Shown piece after piece: positions 1-50,594 of a stretch of 50,594 bases of DNA (positions are counted from its first letter, which is position 1; the number at the start of each line of letters is the position of its first letter). Below the pieces are notes generated by a model. That model was not told the origin of the DNA and did no database searches. It saw nothing but the letters and a program-made list of their open reading frames with translations. The position numbers were made by a program, and so were the translations under genes. This DNA is from a virus, in the IMG/VR virus record IMGVR_UViG_3300033144_006685, positions 1 through 50,594 of that record. One strand, given 5' to 3'.

Positions 1-1307
1 ATGCTCATGAGCACCGTGCCTGCGGTGTCGTCGCGGATGTCCACCCGCACCTCGGTCGCGCTCTCATTCGTGAGGGTCAACGTGGTCAGGTCGTGGAACT
101 CGGATGCGGTCAGCGCCGCGATCGTCGTCTCCGTCGTCGTGGTGAGGGTGGTGCGGAGCCGACCCTGCATCTCTGGGACGGTGCCGGGTGCAGTAACGAT
201 TCGACCACTGAGGTCGTGGAGAGTATCAACCCTATCATTATCGGCAACAAGCGCTGGGAGCGTGGACTGTGCGCGTCCGCCAATCTTAATGGGGAAGTTG
301 GCGTCAGCATCATCATGGGCTATATCACCCTGGATTTCGAGGTTACCACCGTCGGCCTTGATGCGATCCCAATCACCGCCAGTATCAACGCCATAAATAG
401 CTTGCGTTCCGGGATAACCCTCCATCACAGATGCGGTCTTGTCAGCGTTCGGGATGATCTGATTGAGAACGGTACCATCAGACCCAACGGGGAAAATGGC
501 GAGTCCACCCTTTAGGTTGAACCATCCATCTACGCGATCATTATTTCCAACACTAGTGGGGGTGCCGGATTGTGCGCGCCCACCGATCTTGATCGGGTTG
601 CCGGTGTCTACCACGTCGTGCGCGACGTTGCCGCCGACTGAGAGTCCTGCACCGGTACCGCCGTGCTGGTCTGCGGCGATATTCACTCGCAACGCACCAG
701 CGAGATCAGTCGAGAGCAGGACGGCGTTGCCCTCGGAGAAGGACGGAGCGGCGGCGTTCGCTTCGGCAGGAAGAACGCCGAGGTTGTCAGTGCCCGGTGC
801 CCCCGCATCGTTGGTCAGGATGCCGACGGCGGCGACATTGATTGTTCCGCCCTGTTGCGCCGCGATGTCGACTTCGAGCTGGCCCGAGGCGTTGACCGCG
901 AGCGCGCGCGGGGTGGTGCCGTCTACACCCGCGACCGTGGCCGCGCCCTGCGTCGTGTAGATCGCATCTACTCGATCGGAGGTATCGACTGCAGCGGGGA
1001 GAGTGGTATAGGCTTTACCACCAATCTTGATTGGATTACCCGAGTCGGCGCTACCGCTCGGGAGGGTGCCGTCCGGCTGAGTCGTAAGGCGGTTTGCCGA
1101 GACAGCGACGACAGTACCGCCGTTATCGACGATGAACATCGCCTGCTGCCCTTGAAGCTCGAACCAAGCATCGACTCGATCTTGGTCGACGACCGCGCTC
1201 GGCGTACCTGCCCGAGCCCTGCCACCAATCTTGATCGGGTCGCCGACGTCGACGGCATCGTGCGCGACGTTACCATCTACACGAAGAGCGGATCGTTGGT
1301 CGGCCAT
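1..1307 (-). CDS. Modular repeat structural protein (partial, runs off left edge)
   Basis: The reading frame is open from an ATG at 1307 to the window edge (about 435 codons), with an AGGAG ribosome site just upstream. The protein begins MADQRSALRVDG and carries four copies of a module centred on PIKIGG(R/K)A, near residues 25, 89, 237 and 338. Each is followed by a NDRVD-like stretch. Between copies 2 and 3 is a segment ending VLLSTDLAGALRVN that is also present in the next gene (1369..2853). Such modules occur in phage virion proteins of unknown fold, so a tail appendage or decoration role is likely. It is the last gene of the leftward terminase-structural run. Its visible C-terminus (EVRVDIRDDTAGTVLMS) looks like the middle of a beta-rich domain, so residues are probably missing. 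No enzymatic motif was seen. Confidence 0.8.
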   Translation of the reverse strand, partial: MADQRSALRVDGNVAHDAVDVGDPIKIGGRARAGTPSAVVDQDRVDAWFELQGQQAMFIVDNGGTVVAVSANRLTTQPDGTLPSGSADSGNPIKIGGKAYTTLPAAVDTSDRVDAIYTTQGAATVAGVDGTTPRALAVNASGQLEVDIAAQQGGTINVAAVGILTNDAGAPGTDNLGVLPAEANAAAPSFSEGNAVLLSTDLAGALRVNIAADQHGGTGAGLSVGGNVAHDVVDTGNPIKIGGRAQSGTPTSVGNNDRVDGWFNLKGGLAIFPVGSDGTVLNQIIPNADKTASVMEGYPGTQAIYGVDTGGDWDRIKADGGNLEIQGDIAHDDADANFPIKIGGRAQSTLPALVADNDRVDTLHDLSGRIVTAPGTVPEMQGRLRTTLTTTTETTIAALTASEFHDLTTLTLTNESATEVRVDIRDDTAGTVLMS

Positions 1308-1368
1308 TCTATCTCCTCAGAAGGAAGGGTAGCGGGCGATGGTGACCCGCTGTCGCTTCCCTGCGCTG

Positions 1369-2853
1369 CTAGAGTTCGTAGCTGATCGAGCCATGCACGT
1401 CAGCGGCGAGGCTGTCGTCGAGGTTCGTGATCACGACCCTGAACCCGTCGAATCCCGCCTGAGCGGTGAAGACGTGCTCGCCGTAATCCTTGTGGGCGGG
1501 CTCCCAGACGACGGCACTGAACGCCTGACCGCCGAGGGTGGCGATCACCGTCTCGACCGCGTTGTCCACCGCCATGATCTCCATCTTGTATGCGACGGAG
1601 GACCACGCGGTCGCCTGTGTCATCTTCCACGTCGCGGCACCAGACTCAGCGGTCTGAATGTCCGTCGTCGTGGAAGAGCCTGCGGCGAGGTCGGTGGCCG
1701 AGCCCTCGACCAGAATCGGAGTCGTCGGCGTGCCCGCACCCGCGTTCGGGTCCGTGACGTGGAGCCTACCATTGTCGTCGACCATAAGCGGCGTCCAGTC
1801 GCCGTTGGCCGGGGTAATGGCACCCGGGGTCGTCACCCTCTGCGCGAGAGCGGCAACACCGGTATCAGTCGCACCAACTGCGGTATCGATCGCCGAACCG
1901 AGATCGGTAGCGCCAACACCCGGGGTGAGCGTTGCGCCCGCCGAGATGTCCAACGCGACGGACTGAACGATGTCCACTTCGAGTCCGGTCGTGGAAGTAC
2001 CACGGGCCATATCCCAAGCGGAGCCATCGTAGACCATCATGTGCGCGCCAACTGCCGGAGCAGTGGGAGTCGCAAAATCGTCGGTCAGTGCAGCAGCAGC
2101 CGGAAGTTCGGTCGTCACTGCTAATGATACCGACTGAACGATATCAACTTCAAGTCCGGTTGCAATGGCACTGCGTAGGCGATCCCACGTGGTGCCGTTG
2201 TAGCCCATCGCGTAACTGCCAATGGGCAGTACGGTCGGGTTCGCATCCGCATCGGCCATCGCTGCAACTGCGGTGCTCGAAGCGAACTCCGTGGTTACTG
2301 CACCAGCGATAGTGACGGTCGCACCCGAAACGTCGATGGCGTTCGTCGGATCGAGTTCAACCCACAATGCACCTCGAGCGTTGGCCCTACTCGGGGTGTA
2401 ATCACCATCCGTGGTTTCTTGCGTGCTGAGTCCATCATCGCGGAGGTTGACGCCAATGCCACCGACCCATGGGCCAGCACCACCAGCAACATCCGTGGTG
2501 TATTCAGTACCACCGCCGCCACCTGAAACGCGAAGTGCACCAGAGAGGTCCACACTCAGGAGTACCTGATTGGTTTCAGTGTAGGTCGGAGCCGCTGCAT
2601 TTGCGAGGGCAACCAGTACACCCTGTTGGGTGGCAGCTGGTGCCGCATTATCGTGGGTCAGCCCACCGTCGACCTCGATAGCACCCTGATCGGATGCCAT
2701 CGTAACCGGAAGGCTAAGCGCTGCAGTGGTGTTGCCGATAATCTCGGTTGAACCACCAGATGCTCGACGGACAAGGTTAATAGCCTGTCCGCGTTCAGTA
2801 CCGCCACCGGTATCAAGGTCAACTGAGAGAAACGGAGTTCTCTGGTCAGCCAT
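1369..2853 (-). CDS. Structural protein, probable tail appendage component
   Basis: The 494-residue product starts MADQRTPFLSVDL, like its downstream neighbour, and holds the shared segment ending VLLSVDLSGALRVS near residue 100. The centre is rich in Gly, Ala, Thr and Asp, with repeated (L/V)EVDIVQSV units (around residues 240-300) typical of beta-stranded virion proteins. The last about 110 residues (HKDYGEHVF, GFRVVITNLDDSLAADV) match the C-terminus of the protein at 3326..3883 (HKEFVTID, GFRVTAENLDVVAADV), so a domain is shared between the two genes. No catalytic motif or membrane segment is seen. It lies in one leftward run with terS and terL. Function is inferred from composition and place only. 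Confidence 0.75.
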   Translation of the reverse strand: MADQRTPFLSVDLDTGGGTERGQAINLVRRASGGSTEIIGNTTAALSLPVTMASDQGAIEVDGGLTHDNAAPAATQQGVLVALANAAAPTYTETNQVLLSVDLSGALRVSGGGGGTEYTTDVAGGAGPWVGGIGVNLRDDGLSTQETTDGDYTPSRANARGALWVELDPTNAIDVSGATVTIAGAVTTEFASSTAVAAMADADANPTVLPIGSYAMGYNGTTWDRLRSAIATGLEVDIVQSVSLAVTTELPAAAALTDDFATPTAPAVGAHMMVYDGSAWDMARGTSTTGLEVDIVQSVALDISAGATLTPGVGATDLGSAIDTAVGATDTGVAALAQRVTTPGAITPANGDWTPLMVDDNGRLHVTDPNAGAGTPTTPILVEGSATDLAAGSSTTTDIQTAESGAATWKMTQATAWSSVAYKMEIMAVDNAVETVIATLGGQAFSAVVWEPAHKDYGEHVFTAQAGFDGFRVVITNLDDSLAADVHGSISYEL

Positions 2854-2855
2854 TT

Positions 2856-3089
2856 CTAACTACTCTCCTCGATGGTCGATTCGAGTTCCGCTAGCTCTTC
2901 CTTCAAAGTCGCAACGCGGATTTCTTGACCCTCAATGGTAGCGTCTAGCTCCATTCGTCGGATCGCATTCTCCTCCAGCGCCATATCAGCCTGACTAATC
3001 TCAAGCTTCTTGCGCCGGATCACAATTTCAGCCCTACGAGCAGCATCACCAGAGCCAATGGTGTTGCCCGCCGAGCTTACGTCGGCCAT
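2856..3089 (-). CDS. Small coiled-coil protein
   Basis: A 77-residue protein that is almost wholly charged alpha-helix with heptad-like spacing (residues about 18-75, for example LEISQADMALEENAIRRMEL). This suggests a coiled coil and an oligomer. Its ATG overlaps the stop of the upstream gene (TGATG at 3089), so the two are translationally coupled. It is in the structural run downstream of terL. I do not recognise the family; a short trimerisation or chaperone element for the neighbouring appendage proteins is one possibility. Confidence 0.65.
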   Translation of the reverse strand: MADVSSAGNTIGSGDAARRAEIVIRRKKLEISQADMALEENAIRRMELDATIEGQEIRVATLKEELAELESTIEESS

Positions 3090-3319
3090 CAGTTATCCCC
3101 TTCCATTGGCTCTGTTGTGATCACCCGGGATTCCGGGTCTTCAACTAGCATGCGCCTCTTCAACGGAACTTTGTACTTCCGCTTGAGATCGTCGGTCCAG
3201 GACACGTATCCTGCTTCCAACAGTCTCAGTTCTTCGCGCTTCTGGTTAATGAGGGCCAAGCGGAACTGAATCGCATTTAAATCCCCCTGCTCCATAACCT
3301 TTGCTGGTTTCTTTGCCAT
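3089..3319 (-). CDS. Small hypothetical helical protein
   Basis: A 76-residue basic protein (MAKKPAKVMEQGDLN) predicted to be mostly helical (residues 13-40), with a Lys/Arg-rich stretch near 48-58. It is coupled to the next gene by a one-base stop/start overlap and starts 7 bases after the stop of 3326..3883. No known domain is recognised. The conserved pairing with the following coiled-coil gene inside the structural run suggests they act together. Confidence 0.6.
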   Translation of the reverse strand: MAKKPAKVMEQGDLNAIQFRLALINQKREELRLLEAGYVSWTDDLKRKYKVPLKRRMLVEDPESRVITTEPMEGDN

Positions 3320-3325
3320 GATGGT

Positions 3326-3883
3326 CTATGCCTCATCCCAATACAAGGTGACGCGGACATCTGCCGCGACAACATCGAGGTTTTCAGCCGTCACCCGGAA
3401 TCCTTCATCGCCGGTCGCATGATCGATCGTGACGAATTCCTTGTGCGGTGGAGTCCAGAGCATACTCGGTGTTCCCCATAGGCCACTAGTATACACTGTG
3501 TCTTTCGTAACTTCAATTGCTCCGTCCAGCGTCTTGATGTCCCATTTGCAGGCGACACTACTTGCTAATGTCACAGCTACAAGCTTGCCGGTCAATCCGC
3601 TGGAAACAAAAGTAGTTCCATCAAGATCAGCACTCCCACCAACGGCAAGATCAGTTGATGATAGTCTCTCCAAAACCGGAGCCACTGGTCCTGTAGGACG
3701 AACAGGGAGAGCAAAAGCAGCAGCGGCAGGATCTGTAGCAAGAACATAGGCAAGCGCCGTATCTGTCAGTCCCGCGAGGATAATGCGCTCGCGCTGTACG
3801 GTTGTGCCGCCAACGTCGAGTGATTCGGTGTCAAGCTTCTTGCCTACACCATCAACCGGGAGTCCAATTACGCCATCGCTCAT
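3326..3883 (-). CDS. Structural protein with shared C-terminal domain
   Basis: The product has 185 residues. The N-terminus (LPVDGVGKKLDTESLDVGGTTV) resembles virion proteins that carry a VDGxGKKL segment. The C-terminal about 110 residues are homologous to the end of the 1369..2853 product (PPHKEF, DEGFRVTAENLD, AADV). It lies 10 bases downstream of terL and is probably co-transcribed. The beta-rich composition and lack of enzymatic residues fit a capsid or tail decoration role. The exact job is unknown. Confidence 0.7.
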   Translation of the reverse strand: MSDGVIGLPVDGVGKKLDTESLDVGGTTVQRERIILAGLTDTALAYVLATDPAAAAFALPVRPTGPVAPVLERLSSTDLAVGGSADLDGTTFVSSGLTGKLVAVTLASSVACKWDIKTLDGAIEVTKDTVYTSGLWGTPSMLWTPPHKEFVTIDHATGDEGFRVTAENLDVVAADVRVTLYWDEA

Positions 3884-3892
3884 TTGTCTCCC

Positions 3893-5467
3893 CTACACCA
3901 GCGAGATCATGACTTCGTCGCTGTATTCAACCTGTCTTTCCACAACAGGCTCATCTACATCGGCGAAAGCCAACATCAGCGCTTCGGCGCGGTCGGGTGA
4001 TGGTACCCCTCTTGCACGCATATCTTCCTTGGATTCGATCTTCACCCGCCCATCAGGACGAATTTCGTAACGAAGTGCCAGTAACTGACCCTCCATCGTT
4101 TCGTCGTCCAGTCCACGTACCCGCTTAGCGGCGAATCGTTCTCTTAGGTTCCAGTACAATTCCGCCTTCAGGTTGGCGAATCGGTGGTTTTCAAAAGCAC
4201 CTGCCCCAACGTTGATGCCGACAATCTGGATGTGGGGAAACATCGCGCCAATAGTGTCGCGAATGTGGAGGAAGAAACCCCAACCAATTCCGTTGGAGTC
4301 AATCCTAATACTCTTGGTCCTGTGACCGTATGGGATGATATAGTCCACGATCAGTTGCCTCGGGTCGGGCTCTTTCCATCCCCGGGTAAGGATAATGTCG
4401 TCACCTTGGCGGAGGAGAAGGACAGTCTCATCCTCACCCGGGCCAGCCACATCGATGCCGAATTCCAAAGTGACCGCAGCCAGATCAGCCTTGGTTTCGG
4501 TGTACTTAGAGTTGTTGATCCACTCCATGCTGATAAGAGCGTCATCTGCCTGTGGCGGGAACTGACCCAAGACGCGGCTGTACCACAACGGATTGTTGGT
4601 CTTGCCCCATTCGTACCACTTCTCAACAACCCAATCCTTCGTAATGAGGAACGGCCAACGATTTTCCTTGAGAGGGTTATCTTCGTCGGAGGTTTCCTCC
4701 GTTATATCCTCGGCCATCTGAATAAGCGTGGCTAATTGATCCTTGTGGTACTGATCCTCAACGCCGGGGCAGGGCAAGTCTTCACCGTACTCATCTGTGG
4801 GCCACGTTACAGTGGGTTCCACATCCTTGATGTTTGGAGAATCAAACGCTGTGATAGTGATTCGGGACCACCCATAAGCGTTGGCTTGGAACGCGTCGTA
4901 AAAAGCGCCACCCGGGACGGTGGGGTTTCCGAGAGCAAGCATCCTAACGTCGCCACCTGCCCGGATGCCCTCAATCGCTTCAAATATGTCGTTTGCGATA
5001 CCGACGGCCTCATCGAGGATGACGAGGATCTTCCCATGGTACCCCTGTAGGTTGACGCCAGCGCTGGTCGATAGGCCAATTAGGTAATTCTCCTCGTTGA
5101 TACGAAGTTCGGTCTGGTTGAGTTTCGGGTAAGAGATGATGGCATGGCGGACCATCTTGTGGATCTCACCCCACATGACGAGGCGAACCTGCTTGAAGAT
5201 GGGGGCGGTCGTGATAACAACACCATCGGGAAAGGCGGTAACCCACCAAAGAGCGATCTCAGCAGCGGAATAAGTCTTACTGGATGCATGGCATGCCTTC
5301 ACTGCGGTACGACTGTTCTTCGCCACAGATGAAAGGATGTCGCGCTGCTTGGACCATGTTCGGTGACCGAGGATACCCTTGACGAAACGCACAGGATCGG
5401 GCATGAGGTCGCTCAAAGCCTCGCTGGCTTGAGTAATCGGGACTTTCTCGGTTGTGTTAGTCGGCAT
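3893..5467 (-). CDS. terL: Terminase large subunit
   Basis: The 524-residue product packages DNA into the prohead by ATP hydrolysis and cuts the concatemer. The ATPase domain carries an unusual P-loop, KACHASSKT at residues 57-65, where most relatives have a glycine before the lysine. The Walker B is ILVILDE (ending at residue 153), and a coupling-type ALGNPT follows at 178-183. The RNase H-like nuclease domain shows acidic residues in FGIDVAGPGEDET (D339), IRIDSNGIGWG (D390) and a C-terminal AFADVDE. Length is normal for the family. The ATG overlaps the end of terS by 11 bases. Structural genes follow downstream on the same strand. Confidence 0.93.
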   Translation of the reverse strand: MPTNTTEKVPITQASEALSDLMPDPVRFVKGILGHRTWSKQRDILSSVAKNSRTAVKACHASSKTYSAAEIALWWVTAFPDGVVITTAPIFKQVRLVMWGEIHKMVRHAIISYPKLNQTELRINEENYLIGLSTSAGVNLQGYHGKILVILDEAVGIANDIFEAIEGIRAGGDVRMLALGNPTVPGGAFYDAFQANAYGWSRITITAFDSPNIKDVEPTVTWPTDEYGEDLPCPGVEDQYHKDQLATLIQMAEDITEETSDEDNPLKENRWPFLITKDWVVEKWYEWGKTNNPLWYSRVLGQFPPQADDALISMEWINNSKYTETKADLAAVTLEFGIDVAGPGEDETVLLLRQGDDIILTRGWKEPDPRQLIVDYIIPYGHRTKSIRIDSNGIGWGFFLHIRDTIGAMFPHIQIVGINVGAGAFENHRFANLKAELYWNLRERFAAKRVRGLDDETMEGQLLALRYEIRPDGRVKIESKEDMRARGVPSPDRAEALMLAFADVDEPVVERQVEYSDEVMISLV

Positions 5468-5966
5468 CTTCGGAATCTGCCGCTTCTGTGGCCCTGCGGA
5501 TTACGTCGATTGGGATGGCTGCTCCATCCGGGCCGCTAAGCTCTTTGCGCTCGGGCTTGTTGACGCCGAGAAGTTTGGCTTTCGTCTGGACCGACTGGAG
5601 AGCGACCTGCACCCCGTACAAGTCCCCCTTACGTGCTGCGGCCATGCAGATACTGAGGAGTTCGGCAAGCGTCTCAGAAAGGTCGTCTCTTTCGTCCTCA
5701 ATGTCGGGATTGACCTGATCATTATACTGCTTCATCGTCTCGCGTACGTCCTTGTACGCTTTGGCGTTGTTGTAGTTACGAATCAGGTGATCTTCACTAA
5801 GGGTGGGGCCGTCGTAATCGTCCTGCATCGTCCCTGTGGTGCAGGCTCTAATGATCTCGATGGCGATGCGAGCGTAAGAGTAGCCACCCCTCTTCAGCCA
5901 CATCACATACAATCGTCGTTCACGGGCTATGATGCGCCTGGAACTATTTTTGACTTGTGCTCCCAT
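5457..5966 (-). CDS. terS: Terminase small subunit
   Basis: The 169-residue protein directly precedes terL and overlaps it by 11 bases. Residues 8-60 form a basic helix-turn-helix-like DNA-recognition region (ARERRLYVMWLKRGGYSYARIA). The C-terminal part (SVQTKAKLLGVNKPER, then SGPDGAAIPIDVIR) matches the usual tail of terS proteins. It recognises the packaging site and loads the large subunit. There is no Shine-Dalgarno sequence before the ATG at 5966. Instead, a predicted -10 hexamer ends 6 bases before the ATG, so the mRNA may be leaderless. The packaging site may lie in the adjacent gene-free region. Confidence 0.85.
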   Translation of the reverse strand: MGAQVKNSSRRIIARERRLYVMWLKRGGYSYARIAIEIIRACTTGTMQDDYDGPTLSEDHLIRNYNNAKAYKDVRETMKQYNDQVNPDIEDERDDLSETLAELLSICMAAARKGDLYGVQVALQSVQTKAKLLGVNKPERKELSGPDGAAIPIDVIRRATEAADSEDAD

Positions 5967-5972
5967 AAAGAC

Positions 5973-6002
5973 AGTAAATCACAGGAAATCGGGACGTGTC
6001 AA
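5973..6002 (-). promoter_or_regulatory. Predicted leftward promoter of terS
   Basis: On the minus strand there is a perfect -35 TTGACA (5997..6002), an 18-base spacer, and a -10 TTTACT (5973..5978) preceded by GTGA (extended -10). The expected transcription start falls on or next to the A of the terS ATG. Confidence 0.6.
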
Positions 6003-6206
6003 GCGGGGGGATTTTGGCCCCCAACCCCCAAATGATGCCTGAGGGTCGAGGGCCAGCCAAGCAACCAGAGCGTGGGCTCGCTCTACCTATATTAAAACAT
6101 AAGGGGTGGGCCTTGTCTATATGTGTCTCTTCGTCAAAAGTGGCAGTGATACCGGAGGTCCGTTCGGGCATCGTTTCGGCGGGTGTATATATGGGTCGAG
6201 TCCAGA
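6003..6206. other. Gene-free stretch left of the repeat cluster
   Basis: No convincing gene is seen here on either strand. The stretch starts C-rich (CCCCCAACCCCCAAATG) and becomes AT-richer near 6090-6125. It may contain the packaging or initiation site, but no specific element can be named. Confidence 0.3.
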
Positions 6207-6610
6207 CATTAGTATATACTAATGCGGCATCTATCACTCTGCTGTTACCTCGGTATTAGGCGATACTAATGAGCCATCTATCACTGCAAGTTACCCAGCG
6301 CATTAGTACATACTAATACGGTACTCTATGGGGGTAACCCCCGGCATTAGTATAGGCTAATGCGGACATCTATGGCCGGCAATTACCTCGGGTATTAGTA
6401 TGTACTAATAGGCCGTCTATGACTAGCCAACACGCCGCGCATTAGTACATACTAATGGGCACTCTATCGTCGGCAAGCACACCGCCGATTAGTGCATACT
6501 AATGGGCCGTCTATGGCCGGCGAACACCCCGGGCATTAGTATGCACTAATACAGCGATCTATGGCTTGGGTTTGCCCTCGGCATTAGTATATACTAATAC
6601 CGGGCATTAG
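6207..6610. repeat. Palindromic iteron cluster (9 units plus a half site)
   Basis: An 18 bp palindrome, consensus YATTAGTAYRTACTAATR, starts at 6207, 6254, 6301, 6345, 6393, 6440, 6487, 6534 and 6582, with a half site CATTAG at 6605. Spacing is 47, 47, 44, 48, 47, 47, 47 and 48 bases. The first copy is a perfect palindrome. Each of the first eight palindromes is followed after 5-6 bases by TCTATS and then a variable GC-rich stretch, often ending near CCTCGG or CCCCGGG. The regular spacing and dyad symmetry indicate a dimeric DNA-binding protein filling an array. Possible roles are replication origin, partition site, packaging site or a repressor array for early transcription. Confidence 0.9.
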
Positions 6611-6800
6611 CACCCTTCCTTGCCTCTCCTTGCCCATTACCCCCCGGGTGGGCACACGGGGGCGGAACGGGGGGTGGACCCTCAAGGGAGGGCAAGGGGG
6701 AGCGCCGGGTGGCACTCGGGCCGCGTCTAGGGGGTAAGTCGCGGGCGGGCGCGCGGGCGGGTATTACGGGCGTTGTGGCCCCTTGCCTGAAAGACAAGCG
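6600..6800. other. GC-rich non-coding tract
   Basis: A very G/C-rich tract with alternating C-rich and G-rich runs (for example GGGTGGGCACACGGGGGCGG). It can form several hairpins and lies between the iterons and the early promoter. Long minus-strand frames here have no start signal or recognisable protein. I see no gene in it. Confidence 0.4.
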
Positions 6801-6821
6801 TGAGGCGTCGTTAACAATTTC

Positions 6822-6853
6822 TTAACACATTGGTCGCCGGGACCTGATATAAT
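6822..6853 (+). promoter_or_regulatory. Rightward early promoter P1
   Basis: A consensus -10 TATAAT at 6848..6853 is preceded by TGA (6845..6847), giving an extended -10. The best -35-like hexamer, TTAACA at 6822..6827, is 20 bases away, so the promoter probably depends on the extended -10 or an activator. Downstream at 6867..6882 is GGAGGGCAACCCGCCC, nearly the same as an element after promoter P2. Confidence 0.65.
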
Positions 6854-6937
6854 GAAAATAGATCGGGGAGGGCAACCCGCCCCGACAGACCGGCCCCCGC
6901 CCCCCGGGGCGGCGGCCAAGGCCAAGGAGGCCACGAA

Positions 6938-7282
6938 ATGGCAAACGCGAAGGCAGAGAAGAAGCAGCGCCCGTACCTCCGAATCGAGATCGCGCGCCCG
7001 GACGCCCGAATCGGCGACGAGCAGACGGACAAGGGGGACGCGATGGCGATCCTGACAGTGGACCGCATCTTCCGAAACCGCAGCAACGCCCGCGAGGCAG
7101 CGGCGGCTTGGAGCCAGCGGAACACCATCCGGTTCGGCCAGCTGACGATCACCGAGGCGGCTTCCGAAACCGGGAAGCGCAAGATCGTCGAGATCCGAGA
7201 ATCCGGGGCCGAATACGGAGCGGCCTCCGAGGACATGCGGGAACGCGCCCGGAAGGCCGAAGCCGCCCGGAGCGGGAGCTGA
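6938..7282 (+). CDS. Hypothetical basic protein, first early gene
   Basis: A 114-residue charged protein (MANAKAEKKQRPYLRIEIAR) with an N-terminal Lys/Arg tract and a C-terminal helix rich in Glu, Arg and Ala. A strong ribosome site, AAGGAGG, lies 7 bases before the ATG. It is the first gene after promoter P1, so it is probably made early and abundantly. No domain is recognised. The sequence RIEIARPDARIGD followed by a central DRIFRNRSN suggests a small beta-alpha fold. Nucleic-acid or host-protein binding is a guess only. Confidence 0.7.
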   Translation: MANAKAEKKQRPYLRIEIARPDARIGDEQTDKGDAMAILTVDRIFRNRSNAREAAAAWSQRNTIRFGQLTITEAASETGKRKIVEIRESGAEYGAASEDMRERARKAEAARSGS

Positions 7283-7339
7283 CCACCAGCGGGGGGACTG
7301 CCACCCCCGCACCCCCGAACCCCCGAACAGGAGAAGATC

Positions 7340-7543
7340 ATGGACTTGCTCGCAATCAACGGCCCGGTGTTCGTTCTGGCATCCGGAGCCATCGTCATTG
7401 GGACATACGGCATCGCCGAGGCCAAGCTCCGACACTGGAAGTTCCGACGGGCGATGCACAAGCGGATCATTCCGGAGCGGGAGATCGTCCCCTCCAAATG
7501 CCCGAAGTGCGGGATGCTGACCCGACACCCCGAATATCACTAG
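7340..7543 (+). CDS. Small membrane-anchored protein with CxxC motif
   Basis: A 67-residue protein with a hydrophobic N-terminal segment (residues 7-27, GPVFVLASGAIVIGTYGIA), then a basic stretch KLRHWKFRRAMHK, and a C-terminal CPKCGMLTRH zinc-knuckle-like motif. The positive charges after the segment predict a cytoplasmic C-terminus. An AGGAG ribosome site precedes the ATG at 7340. A hairpin terminator follows directly, so 6938..7543 is a two-gene unit. The family is unknown. Confidence 0.65.
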   Translation: MDLLAINGPVFVLASGAIVIGTYGIAEAKLRHWKFRRAMHKRIIPEREIVPSKCPKCGMLTRHPEYH

Positions 7544-7559
7544 ACAGGGAGATGCGAAG

Positions 7560-7583
7560 TGCCCCCGCAAGGGGGCATTTCTA
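7560..7583 (+). terminator. Rho-independent terminator
   Basis: GCCCCC (7561..7566), loop GCAA, GGGGGC (7571..7576), then ATTTCT. It ends the first early transcript, 17 bases after the stop of 7340..7543. Confidence 0.75.
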
Positions 7584-7606
7584 TATGTCCGGCGCGGTGG
7601 TCCTCC

Positions 7607-7970
7607 GACACCCCCTAGTGTCGCTCGCTGGCGGCGTCCCTCCGACACCTCCCCCTATCCGACACCCGGGGGTGTCCTGACACTCCTAGGTCCGATTCTG
7701 ATAGGTCCGATTATCCGATAGGGTCCGATTCCCCGGACACCCCTTACTATCCGGATAGGTCCGATTATGTAACCGGTAGAGACACCCCCTACTATCGCTG
7801 AGGTCCGATTATCTGATACTCCCTCCTCCCCTTCGACACCCCTTAGTGTCCACAGGGTCCGATTACGATACCCGTCCCTGACTACCAGACAGATACCTGA
7901 GGCCACATTTACTACCAACCCCCACCCCCTGTTCAAACGACAGTCAAAGGTCAACCGATGACACCCCTAC
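7607..7970. repeat. Second repeat cluster: two interleaved motifs
   Basis: Motif A, consensus GACACCCCYTASTRTC, is at 7607, 7736, 7781 and 7835. Variants are at 7644 and 7661 (GACACCCGGGGGTGTC, a near-perfect dyad), with partial copies at 7679 and 7960. Motif B, GGTCCGATT(A), is at 7689, 7704, 7722, 7758, 7802 and 7856. Three times B follows A after 5-6 bases, making a composite unit with periods of 45 and 54 bases. No gene is credible in 7544..8084. The cluster lies just upstream of promoter P2 and is probably a regulator-binding array. Confidence 0.85.
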
Positions 7971-7997
7971 AGCTGCACTCTCATGGACATACAGAGC

Positions 7998-8026
7998 TTG
8001 TCTCCGGGGCTCCGGGCTGATAAAAT
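7998..8026 (+). promoter_or_regulatory. Rightward early promoter P2
   Basis: TAAAAT at 8021..8026 is preceded by TGA (extended -10). TTGTCT at 7998..8003 with a 17-base spacer is the -35 candidate. Downstream, 8033..8049 (GGAGGGCGAGCCCGCCC) repeats the leader element found after P1. It drives the long coupled gene run that starts at 8085. Confidence 0.6.
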
Positions 8027-8084
8027 GGGGATGGAGGGCGAGCCCGCCCGGGCCGCGCACCACCACCCGCGAAAGGATCGCGAA

Positions 8085-8399
8085 ATGACCAGACAGGGAA
8101 TGGGTCACGACGGGGATACCCCCCATTCACCCACGACCGACAAATGGCCAACGGGGCCGACATACAGCCCTCGCCAACGGGCCAAGGCAGTCAAGAATCT
8201 CCACGACCTAGGAATCAAGACCCGCAGGGGCCGAGACTCCCACATGTGGAGACTGACAATCACCCCCGATAAGATGTGGGAACGTGACCACACCTACCGG
8301 GTGCACGGGCTCACCCCCCAATGGTCGCAGGCGCTCAACACCCTGAGATCAGAGGAATACGGGAGATATCCCGAGGAGAGGGAGGGGTTCCGGCCATGA
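8085..8399 (+). CDS. Hypothetical protein
   Basis: A 104-residue protein starting MTRQGMGHDGDT. I chose the ATG at 8085, not the in-frame one at 7983, because promoter P2 lies between them and GAAAGG precedes 8085. The middle (YSPRQRAKAVKNLHDLGIKT) is basic and helical and could bind nucleic acid. It overlaps the next gene by an ATGA junction and is the first of about twenty small early genes. No known domain. Confidence 0.65.
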   Translation: MTRQGMGHDGDTPHSPTTDKWPTGPTYSPRQRAKAVKNLHDLGIKTRRGRDSHMWRLTITPDKMWERDHTYRVHGLTPQWSQALNTLRSEEYGRYPEEREGFRP

Positions 8400-8725
8400 C
8401 AGATTGGACTCTCAAAGCGATGCAGGACATTATCGACGAATCCGAGATGTACGAGCCCGGGGAAGAGATCCGGGAAGTGTGGGTGGTGATGGAATACTCC
8501 GAAGCCACCGGACCAGTGAGTGCCCACGCCACAGAAGAGGGGGCTATCGAAGCCGCCAAGCAGATGGTCCGGGATATGGGAGAAGGGGAAGGTCTGGAAC
8601 CAGTCCAGGATCCCTCCTACACCGCATGGTGCGGAGGCCATGAGCCATGGGTCCAAGCCGCCTCACTCGGGGGTGACACCCAAGACAGCATGTGGTGGAC
8701 AGAGCGCATGACAGTGAGGAAATGA
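8396..8725 (+). CDS. Hypothetical acidic protein
   Basis: A 109-residue acidic protein (MTDWTLKAMQDIIDESEMYE). A beta strand EVWVVMEYSE is followed by a helix with EEGAIEAAKQMVRDM, a pattern of small phage alpha/beta proteins. It also occurs in the 9162..9536 product, where EESAINHAWGLASEI follows a similar strand. The ATG overlaps the preceding stop and GGGAGGGG lies upstream. Function unknown. Confidence 0.65.
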   Translation: MTDWTLKAMQDIIDESEMYEPGEEIREVWVVMEYSEATGPVSAHATEEGAIEAAKQMVRDMGEGEGLEPVQDPSYTAWCGGHEPWVQAASLGGDTQDSMWWTERMTVRK

Positions 8726-9165
8726 CAATGACAACCCGAACTTCCGAAATTGAGAACCATTGGACAGAGGCGGCTCAAAACGCCGTGAAGTCCCAATATC
8801 TCACAGCCCGGGCCACCAACAGGATCATGTACGACCCATATGGGGACGCGCCCGAAGGCCAGCACATCCGGGAGATATTCCCCACATGGGAGGATGTCAA
8901 CCACCTCATCCCCGACTGGATCGACGAGGAGAACCCCGACTGGCTGCGGGATCTGATCATCGCCTTCAGCACGGGAGTATTCCCAGACCGGGGCGGGCAC
9001 GGATGGCTCGGCAGTTACATACAAGATATTCTCCAAGGGGAATACAAGCACCTGTTCACCATGACCCAAGGTGTCCGGCGCGCAACCGCAATGATGATTG
9101 CCGAAGATCTCGCCCTCATCGCGGTGGGAGCCAGAGATCCAGAATCACAGACGAGGAGATCATGA
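8722..9165 (+). CDS. Hypothetical protein
   Basis: A 147-residue, largely helical protein (MTMTTRTSEIENHWTEAAQN) with no recognised domain. The ATG at 8722 overlaps the previous stop (ATGA) and a GAGGA ribosome site lies before it. A central acidic part (WEDVNHLIPDWIDEENPDWL) is followed by a helical C-terminal half. Its place in the coupled early operon suggests a role in host takeover or regulation, but nothing in the sequence shows this. Confidence 0.65.
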   Translation: MTMTTRTSEIENHWTEAAQNAVKSQYLTARATNRIMYDPYGDAPEGQHIREIFPTWEDVNHLIPDWIDEENPDWLRDLIIAFSTGVFPDRGGHGWLGSYIQDILQGEYKHLFTMTQGVRRATAMMIAEDLALIAVGARDPESQTRRS

Positions 9166-9536
9166 AAGCCCACATCACAATCTATCACGGCGATGATGGG
9201 TCCTACCCGGTGGGAGCCCACGATGACGAAGAGTCGGCAATCAACCACGCATGGGGTCTTGCTTCCGAAATAGCGGAACACATCCCAGAGGCCGAGGTCA
9301 CCACAACCCGAACTGAGGGGGCCGCGACGTGGATAGCCATCGCCCTCGGGGAGACGGAACTGGACCACGAATGGTCAGTCCACGAAATCGAGATCCAGAG
9401 CCGCCCGAAAATATGGGTAAGCATGACCAAGGAGGACGGGGAACTGATCAGCCGCTTCACAATCGAAGATGCGAACGAACTCCGAGAAGGAGCACTCGAA
9501 TCACTGCTGGATGACGCACAAAGGATCCTCGGATGA
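9162..9536 (+). CDS. Hypothetical alpha/beta protein
   Basis: A 124-residue protein starting MKAHITIYHGDDGSYPVGAH. A beta strand and acidic loop are followed by the helix EESAINHAWGLASEIAEH, with a second strand-helix unit (WVSMTKEDGELISRF then ELREGALESLLDDA) near the end. The two halves may be a duplicated small fold. It is coupled to both neighbours by ATGA overlaps. Family and function are not recognised. Confidence 0.65.
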   Translation: MKAHITIYHGDDGSYPVGAHDDEESAINHAWGLASEIAEHIPEAEVTTTRTEGAATWIAIALGETELDHEWSVHEIEIQSRPKIWVSMTKEDGELISRFTIEDANELREGALESLLDDAQRILG

Positions 9537-9838
9537 CAGCCGCATTCTTGAGTGAACGACCCACCAAGAGAGGGGGTGACACCGCGCTGAATCATTACTT
9601 TTACCGGCGCAACAACAAAATCTCCACACTCCCAAGCACCGCGATGGGAAATCATCTCTTCACACAAGCAATTCTCCACCCGACCGATCATGGGAACCTC
9701 TTCGCACGGGGACTGCCCGATAGCGAATTCCAGAGGCTCCTCTCCGATTACGCACGGGATGTTGCGAAAATAACGGAAATTCGCAGAGAGCGAACAATCT
9801 CAGCCGCCCGATACAAGGAAATAGTGAAAAGGATCTAA
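9533..9838 (+). CDS. Hypothetical basic protein
   Basis: A 101-residue basic protein (MTAAFLSERPTKRGGDTALN) with a C-terminal Arg/Lys-rich helix (AKITEIRRERTISAARYKEI). It starts at an ATGA overlap and ends one base into the next start (TAATGATGG). No domain recognised. Confidence 0.6.
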   Translation: MTAAFLSERPTKRGGDTALNHYFYRRNNKISTLPSTAMGNHLFTQAILHPTDHGNLFARGLPDSEFQRLLSDYARDVAKITEIRRERTISAARYKEIVKRI

Positions 9839-10092
9839 TGATGGCAATGCCAGAGCCAGAGGTTTTCGCCAAGGAGGACTGCCTCCGACACAACCCGGAT
9901 GCGGACGACTGCAAGGGATGGGTAACGACCCGATACTCCGAACTCGGGACGGCAATCCGAGAATGCGACTACCACATGGGAAGGTCACTGGAGCGCAACG
10001 CCCGGACACGGGAGGAATACCCCGACAGCCCGAATCCCCCCGCATGGTTTGATGCCACCGCAGCAGGGGAACGTTGGGACGACGATTACTAA
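9838..10092 (+). CDS. Hypothetical small protein
   Basis: An 84-residue acidic protein with Cys15, Cys25 and Cys43 and several His, which might bind a metal, though no classical CxxC pair is present. Start ATGATGG at 9838 overlaps the previous stop. A 76-base spacer follows, including a hairpin-forming stretch and the ribosome site of the next gene, so this may be the end of a translational unit. Confidence 0.6.
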   Translation: MMAMPEPEVFAKEDCLRHNPDADDCKGWVTTRYSELGTAIRECDYHMGRSLERNARTREEYPDSPNPPAWFDATAAGERWDDDY

Positions 10093-10168
10093 TCGCCCGG
10101 CGAGCCGGAGGGAAACTTCCGACTCGCTAAGCGGGTAGCAATCAACCCCGCAGAGGAAAGGATCCGGA

Positions 10169-10411
10169 ATGGCAACGCAAAGAATCGGTATTGATTGTGC
10201 ACCGGGGGCCATGCGCCCCGGGCACCTGCTATCGGGAGTTCTCGAAGGGACAGACCTAGACCCCGAACAGAAACCAGCCTCAATGGTATTCGGTGCTTGG
10301 CAGTGGTTCTTCGAGGTACCCGATGATCGGGCCGAGGAGATCAAGGAGATCATCAAGACCCGAATATCCGAACTGTACGACATTGGATGGATCCGCGGAG
10401 GACAGTGGTAA
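10169..10411 (+). CDS. Hypothetical protein
   Basis: An 80-residue protein (MATQRIGIDCAPGAMRPGHL). An AAAGGA ribosome site lies upstream of the ATG. A central tryptophan-rich VFGAWQWFFEVP is followed by a charged helix DDRAEEIKEIIKTRISELY. No family is recognised. Its stop overlaps the start of the next gene by one base (TAATG). Confidence 0.6.
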   Translation: MATQRIGIDCAPGAMRPGHLLSGVLEGTDLDPEQKPASMVFGAWQWFFEVPDDRAEEIKEIIKTRISELYDIGWIRGGQW

Positions 10412-10764
10412 TGGAAACAATAGACCTCACTCCCACGCCAGACGGATATCGCATGATGCTCCGACGCATTATGGAATCCTCAACCAAGGAAGAGGATCGG
10501 ATCTGGGCGGAGCAGGAATATCGAAAAGTGGAGCACGTCACCGAGTGGGCACCCCGATCATCCGAACCTGAGTGGGACACCTGCGAGGATTGCCTCGGCA
10601 CAGGGGGGCACCGCACGGAGTCCGGGGAGGGTTCTTGTGGGGCATGCGGAGGCTCCGGACGTCTCCCGGCCAACGAACAGGCGCACGTGGAAAAACAGCA
10701 GGCAGCGGAGCAACGAGAAATCGCCGCCTTCCGGCAGGCAGAACGGGACCTAGATGACAGATAG
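10411..10764 (+). CDS. Small protein with DnaJ-type zinc-finger motif
   Basis: The 117-residue product has a helical N-terminal part. A CEDCLGTGG and CGACGGSGR pair near residues 56-78 has the CxxCxGxG pattern of the DnaJ central zinc domain. A charged Gln/Glu/Arg helix follows (QAAEQREIAAFRQAERDL). The J domain is missing, so this is not a co-chaperone by itself. Free-standing CxxCxGxG modules occur in phage and bacterial proteins that bind zinc and protein partners. Start ATG at 10411 is coupled to the preceding stop. Confidence 0.65.
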   Translation: METIDLTPTPDGYRMMLRRIMESSTKEEDRIWAEQEYRKVEHVTEWAPRSSEPEWDTCEDCLGTGGHRTESGEGSCGACGGSGRLPANEQAHVEKQQAAEQREIAAFRQAERDLDDR

Positions 10765-11128
10765 CAACAACCCTCTGACCTACAAATATCAGGGCGCGGC
10801 CAAAGCTAAAGCTATGCAAGTAGCGGCGATTATCAGATCCCACCCCGGATGGTCTATATCAAAAGTGGCGATCCTCATGCAAAAGCACCCATCATGGGTC
10901 CGGCGATACCGCAATGCGGCTATCGAGTTGGGGTTCCTTCCGGAGCCGGGACCCGGACCCACGTGCGACATCGGACTGATGAGGTGCATGAAACCGGCAA
11001 TTGGCCGTCGCCATGATGAACTCATCGCCCCGAACGGAACAGTCCGCGTCTCGCACGTCAACATCTGCGCACACCACAAAGAGGTTACCATAACGCACAG
11101 GGGAACAGGAGCAATCTGCTGCCTATGA
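10754..11128 (+). CDS. Helix-turn-helix protein with Cys/His tail
   Basis: A 124-residue protein. Residues 20-60 (AMQVAAIIRSHPGWSISKVA then HPSWVRRYRNAAIELGFL) look like a winged or MarR-like helix-turn-helix. The C-terminal part has Cys and His residues (CDIGLMRCMK, VNICAHHKE, GAICCL) that could form a zinc site. It starts inside the preceding gene (11-base overlap). A DNA-binding role is a fair inference. Confidence 0.6.
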   Translation: MTDSNNPLTYKYQGAAKAKAMQVAAIIRSHPGWSISKVAILMQKHPSWVRRYRNAAIELGFLPEPGPGPTCDIGLMRCMKPAIGRRHDELIAPNGTVRVSHVNICAHHKEVTITHRGTGAICCL

Positions 11129-11382
11129 CACACTATCACACACACGACGGGATGGCCGGGGGTTATCTCCCGGACTCCACCCACAGGCATGAAACACAAG
11201 AGGAGGCGATCACCTACCTGCAATCGGAGATCGTCCGAATCAAGGATGAGGGGGCAAGGGAAGACTCATCAGAAAAGGCTTACACGTCCGGAGTTGTATA
11301 CTACAACTTCTTGGGCGGGCCACTCCGGTACATAGAGTACGCGCTTTGCAACTACGACTGCGAGGAGGACCCCGATGACTGA
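11125..11382 (+). CDS. Hypothetical small protein
   Basis: An 85-residue acidic protein, MTHYHTHDGMAGGYLPDSTH, with an N-terminal His cluster and a helix TQEEAITYLQSEIVRIKDE. It ends DCEEDPDD. Coupled by ATGA to the preceding gene and overlapping the next start by 8 bases. No family recognised. Confidence 0.6.
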   Translation: MTHYHTHDGMAGGYLPDSTHRHETQEEAITYLQSEIVRIKDEGAREDSSEKAYTSGVVYYNFLGGPLRYIEYALCNYDCEEDPDD

Positions 11383-11524
11383 GGAACGACAATACATCTG
11401 CCCCGGTTGCGTAATGGCCCACACTACCAAGAACACGACCACACCTCACAAGTGCACTATCGGTTGGTTTATTGGCGAGCGACGAGAACAACGCTGCATC
11501 TGCGGAGGAAACCACAATGCCTAA
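11375..11524 (+). CDS. Tiny zinc-ribbon-like protein
   Basis: A 49-residue ORF read directly from the sequence: MTEERQYICPGCVMAHTT, then HKC, then QRCICGGNHN. Cys pairs at residues 9/12 and 41/43 with Cys27 could ligate a zinc ion. It begins inside the preceding gene and ends 8 bases into the next, as is usual in this operon, which supports a real gene despite its size. Confidence 0.6.
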   Translation: MTEERQYICPGCVMAHTTKNTTTPHKCTIGWFIGERREQRCICGGNHNA

Positions 11525-11864
11525 CATCACCAAGGCACAAATCCGATTCTCCGATAAGGAGATTGAGGAAATCATCGAGATTGCCGGTTATGGGATCGGC
11601 TATTGGGCCTATGCCGCACAGTGGGACACGGACAAGAAGATATACAAGGTGTCGTGGCGAGACTCCGATGACGAGCCCTTCGCTTACAAGTTCCTCTCCT
11701 ACAACGACATCCGGGAGGCAATCGATCGCATCACCCTTCACCAAGTGGAAGTCGGCGATAACACCTTGGAAGCTCTCATCTCAGCCGATATGGGAGCTAT
11801 CGACGCTGATGCGGCTGATTCCATCATCCAAATCGCCGCACTAGGAGAGATCGTCTATGGTTAA
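11517..11864 (+). CDS. Hypothetical alpha/beta protein
   Basis: A 115-residue protein (MPNITKAQIRFSDKEIEEII). The start at 11517 is preferred because GGAGGAAACCACA lies upstream. A strand YWAYAAQWDTDKKIYKVSW then helical parts give a compact small domain. A DUF-like phage family is likely, but I cannot name it. Coupled to 11375..11524 and to the next gene by short overlaps. Confidence 0.65.
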   Translation: MPNITKAQIRFSDKEIEEIIEIAGYGIGYWAYAAQWDTDKKIYKVSWRDSDDEPFAYKFLSYNDIREAIDRITLHQVEVGDNTLEALISADMGAIDADAADSIIQIAALGEIVYG

Positions 11865-12063
11865 CTACCCACCCGGAATGACGAGCAGTGACTACGATCA
11901 CACAGAAGGGCCACTAACTGAGACAGAAAAAGATATGATTTGTCCGCACTGTGGAGTGGGAGGATACATCGTCGTTAATACATGGCGAGCCTCCGCAACC
12001 ACTCACTCTTGCGACGCTTGTAATACCACATGGGAGGAACCTGATGACAACGAACGATTTTGA
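11857..12063 (+). CDS. Zinc-ribbon protein
   Basis: A 68-residue protein with two CxxC pairs, CPHCGVGGY near residue 29 and CDACNTTW near residue 52, separated by a beta hairpin (IVVNTWRASATTHS). This is a complete zinc ribbon. Such proteins often contact RNA polymerase, nucleic acid or protein partners. Overlaps the preceding gene by 8 bases and the next by 20. Confidence 0.7.
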   Translation: MVNYPPGMTSSDYDHTEGPLTETEKDMICPHCGVGGYIVVNTWRASATTHSCDACNTTWEEPDDNERF

Positions 12064-12511
12064 CATCAAAACCCACTACGAGATGATGGGAGATGAGCAT
12101 CCATTCTGGAGGGCACTCTGCGATGAGCGGGACTGCAAATGGTCTGAGGATTTCGACTCATCCGATCTTGCCGCCGACGCGCTTGAGATGCATTATTGCA
12201 TCACTAGATGCGATGGTTGCAAGTGCAGATGGGAGGACCACAGCACGAAAGCCGAACTTGCCGAGGATGGCGAATCCGGTCCTACCTGCGGGGACTGCGG
12301 GTCCTGCGACGTGGACCGCCCGTACCCGCAACGGTTCGTAGACGTTCTCATTATCGGTCATGCCCGATCCGGCGTAGAGCTTGCCTTCCTTGAAAAAGAT
12401 GTCGTCTCCGCCATTCGCTACCTGATGGACGCTTGCGAAAAGTTTGGAATTGCCGACGAAGACGAATTCCATGACGCAATCGTATTCCTAACACAGAAAG
12501 TTGGTCGATGA
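12044..12511 (+). CDS. Cysteine-rich hypothetical protein
   Basis: A 155-residue protein starting MTTNDFDIKTHYEMMGDEHP. It is rich in Cys and His: CDERDCKW, then CITRCDGCKCRW, then CGDCGSCD, so it could hold two zinc sites in the first 90 residues. The rest is a helical region (LEKDVVSAIRYLMDACEKF). The ATG at 12044 was chosen because GGAGG lies 8 bases upstream. Function unknown. Confidence 0.65.
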   Translation: MTTNDFDIKTHYEMMGDEHPFWRALCDERDCKWSEDFDSSDLAADALEMHYCITRCDGCKCRWEDHSTKAELAEDGESGPTCGDCGSCDVDRPYPQRFVDVLIIGHARSGVELAFLEKDVVSAIRYLMDACEKFGIADEDEFHDAIVFLTQKVGR

Positions 12512-12729
12512 TGGCAGCAGTAACGCTTCTCGAAGTGAGAGACAACAAAGTGGTAACGTCAGCGGAAGCAGTAGCAGCTTACCTCCCCTCCAATTACCAA
12601 GTTGTGGGCTATACCGCCGATGGTGCGGTCCTCGTCTACGGGCACGACAACGCCGGTTGGACCGCCGATGATTACGTCATCCCACGCCTAGCATCCGGAC
12701 TCTATTCTGCAAAAAGGATTGACGCATGA
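12508..12729 (+). CDS. Hypothetical small protein
   Basis: A 73-residue protein (MMAAVTLLEVRDNKVVTSAE) with alternating strands and a short helix, no Cys. YQVVGYTADGAVLVYGHDNA suggests a beta-hairpin fold. Coupled to both neighbours by ATGA overlaps. No family recognised. Confidence 0.6.
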   Translation: MMAAVTLLEVRDNKVVTSAEAVAAYLPSNYQVVGYTADGAVLVYGHDNAGWTADDYVIPRLASGLYSAKRIDA

Positions 12730-13055
12730 CCCGCATCAGCAAGAGAGAAATAGAAGACTCAATCGTGCGACTCAACGCCCGATTACCCAACATGGAGTAC
12801 GAACTGTCCGGACAACTCGGGGGGTGGAAACTCACCTCCCACGGTGGCTCACGCGTCGTCGCACCTGCCGCTCATCGACCACTAGCGGAGACAGCGTTAG
12901 TTGTCACAGGGATGAACGCGTCTCTCAATGCCCTAAGTAAGTCCATCACCGACGAGATGATGGATTGGCTCCACGATTGCATCTCCGATTCCGGACGTGA
13001 CGAAATCGGGGACCGGCTAAATGGAATCCTGGATCACCTGAAGGGACTCACGTGA
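12726..13055 (+). CDS. Hypothetical protein
   Basis: A 109-residue protein (MTRISKREIEDSIVRLNARL). The N-terminal helix is followed by a hairpin YELSGQLGGWKLTSHGGSRV, then a helical C-terminal half with MMDWLHDCISDSGRDEIGDR. This order resembles small phage proteins that bind nucleic acid or proteins, but no family can be named. Coupled by ATGA to the upstream gene and by GTGA to the next. Confidence 0.6.
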   Translation: MTRISKREIEDSIVRLNARLPNMEYELSGQLGGWKLTSHGGSRVVAPAAHRPLAETALVVTGMNASLNALSKSITDEMMDWLHDCISDSGRDEIGDRLNGILDHLKGLT

Positions 13056-13246
13056 ACTGCCCCCGTTGCCAAGGCCATCTGCTGACGGAGGACACAGCCC
13101 AACGAGGAGAGGAGATCTACTGCATCAACTGCGGACACATCATTGAGGACCAAGAGCGGGTTACCATCATGCAAAATGAGGAGGTGGCCCGCACCAAAAA
13201 GGGATGGCGTCGCCGTTACCCCACCCGAGGAGGAATGAAACTGTGA
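13052..13246 (+). CDS. Zinc-ribbon protein (GTG start)
   Basis: A 64-residue product starting with GTG at 13052 inside the previous stop (GTGA). CPRCQGHLL at residues 3-11 and CINCGHII near 28 form a full CxxC...CxxC zinc ribbon. A basic tail (RTKKGWRRRYPTRGG) is likely to touch nucleic acid. The form resembles the N-terminal ribbon of TFIIB or of small transcription regulators. Confidence 0.65.
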   Translation: MNCPRCQGHLLTEDTAQRGEEIYCINCGHIIEDQERVTIMQNEEVARTKKGWRRRYPTRGGMKL

Positions 13247-13395
13247 AATGCGAGCACGACTGGAGGCAGGTATGGCAGACCGCACAAAACTACATTGAAG
13301 GATCGGGGCAGCAATTAGTAGCAATTCCCTGCGATGGGATCTATTTCTGCACCAAGTGCCTGATTCAGAATCACCAATTAGGAGAGGAAGAATGA
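13243..13395 (+). CDS. Tiny Cys/His protein (GTG start)
   Basis: A 50-residue product starting at GTG 13243, overlapping the previous stop (GTGA). It holds KCEHDW near the start and YFCTKCLIQNHQ near residue 37, so Cys3, His5, Cys35 and Cys38 could bind zinc. The CEHDW...C..C pattern is common in tiny phage proteins. GGAGGA lies before the start. Confidence 0.6.
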   Translation: MKCEHDWRQVWQTAQNYIEGSGQQLVAIPCDGIYFCTKCLIQNHQLGEEE

Positions 13396-13766
13396 AACTA
13401 GCAATCCGAATTGACGGCCCGCATGCGCACTATCTCAAAGAGGTGGCGTTCGGCAATCGCGGTGTTACCACCATGGCAATCACTGCACGCAACGACTGGA
13501 AAGATGCGCTTCTCTACCACTCTCAAATCCAAGCGGACCGCATCGCCGAGATGCTACCAGTTACGGCCAGAGCCCTCAGCGTCAACGCCTGTTGGTTCCC
13601 CGATTGCGTGAACGTCCAAGTCACGACCATTACAACTCGTAACTACGGCGAGAACGTAACCGTTAGTGCTGACAGCTTCCAAATCAAACACGTGGACATC
13701 GGCATCTGCTCCAATCACTACAATCTCCTATTCACCAAGCCCGGTGAGGGAAAGACTGAGTTCTAA
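13392..13766 (+). CDS. Hypothetical protein
   Basis: A 124-residue protein starting MKLAIRIDGPHAHYLKEVAF. Beta strands at the N-terminus (LAIRID) are followed by a helix (LLYHSQIQADRIAEML). CWFPDCVNVQV and GICSNHYN form a possible Cys/His metal site in the second half. ATGA overlap with the preceding gene and one-base overlap with the next. Not assigned to a family. Confidence 0.6.
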   Translation: MKLAIRIDGPHAHYLKEVAFGNRGVTTMAITARNDWKDALLYHSQIQADRIAEMLPVTARALSVNACWFPDCVNVQVTTITTRNYGENVTVSADSFQIKHVDIGICSNHYNLLFTKPGEGKTEF

Positions 13767-13954
13767 TGCCTAAAGACATTCAAATCCGGACGACCATAAG
13801 GGACGCCGCCGTCCTTATGGCTGTTTGGGTCGTTGATGGTCGTTCTTTCGACTTCCACTACGAACCGCCCGACCGTTACGCCTTCTCGCGTGCGGGTAAC
13901 TTCTTCGCTGGCATCAAGCCCAAACGACAAAGGAAACGCAATGGCGACACCTAA
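13766..13954 (+). CDS. Hypothetical small protein
   Basis: A 62-residue basic protein (MPKDIQIRTTIRDAAVLMAV) ending KPKRQRKRNGDT. TAATG coupling with the preceding gene. The central WVVDGRSFDFHYEPPDRYAF suggests a beta sheet. No family recognised. Confidence 0.55.
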   Translation: MPKDIQIRTTIRDAAVLMAVWVVDGRSFDFHYEPPDRYAFSRAGNFFAGIKPKRQRKRNGDT

Positions 13955-14105
13955 CGCCTGTCAGGGTCACTTCAGGGAAAATATCTCGTATCTTGAATTT
14001 CATCGCAGAGCGGAACTTCGAGTTCAAATGGGAGAAGAACAATACCAATGCCCGCAATGCAAATCATGGTTTTGGTTCCACGAGGTGGGACTATGCGAGA
14101 TCTAA
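13941..14105 (+). CDS. Tiny zinc-binding protein
   Basis: A 54-residue protein starting MATPNACQGHFRENISYLEF, with CPQCKSWFWFHEVGLCEI near its end. Cys7/His10 and the CPQC pair may share a zinc ion, as in small zinc-finger proteins. It starts 14 bases inside the previous gene with AAAGGAAACGCA before it, and overlaps the next ORF by 13 bases. Confidence 0.55.
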   Translation: MATPNACQGHFRENISYLEFHRRAELRVQMGEEQYQCPQCKSWFWFHEVGLCEI

Positions 14106-14194
14106 GATGCCCCGATTGCGGTGGCCCGATTGTAGCCACCAAACCACGAATTTGCCCGATTTGCGGATGGACGGATGACGATGTTACCAGCTGA
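14093..14194 (+). CDS. 33-residue zinc-ribbon protein
   Basis: Read directly from the sequence: MRDLRCPDCGGPIVATKP then RICPICGWTDDD. It is a minimal CxxC...CxxC zinc ribbon with about 11 residues between the pairs. GAGGTGGGACT precedes the ATG at 14093. It overlaps the neighbours on both sides, like the other genes here. The size is small but the two metal-binding pairs make chance unlikely. Confidence 0.6.
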   Translation: MRDLRCPDCGGPIVATKPRICPICGWTDDDVTS

Positions 14195-14522
14195 AATGGG
14201 AATCTGGCGCAACCAATTTGGTGACACGCCAATCGAGGATCTCCAACCAAAACACCTGACCAATATCTACGCATGGCTCGAGCGAGAGAAGGCGAAAGCC
14301 CAATCAGCTACCGCATGGGATGTATGGGAACTAGATGGACCTAATACCAACTACAGGGATGATGAGTTACAAATAGAAATAGCGATCGATAATCGCCTTA
14401 TGGAACTTGATGAGTGGATGGATGTTATTCAGGTCGAAATCAATGGTAGAATAGGATCCCCGGCATCAGAGGATCCGATAACTAACGACCAGTCGAACCA
14501 AACCCCGCAGCTTCTCGACTAG
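14175..14522 (+). CDS. Hypothetical acidic helical protein, last early gene
   Basis: A 115-residue protein starting MTMLPAEMGIWRNQFGDTPI (an alternative ATG is at 14196). Mostly helical with an acidic centre (LMELDEWMDVIQVEINGR). IEDLQPKHLTNIYAWLERE resembles the short helical region of many phage DUFs. Its 3' end overlaps the convergent dUTPase gene by 41 bases. No clear terminator is present at this junction. Confidence 0.6.
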   Translation: MTMLPAEMGIWRNQFGDTPIEDLQPKHLTNIYAWLEREKAKAQSATAWDVWELDGPNTNYRDDELQIEIAIDNRLMELDEWMDVIQVEINGRIGSPASEDPITNDQSNQTPQLLD

Positions 14523-14958
14523 AGGCATCTAGCTGCTCGACTTGAGCAACGACTGCGGTCAGGTGAGGGAACAACACGAGTTGCCCAACTCGGTCCCCTA
14601 CATTGAATCCTTTTTCAAACGTGGTGCGATTCTCAATCGCTACCGTCAACTCACCTCGGTATCCAGGATCGATCAATCCTGTCATCACGTGTATACCATT
14701 AACTAGCATACTGCTGCGCCCGATAATGAGCGCCATCATCCGATCCGGCAGTTGAACCGCGATATCCGTGTGAAGAAGACGAACATGCCCTGCCGGTACC
14801 GACTCCGCACGACTTACAAACAAGTCGTAACCGGCGTCCCCCGCCAGCGCTCGCCTTGGTTCTCGCCCCGCCTCCGTCAATGGGACGAAGCGAAGCGTAG
14901 CCGGACCGGGCGCGTGCTTTGGCACCATCGGCGGAGGGAGCCTAGGAGGATTTGGCAT
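14482..14958 (-). CDS. dut: dUTP diphosphatase (dUTPase)
   Basis: The 158-residue enzyme hydrolyses dUTP to dUMP and pyrophosphate, keeping uracil out of DNA and feeding dTMP synthesis. All five motifs of the trimeric family are present: AGDAGYDLF (39-47), GRSSM (80-84), GLIDPGYRGELTVAIENR (94-111, with catalytic-type Asp97), GDRVGQLVLFP (121-131) and the flexible C-terminal GFGSTGR (151-157). The start at 14958 is supported by AAGGAGAAGGAAG. A Pro-rich N-terminal stretch (residues 2-17) extends the usual core. It overlaps the upstream gene by 17 bases and ends the polymerase-purZ operon. Confidence 0.9.
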   Translation of the reverse strand: MPNPPRLPPPMVPKHAPGPATLRFVPLTEAGREPRRALAGDAGYDLFVSRAESVPAGHVRLLHTDIAVQLPDRMMALIIGRSSMLVNGIHVMTGLIDPGYRGELTVAIENRTTFEKGFNVGDRVGQLVLFPHLTAVVAQVEQLDASSREAAGFGSTGR

Positions 14959-15271
14959 CTTCCTTCTCCTTCTCCGCATTGGCCTCATCCAGACGATACC
15001 TCTCAATCGTCTTCGTGTCGTATGCATCCGCACGCGCGTACATGCGTGACGGGGCACCCTGCCTCCCATGATTGGATTTCACTCTCGAAACCATAACCTC
15101 CGCTCGCTGGAACCGAGCAAGCGTATTCCGGGCTTTTTGAGTACCCACCTCCCACAGCTTCTCAAGATCCGCCACGTAGTACCACGAGGAGTACGACAGC
15201 TGGAGGAACAACTCTTGATCCGCCTCTGATAGGCGACCCTCTATTCCCGTATCATTCCGATTGAAGACCAC
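14942..15271 (-). CDS. Winged-helix-like protein
   Basis: A 109-residue protein. Residues 13-62 (LSEADQELFLQLSYSSWYYV, then VGTQKARNTLARFQRAEVMV) look like a winged helix-turn-helix with a recognition helix around KARNTLARF. A basic wing SRVKSNHGRQGAPSRMY follows. The C-terminus is charged and helical. It overlaps purZ by 20 bases and dUTPase by 17, so all three are translated from one mRNA. It may regulate this operon. Family not named. Confidence 0.65.
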   Translation of the reverse strand: MVFNRNDTGIEGRLSEADQELFLQLSYSSWYYVADLEKLWEVGTQKARNTLARFQRAEVMVSRVKSNHGRQGAPSRMYARADAYDTKTIERYRLDEANAEKEKEDAKSS

Positions 15272-16358
15272 GGCTTCTCCTAAACTCGCTCAACGTCATC
15301 ACCTTTTCAAACCCGAGTGAGACGTGGGAAACCGAAGTATCGAGCTTACTCTGCACTTCCGCTACGAAGTCCCACTGTTTCTCTTCGGGTAGATAGTCAA
15401 GAAACGTAAGAACCAAACTCGTTGGTCTGCACTCATTGACCGCTGCTTGTGCTTCCTTCCAATCGAACCTCCCAATTCGTCGTACCTTCTTGGTTACAGT
15501 CGTAGTCTCCGGTTCCGCTGGCGGGACGGGCAAATCCTTCCAATCAATCTCGTCCAACGCCCCGCTGTTCCCTGCAATCCGGATTGGGAACGTGCGAAGC
15601 AGCATCATCGTATCGACCGGACCATCATCCCAATGGAGTCCAGTATCGGCCAGCATCTGCTGCGGCGTAATGTCTTGACTCGTCACAGAGGGATAATGCC
15701 CGCTCGCCCGCAGGCTGAGTCCAAACCCCTGCGTTCCTTCAATCCACACCTCATCCGATTCTTCGGGTCCAACGGTACGAAGCGGATTAGCCAGTGATCG
15801 CAGTTGCATCGCCGTGTTGAAGCTGATGAACGGCGCAAGCCAAGGAACTTCGTCAGCCGCGAACGCGTCGCCCACCCGACGAGAAAGCCGAAGGGCGCTC
15901 CGCGCACGCGCCGCGCCTACGCCCTCGCGCGTGCTGCCCGCCTCCATACTCATCTTCTCTTCAGTCTCGATGTCTTGTGGGTCCACAATAAATGCGTTTG
16001 CATCTACCCACAACTTGGGTGCTACACCCATCATTGTTAGCGTCACTTCTCGAATCTCCGCATGTAAGACTTCGAGATTGACCATCGTCCCGCGACCAAT
16101 GAATAGCTGCGTATTGGGAAGGTGCCAGCCACAGGGGATCATCCGCATCTTCCAGTGGTGCTCTCCTGAAAGATGCCCGCCCTCAAAGGCCAGACTATCT
16201 AAACATCCGGGTGGGCATGGCCCGAGCATCGAATGTCCCGCCTGCGGCCCACCCACTCTTACGATTGCTGCTGGATTTTGCTCTTTGCCGAGTGCAGAGA
16301 CGATTGCGCCCTTGCCGCAACTGCCGAATTGTCCGTCCATTACAATTCTGATGGTCAT
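15252..16358 (-). CDS. purZ: PurZ-like aminoadenylosuccinate synthetase (PurA family)
   Basis: A 368-residue member of the adenylosuccinate synthetase family, shorter than cellular PurA (about 430). The P-loop reads GQFGSCGKG (residues 9-17): Ser13 sits where PurA has its catalytic Asp (GDEGKGK). A small residue there is the hallmark of phage PurZ, which joins Asp to dGMP to make the precursor of 2-aminoadenine nucleotides. Other family parts are visible: GGPQAGHS (compare GGHNAGHT), IGRGTMV, STREGVGAA (compare TTGRGIGPA), EGTQGFGL, a SGHYPSVTSQDIT loop and RIGRFDW. ATG 16358 has AAAGGAATG before it. It lies directly downstream of the family A polymerase gene, the usual order partner in Z-DNA phages. 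The alternative is a divergent PurA, but the Ser argues against that. Confidence 0.85.
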   Translation of the reverse strand: MTIRIVMDGQFGSCGKGAIVSALGKEQNPAAIVRVGGPQAGHSMLGPCPPGCLDSLAFEGGHLSGEHHWKMRMIPCGWHLPNTQLFIGRGTMVNLEVLHAEIREVTLTMMGVAPKLWVDANAFIVDPQDIETEEKMSMEAGSTREGVGAARARSALRLSRRVGDAFAADEVPWLAPFISFNTAMQLRSLANPLRTVGPEESDEVWIEGTQGFGLSLRASGHYPSVTSQDITPQQMLADTGLHWDDGPVDTMMLLRTFPIRIAGNSGALDEIDWKDLPVPPAEPETTTVTKKVRRIGRFDWKEAQAAVNECRPTSLVLTFLDYLPEEKQWDFVAEVQSKLDTSVSHVSLGFEKVMTLSEFRRSRGLQSE

Positions 16359-16382
16359 TAATTCATTCCTTTCTAGGAATCT

Positions 16383-16412
16383 AGGAAAGCACGACGTTTG
16401 CTCGGACGTCAA
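16383..16412 (-). promoter_or_regulatory. Predicted promoter of purZ
   Basis: On the minus strand, TTGACG (16407..16412), an 18-base spacer ending GTGC, then TTTCCT (16383..16388). The -10 is weak but the GTGN extension matches other predicted leftward promoters in this genome. Expected start is about 18 bases before the purZ ATG. Confidence 0.4.
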
Positions 16413-16485
16413 ATCCCCTCAATGATCGGTACAATGACGATGCGAAGAATTGTCCCGAACGCCAGTCCATAAATCGATGCACGTA

Positions 16486-18342
16486 CTAACTTGCGTTCAA
16501 CAATAACTCACCTCCAGTCTGCCATCGTTCCCACTCCTGCCGGTCGAGTGGCACCTTATCTCCGATCATTTCCATCTCTGCCCAACTCGGAGTTGCGATG
16601 CTTGGTTCCACGTACAATGGGACTCTGCACTCCCGCCAAACCGACGCCATAAACCACGCAACTGCCCGTGCCGTTATATCAGCTTCCTCCGGCACCGCGT
16701 CTGCTCCGATTTCATCGTGCACCGACATAAACAATCGACTCTTCATCTCTTGTTCGGTGAACCAATTATCAGTTGCGATCATAGCACGCTTGATGATCTG
16801 TGCGCCGGTACCTTGAATTAGCCAAGCAAATGACTTGTGCGGGTCCTCGTGCGGTGGGCATCCGACCTTCCTTCCGTCGAACAGACTGATATACCCACGC
16901 TGCTTCATCACAGATTCTGCTTGCTGGAGGGTACGCGGTAGCGCCGGAAAGCGACGTCTATGAGCCCCAAGCCAACTTCCAGCTTGAGATTCATCAACCT
17001 CCACCCACTCCCCATTCGGTGATAACCCGCTAACTTTGGCCGCGAACGAACGGTTGCCAATCCCATACTGACTTCCAAATACGAGTTCCTTAGTGTCCCT
17101 CCTATCCAGATCGATACCCATCGCCCGGATTTCGTCCTGTACCATTGAGTGGATGTCCCCATCAGGATCCCTGAGAACTTCCATGAGCGTTGGATCTTGG
17201 GCATAGTGTGCTCCCACCCTCACATCAATCTGCGCAAAGTCGTTGAAAATCAACTTCAAATCGTCGGTTGATTGAATTAGCTCTCTAACCCGATGGATTC
17301 CTTGACCCGCTCCATCTCTCTGCTTCGGTAGTCCCTGCATGTTGATAGGATCGCTGCTTGCCAGTCGTCCGGTCTTGGTCGTCGTACGCCAGCTAGTGTG
17401 TACCTTGCCATCGATGCTATTCTTTGCAATCGACAGCATCGGCTCTTGATAACTACCCACTGTATGGATCAGCTGCTTGTAGTCAATAACCCCATCGCGA
17501 AACCAACGAGGAAGATCCGATTTCTGCAGCGTCTCCGCTTGCGCATTCTCAATCGGACTTCCGATTTGCGCCGCTGCCCGAATTACCTGATCGGGACCAG
17601 CCGGGTTGAACCCACGTATTCCGGTCTTCTTGGCCATATTGACCCGGATTTCGTGCGCCCGTTGCAAGTGAGAATCAATAATTTCCTGCGTCAACTCCAT
17701 ATTAATCGGAATCCCACGTGCCGCCATCCGACTCAATACTCGGATCCACTCTTGCTCTGTGTTGTGTACTTCTACTTGATCGCTCGGTAGCTTCTTCATT
17801 CCGAGTTCCCATAGCTTGTAGGTCAGCACCCCATCCATCTTAGCGTATGGTGCCATGATATCCACTGGAACCTGAGTGTAACGCTGAAGCTTGTTCTTCT
17901 TGATGTACGCCTTGAGCGCCGCCTCTTCTTTTCCAGCGCTCTTATCAATCCAGCGTGCGCCTAACCCCTTCAGCGAAAAGTTGGGATCTGGATGTGGATT
18001 GATCGTCCACCACAGACCGATCGTGTCGATGATATCACCTTCAAAGAGAACACCATCGTGCCGCGCCACGTTCTCATCGTACTGCCGGTTGTGCATCAGC
18101 CAAGTGCGCTTCTTATCCTTACCTAACTCATGGATCGAATCTGCCACCCACTTCGCATCTTCGTTTTGATCAAATAGCGTCTCATGTGCCACAGGGATAT
18201 AATCCGTGCCCACATCGGGGTTGTGCAGGACCCACCCACCTGTCCTAAACCCACGATCCCACCAATCCAATCCTGTTGTCTCTGTATCCAGCGCAACCAC
18301 CGGACAGTTGGCGTACGGTAAGACCCGTGGGTGCATCTTCAT
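16486..18342 (-). CDS. Family A DNA polymerase (exo plus pol), DpoZ candidate
   Basis: The 618-residue replicative polymerase has an N-terminal 3'-5' exonuclease of DEDDy type (VVALDTETTGL, with Asp19 and Glu21) and a palm/fingers region. Motif A is NDFAQIDVRVGAHY near residue 367, with Asp where most family A enzymes have Glu after the QI. Motif B is RRDTKELVFGSQYGIG and motif C is SVHDEIG near residue 542. The 5'-3' exonuclease domain is absent. I chose the ATG at 18342 (GGGAG 8 bases upstream) over a TTG at 18357. It lies just upstream of purZ. Polymerases in that position in Z-DNA phages (DpoZ) favour 2-aminoadenine. I cannot show the clade by eye. Confidence 0.92.
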   Translation of the reverse strand: MKMHPRVLPYANCPVVALDTETTGLDWWDRGFRTGGWVLHNPDVGTDYIPVAHETLFDQNEDAKWVADSIHELGKDKKRTWLMHNRQYDENVARHDGVLFEGDIIDTIGLWWTINPHPDPNFSLKGLGARWIDKSAGKEEAALKAYIKKNKLQRYTQVPVDIMAPYAKMDGVLTYKLWELGMKKLPSDQVEVHNTEQEWIRVLSRMAARGIPINMELTQEIIDSHLQRAHEIRVNMAKKTGIRGFNPAGPDQVIRAAAQIGSPIENAQAETLQKSDLPRWFRDGVIDYKQLIHTVGSYQEPMLSIAKNSIDGKVHTSWRTTTKTGRLASSDPINMQGLPKQRDGAGQGIHRVRELIQSTDDLKLIFNDFAQIDVRVGAHYAQDPTLMEVLRDPDGDIHSMVQDEIRAMGIDLDRRDTKELVFGSQYGIGNRSFAAKVSGLSPNGEWVEVDESQAGSWLGAHRRRFPALPRTLQQAESVMKQRGYISLFDGRKVGCPPHEDPHKSFAWLIQGTGAQIIKRAMIATDNWFTEQEMKSRLFMSVHDEIGADAVPEEADITARAVAWFMASVWRECRVPLYVEPSIATPSWAEMEMIGDKVPLDRQEWERWQTGGELLLNAS

Positions 18343-18364
18343 CGAAACATCTCCCAAAACCGCG

Positions 18365-20533
18365 TTATTTTGAGACGCGCCAGAGTTCCGATGTCTGGCC
18401 GTTCTCCCGGGACACCCTCTTCATTTCCACCATCCCCGAGTCCTGCAGCGTCTTGAGTAGTCTCTTTACTTCCTCCGCCCTTAGACCCCTGATGTTCACT
18501 GCAACGTCCCATGGCCTTACCCATTCTGGATATTCCTTCTCGAGTCTTGCTATGATTCGATCGACGTATTTCTTCTCTGTCGATTCACTCAGCCAGTCGA
18601 TGCTACGTTGCGCCCAAATCATAGACCGGTTTGCTAGCTCCACGGCTAACTTCGTGTTCCGATCTCTGACGAACATCACCTCACCATAGACCTGCGGGTG
18701 CATCTCACAAAGCTCGAGTAACGCGGCGAGCTTGCGCGCCTTCGTTAGCGTCCTCCCGGGCGGGACGTCGTACGCCGCGCCGCGCTCCAACTCATCGAGG
18801 TCGCCTTCGGGCTGCCAGAGCGCCTCAAGCTCGGCTTGGTACTCTAGCATGATCAAATCACCGGCTGAGGTGTCGATGCCTGGAACTAGTTGGTGGACTC
18901 GGACGAGATCTTCTGTGTGGCTAGCGCCGATATGAGAGAGTTCAACCTTACTAGTTCCATTCGCCAAGCTAACTCGCTCGTGAGTTGCAATTCGGAGGCG
19001 CTCAAGATCCCCCGATAGCGCACTCCTATTGATACTACGTCGCTCGAGGTTATCTGCGATGACAATAAACCTTGAGAGATAGCCGTTAGCCATATCCTCT
19101 GGGTCACCATACTGTCTCCATGTATCCACGTTCGTGCTTGCCATCATAACGGCAAATGTCTTTTCTGCTTGGATTGCCGATCGCCTCGTCGCGTGACCAA
19201 GACTCGCACCGTCGAACATCCTGGAGTAGACCTCCTTGTTCGTCTGCGCGTACCCATCCTTACGGGCCATCTGCTTCAACTGCTCGCTGTACTCTTCGTA
19301 TGCGAGTAGGCTGGGACCCTCAGCTACCTTCTCCATGATACCCTCGGGGCTACCACTCGTTACGATGTTCAGCGCCGGACTGATGGAGTGTACCATCTCC
19401 GATATATTCTGAATCAGCGTCGATTTCCCTGATGCCTGTCTAGCCAGTAGCATCGTCCAAAGACCGAGATTGCCGCCTTGAATTGTGATTTGAGGGAAGC
19501 TGGCCGAAAACCCCGACAGAAACATAAGCGCAATCGTCTCGTCGTTGAATAGGGTTGGACCGCGGAACGTCTCTATGGCCAATTGGCACAGATGGGGCCA
19601 CCAACCGATTGTGTGAATCTCGCCTAGATCCCTAGTCGGTTGCTTCTGCGGGATTGATATCTCTAGGTCGGCTTCATGTTCCTTCATTTGTGCCCAACAT
19701 TTAGCTACGTCGCGCCATAAGTCGCGAGGGCTGCGTCCATCCAGCCTGTATTTGTTCTGCGGTGACCACCACATCATCTGGAATGCGTCGTTGGCCGTCC
19801 ACCCTTCATCCTTTAGTCGGTTGAGGGAGGACCACAGAGCTAACGATCGCTTCCTCGGTGTAGCCATCTCCTCTATGGCGTATGGAGGAGTAATACCGTC
19901 CCATGGTTCAGGCAGGCCATCTGGTCCGGATTCGAGATCCCCGGAAAATGTATCCACTGGCACGATCCCCAACTGATCGAGCATTTGGACATCGACAATA
20001 CTCTCTCCAGAGAAACCAACAACTGCAACAGTTGGGGCTTCGGCATACTTAAAATTACGTGTCCCGGGGATACGGAGTTCCTGTCCAATATCCCATCCGG
20101 ACGCGTCTCCAAAAACGGATAGGGCGCGACAATATCGTTCGGCAAGGTATTTATCAGTTGGCGCATTGAGTCTCCATAATGCCTGATATCGTCCGGGGCT
20201 CGACTCAATCAGAAAGGTTGGTACGGCGGGTAGGGTTTCGGGCCTCATCTCATCAAGGTCGGCCCATAGCCAGACTACTTCATCTTGAAAGTTCTCCTTG
20301 ATCATCCGGATGGAATCTGGCTTGAGGAGTGCCGTCTTGTAGAATACATCGAAGTTAGCTTCGTCTTGGAGGATTGCCCATTCGATGGCCTCCTGCAGGT
20401 TAGAGACTAGAAATCGACGGTAGACGCGTTCGGTGGTGTGTGCATTGCGGCTGGCAAGGACTAGGAATAACTCAGGATCTTGGTCCCGGGTGAAGGTCCT
20501 CAGGAATCTGGTTATTGTCTGGGCGTCTGTCAT
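18365..20533 (-). CDS. AEP primase-helicase fusion
   Basis: A 722-residue replication protein. The N-terminal part is a RepB/PriS-like archaeo-eukaryotic primase: WLWADLDE with metal-binding Asp92 and Asp94, SSPGRYQALW (111-120) and DIGQELRIPGTRN (148-160). The middle and C-terminal part is a DUF3987-like helicase/ATPase with P-loop ARQASGKST near residue 368 and an acidic Walker B-like LLAYEEYSEQ. A C-terminal winged-helix part (PWDVAVNIRGLRAEEVKRLL) ends the protein. It makes primers and unwinds the fork for the polymerase encoded next. AAAGGACACA precedes the ATG. Confidence 0.85.
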   Translation of the reverse strand: MTDAQTITRFLRTFTRDQDPELFLVLASRNAHTTERVYRRFLVSNLQEAIEWAILQDEANFDVFYKTALLKPDSIRMIKENFQDEVVWLWADLDEMRPETLPAVPTFLIESSPGRYQALWRLNAPTDKYLAERYCRALSVFGDASGWDIGQELRIPGTRNFKYAEAPTVAVVGFSGESIVDVQMLDQLGIVPVDTFSGDLESGPDGLPEPWDGITPPYAIEEMATPRKRSLALWSSLNRLKDEGWTANDAFQMMWWSPQNKYRLDGRSPRDLWRDVAKCWAQMKEHEADLEISIPQKQPTRDLGEIHTIGWWPHLCQLAIETFRGPTLFNDETIALMFLSGFSASFPQITIQGGNLGLWTMLLARQASGKSTLIQNISEMVHSISPALNIVTSGSPEGIMEKVAEGPSLLAYEEYSEQLKQMARKDGYAQTNKEVYSRMFDGASLGHATRRSAIQAEKTFAVMMASTNVDTWRQYGDPEDMANGYLSRFIVIADNLERRSINRSALSGDLERLRIATHERVSLANGTSKVELSHIGASHTEDLVRVHQLVPGIDTSAGDLIMLEYQAELEALWQPEGDLDELERGAAYDVPPGRTLTKARKLAALLELCEMHPQVYGEVMFVRDRNTKLAVELANRSMIWAQRSIDWLSESTEKKYVDRIIARLEKEYPEWVRPWDVAVNIRGLRAEEVKRLLKTLQDSGMVEMKRVSRENGQTSELWRVSK

Positions 20534-20746
20534 TGTGTCCTTTTGTTTTCGTATAGGCCATGTGACCGACCCTCCCTAACACACAGACCAAAAATCAATC
20601 CGAGACACGACGCGAAAAAAGAACCACGTGAAGACGTGAAGACGTTTGCTCTGTGTGTGTTAGGGGGGCTCGATCTCATGGCCTTCATGGGAACATGAGA
20701 CGTGTCGTCTCGTCAAATGAGACACGCCCGAAACGTCTCACGGTCT
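20534..20746. other. Intergenic region with nested inverted repeats
   Basis: Non-coding on both strands. CCTCCCTAACACACAGA (20571..20587) is answered about 60 bases later by TCTGTGTGTGTTAGGGGGG (20650..20668), an imperfect long inverted repeat. Inside are tandem GTGAAGAC units (20628..20643), and beyond it GAGACG/CGTCTC and GAGACAC dyads (20697..20740). It lies upstream of the primase-helicase gene, so an origin or operator role is plausible. Confidence 0.5.
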
Positions 20747-21124
20747 TCATGAAGTCCCCTCATTGTCATCACGTGTCTTCATGAGATGCATCATAGCGGC
20801 GAAGGACATAGCGTCCAAATCCAATTCAAGGCCAATATCACAAAGCTCGCAATGGTGACGAGCAAGATGTCCCTCTTCAACTTCCCAAGGGGACCACTCA
20901 TGCCGACCCTCTACCGATGACGTATCTGCGCATTTCGCCAATTCAACTGCTCCGGCCATCTCCGCTACTCTTTTCTCGTGAAGCCCCTCTAAGTAGGCAT
21001 TCACTGCTTTCTTGCTTCTGCCGGGGAACCAGACATTTCCGATAATTTCGTCATCAGGAGTGACGCCCGGAATAACCGACCTGCCCATCTCCTTATAGGA
21101 GTCTGCGGTGCTACCCGTTACCAC
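20747..21124 (-). CDS. Hypothetical protein with Cys pair
   Basis: The frame gives 125 residues from a GTG at 21124 overlapping the preceding stop, or 113 from the ATG at 21088, whose AAGGAG is immediately adjacent and so too close. Visible parts are IIGNVWFPGRSKKAVNAYLE, a helical segment, and HEWSPWEVEEGHLARHHCEL with a CELC pair that may bind zinc. No family is recognised. It is the last gene of the csrA-SWIM cluster before the repeat-rich intergenic region. Confidence 0.6.
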   Translation of the reverse strand: MVTGSTADSYKEMGRSVIPGVTPDDEIIGNVWFPGRSKKAVNAYLEGLHEKRVAEMAGAVELAKCADTSSVEGRHEWSPWEVEEGHLARHHCELCDIGLELDLDAMSFAAMMHLMKTRDDNEGTS

Positions 21125-21467
21125 GAGCGACCGCCAACATCTCCTCGAACGTCGTCTCGGGCGCTGCTGGCAAATCCTCCGCAACTGCTACGAGATAAGC
21201 GGCGTGGTGAAGCGCTTCCTCCGCCGTCATAATGTGCTTCGGACTCATGAGAGTGATCCCACGCCCAAAGATTGTTACTCCTTGGAAGTCGTAGACAGAG
21301 ATCCGTTCGTCAGCCCCATCTTCATCTGCTGGCTCTGTATCCTCTCCTGCTGCTTCCTCTTCTTCAGTCTGATCTTGCGCTTTTTCATGAGTCTCCTCTG
21401 CCGCATTATCTGCTGCTGCTTCTCCTGAAGCTGCGTATTCCTCAGTATCCTTTGGTTCGATTGTCAT
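21111..21467 (-). CDS. Hypothetical protein with acidic N-terminus
   Basis: A 118-residue protein from the ATG at 21467 (AAGGAGAATCTT upstream). Residues 8-50 are an acidic, probably disordered stretch rich in Glu, Asp and Ala. The rest is a small folded part (ISVYDFQGVTIFGRGITLMS then EEALHHAAYLVAVAEDL). Not recognised. The acidic half could mimic DNA or keep the protein soluble, but this is speculation. Confidence 0.65.
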   Translation of the reverse strand: MTIEPKDTEEYAASGEAAADNAAEETHEKAQDQTEEEEAAGEDTEPADEDGADERISVYDFQGVTIFGRGITLMSPKHIMTAEEALHHAAYLVAVAEDLPAAPETTFEEMLAVARGNG

Positions 21468-21477
21468 AAGATTCTCC

Positions 21478-21729
21478 TTAGAAGTCCAATTCCTGTGGCG
21501 ATGATGGCCCAAGCCCCAATGCCGAACGCAATTCCGTAGAGGCACCCTCTTGCAGGTTGGAGAGGATCCGGTCTACCTCCCGAATGTGCTTGCATATCCT
21601 ACCCCCCCTTGCGAATCCCTCACACGTGCATGCACGGTAATTAATACCGTCTCCGATGCTGGTGTGTACGATACCCGGTCGTGAGTCGGACTCGAACTGG
21701 AATGCCAAGCCGACGAAATTAGCTTCCAT
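21478..21729 (-). CDS. Small SWIM zinc-finger protein
   Basis: An 83-residue protein. ACTCEGFARGGRICKHI, about residues 33-49, fits the CxC...CxH pattern of the SWIM zinc finger. This domain is found in MuDR-type transposases, Snf2 proteins and Rad51-associated recombination factors. Here it stands almost alone, preceded by a short strand region and followed by a helix. Start taken at ATG 21729, inside the end of the preceding gene (in-frame ATG also at 21738). It likely binds DNA or a protein partner. Confidence 0.65.
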   Translation of the reverse strand: MEANFVGLAFQFESDSRPGIVHTSIGDGINYRACTCEGFARGGRICKHIREVDRILSNLQEGASTELRSALGLGPSSPQELDF

Positions 21730-22108
21730 CGTAATCATCCAGCATCGCTGCCGTTACTGCGTAACCGGCGATGTCCTTGATGTTATCCGGTTGGGAATGG
21801 GCGACGTCCCGGCAAACTTTCGTCCAGATCATCATGAGCGCCACCTGACGCTCCGTTACGGGGATACCAAGGATGATGGCCCAACCTTCGGCAATGCGTC
21901 GGAAGTTTACCCGTGGTGGATCGTACTTCTTACCGCGTTCCTTCACAATCTGATCCACCTCCATGAGGAAGGCGTTATCCGGGATTGTGATTGCTTCTTC
22001 TGTTTCATCAATGATCGCATTGATTCGGTTCAACTCCTCCTGATCCATTGCCACAGCAGGATCAATCTCTAGAAGCTTCTGAACCATTCCAACCAGTTGA
22101 TTTCTCAT
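21719..22108 (-). CDS. DUF6378-like phage protein, possible MazG-type fold
   Basis: A 129-residue helical protein. The C-terminal half NFRRIAEGWAIILGIPVTER, then ALMMIWTKVCRDVAH and DNIKDIAGYAVTA, has the look of the phage DUF6378 family as I remember it. Its acidic DxxxDxxGYA helix is reminiscent of all-alpha NTP pyrophosphatases. If it is one, it could supply dGMP for PurZ as MazZ does in other Z-DNA phages. This is inference. Start at ATG 22108, overlapping the preceding stop. Confidence 0.6.
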   Translation of the reverse strand: MRNQLVGMVQKLLEIDPAVAMDQEELNRINAIIDETEEAITIPDNAFLMEVDQIVKERGKKYDPPRVNFRRIAEGWAIILGIPVTERQVALMMIWTKVCRDVAHSQPDNIKDIAGYAVTAAMLDDYDGS

Positions 22109-22377
22109 ATCGTATCCATTCCTAGCCAAAAATGATAGTCGGCGGTAATTTTCATGCGAAGATTCTTATTCTTCCCCCTTAGCCTCCTAGATACATTGTA
22201 GAATTGAGAGTCGATGGTCTTTTCTTTCAGACCGGTGATTTTTACTATATCAGCCATGGTGAGTAATTCGACGCACCGAAGATAAATTATCCTCATTTCG
22301 GCAGGAGTAATGTGTATCTCATCACCCTCAATCTCGTTGAGGACGAATTGGAGCCGATGCTCTTCCTCGGGCGTCAT
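22105..22377 (-). CDS. Helix-turn-helix protein, sigma region 4-like
   Basis: A 90-residue protein. ITPAEMRIIYLRCVELLTMA then DIVKITGLKEKTIDSQFYNV and SRRLRGKNKNL form a LuxR/sigma-4 type helix-turn-helix of the kind that reads -35 DNA. It lacks a sigma region 2, so it is not a full sigma factor. Could be a transcription regulator for phage genes. An AAAGGATC ribosome site precedes the ATG at 22377. Overlaps the next gene by 4 bases. Confidence 0.7.
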   Translation of the reverse strand: MTPEEEHRLQFVLNEIEGDEIHITPAEMRIIYLRCVELLTMADIVKITGLKEKTIDSQFYNVSRRLRGKNKNLRMKITADYHFWLGMDTI

Positions 22378-22489
22378 TTTGGGATCCTTTCCCTAGCTTA
22401 CAACCCATGCAGACCGTGCCCGGGGTGAGCCATGCGAACATGCGCCCACACCCGGAGCATCGGAACTGCTTAATCCCTTTCTGCTTCAT
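22328..22489 (-). CDS. Small zinc-ribbon ORF overlapping csrA end
   Basis: A 53-codon frame: MKQKGIKQFRCSGCGRMFAW, then TPGTVCMGCKLGKG, then a tail that overlaps the next gene's start in another frame. The two CxxC pairs (11/14 and 27/30) make a zinc ribbon. It starts 20 bases inside csrA and covers the otherwise empty gap to 22377. The last about 16 residues overlap coding DNA and may be the less constrained end. Moderately likely. Confidence 0.5.
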   Translation of the reverse strand: MKQKGIKQFRCSGCGRMFAWLTPGTVCMGCKLGKGSQNDARGRASAPIRPQRD

Positions 22490-22634
22490 CAACTAGTTCC
22501 GCTCTGAAAACGCTTATCTCGCGGGGAGCTTGAAATCCAAGCTTCACCCTGCTTTTTCCGACGCTGAGGACTTTAATCACAATGTCTCCATCGATGATTA
22601 CCTCCTCGCCTTCCTTTCGTACTAAGTAAAGCAT
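22470..22634 (-). CDS. csrA: CsrA/RsmA family translational regulator
   Basis: The 54-residue product matches CsrA over its whole length: MLYLVRKEGEEVIIDGDIVI, KVLSVGKSRVKLGFQAP, REISVFRAEL. Leu4, Arg6, the GFQAP loop (33-37), and Arg44 of the RNA-binding surface are kept. The usual His43 is Phe. CsrA dimers bind GGA motifs in mRNA leaders and block or stabilise translation. The start at 22634 has GAAGGACCGTG upstream. A longer in-frame extension to 22772 overlaps nrdJ and does not resemble CsrA. On a phage it could tune host metabolism or phage mRNA use. Confidence 0.9.
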   Translation of the reverse strand: MLYLVRKEGEEVIIDGDIVIKVLSVGKSRVKLGFQAPREISVFRAELVDEAERD

Positions 22635-22686
22635 CACGGTCCTTCCGTTCTTTTCCATTTTACCACTCGGACAAACCCGCTGGAAG

Positions 22687-24738
22687 CTAGACTTCTGCGG
22701 GCACCATCGTGATTGGGGTGATCTCGCACGCTTCGTCGTCGCAGAACTCATCTTGACTCTCATGGCCAACACCAGTGAGATTCAGAAATCTGAGCTTGGC
22801 GTGCTCCTCTGCGTATTCCTCTGCAGTGATGCGAATATACGGCATCTGCTCGTAGATACCATCCTCATCTCGAAGGAAGGAGACTGATTTGAATCGAGTC
22901 TCACACCACTCCAACATCTCAACGATGTCATTTGGCTTGTACACCTCAGGGTTGAACTTCACCGTGATGGAGGTGGCGTTCGACGACCAATGCCGATTGA
23001 CGAGCGCAGCCAATTCCAGATGTTGCCAAGGCGTGACATCAGCTTCACCCGGCATATCGAACCCGATGTCGATGGGAAATGAAGCAACGACGGTTCCTGT
23101 TGGATCAGTGACATCTGGCTCAACCCGATAACCAGCGTCGACCAACCGGGCAACGAGGGCCGAGGTCGAAGAGATACGCTGATTTCGAATATAGTATCTT
23201 CCAATGGGATAATGGACCCCGGGGGTAATGCCACTGAGTAGCGATACAGTTCCTGACGGTTTGACGCTGGTGCGTCGGACTGATTCAGGAACTTGAAGCC
23301 ATTGACTCCATTTTGTATCCCAATAACCGCTTTGGAAGTAACCATGGTCCATCCAATCTCTAAGCTGCTTGGTCCCGTGCAGCGCCTCGAATTGAGCGAT
23401 ACCGGAGCAACTCAACCCAATACGATTCCGGAATTGCATGACTTCGCGAGTTTTGGTGTGGCGAATCCGACTATTGGCGAGAGTGACAATCTTACCATAT
23501 AGATAAGCCGCCTTCAATGCGCCGTTGAATTCGTCTTTATTCTCAATGCGGGGCAGGTGAATCTCAACCAACGTGCAAAGCTCATACGATTTGAGCAACT
23601 GCTCCAAACAAGGATTTCCACCTTCGGCGTCGTCCGTGTAATCAAGGATATCATCCATGCGAGCGTAGCTGTTGACATTCTCCAGCCACAGATATCCGGG
23701 CTCGCCGCGATCCCAAGTTTTGGTAGCCGCAGGTAGGTAATCCATACCCTTCTTGGCTAGGATGGTGTTATTGCTGTACGCACCCCATCCGCCCGGGTAG
23801 GTGTTCCGTTCCTCGAAAACTTCCTGATCCTTCAAATCAAGGAAGTCCTCATCTTCCGGACTGCCAATCAGAATTTCCGCCGAGCGACGAACGTTGCCAG
23901 CCACAACAGTCTTTCCGATAAGATTAATAATATCGGCAATAGTAACTGTTGAGATAGGTCGTGAAACATTTTTCTCAAGGCTTCGTCCAATAGCGTAAAG
24001 GAGGTCATCAAGTGCCTCCGGCCCTTCGGCATACCCACCAAATCCGCGGATAGGTGTACTTCGCGGTCGAATCTGGGTGGTATCAAACTGGATAGGTTCG
24101 CTTCCCTCAATGTAAGAATCGATGAGAAGTCGTACCGCTTCACCCCAACCCTCGCGTGAGTCTGGCACCTGATAGATAAAGGGCTCTCCGTATGGGCGAT
24201 GGATGAGGACTCCACTCTTACCCCGCGTGTCGGCACCAATCCCCACTCCGACCATGAGCATTTCAAGCGCCCACGCAAAAATTGATCCCCCCTCTGTGGC
24301 GATATCCTGAGTGGAGACAAAACCGCAATTCTGTAGTGCTTCGACTACACCCCGTTCGTGGACAAACTCGGTACCCATCATCCAGAGCCCACGCCCCGGT
24401 GGGGTCCACTTCAGGTTGAACATCAGATCAAAGGCAGACCGGGCTTCCTTTGACACCTTTTCTTTATCCCACCCTTGGATGTCGTTGTCGCGGACGTGCT
24501 CGAGTAAGATGGTGAACATCCCCTCAATGACACGTCGACAGACATCTACCCACTCCTCGGATTCGTGAATTGGATAGCCCCATTGATCCTCACCAATAAC
24601 GGGCAAACGCGGATTGTCGGCTCGAGAATAGGTGCGTACGAATGTCACCCTTCCAAGCTCGCCAAATCCAAAGGGAGCATCCCTATCTACATACTCATTG
24701 ACAAATTCTTCATCAAGCTGAAATAAAAATGCCATCAT
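22687..24738 (-). CDS. nrdJ: Adenosylcobalamin-dependent ribonucleotide reductase (class II)
   Basis: The 683-residue enzyme reduces ribonucleoside triphosphates to deoxy forms for phage DNA synthesis. It fits the monomeric RTPR type. Cys138 in NCGFVSTQ and Cys388 form the active-site disulfide pair. Cys377 in GGNPCLEQ is the thiyl cysteine, with Asn375 and Glu379 around it, at the same spacing as in the Lactobacillus enzyme. VKPSGTVSLLSG and the C-terminal FCDDEACEI redox pair are also seen. Being class II it needs vitamin B12 but not oxygen, so it works in any host redox state. Start ATGATG at 24738 has AGAAGGAT upstream. Confidence 0.93.
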   Translation of the reverse strand: MMAFLFQLDEEFVNEYVDRDAPFGFGELGRVTFVRTYSRADNPRLPVIGEDQWGYPIHESEEWVDVCRRVIEGMFTILLEHVRDNDIQGWDKEKVSKEARSAFDLMFNLKWTPPGRGLWMMGTEFVHERGVVEALQNCGFVSTQDIATEGGSIFAWALEMLMVGVGIGADTRGKSGVLIHRPYGEPFIYQVPDSREGWGEAVRLLIDSYIEGSEPIQFDTTQIRPRSTPIRGFGGYAEGPEALDDLLYAIGRSLEKNVSRPISTVTIADIINLIGKTVVAGNVRRSAEILIGSPEDEDFLDLKDQEVFEERNTYPGGWGAYSNNTILAKKGMDYLPAATKTWDRGEPGYLWLENVNSYARMDDILDYTDDAEGGNPCLEQLLKSYELCTLVEIHLPRIENKDEFNGALKAAYLYGKIVTLANSRIRHTKTREVMQFRNRIGLSCSGIAQFEALHGTKQLRDWMDHGYFQSGYWDTKWSQWLQVPESVRRTSVKPSGTVSLLSGITPGVHYPIGRYYIRNQRISSTSALVARLVDAGYRVEPDVTDPTGTVVASFPIDIGFDMPGEADVTPWQHLELAALVNRHWSSNATSITVKFNPEVYKPNDIVEMLEWCETRFKSVSFLRDEDGIYEQMPYIRITAEEYAEEHAKLRFLNLTGVGHESQDEFCDDEACEITPITMVPAEV

Positions 24739-24763
24739 ATCCTTCTCGAACGATGGTCAAAGA

Positions 24764-24789
24764 GGAGGGGAGGTTTGCAGTCCCTCCCC
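24764..24789 (-). terminator. Possible terminator after the ssDNA-binding protein gene
   Basis: Arms GGGGAGG (24767..24773) and CCTCCCC (24783..24789). On the minus strand the hairpin is followed by TCCTCTTTGACC, only weakly T-rich. It lies between the stop at 24798 and the nrdJ start. Confidence 0.4.
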
Positions 24790-24797
24790 CAACAATA

Positions 24798-25547
24798 CTA
24801 GAAATCCACGCCAGTCGGTGCCGCTCCCGGTGGGGTGTAACCCGCACCCGGAGGGGCGTACGCTGGCGCTGCTGCCGGGGCTGCCGCTGGTGCTGCAGGC
24901 GCTGCCGGGGCGACCGGGGCCGCAGCGGGAGCAGGAGCAGCAGCAGCAGGGGCGGCGGCGGGAGCGACCGGGGGCGCTGCTCCTGCCAATGGCGTGTAAC
25001 CCGGAGGCGCTGCAGCAGGAGCCGCTGCCGGAGCAGGTGCTGCCGCTGGTGCCGCTGCCGGTGGGAACGCTCCTGCCGGTGCTGCTGCCATCGGTGCAGC
25101 GACCGGGGAGCCGTACGCCTCCAGTCGATCAGTCTGGTTTCGACCGGCGTAGTCGCCGCTCTGCTGGATGGACACGACAGCATTAACCATCTTGCCAACC
25201 ATATCAGACTTGCGGTACTGAATTGGCTGTACCTCACCCGGAGTCTGCGAGGTGTACTGTAGACCCATAGCCTTCAGTGCCATCTGCGTGAACCCGATGC
25301 CGCCAGAGATCTGACCCTGACCATCCAGCCAATTCATGTTGTAGAACAGCTTTCGACCTTGGTAGGGTCCGCCGTCAGCAACCTCCAACACGAGACGCCA
25401 GTAGTAGCCGCCTGTGTTCTGCGAGGTCTTTGGCTCAACTTCAGTGACTTGGGCCGGGTAGGTCCCAGCCGGGATGGAACCCAATCCCTCGGAACTGTCG
25501 TCCGGGGGAACAAATGCCTCCATCACGTCGTCATTGTAGCCTACCAC
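24798..25547 (-). CDS. DUF669-like ssDNA-binding protein with Pro/Ala tail
   Basis: The 249-residue product has an N-terminal OB-fold-like half (IPAGTYPAQVTEVEPKTSQN, then GGYYWRLVLEVADGGPYQGR and KLFYNMNW) typical of DUF669 single-stranded DNA-binding proteins. From about residue 149 it is a low-complexity Ala/Pro run of about 95 residues ending GVDF. The linker plus Asp-Phe tip recalls the C-terminal tail with which SSB recruits partners. GTG start at 25547 with GGAAGGAATTAATC before it overlaps the ATPase gene by 17 bases. Its neighbours (ATPase, nuclease) fit a recombination/replication role. Confidence 0.75.
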   Translation of the reverse strand: MVGYNDDVMEAFVPPDDSSEGLGSIPAGTYPAQVTEVEPKTSQNTGGYYWRLVLEVADGGPYQGRKLFYNMNWLDGQGQISGGIGFTQMALKAMGLQYTSQTPGEVQPIQYRKSDMVGKMVNAVVSIQQSGDYAGRNQTDRLEAYGSPVAAPMAAAPAGAFPPAAAPAAAPAPAAAPAAAPPGYTPLAGAAPPVAPAAAPAAAAPAPAAAPVAPAAPAAPAAAPAAAPAYAPPGAGYTPPGAAPTGVDF

Positions 25548-26313
25548 GATTAATTCCTTCCATCATCGCCGCGTAAAAACTGTTGAACGTTGGGTTCTCC
25601 AGATATGGCGGCAGAGCGATTCTCACTTTGGTTGCATAGACCATCGAAGGGTCTTGAAAGAGCAGGTAACGCATCATCTCACCGGTAGGCTGTCCATCCG
25701 CGCCCAAAACCGGATACGCCTGCAAAAAGCCGACGAAATCCATGTAGGCACTAACGGCCTTATAAACGGCGGGGGACAACTCAGCCCTTACAACCCGGGA
25801 GGTGGCATAACCACCGGGGGTGTTGGGTGACTTATCGTTCCGGTAGAGTGCCGTAAAAATGACGTGTTTCGGGAGATCCCGGAAATTCATCACCATGCGG
25901 CGTAGTGTATTCGTTACCTCTTGCCAGTCTTGTTGTTGTGGCCTTCCTTTCTTACGTCGTGGATCTTTCGCCTCTTCTCTGGACATCACCATGAACAGGA
26001 CTTTATCCTGCACATCGGTAAGCGAATCAATAACGATGGTATCAAAGTCACCAAAGCCATACTGATTCGTTTTTATCCAAACAAAAGTTTCGCGAAGCAT
26101 CTCAATGCTATTGACCCGGTAAATTCGGGTCCTCGGATCCATGGCATGCGGGTTTGATGCCAGAGCAATATCACCGGCCTCCACTGAAATGAAGAGGCAA
26201 TTCGGTGCGGTACTGGCAAAGGTGGTCTTTCCCTGACCAACATCACCATACACCAACATCTTTACAGCATTTGGCTGCAAATCAACTGGATCGATGAGTT
26301 GCGGACTTACCAT
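25531..26313 (-). CDS. Sak4-like RecA-fold ATPase (AAA_24)
   Basis: The 260-residue nucleotide-binding protein has a P-loop YGDVGQGKTT (22-31), Walker B FDTIVIDSLTDV near residue 90, and a polar segment (HVIFTALYRNDK) after it. This is the layout of phage Sak4/AAA_24 recombinases, which anneal or pair ssDNA together with an SSB. The next gene is a DUF669 protein and the one before is a RecB-type nuclease, a common recombination triplet. The start overlaps the nuclease stop by 7 bases. Confidence 0.82.
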   Translation of the reverse strand: MVSPQLIDPVDLQPNAVKMLVYGDVGQGKTTFASTAPNCLFISVEAGDIALASNPHAMDPRTRIYRVNSIEMLRETFVWIKTNQYGFGDFDTIVIDSLTDVQDKVLFMVMSREEAKDPRRKKGRPQQQDWQEVTNTLRRMVMNFRDLPKHVIFTALYRNDKSPNTPGGYATSRVVRAELSPAVYKAVSAYMDFVGFLQAYPVLGADGQPTGEMMRYLLFQDPSMVYATKVRIALPPYLENPTFNSFYAAMMEGINRGRLQ

Positions 26314-27704
26314 CCGACGTCCTCCGTCTCCACTAATTCCGGAACGTCGTCCGCCGTCAATTCGACCAGATCCGGGTTATCTCCGGCAAGTTTGTTCCAG
26401 TAGAATTCCTGCATCAATCCGTCAATGGGTTCTCCTCTCAAGGATGCGGTACACGGGTCGAGAAAACTGCAGTCAATCGCGCACTGGAAGGTTGGAGTTC
26501 GGAATCCTCGCTCGGGGTGCTGGCGAAGTTCCAGTTCCTCGACGCCCTCCCAATACAACTGTTGGTGTGTGATGTCAAGGGCTGCCGGGTTGCGATCCAC
26601 GGTGACGCGCGCCTGCCAGTCGATAGCACGAATCCTCATCAGCGTCGGGACGTGTTGATCGTTCCACTCTTCGATCATGGCATCACGCTCGTCTTTGGTG
26701 GTACCCTTCACCTTCACGTAGGGTTGGACCATAACAGTCCCATGAACAGAATCCGGCTCTGTGGATGCCTTGGAGAGAGCCCATGGAGTAGCTGGTACAG
26801 GGAGGGGGGCAAATCGCTTGGTACCTCCCGGTATAATACCCCCATCAGGAAAGATGAAGCCCCGGTGCTCTTCGAGCGCTGCACAATAATCACGAACGGA
26901 ATTATTGAGGGCTGATTTGGAGATGGTGCCATTCTGGTTCACCTTGACTGCAGTTACAGTCTTCTTGTTGAGGACATTGAAAAGACTACCCCCAACCGGC
27001 GTATCACGGGCGATGCCGAGATGCTCGTAAGCTCCGGCTTGCACCATGTTGACCAGCGCCCAATTGTAGCGGCTGGCCTGTTCGTCTCGATCGAGGGAAT
27101 CGAGGAAAGCCTTCATCATCGAAGAGGTCTTATTCTCATCAATGTACAAGATACCCTTAATCAACCAAACACCATCAAACTCACCACCGTAGAGAATTTC
27201 GGTAGTATCCCCGGTCATGGGATCTTGATATTCCCCAACCCGACCGGTAAAGCGACGGTCCATTTCAATGACTTCAATTCCTCGGTCCAACCCGGGGGCA
27301 ACTTCGAGGTAGGAATACCACATATCGTAGGCGAGTTTGTAGAGTTCATCCCACTCCGCAGTAATCTCATCATCAATATCAACTTCAGCTGCTTTGATGA
27401 AGTACGCTTCTAGCGCCTCAATTGATGCAGCAGTCTGAAGTTCTGGATTGGGAAATTCTCTATTATCCCAAATCACAGCTACTGGAGTATTCCCAGCTTC
27501 TTCTGCTGCTCTGGCCCAATATTGCCCTCGCGATCCCTCGTAATAATACGCCTTCAGCGCCGCGTCGATTGCCGAACCGAGGAACAAGGCACGTGCTCGC
27601 TTGCGCGGGACCCAGCCTAACACTTCACCAAGGACAAAACGGAATCGACAACGTTTCCTCGCCCTTGATCCTGAATTATGAATCTCAATTACTGGTATTT
27701 GCAT
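26307..27704 (-). CDS. PD-(D/E)XK nuclease with Fe-S cysteines (Cas4/AddB-like)
   Basis: The 465-residue product carries the nuclease core with GEFDGVWLI...YIDENKT near residue 190, giving the Asp and Glu-x-Lys. Four Cys fit an iron-sulfur cluster: one at RKRCRFRF (Cys19) and three in CAIDCSFLDPC near residue 413, the same one-plus-three order as in Cas4 and AddB. Members resect DNA ends for recombination. I placed the start at ATG 27704 since AAGGAG lies 7 bases before it. An upstream in-frame stretch to 27830 overlaps the promoter. Confidence 0.82.
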   Translation of the reverse strand: MQIPVIEIHNSGSRARKRCRFRFVLGEVLGWVPRKRARALFLGSAIDAALKAYYYEGSRGQYWARAAEEAGNTPVAVIWDNREFPNPELQTAASIEALEAYFIKAAEVDIDDEITAEWDELYKLAYDMWYSYLEVAPGLDRGIEVIEMDRRFTGRVGEYQDPMTGDTTEILYGGEFDGVWLIKGILYIDENKTSSMMKAFLDSLDRDEQASRYNWALVNMVQAGAYEHLGIARDTPVGGSLFNVLNKKTVTAVKVNQNGTISKSALNNSVRDYCAALEEHRGFIFPDGGIIPGGTKRFAPLPVPATPWALSKASTEPDSVHGTVMVQPYVKVKGTTKDERDAMIEEWNDQHVPTLMRIRAIDWQARVTVDRNPAALDITHQQLYWEGVEELELRQHPERGFRTPTFQCAIDCSFLDPCTASLRGEPIDGLMQEFYWNKLAGDNPDLVELTADDVPELVETEDVGW

Positions 27705-27807
27705 GCCCATGCTCCTTGCTTGCTTGGCTTTGGTGCCGGGGTGGGATGACTCACTCCCCCAAGAAGTAATTCCCAGCTTCTTTCTGAAGCCCCCGGCACC
27801 GACTTTC

Positions 27808-27837
27808 ATAAAAACACGCCGCTTGCCCACACGTCAA
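27808..27837 (-). promoter_or_regulatory. Predicted leftward promoter of the nuclease-recombination operon
   Basis: TTGACG (27832..27837), 18-base spacer ending GTGT, TTTTAT (27808..27813) on the minus strand. This leaves a leader of about 97 bases before the ATG at 27704. Confidence 0.5.
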
Positions 27838-27847
27838 GTGTTGCGTC

Positions 27848-28039
27848 TTAGTCGACGTCCACTTCTACAGTGGATTCGGCGTGAATGAGAATATGGGGGC
27901 CATCGGAAGGGACAACCACTAACTGAATTCCTGACACAGTATGACCCTCTGGGGTGGTGTAGGGAAGATCCATCACTTCTGTGACAACTCCAAATCCTGG
28001 AATCACAGCGCCAACTGGAACGTGACCAATAAACATCAT
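27848..28039 (-). CDS. Hypothetical small protein
   Basis: A 63-residue protein (MMFIGHVPVGAVIPGFGVVT) of mostly beta character with an acidic end (ESTVEVDVD). Start ATGATG has CAAGGAGGT, a very strong ribosome site. It lies between a terminator (28054..28080) and the next promoter, so its transcription may come from read-through. No family recognised. Confidence 0.6.
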   Translation of the reverse strand: MMFIGHVPVGAVIPGFGVVTEVMDLPYTTPEGHTVSGIQLVVVPSDGPHILIHAESTVEVDVD

Positions 28040-28053
28040 ACCTCCTTGAACAA

Positions 28054-28080
28054 AGAAAAACCCGCCACAGGGGGCGGGTC
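28054..28080 (-). terminator. Rho-independent terminator
   Basis: On the minus strand ACCCGCC, loop, GGCGGGT, then TTTTTC. It lies just after the stop of 28107..28985. Confidence 0.75.
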
Positions 28081-28106
28081 TTCCTATTTCTCAGGTTGGG
28101 GTCGGT

Positions 28107-28985
28107 CTACTTCTTGGGAAGTGCGACGACCTTGCCCTTGAATCCGTGCTTCTCAGCGGCCTTGAGCACTTTCTCCATTTCGTCCTTGTCGGAGTTGCGG
28201 ATGGTCTGCAGGATGCCAACCCCGTTCTGGCCGACAATGATGATGCCCTGCGAGTGATGATAGATCGCCTGCGTCTTGCCAAGCTGGTACGCGGTCGCCG
28301 CGTAGGTGAAGGCGTCGTCGTTGGCGACACGAGGAGTCTCCTCATCGCGAACGCGCTTGCTACCTTCCTTCTTCTCCCGCCACGTCTTGGCGAACACCTT
28401 GACCTCGTGATCCTCGCCGTTCGGGAGGATGAGGTTCACCGGCTTGATATCGATCGGCAGTTGCGAGACGGTCACGTCCTTGGGACGAAGTACCCGTGCA
28501 ATCTTCTCCGGGGCGTCCGGGTCCACTTCCTTCTTCGGCTTGCGCGCTGCCTTGGCTTCCTTGGCCTCAACCATTTTCGATTCCCTTTCTGCGACGAATT
28601 CCTCTGCGAATTCGCCATCGTCTTCAATGAATGCTGTCCGCACGCCGCCCCTTTTGGGGTCGTAGCTGAACAGGATGATGGACCATGATTGTTCGGGTCT
28701 AGCCTTCAGATCATTGGTCCACAATACGGGTTTGACAGGGTTGGTCGTTGTCTCCGGTCGCGGTCGCGAATCGGAATGATGCTCGTCGACGGACTCATAG
28801 AGACTGAAATAGCCGATAACTCGTTCGAGAAGACGGCGATGGTCTGGATGGTCTGTCAGGTGAGCGCTACGCCCTACCTTTGCCGGTGCGAAAAAGATGG
28901 TCCTATCTGCATAGCCTCCTTCATTGAACGTCATCACCTGTGCTAGAATCGTCTTCTTTCGCACGGGCTTTGGAACGATGGTCAT
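28107..28985 (-). CDS. Hypothetical early protein
   Basis: A 292-residue protein starting MTIVPKPVRKKTILAQVMTF (AAAGGACCGCC upstream). It has a charged, Lys/Ala-rich linker in the middle (EAKEAKAARKPKKEVDPD) and two flanking folded parts, the second ending HHSQGIIIVGQNGVGILQTI. GIIIVGQNGVG looks a little like a P-loop but lacks GKS/T, so I do not call it an ATPase. It has its own promoter and terminator, hence a single-gene unit, probably well expressed. Function unknown. Confidence 0.7.
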   Translation of the reverse strand: MTIVPKPVRKKTILAQVMTFNEGGYADRTIFFAPAKVGRSAHLTDHPDHRRLLERVIGYFSLYESVDEHHSDSRPRPETTTNPVKPVLWTNDLKARPEQSWSIILFSYDPKRGGVRTAFIEDDGEFAEEFVAERESKMVEAKEAKAARKPKKEVDPDAPEKIARVLRPKDVTVSQLPIDIKPVNLILPNGEDHEVKVFAKTWREKKEGSKRVRDEETPRVANDDAFTYAATAYQLGKTQAIYHHSQGIIIVGQNGVGILQTIRNSDKDEMEKVLKAAEKHGFKGKVVALPKK

Positions 28986-29014
28986 TTTGGCGGTCCTTTC
29001 GCCAGTCTGGACCA

Positions 29015-29043
29015 ATTAAAGCACACACCGCGCGAGTCGTCAA
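29015..29043 (-). promoter_or_regulatory. Predicted promoter of 28107..28985
   Basis: TTGACG (29038..29043), 17-base spacer ending GTGC, TTTAAT (29015..29020) on the minus strand. Expected start near 29008, about 23 bases before the ATG. Confidence 0.6.
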
Positions 29044-29060
29044 GCCCCCCATATAGAGAG

Positions 29061-29080
29061 GAGCCCCCAAATGGGGGCTC
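29061..29080 (-). terminator. Hairpin, possible terminator of the XRE gene
   Basis: A perfect inverted repeat GAGCCCCC AAAT GGGGGCTC 30 bases after the stop of 29110..29340. The following sequence on the minus strand is not T-rich, so termination may be partial. Confidence 0.45.
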
Positions 29081-29109
29081 AACTGACGAATAGGACGTGC
29101 CGACACTTA

Positions 29110-29340
29110 CTATTCAATCAGTTCATCCAAGTCCCCGTCGTCGAGGGACTCATCGGATATCTCTCCCTTGGCGGGCAAAGAATTGACGAAATCATCAAGG
29201 GAAATATCCAATGCCCCCGCCAATGCTTTCGCCGATTTGATGGTTGGGTTTCTCTTTCCAGAGAAGATTCGACTAACAGCGCCGGTGGTCATTTCCACTC
29301 TGCGTGCAAGTTCGGATCGATTGACAGTGCTAAGATCCAC
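29110..29340 (-). CDS. XRE-family transcription regulator
   Basis: A 76-residue protein. Residues 8-50 (RSELARRVEMTTGAVSRIFS then GKRNPTIKSAKALAGALDIS) are a lambda-Cro/XRE helix-turn-helix, followed by an acidic tail ISDESLDDGDLDELIE. GTG start at 29340 with GGAGG 8 bases upstream, overlapping the previous gene. It lies in the early-middle leftward region. It could bind one of the palindromic arrays at 6.2 or 7.6 kb, but there is no direct proof. Confidence 0.85.
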   Translation of the reverse strand: MDLSTVNRSELARRVEMTTGAVSRIFSGKRNPTIKSAKALAGALDISLDDFVNSLPAKGEISDESLDDGDLDELIE

Positions 29341-29728
29341 CGAAGGTACCTCCGAGTCTCAATTCATCGACTAGGCCGTACTCAATTAGGATTTTCTGAA
29401 TACGAAGAAAATCGACCCCTCGGAGTACAACAATATGATCAATATTTGTGCCGTCCGGTGCCGCCATGACCGCTGGCATATTCCGACCGGAATCACGGAG
29501 CGCCTTATCGAGTGCTGCTTTGACGGTCTTTGGCCAGAAGGTGTCGCCCTTCTTCGCCTGCGCTCCCCAAAAAGGACCGCGAACATCAACGCCAGATTGA
29601 ACCTGACCGGTCGGCGTTTCGACCATATCTTGGCCGGTTCGTTCGGCATGGCCTTCTTCTTTACCATAGTAAATAGCAAGCCATCGCTCGAACTGTTTGC
29701 CTTTAGTTACGCTGTGTGCTCCACTCAT
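29330..29728 (-). CDS. Hjc-like PD-(D/E)XK nuclease
   Basis: The 132-residue product has KGKQFERWLA (Glu14), SGVDVRGPFWGAQAKKGD (Asp48 and a xxK pair near residue 58) and a helical part DKALRDSG. This is the layout of small Holliday-junction resolvase-like and related phage nucleases. The usual Glu of ExK is Gln (GAQAKKG), seen in some family members. It may resolve replication intermediates before packaging. The ATG at 29728 has no Shine-Dalgarno and seems to be read from a leaderless mRNA. Confidence 0.7.
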   Translation of the reverse strand: MSGAHSVTKGKQFERWLAIYYGKEEGHAERTGQDMVETPTGQVQSGVDVRGPFWGAQAKKGDTFWPKTVKAALDKALRDSGRNMPAVMAAPDGTNIDHIVVLRGVDFLRIQKILIEYGLVDELRLGGTFGGS

Positions 29729-29734
29729 AAAACG

Positions 29735-29763
29735 AGGAGAACACGCGCTTGACGTCCGGTCAA
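29735..29763 (-). promoter_or_regulatory. Predicted promoter of the Hjc-like nuclease gene
   Basis: TTGACC (29758..29763), 17-base spacer ending GTGT, TCTCCT (29735..29740) on the minus strand. The -10 ends 6 bases before the ATG at 29728, the same geometry as at terS. Confidence 0.45.
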
Positions 29764-29764
29764 T

Positions 29765-30220
29765 TCATTGCATGTCCTTAGTGTGTATTTGGGAGGGGCA
29801 GACTATAACCCCAGACTCCGCAACAGCCGTCGCTTCGCCGACTGTGAGGGTAGCCTTGAGTCCGGTGATGATGCATCGTTCGTATTCTTTGATGATAATG
29901 ATTTCGGGTGTCGGCGTAGGTGGCGGTTCCGTAGGTGCCACCACCACCACCGGAGTGCTGCTCGGGGATGCCGTCGGAGTAGACGTTTGAACAACGGTAA
30001 TGACCTCCGGTATTCTTATTATTTGGATCTCCGTGAGGGGCTCGGGTGCCCGGGAGAGGCCAAACCACGCACCGGATACGAACACGGAATAGGCTAGGAA
30101 CCCGACGGCAACAGCCTCAACAGGTCGTCGATACCGATGCCAAACAACCGATCTACCAACCAGACGGAGCCAGCGGTAAAGAGGATTGTCACGCCCCAAG
30201 CGCTTCTGTCTGCGATCCAT
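29765..30220 (-). CDS. Single-pass membrane protein with Pro/Thr linker (lysis region)
   Basis: A 151-residue protein. A basic N-terminus is followed by one membrane segment (about residues 38-54, AVGFLAYSVFVSGAWFGL), a Pro/Thr/Ser-rich linker (residues 78-105, SPSSTPVVVVAPTEPPPTPT) and a C-terminal domain with Cys at YERCI and VIVCPS. The charge pattern puts the C-terminus outside. Its position after amidase and holin-like genes suggests a spanin-like or envelope-linking job. Overlaps by 127 bases with another membrane ORF (30094..30246). Confidence 0.65.
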   Translation of the reverse strand: MDRRQKRLGRDNPLYRWLRLVGRSVVWHRYRRPVEAVAVGFLAYSVFVSGAWFGLSRAPEPLTEIQIIRIPEVITVVQTSTPTASPSSTPVVVVAPTEPPPTPTPEIIIIKEYERCIITGLKATLTVGEATAVAESGVIVCPSQIHTKDMQ

Positions 30221-30246
30221 GCGACGACCTTACTTAGGCGGGTCAT
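30094..30246 (-). CDS. Overlapping small membrane ORF
   Basis: A 50-residue ORF, MTRLSKVVAWIADRSAWGVT then ILFTAGSVWLVDRLFGIGI, with one probable membrane segment (17-35). It starts 17 bases inside the holin-like gene, as is usual for coupled genes here, but lies mostly inside 29765..30220 in another frame. It could be a second holin or antiholin-like protein, or a chance ORF. Confidence 0.4.
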   Translation of the reverse strand: MTRLSKVVAWIADRSAWGVTILFTAGSVWLVDRLFGIGIDDLLRLLPSGS

Positions 30247-30430
30247 CACTCTGGAAGTCACGAGCGGCTCGCCTGATTGATAGAAGAACAACCATCATGC
30301 CATCGCTTACGTAGAACTCCGCAGGCGCTTCTGCAATGAAACCAATCACAGCAATGACAATTCCCGCCGCAGCTTCAACTGCCAACTTTCGAACCTTGCG
30401 ATTGTTTAGGATCGCCTTGATTGCATCCAT
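30230..30430 (-). CDS. Holin-like membrane protein
   Basis: A 66-residue protein starting MDAIKAILNNRKVRKLAVEA with a membrane segment AAAGIVIAVIGFIAEAPA (about 20-37), a second weakly hydrophobic stretch (GMMVVLLSI), then a charged tail DFQSDDPPK. I chose the ATG at 30430 over the one at 30466 because CCGGAGGAAGTA lies directly before it and TAATG couples it to the amidase stop. Size, membrane segment and position next to the amidase fit a holin. Confidence 0.7.
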   Translation of the reverse strand: MDAIKAILNNRKVRKLAVEAAAGIVIAVIGFIAEAPAEFYVSDGMMVVLLSIRRAARDFQSDDPPK

Positions 30431-31236
30431 TACTTCCTCCGGATCTTCAATTCGTACCTGTGCCAATCAGGGTCCATCGGCAGTGGAGTTACATTATTGT
30501 TCCACGCCGCTATCCCTGCTTGGAATCTCGTGAGTTCGGGGGAGACGTTGCTGGCGAGCCACACATCTCGAAGGTCACGGCAGGCGACCAAGAATTTGTC
30601 CATACCAAATCCATCGCCCGGATCAGTTCGATCGGTTGACAACTCGCGGTGCTCAACAAAATAATTCCGGTTGAACGGAATGTTATATTGTATCGCCTTG
30701 TAAGTCGCCCATCGAACTGTGCTAATGTACTGGTTGGGTGCCCAGACAAAACTTCCTGCAATGCCTTCAACCTCAATTCCGAGGGCAAAACGATTGTTGT
30801 CCCCGGTGGACCATGGGGGAAGTCCATCAATCTCCCCTTTCCATATCCGATTTGGGCGATCCATTCCGGTAGGTCGGGTACCTTGACCCCACGAGCAATC
30901 GACTTCCGATAGCATCTGGTAAAGATCGCCATCGTCGTCGGCGTACCAATGGGTACTGGCGTTAGCTGCAGGGTTGGCAAACCAATTTGGGGTCGATTCC
31001 CAATCGTCCTGCGGCTCTTCGGGGGTGTGGAACACGAGAGCAAGGGGCTTGAATCGGGCTGGGGTTGATCCGTCCCACTTGCCGAAGTTGGTGGGGTGAG
31101 CCGCATGTATTCGAAGAAAACCTTCGATCTCATCGAAGAAATCGGCGGGTAGATCGGTGTTGAAGGTGTATGGTCGAGTACCTGAATACTGATTGAATGG
31201 TGTACCGGTTGGAGCCGGTAACATCGTCGGCATCAT
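30430..31236 (-). CDS. N-acetylmuramoyl-L-alanine amidase (endolysin)
   Basis: A 268-residue Amidase_2/PGRP-type lysin that cuts the bond between MurNAc and the stem peptide. Zinc ligands are His70 (ALVFHTPE), His196 (FVEHREL) and Asp205 (DRTDPGDGF). The fold's central signature STHWYADDDGDLYQML (94-109) and NNRFALGIEVEG (147-158) are present. No separate cell-wall-binding domain is obvious. ATGATG start near 31236, coupled to the preceding stop; the longer frame to 31314 overlaps the coiled-coil gene. Confidence 0.85.
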   Translation of the reverse strand: MMPTMLPAPTGTPFNQYSGTRPYTFNTDLPADFFDEIEGFLRIHAAHPTNFGKWDGSTPARFKPLALVFHTPEEPQDDWESTPNWFANPAANASTHWYADDDGDLYQMLSEVDCSWGQGTRPTGMDRPNRIWKGEIDGLPPWSTGDNNRFALGIEVEGIAGSFVWAPNQYISTVRWATYKAIQYNIPFNRNYFVEHRELSTDRTDPGDGFGMDKFLVACRDLRDVWLASNVSPELTRFQAGIAAWNNNVTPLPMDPDWHRYELKIRRK

Positions 31237-31577
31237 TGAGATAACCCCACTGCTATTGCACCAACGGCGGCTGCCGCAGTAACAAGAGCGATTCCTGTTC
31301 CCACCAATTTCCAAAATAGAGAGGAAGCCATAGCCTTGCCGGTCTTCTCCCCATCAATACGAGCAATTGATGCTTGAATATCTCCAACCTCAGTCTCAAG
31401 ATCGCCGATACTTCCATTCTGATGGCCGATGTGTCGGGTCAAAGAATCGATAGATTTGGTTAGAATTCTATATCGCTCTATAGCAAGCTTTTCGCGAGCT
31501 TCATCGCGAGCAGTCATGGCCCTTTCGATCTGTTCTACTTCTGTCTGACCCACGAGGGTACCAATCTCTGCGACCAT
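31233..31577 (-). CDS. Coiled-coil protein with C-terminal membrane segment (XhlA-like)
   Basis: The 114-residue product has a long helical coiled-coil region (residues 10-78) followed by a C-terminal membrane segment (LVGTGIALVTAAAAVGAIAV, about 91-110). This order matches XhlA-type lysis accessory proteins, which sit in the membrane and work with holin and amidase. It lies directly upstream of the amidase gene and overlaps it by 4 bases. Confidence 0.65.
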   Translation of the reverse strand: MVAEIGTLVGQTEVEQIERAMTARDEAREKLAIERYRILTKSIDSLTRHIGHQNGSIGDLETEVGDIQASIARIDGEKTGKAMASSLFWKLVGTGIALVTAAAAVGAIAVGLSQ

Positions 31578-31586
31578 TGTGGTCCC

Positions 31587-32132
31587 CTATGGAAGGTAAG
31601 CAAAGCCCACTGAGTATGTGGCACTATCAGCGTCGACGTGACTCAGATTCAAACGCCATTGTGTCGGAAGCGGAAGCGCCTGGATTTCAAGGTCTGTCTC
31701 GGCGATGGACTCAGCGAGGCCGGGGTAGAGCATGAAGATTCGAGAACTGATAGCAACGATGGTGTTGGTGAAAGTGGCAATCGGGAAGTAAGCTCCCGAC
31801 ACAGGGTCCTTGGCTTCGATGATAACGGTAACGACAGGTGTGGTGACGATGGCCGTACACTCGACGAAGATCGCCACCCCCTTCCAGCCGTGATTCACTT
31901 GGTCGGCGCTCTGCTGACTGGTGGTATAGGCCGCAAGAGCAATCAACTGTCCATCTTCAGCTTTCTGCTGGACGACAGTTGGTGCGGCTTTATCAGTCGA
32001 AGATTCGATGATGGCTGATCGTGAGCCGAGCGCCTCGGGGAGGACCGCCTCATTTCCTCCGCCTTGGTCATCTCCAAGAAGAAATGCTAGACTCAATCCA
32101 CCAGATTCGGTCGGTGCTGCTGGGTTAGCCAT
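31587..32132 (-). CDS. Structural protein, beta-rich
   Basis: A 181-residue beta-rich protein (MANPAAPTESGGLSLAFLLG), with VAIFVECTAIVTTPVVTVII in its core, a pattern seen in tail or capsid accessory proteins of siphoviruses. Its ATG overlaps the stop of the preceding 48-residue gene (TAATG). Function not shown. Confidence 0.6.
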   Translation of the reverse strand: MANPAAPTESGGLSLAFLLGDDQGGGNEAVLPEALGSRSAIIESSTDKAAPTVVQQKAEDGQLIALAAYTTSQQSADQVNHGWKGVAIFVECTAIVTTPVVTVIIEAKDPVSGAYFPIATFTNTIVAISSRIFMLYPGLAESIAETDLEIQALPLPTQWRLNLSHVDADSATYSVGFAYLP

Positions 32133-32278
32133 TAGGTTGCTGCATCCTCAATCCCTCGAAGGGTCATACCGTGCTTTTCAGGGCCAATACCGGCATTGGC
32201 CTCGAGAGTCTTCAATCGCGCCCAGATATTATTAAGGGCTTCTTGTACATTCGTTGGCGGCTGTTGTGCGCTAACCAT
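32132..32278 (-). CDS. Small helical protein
   Basis: A 48-residue ORF read from the sequence: MVSAQQPPTNVQEALNNIWA then RLKTLEANAGIGPEKH. It fills the gap between 32295 and 32132, is coupled to the next gene by TAATG, and looks like a short helical structural or adaptor peptide. Small size limits certainty. Confidence 0.55.
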   Translation of the reverse strand: MVSAQQPPTNVQEALNNIWARLKTLEANAGIGPEKHGMTLRGIEDAAT

Positions 32279-32294
32279 GTGTCCATCCTAACAT

Positions 32295-33860
32295 CTAAAC
32301 CCCACCCCCATCAATTGGCATCTCTGACGCGGAGGAACCCCCAAGGGCGGCGGAAGCCCCGGTAACTAATAATGGCCAAAAATCGATACCGCCGTCCTGC
32401 CCAATAAATGACCCACCCACCTCTTCAGGGAAAATCTGCTGATTTGGGAAAGTGCTCTTATACTTCTTAGTGACGGGATCAAATTGAGTAACTTCAAATT
32501 GATTCCCACCATACTGTCGATATAATTCCCAATCTGTAAATCCTGTCGATTGTGGTACACTCCACGAAAAAATAGTGGCTATATAGTAAAGACCATCACT
32601 TAGGATTGGACTAATCGAAAGTCCGCTGAAGTAATCACCATTGAGATAATCAAAAGATGGTTGGTTGCCGCGACGGATTGGGGGTACCGATGGGGTGCTG
32701 GGAAAATTAAAGATACCACCAATAGTATCCCTGAGAATGAGTATATCTGTTACCCATTCATAGGCCATGAGGGTGTCGCATGAGTCGATACCGAACAAAA
32801 ATTTCCCATCGGGGGTCCACTCTACAGACTCACCATCCCAATTGCTACAAGGCATGCAATCTTCTCCGGGGGGACCGGATGCATAAGTACCCCACGCAGA
32901 GCCCGACCAAGTAATTGTAACCATGCGTCGATCGTTGGTGCCAGCGCCGGAGATGTTGAAAACAACAGCCATCACATCATCCTGTGGCCGAAGTTTGAGG
33001 TCTACACAGTCAGTAGTGATGTAAGGTGGCGTTCCGCTGAGGGGAGGATTGGAATGCTGAGCGGCCTTAGTACCAAATCCTGTCACAGGGGAGAATGGCC
33101 AAGCGCAGAATAATTCACCCGATGGATTGTTGTTCTTTGTTCCGGCAAAGATGTAATCGCTGGTGGAGTTCCAAGCAACAGAGGTCAAACCACCAGCCGG
33201 GAGAGATGGGGGAGTGTTGAAATTAGAACCGTTGAACTGTCCGGTTACCTTATTCCATCCGTAGACGTAGATATTTGAGCCCGTTACGACAGCTAGATAA
33301 TTTCCGTCCGGTGACCATTCCATGGCGAGGGCGAACCCCCCGGTAGTGAGGGAAACCCCCTCCCCGGGATTGATAGTGCCATCAGCAGCAACAGGCCAAA
33401 TCGCTAGGGTGTTAGCTGTAAGAGTAACTCCATCGCTACTTTCACCGGCAATGGCGAGCCATTTGCCATCCGGACTGTATCTAACGCTACCACCTTCTGC
33501 ACCGGCATCAATACCGAATGTCCCGGTATAGAAATTAGACGGTGTAGTTATATCAGTTTCATAATCAATACCGACTTTGTAGTCCCAGGGGCCAACTTCC
33601 TCATTATAAAGAGATGAGTAGACTAACGCTGTTTCGAATCCGCCCGGACTATTAACGGCTCCAAGTTCCCAGAGGCCCGCTTCATTGAGCCAATCTGCTT
33701 GGGCTTTTTCCCCACGCTCAAACAGTTTGCTGCCGGAATGATGGGCTGGTTCTGGCTGACCGCTACCGGGATCGATCAAATAGTTATTAGCATCGATGCG
33801 AGTGCGGATGATAACCCATCTACCAAAAGATTCTACCTGCGGTTTGTCGGTCGAAAACAC
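32295..33860 (-). CDS. Tail-tip protein with beta-propeller domain
   Basis: The 521-residue product has about 75 N-terminal residues (FSTDKPQVES then RTRIDANNYLIDPG) homologous to the whole preceding protein (33860..34144). The rest contains propeller-blade signatures: VRYSPDGKWLAIAG, MEWSPDGNYLAVVTG, VAWNSTSDYIFAGT and VEWTPDGKFLFGID, spaced about 50-90 residues apart. SPDGK blades are typical of WD40/PD40 propellers that bind proteins or sugars. A receptor-binding role is likely. GTG start in a TAGTG junction. Confidence 0.75.
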   Translation of the reverse strand: MFSTDKPQVESFGRWVIIRTRIDANNYLIDPGSGQPEPAHHSGSKLFERGEKAQADWLNEAGLWELGAVNSPGGFETALVYSSLYNEEVGPWDYKVGIDYETDITTPSNFYTGTFGIDAGAEGGSVRYSPDGKWLAIAGESSDGVTLTANTLAIWPVAADGTINPGEGVSLTTGGFALAMEWSPDGNYLAVVTGSNIYVYGWNKVTGQFNGSNFNTPPSLPAGGLTSVAWNSTSDYIFAGTKNNNPSGELFCAWPFSPVTGFGTKAAQHSNPPLSGTPPYITTDCVDLKLRPQDDVMAVVFNISGAGTNDRRMVTITWSGSAWGTYASGPPGEDCMPCSNWDGESVEWTPDGKFLFGIDSCDTLMAYEWVTDILILRDTIGGIFNFPSTPSVPPIRRGNQPSFDYLNGDYFSGLSISPILSDGLYYIATIFSWSVPQSTGFTDWELYRQYGGNQFEVTQFDPVTKKYKSTFPNQQIFPEEVGGSFIGQDGGIDFWPLLVTGASAALGGSSASEMPIDGGGV

Positions 33861-34144
33861 TAAAACCCGCCATTATCAATTGGGGTAGTAATACCTTGTT
33901 GCTGCTGGAGGGGGGCGACTGGTTCTTCAGTACTAGATAGACCGCGGATCAGAAGGATGCCTCCCTCATTCGCCCAAGCAACGACAACCTCCTGACCTCG
34001 CTCGAGCATGATCGGTCCAGCATGATATGCCATAACCGCTGTTCCATCACCGGGATCCACAATGTAATTCGCCGCATCAATTCTAGTACGAATGCGGGCG
34101 ACCCTATTGATTGATTCTGTCTGCGGCTTGTCGGTAGAGAACAC
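33860..34144 (-). CDS. Tail-tip adaptor, paralogue of the next protein's N-terminus
   Basis: A 94-residue protein, FSTDKPQTESINRVARIRTR then NYIVDPGDGTAVMAYHAGP, clearly homologous to residues 1-75 of the downstream propeller protein. It starts at GTG 34144 in a TAGTG overlap with the tail-hub gene. The longer frame to 34189 overlaps that gene. Likely a short adaptor or an alternative tail-end piece. Confidence 0.7.
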   Translation of the reverse strand: MFSTDKPQTESINRVARIRTRIDAANYIVDPGDGTAVMAYHAGPIMLERGQEVVVAWANEGGILLIRGLSSTEEPVAPLQQQQGITTPIDNGGF

Positions 34145-36174
34145 TATAGGGTCCTTCGAATAGCTTTTAGATAATCGCCGGTCATGCACTGAACAGTAGT
34201 AGTCATAGTGCTGCCGCGAATTATTAACGTCCGGTTATCCACTACCCACACTTCAGTCGTCTCTAAACCGGTATCATCCGGGTCATCGATAGCGACGATA
34301 TCTACTGGCTCAATCCAATCGTGGGCATGAACCTCAAATTCGGCAATGCGTCCTCGTGCTGCCTCCATACTCCATCGCACGGGACCAATACCGCCGGTAG
34401 TGAGATTATCGTCTTTATCGTGGAACTGCTGGAGGCTGGTAAGACCAAATCCGGTCAGCATGCCGAAGGAATCATTTAGAACTCTGTTGTTGGGAGGATA
34501 GGCACCACCCTGCGGATACAAACCGAGAACAGGAAGGTAGGAAACATCAAGATTGAGTTCCTCAACAACCGGAGTATCATTGCGATAATAGACTTGACCC
34601 GGAACGGCCTGCCTATCCTCAGTAATCGTCACCCGCTTAGTGAGATTGGTATTTCCTCCCGATGCACCCTTTCCTCGGAAAGTGTATCCGCTCGATCCCG
34701 TCAACGTCCACTGATTCACCCTGATTTGCCCATAGCGCTCTGCGCCGGTAACCGTATACTTTCTCCAACACTCATGGCCGAGACGCTCGCACCATTGGAG
34801 GAAGGTCCCTAGTAGAGATTGCCCCCCTGTGCCAATGGAGAGTGGTTGTGTATTGATGCCGCGAATTTGAGTGGCCGTCGCTCCGAGCACCCCGCCAGCG
34901 ACAGCATCTGATACATCAACTAAATCATCGAGAATTTGATCGATGGTGAAGTTTAATTCAATACCTTCAAGTTCTCCCTCAAGTAATTCCGTCACAGCAG
35001 CAAGAGAGGTGTAACCCTTGGAGATGAAGGAATCCAATCTATCCATCGGTCGGTCCCGGGCGGATAGAGATAGACTATCACCCTTCCATTCCGCTTGTGT
35101 TACTACCCCGGCGAATTGACGCTTCCATGCAGTAGAGGCAGCGGCACTATCCGTAACTCTTGTATCGAGAAAGATATTGCGATTGACTACTCTATTGTTA
35201 GTAAAGATGTTGGGGGTTGTTTCGGGATCTCCATCTTCTGGACCTACTAAGCCCACATCGAGGGTATCAAATTGGTTATTTGTCGCACGCCCACCACGAA
35301 CGCGAATTTCGTTTGTATTGGATGTTGGAACTTTGGCCCATGTTTCACCATCGAGGGAGAATCGCTCACCATCAATGGCGGTATCGATATTACCACCAGC
35401 ATTGGCCGATGTCCACCCCGGGTAGGTACGAGATTCGTATCCGTCGCCACCAAAGCTACTAATGGTGAGATCAGAAATCTTCATAGTCACCTTGGGGGAA
35501 CCGGGGGTCCCTTCATCCGGAGGTGAATCAATTCCGGTTAGATCTTGAGTGGGCCAAATGAAACCAAACGCTACATAGTATGGTCGATTGGACAGATTGG
35601 AGGTGTAGATTTCTGAGGCGTCTTTAGTAATTCTTGTTTGGGGTGTGCCGTCAGGATCCCATTCCAGCACATAGTCGTGATTGGCTTTATCGTCAACTAC
35701 GGGGGGTAGGAAATTCGCGTTGTGATCAACATAGATTTTCCCAATATCGCTGGTAGTAACACCCCTTGCAGCAGATCCTAGCTGTACAAGACGGAGAGGC
35801 TCATCAAGAGCACCAAATTCAGCGTCAAGACCACCAATAAGAACAACAGGGCTGTATACAGGATCATCAGTTGGGAACTGAACGCCAAAGGCAATTTGGA
35901 AAGCCCGATCATCAGTAGGGAACCAATGAGGGCGAGTAATGACAAGCTGGCGGAGTGCACCGCCAAAGAGTTCAAAGTTGAGAGTTCCACCTGAGACATC
36001 CGGTGCCCCTCCGGTCTGGGTAAACCAAAAATCCTCTGGGTCGAGAGCACCAGCGAATAATTCCTGCTTCTGCGCCGTTAGTGCTGGATAATCAAGACCG
36101 AGGATGAGACGATGTTCGGAAGTTTTCTCCACATCGTTATAAATAGCAATTTCGCCACCGGCAGGGACGGCCAT
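34144..36174 (-). CDS. Tail hub / minor tail protein
   Basis: The 676-residue product follows the tape measure and a small tail protein, where siphoviruses encode the distal-tail and hub proteins. The N-terminal 220 residues contain a jelly-roll-like segment resembling a LamG or concanavalin fold (GALRQLVITRPHWFPTDDRA to KVTMKISDLTISSFGGD). The C-terminal half has LLGTFLQWCERLGHECWRKY and TGLETTEVWVVDNRTLIIRG, typical of hub-like prophage tail proteins. Role: hub/adhesion platform. The assignment is by position and general look. Confidence 0.7.
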   Translation of the reverse strand: MAVPAGGEIAIYNDVEKTSEHRLILGLDYPALTAQKQELFAGALDPEDFWFTQTGGAPDVSGGTLNFELFGGALRQLVITRPHWFPTDDRAFQIAFGVQFPTDDPVYSPVVLIGGLDAEFGALDEPLRLVQLGSAARGVTTSDIGKIYVDHNANFLPPVVDDKANHDYVLEWDPDGTPQTRITKDASEIYTSNLSNRPYYVAFGFIWPTQDLTGIDSPPDEGTPGSPKVTMKISDLTISSFGGDGYESRTYPGWTSANAGGNIDTAIDGERFSLDGETWAKVPTSNTNEIRVRGGRATNNQFDTLDVGLVGPEDGDPETTPNIFTNNRVVNRNIFLDTRVTDSAAASTAWKRQFAGVVTQAEWKGDSLSLSARDRPMDRLDSFISKGYTSLAAVTELLEGELEGIELNFTIDQILDDLVDVSDAVAGGVLGATATQIRGINTQPLSIGTGGQSLLGTFLQWCERLGHECWRKYTVTGAERYGQIRVNQWTLTGSSGYTFRGKGASGGNTNLTKRVTITEDRQAVPGQVYYRNDTPVVEELNLDVSYLPVLGLYPQGGAYPPNNRVLNDSFGMLTGFGLTSLQQFHDKDDNLTTGGIGPVRWSMEAARGRIAEFEVHAHDWIEPVDIVAIDDPDDTGLETTEVWVVDNRTLIIRGSTMTTTVQCMTGDYLKAIRRTL

Positions 36175-36527
36175 TACGGTTGTTCTTTCATGACAAGGGT
36201 AAGCTTACCGTAATTCTCGCTATTCAAAATACTGTACTTGATTGGAGGAATTAGGACGCTGAAGGTTTGAGTAACGCCGGATGGGTCGATAAATTCGATA
36301 ACGTGGGAATAAGTAGAACCCCGCTTGGTGCGAAGTTCAGCAATGGCGGCAAGCTTCATCGCCTGTACGCCCCACGTTACTGTGATGATAGCACCTTTAG
36401 CCTTCGGGCTAACGACATACCCACCATCGATCGTCTCGTGATACTCACCCTCGGCTTCTTCAACCTCAATATTTGAGGGTTGATTGGTCATTACGACGGT
36501 GTTAATCTCAAACGCTGGTGCTACCAT
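36174..36527 (-). CDS. Small tail protein
   Basis: A 117-residue beta-rich protein (MVAPAFEINTVVMTNQPSNI) with GAIITVTWGVQAMKLAAIAE and a C-terminal KYSILNSENYGKLTLVMKEQ, lying between the tape measure and the hub gene. Position fits a tail-tip or distal-tail component. Stop/start couplings on both sides (TAATG). No motif identifies it further. Confidence 0.65.
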   Translation of the reverse strand: MVAPAFEINTVVMTNQPSNIEVEEAEGEYHETIDGGYVVSPKAKGAIITVTWGVQAMKLAAIAELRTKRGSTYSHVIEFIDPSGVTQTFSVLIPPIKYSILNSENYGKLTLVMKEQP

Positions 36528-38929
36528 TATCCAACCGTCTCCAATCCGGCGCGCGTTCCATCTTCAGCGGCTCCACCAACCAATTCGAGGACTGCATCAA
36601 CAGGAGCATCACCGGTAATGGTAATATCCATATTATTATTAATAATAAGCGGTTCCCCATCCTTACGCGTGAAGAGAGAAGCTGGATCTGCACCTTCTCC
36701 AAGTCGCCGCGCTACAAGGAATTGAACCAGATCGCTCGCCTCGAAGCCAATGTCATCCTTAGCTGATTCAATCTCGGAACGAACATCATCAAAGATGTCT
36801 GCGACCTCTACGGGTAGAAGACCGAATCGCTCCATAATCATAGGAGCAAGGCGCGCCAATTCTTCGTCAACGGAATCAAATACGTTGGACAAGCGCTGGA
36901 CTTCGGCTTCGTCACCTGAGGCGAACGCCCTAACTAATTCCTTAGCTCGACGCATCGCCGTCGATTCGGCCAACTGTTGTAGTCGGCTTACCGCCTGCGT
37001 ACCTTCATCCATCGCTGCGAGTAAATCTAAAATTGACTGTTGGAATGCGGATACTTCAGCGTCGGCCCCGTCCGGTATTGCTCCATCGCCGTGCAACTGG
37101 AAGAACTCTTCCTCTGCTAGTAGCTGATCCTCAGGGGTTTGTGCAGATGGGGCTCCATGTGGGCCAAAAGGAACGTCGAAGGCTGACGGAGCTAATTGCG
37201 TACCAGTTGTAGGATCAAATCCCAAAGACCTCATTAGCGCTTCCGCCGCAGCAGGACTGGCAAATTCAAGTCCTCGCATATTACCAAGAGAATCATTAAC
37301 TCCCTGGATAATGCCAGCACCAAAAAGCGCACCAGTCTCTTCATATGCGTTTGATAGGAATCCTTCAAGAACCCTAAGACTAGCCTCTTCTCCGGCGGTT
37401 GGTGCTTCATCAGAGTCTGCAAATGCCTGAAGTGCGTCGCTATGCGCTGCGGCTAGAGCATCCATAGTTTGATCAAATATGGTGTCTTCCATTTGAGGAG
37501 CGTCACTAATCAAACCAGCACCGACAGCTAAACCGGCAACTGGACCCGCTGCAACACCACCAACAATGGCGGCAAGCTTACCCATAGCAAGAGCAAACCC
37601 GGCACCAGAGAGGAACTCGAAATTCCGCTCCATATTATCGGTGCCACTCTGCTCTAATACTCTTGGCCCCGCTAAAAGGTCTACTGATAGATCAGCAGCC
37701 TCCGCTGCTTTGGTCACATCGGCCAGTTCAAGTTCATTCCCACCGGCGAGCATATTGACAAATTCGGTCAATAGCGGGAGAACATCATTGAGCGCCTCAA
37801 CCAGCGGACCACCGATGGAGTCGGCAAGCTCTCGCACATTACTTTCAAAGATGGCGATCTGCGAGGCCGTCGTGCCGAATACACGTTCGGACTCTCGATT
37901 CAACTCAGTTGCGTTGGCGAGTTCCTTAGCGGCGCTAGCCACGTTTCGCTCAAGCTTTGGTACATTATCTGCCAAGGCGAGCAAAGTACGCAATGTACGC
38001 TGCTGGCCGAGCGACAATCCCTCAAGCGCCGCAAATCCAACCGATTCGAGGTCGTCGAGTCCTTCGAGGAAGGAAATAATAGCGCCTTCGCCATCATTCT
38101 CCCAATTATCAACAAACTCTTCGCTGGTCTGGCGACTGATAGCCGCAAGCAAAGCGAGCTTATCCCCACCCTCTTGCACCATGCTATCAAGCTGAACGAG
38201 CAATCGCTGAATGGCGGTACCGGCAAGTTCCGGTCGAAGACCAATCGCTGGCAAGGTCGCGGACAAGCCGAGGGTGAAAGCTTCAGAGATACCGACGATA
38301 TTGGCCGAGGGACCAATTCGCAAGGCGATATCAATAATCTCTTGCTCGAATGCCGCTTCGGTGTTACCGAGGAGGACGATAGCGGAGGCCAAAGCCTCCA
38401 CATCCTGAATTGGGCGCTGGAAGATAGCCGACAATCGAGCCATCGCAATACCAGCGTTCTCGGTGGTGAGGTCTGTAGCAACACCCAACCGAGCGATAGT
38501 ATCGATGAACTGGTTTAGGTCCTCGACTCCCCGGACTCCAAGCTGTCCACCAATCTGACCGATACGGGCCAGTTCGGTACGTGCGAGAGGAATCGTCCCT
38601 GTGGCGAGATCGCGGATATTCTGGTCGATTTGATCGAACTCTTCGTCCGTCGCGATAACCGTCTTCTGAAGTCCAACAAAGGCTGTCTCGTAATCGATGA
38701 CACCACGGACCGAGCCCATGATGACAGCATCAATCCCACGGATCGCAGCAGTCGCGACGAGGAAGCCTCCGGCGAGGCCAGCCCCGCCCACAAGAACGCG
38801 ATTCAGACCAGTGGCGGAGGCTTGGGCGGAAACAATACCAGCGTTAAACTGACGCGCATCGAGGCCGAGGACAGCGAAGAATCGGGCTACTTCTGTGCCG
38901 GGACCAGAGAATCCTCCGCCACTTACCAT
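36527..38929 (-). CDS. Tail tape measure protein
   Basis: An 800-residue protein that sets tail length and helps DNA enter. The N-terminal core (residues about 60-230: DYETAFVGLQKTV, LARIGQIGGQLGV, DLNQFIDTIARLGVATDLT, AMARLSAIFQ) is the conserved phage tail tape measure region (TIGR01760-like). Hydrophobic stretches occur early (LAGGFLVATAAIRGIDAVIM) and near residue 440-470 (GFALAMGKLAAIVGGVAAGP). The C-terminal part is helical. At about 3 nm per 20 residues of helix, 800 residues suggests a tail of about 120 nm (inference). Preceded by the frameshifted chaperone pair. Confidence 0.92.
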   Translation of the reverse strand: MVSGGGFSGPGTEVARFFAVLGLDARQFNAGIVSAQASATGLNRVLVGGAGLAGGFLVATAAIRGIDAVIMGSVRGVIDYETAFVGLQKTVIATDEEFDQIDQNIRDLATGTIPLARTELARIGQIGGQLGVRGVEDLNQFIDTIARLGVATDLTTENAGIAMARLSAIFQRPIQDVEALASAIVLLGNTEAAFEQEIIDIALRIGPSANIVGISEAFTLGLSATLPAIGLRPELAGTAIQRLLVQLDSMVQEGGDKLALLAAISRQTSEEFVDNWENDGEGAIISFLEGLDDLESVGFAALEGLSLGQQRTLRTLLALADNVPKLERNVASAAKELANATELNRESERVFGTTASQIAIFESNVRELADSIGGPLVEALNDVLPLLTEFVNMLAGGNELELADVTKAAEAADLSVDLLAGPRVLEQSGTDNMERNFEFLSGAGFALAMGKLAAIVGGVAAGPVAGLAVGAGLISDAPQMEDTIFDQTMDALAAAHSDALQAFADSDEAPTAGEEASLRVLEGFLSNAYEETGALFGAGIIQGVNDSLGNMRGLEFASPAAAEALMRSLGFDPTTGTQLAPSAFDVPFGPHGAPSAQTPEDQLLAEEEFFQLHGDGAIPDGADAEVSAFQQSILDLLAAMDEGTQAVSRLQQLAESTAMRRAKELVRAFASGDEAEVQRLSNVFDSVDEELARLAPMIMERFGLLPVEVADIFDDVRSEIESAKDDIGFEASDLVQFLVARRLGEGADPASLFTRKDGEPLIINNNMDITITGDAPVDAVLELVGGAAEDGTRAGLETVG

Positions 38930-39214
38930 CTATAACTCCTCTGGTACCCCGGCCTCTTCGTCGATCTTATCGAGAACGTCGAGAATGCCTTGCCAGACTG
39001 CCGCTTCCTTATTGTTGAGTTTAGCATTCGGTTTCCCGGCTTTATCAGCAATTCGACGCCAGCCTAATGCTTGCATCGCTCGAAGTGTTAATTCCTCGTC
39101 TTGCTCCTCAGCCTCAGCAGGCGAAATGCTGAAGATTTCGGCTACTATCCCGATTTTTGCCTCGTAAGGCTGGGAGCCATCCCTCAGTAACCAGAGGGCT
39201 AACTCCCGGTCGAA
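38930..39214 (-). CDS. Tail assembly chaperone T part (made by -1 frameshift)
   Basis: The frame downstream of the slippery heptamer encodes about 94 residues (FDRELALWLLRDGSQPYEAK, IFSISPAEAEEQDEELTLRA) ending just before the tape measure start. It lacks a good ribosome site of its own. In lambda and many siphoviruses the T part is made only as a GT fusion by -1 slippage. Here, G frame (39199..39759) plus this part gives a fusion of about 276 residues. The T part binds tail-tube subunits, so the fusion can bring them to the tape measure. Confidence 0.8.
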   Translation of the reverse strand, partial: FDRELALWLLRDGSQPYEAKIGIVAEIFSISPAEAEEQDEELTLRAMQALGWRRIADKAGKPNAKLNNKEAAVWQGILDVLDKIDEEAGVPEEL

Positions 39215-39759
39215 TTTCCCGATGCTACCCCGATGTTCTCCGGGTCGCCACCAACAACAACGGCTCGAACAATCCACCATAATTCGGATTGCTCAAGAGT
39301 GCCGATAACAGCATCCCAATTGACGTTGGGAAGAGGAAGGACTTGATCCTCTGAATCTTCCCAATCCCAACTGAGAACGTATTTCTCCAGCATATCACGC
39401 AGACGATCGTTGACAGATTGCTTTCTGCCAATTTCATCGACGAGAGTACCGGCGACAGCCGATGTCACAGAGGCGGCGAACAGTTCCGATACCGGCTGAC
39501 GATCCCTAAATGACCGGGGGATCGCCAAAGAGATGAATTTCCCCGCGTGGGGGTGATATTCAACTGCCCTACATTCGTGTCTTGGGCACATCAATTGTCG
39601 GACAGCGGGGGCCACAATCTCGTAGTCGCTCTCCTGCCAATTCTTCCCGTGAGGGCATCTGGGAGCAGGATTATCGAAGACTTTCACACTTGAACAGTCA
39701 TCGATGCGGACTTCGCGAGTTTTTGGTCGCTGTCCTTCAATTACGTTATCGCCGCGCAT
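39199..39759 (-). CDS. Tail assembly chaperone G part
   Basis: The 186-residue protein (MRGDNVIEGQRPKTREVRID) lies directly upstream of the tape measure, where lambda gpG sits. The N-terminal part has four Cys (CSS, CPHG, CPRHEC), which could bind zinc, unlike typical gpG. The C-terminal part (VSELFAASVTSAVAGTLVDE and EQSELWWIVRAVVV) is helical. The slippery site GGGAAAT (39214..39220) lies 5 codons before its stop. Confidence 0.75.
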   Translation of the reverse strand: MRGDNVIEGQRPKTREVRIDDCSSVKVFDNPAPRCPHGKNWQESDYEIVAPAVRQLMCPRHECRAVEYHPHAGKFISLAIPRSFRDRQPVSELFAASVTSAVAGTLVDEIGRKQSVNDRLRDMLEKYVLSWDWEDSEDQVLPLPNVNWDAVIGTLEQSELWWIVRAVVVGGDPENIGVASGNSTGS

Positions 39760-39782
39760 GATGGTCTACTTTCTTGTCGCTA

Positions 39783-40193
39783 CTAGGCGACGGCACGAGT
39801 GAGAGTACCGTCGCCCTTGACGGTTGCTCGGTAGGTGACAGCCTCGGTGACGCGAGCGGAAATTGAGTACCGCTCCACATAACCAACACCGTCGTAGTTC
39901 GGGTTGTCAGCTGCCGCTGCAGTGCCGGTCGGGTCGAAAGCCAACGGGATAGCGGTGGCGTTGGCGAGAGCGGCGAAGATGGTAGCATCGCCCTGCGCGT
40001 CGTCAAAGTCCGCCGAACCAGCAAGCTCATATCCCCAACCGTACTTGCCAGCAACGTGCGCCTTGGCGGTGTCGGCGAATGCCGTCACCTCAGGTACATC
40101 ACGCTGGATGTTGAGGTCGACCGAGTTGAGTTCGTCCTCAAGCTGGACCGAGTTCAATGCAAAGTCCGCATTTTCCGCATGGATGCGAGCCAT
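39783..40193 (-). CDS. Tail tube protein paralogue
   Basis: A 136-residue protein, MARIHAENADFALNSVQLED. Its N-terminal region (LNSVDLNIQRDVPEVTAFAD then TAKAHVAGKYGW) follows the same pattern as the upstream 252-residue protein, so the two are paralogues of one tube-like fold. GAGGAGATATA precedes the ATG. Being next to the chaperones and tape measure, at least one of the two is the major tail tube protein. Confidence 0.75.
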   Translation of the reverse strand: MARIHAENADFALNSVQLEDELNSVDLNIQRDVPEVTAFADTAKAHVAGKYGWGYELAGSADFDDAQGDATIFAALANATAIPLAFDPTGTAAAADNPNYDGVGYVERYSISARVTEAVTYRATVKGDGTLTRAVA

Positions 40194-40951
40194 TATATCT
40201 CCTCTACAAAAGCCATTGCTGTTCTGAGGGTCACATCCGTGAACCCACTATACGCCGATACCCGATGGCGGAAGAACGGTCCCTCACCACCAGCAGCTGA
40301 CGCCACAGATTGGAAATCCGCCCCAATCGCAGTGAATGAAGGGTGCGCCGTCAATCCCGAAACGGGATTCCAGACTGCATCGTCGGGAGATTCCTCTGCG
40401 AGGACGGTGATGGAACCCGACCCGGTGACGGCGATTACTCTTGCTACCGAAATAACAAGGTTATTCGTAACCGTCGTCAGAATTGATTCACTATTACCAT
40501 CCTCTACTGCGGATACCACATTCGCTTCGCGAATCTTTGTTGAGCGGCCAATCATCTGACCGGAATTGCCTCGAACTGCGGTGACGAGTGGACCGGCAGC
40601 GTTGAGTGGGAAGCGGATATTGTCCGTCTCCAGCCCGCCAAGCCCCTCATAACCCCTGCCGCCTTCTTGGGGTCCGTCAAAATAGAATCCCCACGGGTTC
40701 GCCATACTAGCCGAGTTGATGAGATCCCATAGAATCTGGTCAATCTCGTCATCGTCGGGGTCAAACCACGCATCAATCGCAGCGTCCCACCCACGGGTGC
40801 TCTTTCCCTGAACGGCAGTCTTGGCAAGATCCTCATAGGCCGTGACATCGGCGGCGGGATTGCCGATATTCAGGGTAAGATTGTTAGCGCGCCCGGAGAG
40901 GTTGAACTCATTGACGTAGATACGGGCGCTTTGACCGTGAACTCTAGGCAT
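40193..40951 (-). CDS. Major tail protein candidate
   Basis: The 252-residue product starts MPRVHGQSARIYVNEFNLSG; the first about 100 residues (TLNIGNPAADVTAYEDLAKT, then WDAAIDAWFDPDDDEID) are tube-like and match the smaller paralogue downstream. A further C-terminal beta domain (about residues 130-252) is absent from the short form. It probably forms the tail tube with, or is decorated compared with, the shorter one. Overlaps the previous gene by 8 bases. Confidence 0.75.
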   Translation of the reverse strand: MPRVHGQSARIYVNEFNLSGRANNLTLNIGNPAADVTAYEDLAKTAVQGKSTRGWDAAIDAWFDPDDDEIDQILWDLINSASMANPWGFYFDGPQEGGRGYEGLGGLETDNIRFPLNAAGPLVTAVRGNSGQMIGRSTKIREANVVSAVEDGNSESILTTVTNNLVISVARVIAVTGSGSITVLAEESPDDAVWNPVSGLTAHPSFTAIGADFQSVASAAGGEGPFFRHRVSAYSGFTDVTLRTAMAFVEEI

Positions 40952-41318
40952 CCTCCCCCTCCTCTTCTGCTTCCGTATCCTTGGCTAGTTCTGCATCGAC
41001 TAGCGGGATAAGGTCGTCCCTATGCTCGTTGTGTTCGAGGTTCTCGTATTGCTCACCGCGACCTTTCAAAAAGTGTAACAGTTCGTCACGACTCCAGGTA
41101 GTGGTGTCTTGGGCTTTTTCCGAGTCCCATCTCTCCACCAGTCGCCGCTCAATGATACCCTCGAAGGATTGAAGCGCCCTGAAATGAAAATCCCCTTCTT
41201 CGAAGGAAATAATCTCTCCGGCCTCGAACTTGTTCTCTTGGCCGGTTATCTGGTTACGCCATCCAATGCGGACTCGCACCTTGAAAAGTTTGCCCTGCCA
41301 TTCAGATTGATCAGTCAT
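40944..41318 (-). CDS. Hypothetical tail/head-completion protein
   Basis: A 124-residue protein from ATG 41318 (GGTGAAACC upstream). VRVRIGWRNQITGQENKFEA and DFHFRALQSFEGIIERRLVE form a small beta domain. The C-terminal half is acidic and helical (DDLIPLVDAELAKDTEAEEE). Position between tail terminator and major tail protein fits a tail-completion or accessory role. Not otherwise recognised. Confidence 0.6.
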   Translation of the reverse strand: MTDQSEWQGKLFKVRVRIGWRNQITGQENKFEAGEIISFEEGDFHFRALQSFEGIIERRLVERWDSEKAQDTTTWSRDELLHFLKGRGEQYENLEHNEHRDDLIPLVDAELAKDTEAEEEGEDA

Positions 41319-41746
41319 GGTTTCACCGTCCAAAGTCGGTATTGCGCTCCGTCATGCCAAATAGGATTCTTTTCATCGTCATATTCTACGTAGCGAATAC
41401 GACGTTCCCTGCGGATGGCATAAATTGACCATCCAGTAGGAGCTAATGTCCCTTTTTCAAAAAGCGTATCGATTGCATCTGCTGTCGCCCCTACCGTATT
41501 CGGACTGGCTTCACCTTTAGTTATACACTTAATATTGTAGAGCAAGCTCTCGGCGTCACTATCCATAGCCTCTGCGCGTCGATCATGCCCCACCAACTGA
41601 AAGATGATTGCGGGGAAAGACCCGTCGGGAGGTACCATGGAATTGTAGTGGTTAGTAGCGGGCACAAGGGCGGTAACTCCGCCATCGGCGGCAAGTTTTG
41701 CGACCAGCGCGATTTCAACTGCATTGAGTCCAACATCACTAACCAA
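41315..41746 (-). CDS. Tail terminator-like protein
   Basis: A 143-residue protein: NAVEIALVAKLAADGGVTAL, then VPPDGSFPAIIFQLVG, and strands SLLYNIKCI and YAIRRERRIRYVEYDDEK. Order and look match DUF3168-type tail terminator (tail-completion) proteins, which cap the tail tube. Overlaps the preceding HK97 gp10-like gene by 8 bases. Confidence 0.7.
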   Translation of the reverse strand: MVSDVGLNAVEIALVAKLAADGGVTALVPATNHYNSMVPPDGSFPAIIFQLVGHDRRAEAMDSDAESLLYNIKCITKGEASPNTVGATADAIDTLFEKGTLAPTGWSIYAIRRERRIRYVEYDDEKNPIWHDGAQYRLWTVKP

Positions 41747-42077
41747 AATGGACCCCTATTGCTCGTTCGAACTCTCCACTCGCACTCTCAATTGCCGGAA
41801 TGAGCCATGGACGCGCGGACATCTTCCAAGTACCGAACTCCACGAATTCCCCGTAGTGCGCGTCTGTGCCAACGGAATAGCCATCCCCCGCCTTGCGGGC
41901 ACCGGTAGTATCGAGCATAAACCCAGAATCAACCAGTCCCTGCTCGATGATATTCTGTCGGGCTCGCTCGGCTACTGCTTCGGCGGCGTCACGTTCAACA
42001 CCATCCTTTTTCCCCTCATTCATAGCAAGGGAACCGATGCGATTAAATACTGTAACGATGCTGGCGAAGAAGCTCAT
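41739..42077 (-). CDS. HK97 gp10-like head-tail protein
   Basis: A 112-residue protein. RARQNIIEQGLVDSGFMLDT and YSVGTDAHYGEFVEFGTWKM, SARPWLIPAIE match the conserved end of HK97 gp10 family (neck/tail-completion) proteins, whose signature is a FVEFGT...PAR/RPFL-type segment. ATGA overlap with the preceding gene. Confidence 0.82.
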   Translation of the reverse strand: MSFFASIVTVFNRIGSLAMNEGKKDGVERDAAEAVAERARQNIIEQGLVDSGFMLDTTGARKAGDGYSVGTDAHYGEFVEFGTWKMSARPWLIPAIESASGEFERAIGVHFG

Positions 42078-42445
42078 CCTGTGCGAAGCTCCTTACACAT
42101 GACCCGCTTGCCAATGCGCAAGGACTGATCATCGTTGATGTCAATTGGTTCGAGGTTGAGATTGCTTGTCACAATATGGTCCTCAAGATCGAAGGTTTGA
42201 TTCTTCTCAAAGAATACCACCCAATCGGACAGACCAATTGCCTGCTCCGCCACGTCAACCTTGAATGACTGTCGATCGAATCGAGTAATTCGGCATGGGA
42301 CGTTAGTGTAGGCGTCCGCGTAGGTACGCACATTCGCACCCAAAGAGTCACGAACAATCGTGGGACTCTGAATGGTGCACGTATCGGGCCAGAAATCCCG
42401 AACGTGGGCTTCCAGCCGCTTATCGAGTAATCGATTTCTCGGCAT
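42074..42445 (-). CDS. Head closure (stopper) protein
   Basis: A 123-residue protein, MPRNRLLDKRLEAHVRDFWP, with DTCTIQSPTIVRDSLGANVR then strands NVPCRITRFDRQSFKVDV and WVVFFEKNQTFDLEDHIV. This pattern is typical of phage head-closure proteins placed after the connector. One-base coupling with the preceding gene. Confidence 0.7.
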   Translation of the reverse strand: MPRNRLLDKRLEAHVRDFWPDTCTIQSPTIVRDSLGANVRTYADAYTNVPCRITRFDRQSFKVDVAEQAIGLSDWVVFFEKNQTFDLEDHIVTSNLNLEPIDINDDQSLRIGKRVMCKELRTG

Positions 42446-42849
42446 TATTGATTCCTCAGGGAATCTTTCCGCCAGAATTCGCGCTGAGTAAACGGATCAA
42501 GTATCTGCTCGGCAATTTCGAAAATACCAGCGGGGTCGGACAGTCCGTCGGTAACTTGCTCACGTAGACTCTTAGCTCGCTGGCGGATCTCCGCCGCAAC
42601 CTTCGCACCGTCAGTTTGGAATCCATCTTGAGTCTTTATGACTTTCTGGATTAGGACTTCACGGGAAGCGATAACATCCAGCGCCTGCGCCGCAGCGAGT
42701 CGCACATCGCTATTCTCTAGAGTGAGGAAGGTATCAATCTCATTGTCGGTATAGATTTGGTTTTCGGGGTCAGACTCGTCAAAATCGAAGACGAGGAGGC
42801 GTACCTTACCTCTATCGGTCGTCAGATCGTAGGTGAAGTCTTGAACCAT
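42445..42849 (-). CDS. Head-tail connector (adaptor) protein
   Basis: A 134-residue protein (MVQDFTYDLTTDRGKVRLLV). Helical with YTDNEIDTFLTLENSDVRLA, which closely resembles the gp6/connector class (sequence DEEIEAFL...AAA..L). It binds below the portal. A terminator lies just upstream, so it may have its own promoter or be read through. Confidence 0.78.
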   Translation of the reverse strand: MVQDFTYDLTTDRGKVRLLVFDFDESDPENQIYTDNEIDTFLTLENSDVRLAAAQALDVIASREVLIQKVIKTQDGFQTDGAKVAAEIRQRAKSLREQVTDGLSDPAGIFEIAEQILDPFTQREFWRKDSLRNQ

Positions 42850-42863
42850 CTTGCACCTTGTTC

Positions 42864-42909
42864 AAAAATGGGGCGGCGGAGTCGACCATCACTCCCCCAC
42901 CGCCCCATT
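42864..42909 (-). terminator. Rho-independent terminator after the capsid genes
   Basis: On the minus strand AATGGGGCGG, a loop, CCGCCCCATT, then TTTTTG. It sits between the decoration protein stop (42949) and the connector start, and probably limits transcription so that capsid proteins are made in excess. Confidence 0.75.
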
Positions 42910-42948
42910 GGGCCAACGACGACCTGAATCGTCGTCAACTTCTATTCG

Positions 42949-43707
42949 CTAGGCCGCAACGCCCGCAATAACTGCGAAGTTGATCACCATCAGAGCGTCC
43001 AACGCAGCAGATGCGTGGATGTTCGTGATGCTGATAACGAACGAACCGGCACCAACACCAAGGATGGTGACCTGCGGAGTTCCTCCGCCCGCGTACGTGG
43101 TAGAAACCGACACAATGTCGGTTGCCACAACTTCGGTGTTGGTCACTGTAAATTCCGTTGCGACGCCCGCAGCGAGCGTGAGCGCAACCGTAGTGATCTG
43201 TCCCGTTCGCGTGCTAAGCGTAACAGCGGTCGAGTCATCAGTAAGCTGAGTGACTGCGCCGCCATCACCGGTCACGTAACCGGGGCCACCTGCTGCCAGT
43301 TCCGAGGTTCCGATAGAACCAGCGGGAATCTGACTTGAGCCGGGACCAACAGATGCAGCCATTGCCACCATGATGGTGGTGGTCGCCGCGGAGTCCACCG
43401 CTTCAAGAGCGATGCCAGCGTAGTAGCCAGACTGTTTCCGGCTGAGGATGCCGTCATCCGCGTCGGCGTAGTACAGCTGCTCTCCAGCAACTACTGCCAC
43501 GTTTCCGTCGTCATCTGCACCCAAAACCGAAACGTTGTACACACTCGGTCGGAAGTCAACTACGGTATTACCGTCGCTGTCCTCGTCATTGAGCGCAATA
43601 CCAACGATGTCTCCGTACCGAACCACGTCGCCAGACGCGGGAATGGTCGGATCAGTGACTGCGACCTTGATGCCGCCCAAGTCAATCTGGTGAAGATTAG
43701 TAGCCAT
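42949..43707 (-). CDS. Capsid cement/head-fiber protein (DUF2190-like)
   Basis: The 252-residue product has an N-terminal DUF2190-like domain (SGDVVRYGDIVGIALNDEDS, GYYAGIALEAVDSAATTTIM) that occurs in capsid decoration proteins. The C-terminal part (GAVTQLTDDSTAVTLSTRTG and TEFTVTNTEVVATDIVSVST) matches head-fiber domains. Directly downstream of the major capsid gene with a strong AAAGGAGATATC site. Its terminator-bounded place fits high-level expression. Confidence 0.78.
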   Translation of the reverse strand: MATNLHQIDLGGIKVAVTDPTIPASGDVVRYGDIVGIALNDEDSDGNTVVDFRPSVYNVSVLGADDDGNVAVVAGEQLYYADADDGILSRKQSGYYAGIALEAVDSAATTTIMVAMAASVGPGSSQIPAGSIGTSELAAGGPGYVTGDGGAVTQLTDDSTAVTLSTRTGQITTVALTLAAGVATEFTVTNTEVVATDIVSVSTTYAGGGTPQVTILGVGAGSFVISITNIHASAALDALMVINFAVIAGVAA

Positions 43708-43727
43708 GATATCTCCTTTCTGTCCGC

Positions 43728-44924
43728 TTAGGAACCAGTGCCGTCAGAGGCAACGGTGCCTGCCGGGTCCATTCGAGCCCCACCAAAGACGTGGCGGACC
43801 TTGTACTGGAACCCATCTCGTTCGAAGTCACCATCCAGCGGGTTGATGTCCCCGCCACCAATGCGACGAGCATTGGGTGACTTCATGAAAATCTCAGGAG
43901 TCTCGTGACCCCGGAGCTTGCCGAATTCCATCACCGGGCGACCGGACTCCGGATTCGCAAACAGGTACCATGACGTGTCTCCGTTGGACGTGGAGACGAT
44001 CGGCAGATACGGGTCCACCGAAAGGACAAGACCGGTTGTCATCCAGTTGGCGACAATCAGTTCCATCTTCCCGACTGAATCAACCGTACCCTGAAAACCA
44101 CCACGCTGCTCGATTCGCAACTGAGTGGCATTCATGATATTCTGCGCGGTGATCTGCAGTGCCGGTGGCACCACAAGGTGAACGAGGTCGGTGACGATGG
44201 GCTCGCCGTCCGCGTCAACCTGATTCGCCAACGTCTCCAGTCCGGTCACCAGACCGGCGATGTCGAGCGCTGGGTTGGCGGTGATGACATTGCCATTGCC
44301 GCCAGTGTAGAGCGATCCATGCGGTCCGGTCGAGTCAGCGAACAAGCCCGTGACGAATTTCGCCTCGGACCGAGCCGCTGCCTTACCAAATCGTGCCGGG
44401 ACGTCGCGGAGAGCATCGAGATCGTCGTTGACGAACGTCTCCCACGAGAACGGCATGAAGCGCCCGTACTTCAGAACGGAGTACTGATAGCGTCCCTCTG
44501 AGAGGCTGGAACCCGGGTAGAGTTCCTGTTCCTTGACCTCAGTAAGAACACTCTCTCCACCGTCCACGAAGAACCGACTCACCGAACGGAAGTCCCGAAC
44601 AGTGCGCTGCTTCGTGTAACGCTCCCACGTCTTGGGGAAGTCCATGTAGTTACCGAGAAGAACTCGGTCAAGGACATCACCAAAAAGCAACGGGAAATCG
44701 TCGGTGCTCATCGCCTCTTGGAAGTGATAGAGAGGACGCTTGCCCTCAAACACCTCGTTGACGAATTGCGTGGCCTCTAGCAGTCGCTTCTGATAGTCGC
44801 CGCGACGCTTGGTCTCCTGAATCGCGGTACTGGATCGCATGCCAGCACCTTCGCTACCAAACAGAGACTGAATGGAAGCTTCCTCACCCTTCAGGGTGTC
44901 AATCAACTCAAGAAGTTCGGCCAT
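43728..44924 (-). CDS. Major capsid protein
   Basis: A 398-residue protein. It follows the protease/scaffold gene with TAATG coupling and a GGAGG site, and precedes the cement gene. An N-terminal part (MAELLELIDTLKGEEASIQS) is followed by HK97-type segments PLLFGDVLDRVLLGNY, FGKAAARSEAKFVTGLFADS and TDLVHLVVPPALQITAQNIM. The C-terminus ends with the usual WYLFANPESGRPVMEFGKLR and GFQYKVRHVFG. It forms the HK97-fold shell. Confidence 0.9.
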   Translation of the reverse strand: MAELLELIDTLKGEEASIQSLFGSEGAGMRSSTAIQETKRRGDYQKRLLEATQFVNEVFEGKRPLYHFQEAMSTDDFPLLFGDVLDRVLLGNYMDFPKTWERYTKQRTVRDFRSVSRFFVDGGESVLTEVKEQELYPGSSLSEGRYQYSVLKYGRFMPFSWETFVNDDLDALRDVPARFGKAAARSEAKFVTGLFADSTGPHGSLYTGGNGNVITANPALDIAGLVTGLETLANQVDADGEPIVTDLVHLVVPPALQITAQNIMNATQLRIEQRGGFQGTVDSVGKMELIVANWMTTGLVLSVDPYLPIVSTSNGDTSWYLFANPESGRPVMEFGKLRGHETPEIFMKSPNARRIGGGDINPLDGDFERDGFQYKVRHVFGGARMDPAGTVASDGTGS

Positions 44925-45448
44925 TACCGACCTCCCACTGCGTGCTTGGTTGCCGATTCCGACATACCGGCGAAGCTAAGCGCTTCGGTCAGTTTCTCGT
45001 CGAAGTTCTTGACTTCCTCTTCTCCTCCACCGCCGCCGTCGCCAGAACCACCCATGTTGGTAATTCCGCCTTCAACAACGCTGCCAAGGTACTTGACCTC
45101 GGACTTGATCCCTTCCTTCAGGATCTCGTCGAACTTGGAAGTATCCAGTTCGCCGGAATCCGTCACAGGGGGATTCGAACTGAGACTCTCGGTGAGCCTC
45201 TCGACCGTCACATCGGGGAGATGGCGGTCATTGGGAAGCTTCGCGCCAGCGATCTGGGTGCGGGCGTAAGTCCGCGCCTCAGAAAGCAGGATACGTTCGC
45301 CCTTGCGAGCATCAGCCTCCGACAATGCCTTGATCTCCTCGTCCTTGGACGCAATCGTGCCCTGTGCCTCTTCGAGCGCAGTCTGCGACTCGCGCAATTC
45401 TGCCTCTGCTCGAGTTTGGGCGGCGATTGCCTCCTCAAGGGTACCCAT
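44924..45448 (-). CDS. Nested scaffold protein (internal start)
   Basis: An ATG at 45448 within the protease gene is preceded by GAGGAGGAACCTGAT, a strong ribosome site with 8-base spacing. It would give a 174-residue free scaffold protein with the same frame and stop, like lambda Nu3 inside gene C. Start: MGTLEEAIAAQTRAE. Confidence 0.65.
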   Translation of the reverse strand: MGTLEEAIAAQTRAEAELRESQTALEEAQGTIASKDEEIKALSEADARKGERILLSEARTYARTQIAGAKLPNDRHLPDVTVERLTESLSSNPPVTDSGELDTSKFDEILKEGIKSEVKYLGSVVEGGITNMGGSGDGGGGGEEEVKNFDEKLTEALSFAGMSESATKHAVGGR

Positions 45449-46003
45449 ATCAGGTTCCTCCTCAGGGGGTTTTTCGTCATTCAGCCCACGGGCGGACTCG
45501 AATAGTTCGAGTACTTTTCCGCCAGCACCGGGCTTGGTCACAAAATCGACGCTACGCGCCGAACTGATTCCTTCTACGACTGGTCCTTTACGGCCCTCCT
45601 TTTCACCAGAGGAAAGGGTCCCCTGCGCCCGGATTGATACGCCAATATAGGGTGCAAGTTCCGCTACCGACTCGCGGTAAGGGGCAAACACTCTGGCCTG
45701 ACCGTAAAGGCCGGGTCCTGCAGGCCCATCCTCCTTGAAAGTAATCGGCCCCTGAGTAACCGCCGCGAGGTCCTTGAGGGAGCGCTCCGGTCGATTATCA
45801 TTCTCAGATTTGGTCGGATGGTCCCAATACATGTGGACGCCCTCGAAGACGGCCTTGTCCCGTTCCAGGACTTCCTGACTGTAGAAGCCAGAAGAACCCC
45901 AGCCGGGGCCGATAATCTTGATGGGAATAACGCCGTCGGTTTTGATCCCTTCGACGATGTTCGCTGCATCTACGATCTCGGTTTCGAACGTTAGGTCGCC
46001 CAC
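44924..46003 (-). CDS. Prohead protease with fused scaffold
   Basis: The 359-residue product has an N-terminal serine protease domain with His62 in HMYWDHPTKSE and Ser123 in IGVSIRAQGT, as in phage prohead proteases. From about residue 186 it is a helical, charged scaffold (EEAIAAQTRAEAELRESQTA). It ends with a Gly-rich and C-terminal capsid-binding part. The GTG start at 46003 has TAGGAGAAGTCAC before it. It matures capsids by clearing the scaffold. Confidence 0.85.
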   Translation of the reverse strand: MGDLTFETEIVDAANIVEGIKTDGVIPIKIIGPGWGSSGFYSQEVLERDKAVFEGVHMYWDHPTKSENDNRPERSLKDLAAVTQGPITFKEDGPAGPGLYGQARVFAPYRESVAELAPYIGVSIRAQGTLSSGEKEGRKGPVVEGISSARSVDFVTKPGAGGKVLELFESARGLNDEKPPEEEPDMGTLEEAIAAQTRAEAELRESQTALEEAQGTIASKDEEIKALSEADARKGERILLSEARTYARTQIAGAKLPNDRHLPDVTVERLTESLSSNPPVTDSGELDTSKFDEILKEGIKSEVKYLGSVVEGGITNMGGSGDGGGGGEEEVKNFDEKLTEALSFAGMSESATKHAVGGR

Positions 46004-46028
46004 GTGACTTCTCCTAGTTCACAACGCG

Positions 46029-46057
46029 ATTAGAACACGTCTAGCTCTGGTTGACAA
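46029..46057 (-). promoter_or_regulatory. Predicted promoter of the capsid genes
   Basis: TTGTCA (46052..46057), 17-base spacer ending GTGT, TCTAAT (46029..46034) on the minus strand. It lies just before the protease gene, giving a leader of about 20 bases. Confidence 0.5.
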
Positions 46058-46063
46058 GCCCTA

Positions 46064-47590
46064 CTACCCTTCTGAAGATCCCGCATTTGTCGCAGGGGCT
46101 ACAGGCTCTTTCTCTTCGGGTCGATCCTGTCCGTCGTTCTCCCCCGGGAACATCTTGTCGAGGATCGCCTCTTGATTCTCAATACCGAAGGCGGACAAGA
46201 CCTGTTGTGCCATCGTACGCTCCGGCATACCCCGGATATCCATGGCCGTTGCAAGCGCGCTGAGGATCTTATCGATCTCATGTTCGAGAATCGGAGGCCA
46301 AGTGATGTCAACCTTGATAACAACCGCTTCTCGGGCTTGTTCTTCATCCACGAATTCGATGTTATCGATTCCGCGTTGATTTTGCTCGGCAACGAAGGTG
46401 AAAATTCGTCGCCAAATCATTGACCACATCTTGCGTCGCTCGACAAACTTCAATTCCGTGGGACGGTCCATCGTAAGCGCCGTTGCGTGGTTACCTTGTG
46501 ACAAGTCACCGAAGAACGTCTCCGGTAGTCCGGTTGCAGCAGCAACCATGAGGAGCAATCGTCTACCTTCCTCCGGTCCGGTTGTCATGCCAGCCGTACG
46601 AATTGGCTCGAACATGATACCTTCGGGAGTGGTGACGATTGTTGAACCTGTCACAGAAGGGGGGTTGGTTTCACTTGTCCCATTAGCAACAGACTGAGTA
46701 GTGTTGAGCGTATCCTTGGCGCTTGTGACTCCCTTGGATCCCCCGGGTGTGGTCATCTTTGCAGCAAATCGGCTGAGAGCCCGCTGAATAGTGGCCCAAT
46801 TCTCAAGGAAAGTCTTATATGCCCGCGCCCAATCAAGACCGGCCCAAGTTTCGGGAACGCCGAACTTCATATCCGGCAATCCACCAGTCTTGATATGGTA
46901 GACACGCTCTGTGCTGACCGGGATATCACCAATCATATCGGGTAGTACATCCCGTTTGAGGTCGATGTCGGGGTAATACATCGCCCGCATCTCACGCGTC
47001 ATCTCATTGGTTCTCTCATTGAGAACATCTACCATCCATCGCCGCAGATACCACATCGGAGACTTGGAATCGTTGGGATCCCTGATGACGTCTTGGATCT
47101 CCCGTGGTGGAATGCTGCGGAGTTTCACTTCTCCTGTGACTGGATTGGGGAAAAAGACAAAGAAGATATTGCCCTCTACCTGTAGTTCCGTCTCCTTGTC
47201 GATCATCGACTGATGGGAGGTTAGTTCCTTCTGGTTGTCCGGGTCGGCCAAGAAAGAGTGGATGAGAGTATCAGTTTCAGGAGTGTCACCCTTGAATTGG
47301 ACGCTCTGACCATAGACGTAGTAACTCTGGGTGAGGACCGCCCTGCGGATAAGAGGGTTCTTGAGGAAGAACATCCTGGACATATCCGCAATTCGCTTGA
47401 TTCCCTCGCGGGTGAGATCGTTATCGGAGTCGCCGGAGAGTTGCGCCCAACCAACATCCTCAAGGCCGAGTTCGAGATCGGCCAGTCGCTCCTTCAATTC
47501 GTAGTTGGTAAGGGAAAGCGCCTCGTTCATACCCTCGGTCTGCTCGAGTTCGTTGAGGATGCGATCTTTCCTCCAGCTTTTCTTTGCCAT
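46064..47590 (-). CDS. Portal protein
   Basis: The 508-residue product forms the twelve-subunit ring at the head vertex. Visible portal features: a helical N-terminal region, VRDPNDSKSPMWYLRRWMVD, YHIKTGGLPDMKFGVPETWA, then ETNPPSVTGSTIVTTPEGIM and the long helix region GPEEGRRLLLMVAAATGLPE with TFFGDLSQGNHATALTMDRP, which is characteristic of SPP1-type or related portals. TAATG start at 47590. Confidence 0.9.
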   Translation of the reverse strand: MAKKSWRKDRILNELEQTEGMNEALSLTNYELKERLADLELGLEDVGWAQLSGDSDNDLTREGIKRIADMSRMFFLKNPLIRRAVLTQSYYVYGQSVQFKGDTPETDTLIHSFLADPDNQKELTSHQSMIDKETELQVEGNIFFVFFPNPVTGEVKLRSIPPREIQDVIRDPNDSKSPMWYLRRWMVDVLNERTNEMTREMRAMYYPDIDLKRDVLPDMIGDIPVSTERVYHIKTGGLPDMKFGVPETWAGLDWARAYKTFLENWATIQRALSRFAAKMTTPGGSKGVTSAKDTLNTTQSVANGTSETNPPSVTGSTIVTTPEGIMFEPIRTAGMTTGPEEGRRLLLMVAAATGLPETFFGDLSQGNHATALTMDRPTELKFVERRKMWSMIWRRIFTFVAEQNQRGIDNIEFVDEEQAREAVVIKVDITWPPILEHEIDKILSALATAMDIRGMPERTMAQQVLSAFGIENQEAILDKMFPGENDGQDRPEEKEPVAPATNAGSSEG

Positions 47591-47934
47591 TAGTTAGCGT
47601 CCCTCACTCCAATGATCAAAAGTTCTGGGTAGTAGAGATCATCCTCAACGTAGAATTGGATCCCATAGGGGATTCCATCTGTGGCCTTGCGCGGATTGCC
47701 AGTGAGTAGGGAAGCGTTGACGAGGACCTGAACAATACCGGCTGTCGCGTCAACAACGGTAGTACTGATGTCCTCCAGCGCAGCATCAATTAGCGTATCC
47801 CAATCGGCAATCTTGCGGACCGTCGCGGTGACGGTTTTGGCGGTAAGGTCCACCGCAACGCCGTTGCGCTTGATGGTAGCGTCAATCGGGACTATGCCCT
47901 TGGCGTATACGAGAAATGGCGCTGTTACTGTCAT
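47590..47934 (-). CDS. Hypothetical structural protein
   Basis: A 114-residue beta-rich protein (TAPFLVYAKGIVPIDATIKR, NGVAVDLTAKTVTATVRKIA), with a form that resembles the N-terminal domain of baseplate upper proteins. It lies between a 55-residue gene and the portal, so a head or tail accessory role is likely. Coupled on both sides. Confidence 0.6.
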   Translation of the reverse strand: MTVTAPFLVYAKGIVPIDATIKRNGVAVDLTAKTVTATVRKIADWDTLIDAALEDISTTVVDATAGIVQVLVNASLLTGNPRKATDGIPYGIQFYVEDDLYYPELLIIGVRDAN

Positions 47935-48098
47935 TCGTTATCCACCACTAGAACTGGACCGCCATCGACGGTTATCACTGTGTTGCCATCTACGACTAAG
48001 TTTACCCCACCATCAATCTCTACCACAATTGAGGGCGCAAAGAACGTCGGCCAATCAATGTCGAACATGAAATGAGCGATTACCGCTGCAAGTGGCAT
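47931..48098 (-). CDS. Small beta-rich protein
   Basis: A 55-residue ORF read from sequence: MPLAAVIAHFMFDIDWPTFF, then VVEIDGGVNLVVDGNTVITV, DGGPVLVVDNE. Three DG(G/N) hairpins suggest a small beta sheet or helix. It is coupled by TAATG to the upstream gene and by ATGA to the next one, which supports it as real. Confidence 0.6.
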   Translation of the reverse strand: MPLAAVIAHFMFDIDWPTFFAPSIVVEIDGGVNLVVDGNTVITVDGGPVLVVDNE

Positions 48099-49279
48099 TA
48101 GACCCCTACCCCTAGCATTGGCATGCGGGTTGGATCAATTGCTGCGGGAGGAATATCAACCTCTGATGGGATCTCGATGAACTGAGTAGTGGACCTAACG
48201 GTCACACCAACAGCCGTAGCTGTCTGCGTGAGTCCCACCTCGTCATCATCAGCCAGTGTTTCTGAGCCAGTCAGGTCGCTGACGAGTCCGGTCCCTGTCG
48301 GGACTATGACAATGTTAGTAGATGTAGTGGTATTGAGTCGGAACGCCATTGCGGGATTTGTCGCGCTTGGAAACTCACTCATATAAACACGAAGATTGGC
48401 GACAATCTCTACGCCGATTCGCGCCATCTGCTTCGTATCACCCGATACCTCTGAAGTTAATTGGCCAGCGGAGCCGTGGAGTATCGGGTCGTACATTTGC
48501 GTGGTGCTCCAAGTATGGGTATATGGCGGACCTCGAAGAGCCTCATCAATGTCCGTATCCATTTGCATTTGTTCCCAGTCGGCTGCTGGGGTGCCATCAA
48601 AGTCAGAAATGAAGCCGACACCATCATCGGCAGCATTCGATTCGGTGCCAGTGGTATCTTCTTTGATCCCGGTTTCAACCGAATATGAGATCACAAGATT
48701 GCTGGATTTCACTCCGTCGTAATGAGCGAGATCAACCGTTGAGGTGGTGTCTAGGATTCCACGCAAATTACTAAATACCATCGTGCGTACGAGATTAGTC
48801 ATTACCTCTACTGCTGTTATGCTATCACCACCCCACAGACTGGTAAATCTATCGCTATTCGCGGATTGACCTAGCTTCCCACCGACGATTCCGGAGACGC
48901 CCCCGGCAACGGACACTAGTGGTGACTCGAACTGCGCGTTGTCGTTGTGCATGCCGTCGTTCACGTAGTCACACGCGATCAGCGAATCAATAGCAGGTGA
49001 TTCGGTGCCGGTGTTGTCCTCAACGACCCCAACAGCCGTCCCAGAGGCAACCAGATTGGTCGAAGCGGTCCCATCGTCAGTGAACTCATAAGAGCAGGTA
49101 AAGCCACCAGAGTGGCTTGATATCCAACCATACATGTCCTCATAGACGTGAGGACCATAATCCTTAAACTGTGCGGATGCTTCGTCGGGCGGCTGGAAAC
49201 CGGGGATCAACGACGCGAAAAAGTCATCACCATGCTCGCTGACGAATGACGACTTACTACCAATCCGATATTTGGGCAT
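48098..49279 (-). CDS. Structural protein with three internal repeats
   Basis: A 393-residue protein. Three copies of a unit S(S/T)N(L/I)V ... D.TG(T)E(S/T) ... (A)DD.V occur near residues 74, 193 and 319, each about 40 residues long, in an otherwise Thr/Ser/Asp-rich beta-type protein. The last repeat (GLVSDLTGSETLADDDEVG) is close to the C-terminus. Follows the 229-residue gene directly. A virion or adhesion role is likely; exact job unknown. Confidence 0.65.
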   Translation of the reverse strand: MPKYRIGSKSSFVSEHGDDFFASLIPGFQPPDEASAQFKDYGPHVYEDMYGWISSHSGGFTCSYEFTDDGTASTNLVASGTAVGVVEDNTGTESPAIDSLIACDYVNDGMHNDNAQFESPLVSVAGGVSGIVGGKLGQSANSDRFTSLWGGDSITAVEVMTNLVRTMVFSNLRGILDTTSTVDLAHYDGVKSSNLVISYSVETGIKEDTTGTESNAADDGVGFISDFDGTPAADWEQMQMDTDIDEALRGPPYTHTWSTTQMYDPILHGSAGQLTSEVSGDTKQMARIGVEIVANLRVYMSEFPSATNPAMAFRLNTTTSTNIVIVPTGTGLVSDLTGSETLADDDEVGLTQTATAVGVTVRSTTQFIEIPSEVDIPPAAIDPTRMPMLGVGV

Positions 49280-49969
49280 CTAACCTTCCCACATCAGTCG
49301 ACCGGAACCAAATGACAAATCAACGGCATTTGTGATTGTGTTCCGTTGAGGCGCGTTCAGTTGCCCATCGGAGTCAACGTGAAGGACACGATCGCCACCA
49401 GAACCCTCAAACCACCACTGTACCGATCCACGGTCGATAGCGTACCGCGTCTCGCCTTCAGCCAATGCTCGCTGCTGTAGACGAGCGTCACGGTTTACCC
49501 AGCCACTGAGTGTGGGCACTGCGTCCTGTTCGGCCTGCGCTAACGTGACAATCGCCTGCGCGGGCTTCCACGGACCATCATCCGTCTCGGCACGGTCAAG
49601 GTTCGCGATCTTCCGCGCCTTGGCGCGTGAACGGGCTTTCTGCTTCGCTTGCATCTCCTTAGTCTGCGCGGCAGGTAGGCCACGTTCGCCGATCTCATGC
49701 CACACCACCCACGAGTAGAAGCACGACTCCCACGCCTGATGTTCGTCGCCAGTCATCCACTCGCCCAGAAAGTTCTTGATTCGATTCACGGGCACCGGGT
49801 TACCAGCGTCCTGATGATCACCACACACCTCTCGAAACCCAACAATTTCGATCACTCGCGGAGTAGCGAGCGTATCGAACCGCTGGAAGACGACGCACTG
49901 GCCGTTGCCGCACGCCGTGGGATACCACGTGTTCGTCTTCCATTTCGAGGTAGGAGCGGTCCACACCAT
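49280..49969 (-). CDS. Hypothetical protein
   Basis: A 229-residue protein (MVWTAPTSKWKTNTWYPTAC) with Cys/His in the first 90 residues (ACGNGQC, EVCGDHQDAG, WESCFYSW), a basic helix KQKARSRAKARKIA in the middle and a beta-rich C-terminal half (YAIDRGSVQWWFEGSGGDRV). No known family. GGGGATAGCT precedes the ATG. Located between the methyltransferase and structural genes. Confidence 0.6.
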   Translation of the reverse strand: MVWTAPTSKWKTNTWYPTACGNGQCVVFQRFDTLATPRVIEIVGFREVCGDHQDAGNPVPVNRIKNFLGEWMTGDEHQAWESCFYSWVVWHEIGERGLPAAQTKEMQAKQKARSRAKARKIANLDRAETDDGPWKPAQAIVTLAQAEQDAVPTLSGWVNRDARLQQRALAEGETRYAIDRGSVQWWFEGSGGDRVLHVDSDGQLNAPQRNTITNAVDLSFGSGRLMWEG

Positions 49970-49971
49970 AG

Positions 49972-50544
49972 CTATCCCCTAACGATGGCCCAACCATCAT
50001 CGAACTCATCTACCTTGGCTGCTCGTCCATCCCGCGTAAGTAGTGTTCCTACATCATGTGCTGTTGCTGTGTAGGTAGGTTTAGTGCCTTGCCCACCACT
50101 AAGTAACCTACGCTTCGTTTCTGCCGTACCAATTAGCAATTCGCAACGACTACGTAACTCGCGAAGCACTTCAGCGTCTCCTACATTCGCGAGGATGATG
50201 TCGGCAGTGAAGTGCGGCCCTTCGATTTCTACATCAATCTTGACATTATTCGCCGCGATGTTCGCGCGGGCACACTCTGCGATCTCAGGGATGTACTCGA
50301 TAGCAATAACCAATTTGGCACCCATCGCTTTTGCTACCAACCCGAGAATCCCCGAGCCTGCACCAAAATCGTAGACAGCCTTGCCGTCGAAGTCTACTGA
50401 TTCCATTTCACGTAACATGGCGATTGTAGCAGGATGCCACGGCACGTATGCCTTACCATCATCGGGAACGAGACGTACCACGATGGGAGCATCCACGTCT
50501 TCACCCGGCACAGCAATCGTCACCTGTTCAGTCAATTTGATCAT
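49972..50544 (-). CDS. PrmA-like SAM-dependent methyltransferase
   Basis: The 190-residue product has the Rossmann methyltransferase core: HPATIAMLREM before motif I AVYDFGAGSGILGLVAKAMG (about 65-84), an acidic residue at the end of the second strand (VIAIEYIPE), and ADIILANVGD as motif IV. This order matches ribosomal protein L11 methyltransferase (PrmA)-like enzymes, but the PrmA N-terminal domain is missing. The target (protein, RNA or small molecule) is unknown. ATG 50544 chosen because GAAGGGCAGCATA lies before it. Confidence 0.78.
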   Translation of the reverse strand: MIKLTEQVTIAVPGEDVDAPIVVRLVPDDGKAYVPWHPATIAMLREMESVDFDGKAVYDFGAGSGILGLVAKAMGAKLVIAIEYIPEIAECARANIAANNVKIDVEIEGPHFTADIILANVGDAEVLRELRSRCELLIGTAETKRRLLSGGQGTKPTYTATAHDVGTLLTRDGRAAKVDEFDDGWAIVRG

Positions 50545-50568
50545 TATGCTGCCCTTCGGTTCCAAATT

Positions 50569-50594
50569 GCGGTAATGTAGACTGAGCTTACCGC
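50569..50594. other. Inverted repeat at the window edge
   Basis: GCGGTAA (50569..50575) and TTACCGC (50588..50594) could pair around a 12-base loop. It ends exactly at the window edge. No terminator tail is seen. Confidence 0.3.

Follow-up and report, generated by a model that had tools for sequence, protein, structure and literature searches.

The replication block of the DNA analysed here (the window, an IMG/VR virus record of 50,594 bases, classed as linear and with a GC content of 54%) is probably a Z-DNA module of a siphovirus, belonging to an early, deep branch of the PurZ0/DutZ type. Both the ancestry of its genes and their order suggest a probable Z-DNA phage, in which 2-aminoadenine (Z) would replace adenine. 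The module branches deeply from a version of the pathway that was described recently, and it is no new kind of system.

Gene organization of the window

Siphovirus modules are present in the window (portal, head maturation protease, major head protein, tape measure, endolysin and terminase). On the minus strand, the replication genes follow the order exonuclease, Sak4-like annealing protein, SSB-like protein, class II ribonucleotide reductase (RNR), small regulators, primase-like protein, PolA, PurZ-like protein, 109-aa protein and dUTPase. The features considered in this work are the following:

26307-27830, minus strand: exonuclease, replication part
22687-24738, minus strand: adenosylcobalamin (B12, class II) ribonucleoside-triphosphate reductase, serving the supply of dNTPs in general
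22470-22772, minus strand: CsrA family protein, encoded between the genes of the RNR and of the DUF6378 protein (PF02599, 65 bits)
21719-22129, minus strand: DUF6378 protein, possible all-alpha nucleotide hydrolase
18365-20533, minus strand: primase/helicase-like replication protein (RepB_primase, DUF3987-like), adjoining the polymerase gene upstream, with a relative in the uncultured virus L026
16486-18357, minus strand: family A DNA polymerase with 3'-5' exonuclease (Pfam exonuclease 2e-10, polymerase 3e-47), Tyr at the Klenow Y766 position
15252-16358, minus strand: PurZ-like (PurZ0-type) putative succino-2-amino-deoxyadenylate synthetase, 368 aa
14942-15271, minus strand: 109-aa protein with no Pfam match, its gene overlapping purZ and the dUTPase gene
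14482-14958, minus strand: dUTPase family protein in the DutZ position, 158 aa, motif II GRSS

A first-pass annotation had proposed a Z genome from a PurZ-like enzyme lying beside a family A polymerase. Pfam searches, HMMs and inspection of the reading frames recovered the genes that it named on the minus strand, where it had placed them or nearby, including the polymerase gene directly upstream of purZ on the same strand, the dUTPase gene and the gene of the B12-dependent reductase. The PurZ-like reading frame spans 15252-16412 and its start is almost certainly the ATG at 16358, just past an AAAGGA sequence, while the dUTPase frame spans 14482-15069 with a likely start at 14958, which has a strong Shine-Dalgarno sequence in front. 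Each of the genes for PurZ, the 109-aa protein and the dUTPase overlaps the next at its end and is preceded by a Shine-Dalgarno-like sequence, so the three very likely form one operon.

The order polA, purZ, small gene(s) and dUTPase is shared with the PurZ0/DutZ phages (Gordonia phage Ghobes, the Arthrobacter phage Wayne group and Microbacterium phage Goodman; PMC12884076), although Ghobes has more genes than the window between purZ and the dUTPase gene. It is also found in Theresita, Olihed, Parvaparticeps and Suppi, as well as in Goodman itself. PolA is also encoded near purZ in phiVC8 and in Acinetobacter phages. No match to the 6 kb block was obtained in a nucleotide search of 50,697 phage records.

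Elsewhere in the window, a 16-base palindrome with a sequence near ATTAGTAYRTACTAAT occurs eight times at 6199-6598, spaced mostly 44-48 bases apart with a first gap of 94; this iteron-like array may be an origin or an operator array. A PrmA-like methyltransferase (54 bits) is encoded at the contig end (49972-50565, minus strand).

The PurZ-like enzyme and its ancestry

The PurZ-like enzyme matched the NCBIfam PurZ model NF038379 with an E-value of 3e-66 and phrog_1211 (phage 2-amino adenylosuccinate synthetase) with 4e-55, values that rule out a chance match. Its score was 223 bits on the PurZ model and 156 bits on the archaeal-type PurA model, so that the PurZ model exceeds the PurA models by at least 67 bits. 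The NF038379 cut-off of 300 bits was not reached, and the enzyme has therefore been classed outside this model, as no more than a deeply branching relative of PurZ0. On the same model phiVC8 scored 397 and Ghobes 346, the PurZ0 proteins of Ghobes and Cicada both passing the cut-off, and the PurZ of an Ochrobactrum phage, whose gene adjoins DatZ and MazZ genes, also remained under it (241). In L020, an uncultured virus that is a tree neighbour of the window, the PurA-type model (259) outscored the PurZ model (229). The best PDB sequence match was PurZ0 (7vf6, 9e-33). An AlphaFold model (mean pLDDT 86, pTM 0.88) has the PurA/PurZ fold, with P. horikoshii PurA as top fold match together with phiVC8 PurZ, PurZ0 7vf6 and S-2L PurZ; the fold comparison by itself does not tell PurA, PurZ and PurZ0 apart.

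A single-protein scan of IMG/VR with the PurZ sequence revealed no relatives, and an alignment search revealed at least 564. Two trees were built, a quick one of 87 rows and a careful one of 48 rows. In the quick tree cellular PurA was set apart with a support of 100, and the window enzyme fell in a 26-row group (98) composed of all cultured PurZ0 proteins and of uncultured viruses. A PurA/PurZ tree had been proposed as a check in the first-pass annotation, and the careful tree separated the enzyme from cellular PurA at 100/100, with the PurZ0 proteins of cultured actinophages and the uncultured viral lineage of the window as sisters (91/94). The group of the window itself (L020, L021, L022, L026, L027, L028 and L044) was supported at 94/90; the length of the window branch (1.3) leaves its precise position inside this group unsure. 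The closest relatives in both the PurZ and the polymerase trees were L020 (3300030613_000010) and L026 (3300025313_000086), uncultured IMG/VR viruses. PurZ identity to the PurZ0/DutZ phages was about 31-36%, and that of the polymerase 21-25%. The trees and the gene order give good support to what appears to be a PurZ-type enzyme. That it is instead an ordinary adenylosuccinate synthetase, raising the AMP/dATP supply of a phage with normal DNA, would agree with the PurA fold, with the first place of P. horikoshii PurA among the fold matches and with a Pfam family named after PurA, but it is very unlikely in view of the Ser that replaces Asp13, the 100/100 separation from PurA, the grouping with phage purZ-linked genes and the lead of the PurZ model.

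The pocket residues were read against the S-2L PurZ residue list of PMC8342488. Numbered from ATG 16358, the motif is GQFG-Ser13-C-GKG, as had been annotated, and this column is Ser in all cultured PurZ and PurZ0 proteins, among them those of the S-2L, phiVC8 and SH-Ab 15497 group (PurZ/DatZ/MazZ phages). Ser13, the equivalents of Thr143, Gln210, Arg260 and Arg157, and the TTVT loop (Thr286-Thr-Val-Thr) are kept. Among the sampled loci, Gln39, which replaces a nearly invariant Asn of the dGMP pocket, is common only to L020, L086, L163 and the window, and Ile261, which replaces a Val near the 2' carbon, occurs otherwise only in L020. L020 also has Ser at the GHS position, as in the window; Cys14 is found in L034 too. 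The column of Asp321 is Asp in all PurZ0 proteins, as in the window, and Asn or Gln in ATP-type PurZ, including the S-2L, phiVC8 and SH-Ab 15497 group. In the PurZ0 paper (Tong et al. 2023), PurZ0 is reported to use GTP and PurZ to use ATP. The text of PMC12884076 states the GTP and ATP preferences of PurZ0 and PurZ in reverse order. Asp321 probably points to GTP as phosphate donor, a step that we infer, given the opposite preferences in this text and in the PurZ0 paper.

Ser13 had been presented in the first-pass annotation as a sign of a phage PurZ. This agrees with all the cultured proteins, but the residue was discarded as sole proof of Z, since it is carried too by many chromosomal PurZ-like paralogs (L100-L179), whose genomes encode a full PurA besides. 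One such paralog scored 240 on the PurZ model and 274 on the PurA-type model, the reverse of the window enzyme. These paralogs occur across bacteria and archaea in a tight operon with genes for a DEDD exonuclease, a dCTP-deaminase-like protein with a C-terminal hydrophobic (membrane) segment and a deoxynucleoside kinase (examples are L100:5893-10703, L107:6209-10732 and L104:6358-10798). The exonuclease and the deaminase-like gene were found together in 52 of the 80 genome loci, and all three partners in 28; none of the 80 viral loci has the cassette. PADLOC gave weak hits only. The operon seems to be a nucleotide-based cassette that has not been described before, perhaps for defence. That the window enzyme acts like these paralogs, with another nucleotide function such as signalling or defence, would be in line with the common Ser13 and the similar PurZ-model scores; it is highly improbable, as the paralogs form a separate clade in the tree, their partners are absent from the viral loci and the window gene sits in a replication operon.

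Control of the nucleotide pool

No DatZ, MazZ-1, MazZ-2, DmtZ or PurB was detected in the window with local HMMs built from S-2L, phiVC8 and other phages, or with Pfam among the reading frames tested, and a six-frame pattern scan revealed no DatZ either. Regular-expression matches to the MazG EExxE and HD patterns were rejected as low-complexity or wrong-frame stretches or as proteins with other roles. The absence of DatZ that had been annotated, and from which a reduced or different pathway had been suggested, is confirmed, and it is not odd among PurZ0 phages. Their DutZ, known from Ghobes and Wayne, is a dUTPase-family enzyme that hydrolyses dATP and dGTP and replaces DatZ and MazZ (PMC12884076). 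A dUTPase gene lies within 4 kb downstream of purZ in 11 of 11 cultured PurZ0 loci and in 59 of 80 IMG/VR loci (23 IMG/VR purZ loci end soon past purZ), and DatZ in none. In the six cultured PurZ loci, DatZ is present and the dUTPase is missing. The first-pass annotation had missed that the dUTPase of the window stands where PurZ0 phages carry DutZ, a position that probably explains the missing DatZ.

The sequence of the window dUTPase appears intermediate. Motif II is GRSS, as in DutZ, and the motif III hairpin HVMTGLID resembles the ordinary type. The closest relative, 46% identical, was a DutZ domain that forms part of a purZ-linked fusion protein (L211), and the best-ranked matches among isolate phages were the DutZ proteins of PurZ0 phages; in the dUTPase trees the protein was placed on the branch that separates DutZ from ordinary dUTPases (84 against 94 support). 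DutZ activity is likely from the position of the gene, after purZ in the operon with one 109-aa gene between and overlapping frames, and not from the sequence of the protein.

The window shares with the PurZ0/DutZ phages the absence of DatZ and MazZ, the Asp of the PurZ donor pocket and the ancestry of purZ and polymerase. It differs from them in the lack of DmtZ and PurB, the polymerase Tyr instead of Phe, Gln39 and the intermediate dUTPase; Ghobes and Keanu carry the adenylosuccinate lyase PurB, and the Microbacterium, Micrococcus and Curtobacterium PurZ0 phages are without DmtZ, like the window. The S-2L, phiVC8 and SH-Ab 15497 group, unlike the window, has DatZ plus MazZ or DUF550/5664. 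L026 resembles the window in its primase, Sak4-like and exonuclease neighbours, but no dUTPase was found next to purZ in L020 or L026, and an NDT-like reading frame, read by eye, takes the place of the dUTPase in L026. The DUF6378 protein was considered as a substitute for MazZ and rejected: it occurs in mycobacteriophages and in other phages without a match in the PurZ search, it had no meaningful PDB match, and its three-row AlphaFold model (pLDDT 49) was too poor. A single-protein IMG/VR scan with it gave no relatives.

The DNA polymerase and the genome base

As purZ-linked sequences were over-represented in a first polymerase tree, it was repeated with polymerases sampled by likeness regardless of purZ. 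In this mixed set, the window was placed in an 18-row clade (99) in which every other polymerase is purZ-linked. The careful tree (37 rows) gave a 15-row clade at 100/99, in which the genes of the other 14 members all adjoin purZ, with 18 unlinked polymerases outside. The window, L020 and L026 grouped at 99/98; because the same two viruses lie nearest to it in the PurZ trees as well, purZ and the polymerase gene very likely travelled together. We regard the polymerase tree as the strongest independent evidence.

Comparison with DpoZ, a further check proposed in the first-pass annotation, gave a divided result: the purZ-linked clade is firm, but phiVC8 DpoZ lies elsewhere in the tree, as does that of Klebsiella phages, and the polymerase of the S-2L, phiVC8 and SH-Ab 15497 group is of a different lineage. 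Two origins have been reported (PMC12884076), and our tree agrees. The sole mark common to both DpoZ clades is Phe for Tyr in helix O (F459 in phiVC8 DpoZ; PMC8599892). The window polymerase keeps Tyr at the Klenow Tyr766 position, has intact proofreading motifs and missed the DpoZ models NF038380 (145.6 of 500 bits) and NF038381 (36.1 of 350 bits). Tyr was found at this position in 47 of 86 purZ-linked polymerases and Phe in 37 (loci L003-L280), and Keanu and Galactica, both cultured phages of Streptomyces, are of the Tyr type, so that the published Phe mark is not general.

These results bear on an unlikely alternative, in which PurZ makes dZMP, the polymerase is unselective and the dUTPase ordinary, and the genome is only part Z or its Z content varies with the host dATP pool. 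The Tyr766, the missed DpoZ cut-offs, the dUTPase not grouped with DutZ and the lack of DatZ, MazZ and DmtZ speak for it. Against it stand the purZ-linked ancestry of the polymerase (100/99), the Tyr in the PurZ0 phages Keanu and Galactica, and the S-2L polymerase, which accepts both A and Z in a genome that is still all Z, according to PMC8065100.

For the preferred PurZ0/DutZ type module, homology of PurZ, polymerase and dUTPase, ancestry of the first two, gene order and overlapping frames are read directly from the DNA, and the enzyme roles are inferred. The dUTPase-family enzyme would hydrolyse dATP and dGTP (and dUTP), removing the competing dATP and supplying dGMP, which PurZ would condense with aspartate, the phosphate probably coming from GTP, as PurZ keeps the Asp321 of PurZ0. 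Host PurB and kinases would complete dZTP, and the phage PolA would copy the genome with Z replacing A, a change expected to shield the genome from restriction by the host. Against this reading stand the missed NF038379 and DpoZ cut-offs, the higher PurA-type score of L020, Tyr766, the place of the dUTPase in its trees together with its ordinary-looking motif III hairpin, and Gln39.

More tentatively, the altered dGMP pocket (Gln39, Cys14), the polymerase without Phe and the dUTPase between ordinary and DutZ types may mark a wholly uncultured deep Z-DNA branch that represents a transitional stage on the way to the assembled DutZ pathway, with one enzyme for all pool control. If the window does belong to a Z-DNA phage, such phages would extend well past the cultured groups, neither Ser13 nor the polymerase Phe would be a safe marker, and the Tyr-type polymerase and the intermediate dUTPase would be candidate enzymes for learning which features decide Z over A.

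Other purZ-linked polymerases (L021, L023, L022 and L027) grouped next to E. coli Pol I, outside both DpoZ clades, which may point to a third origin of the polymerases of Z phages.
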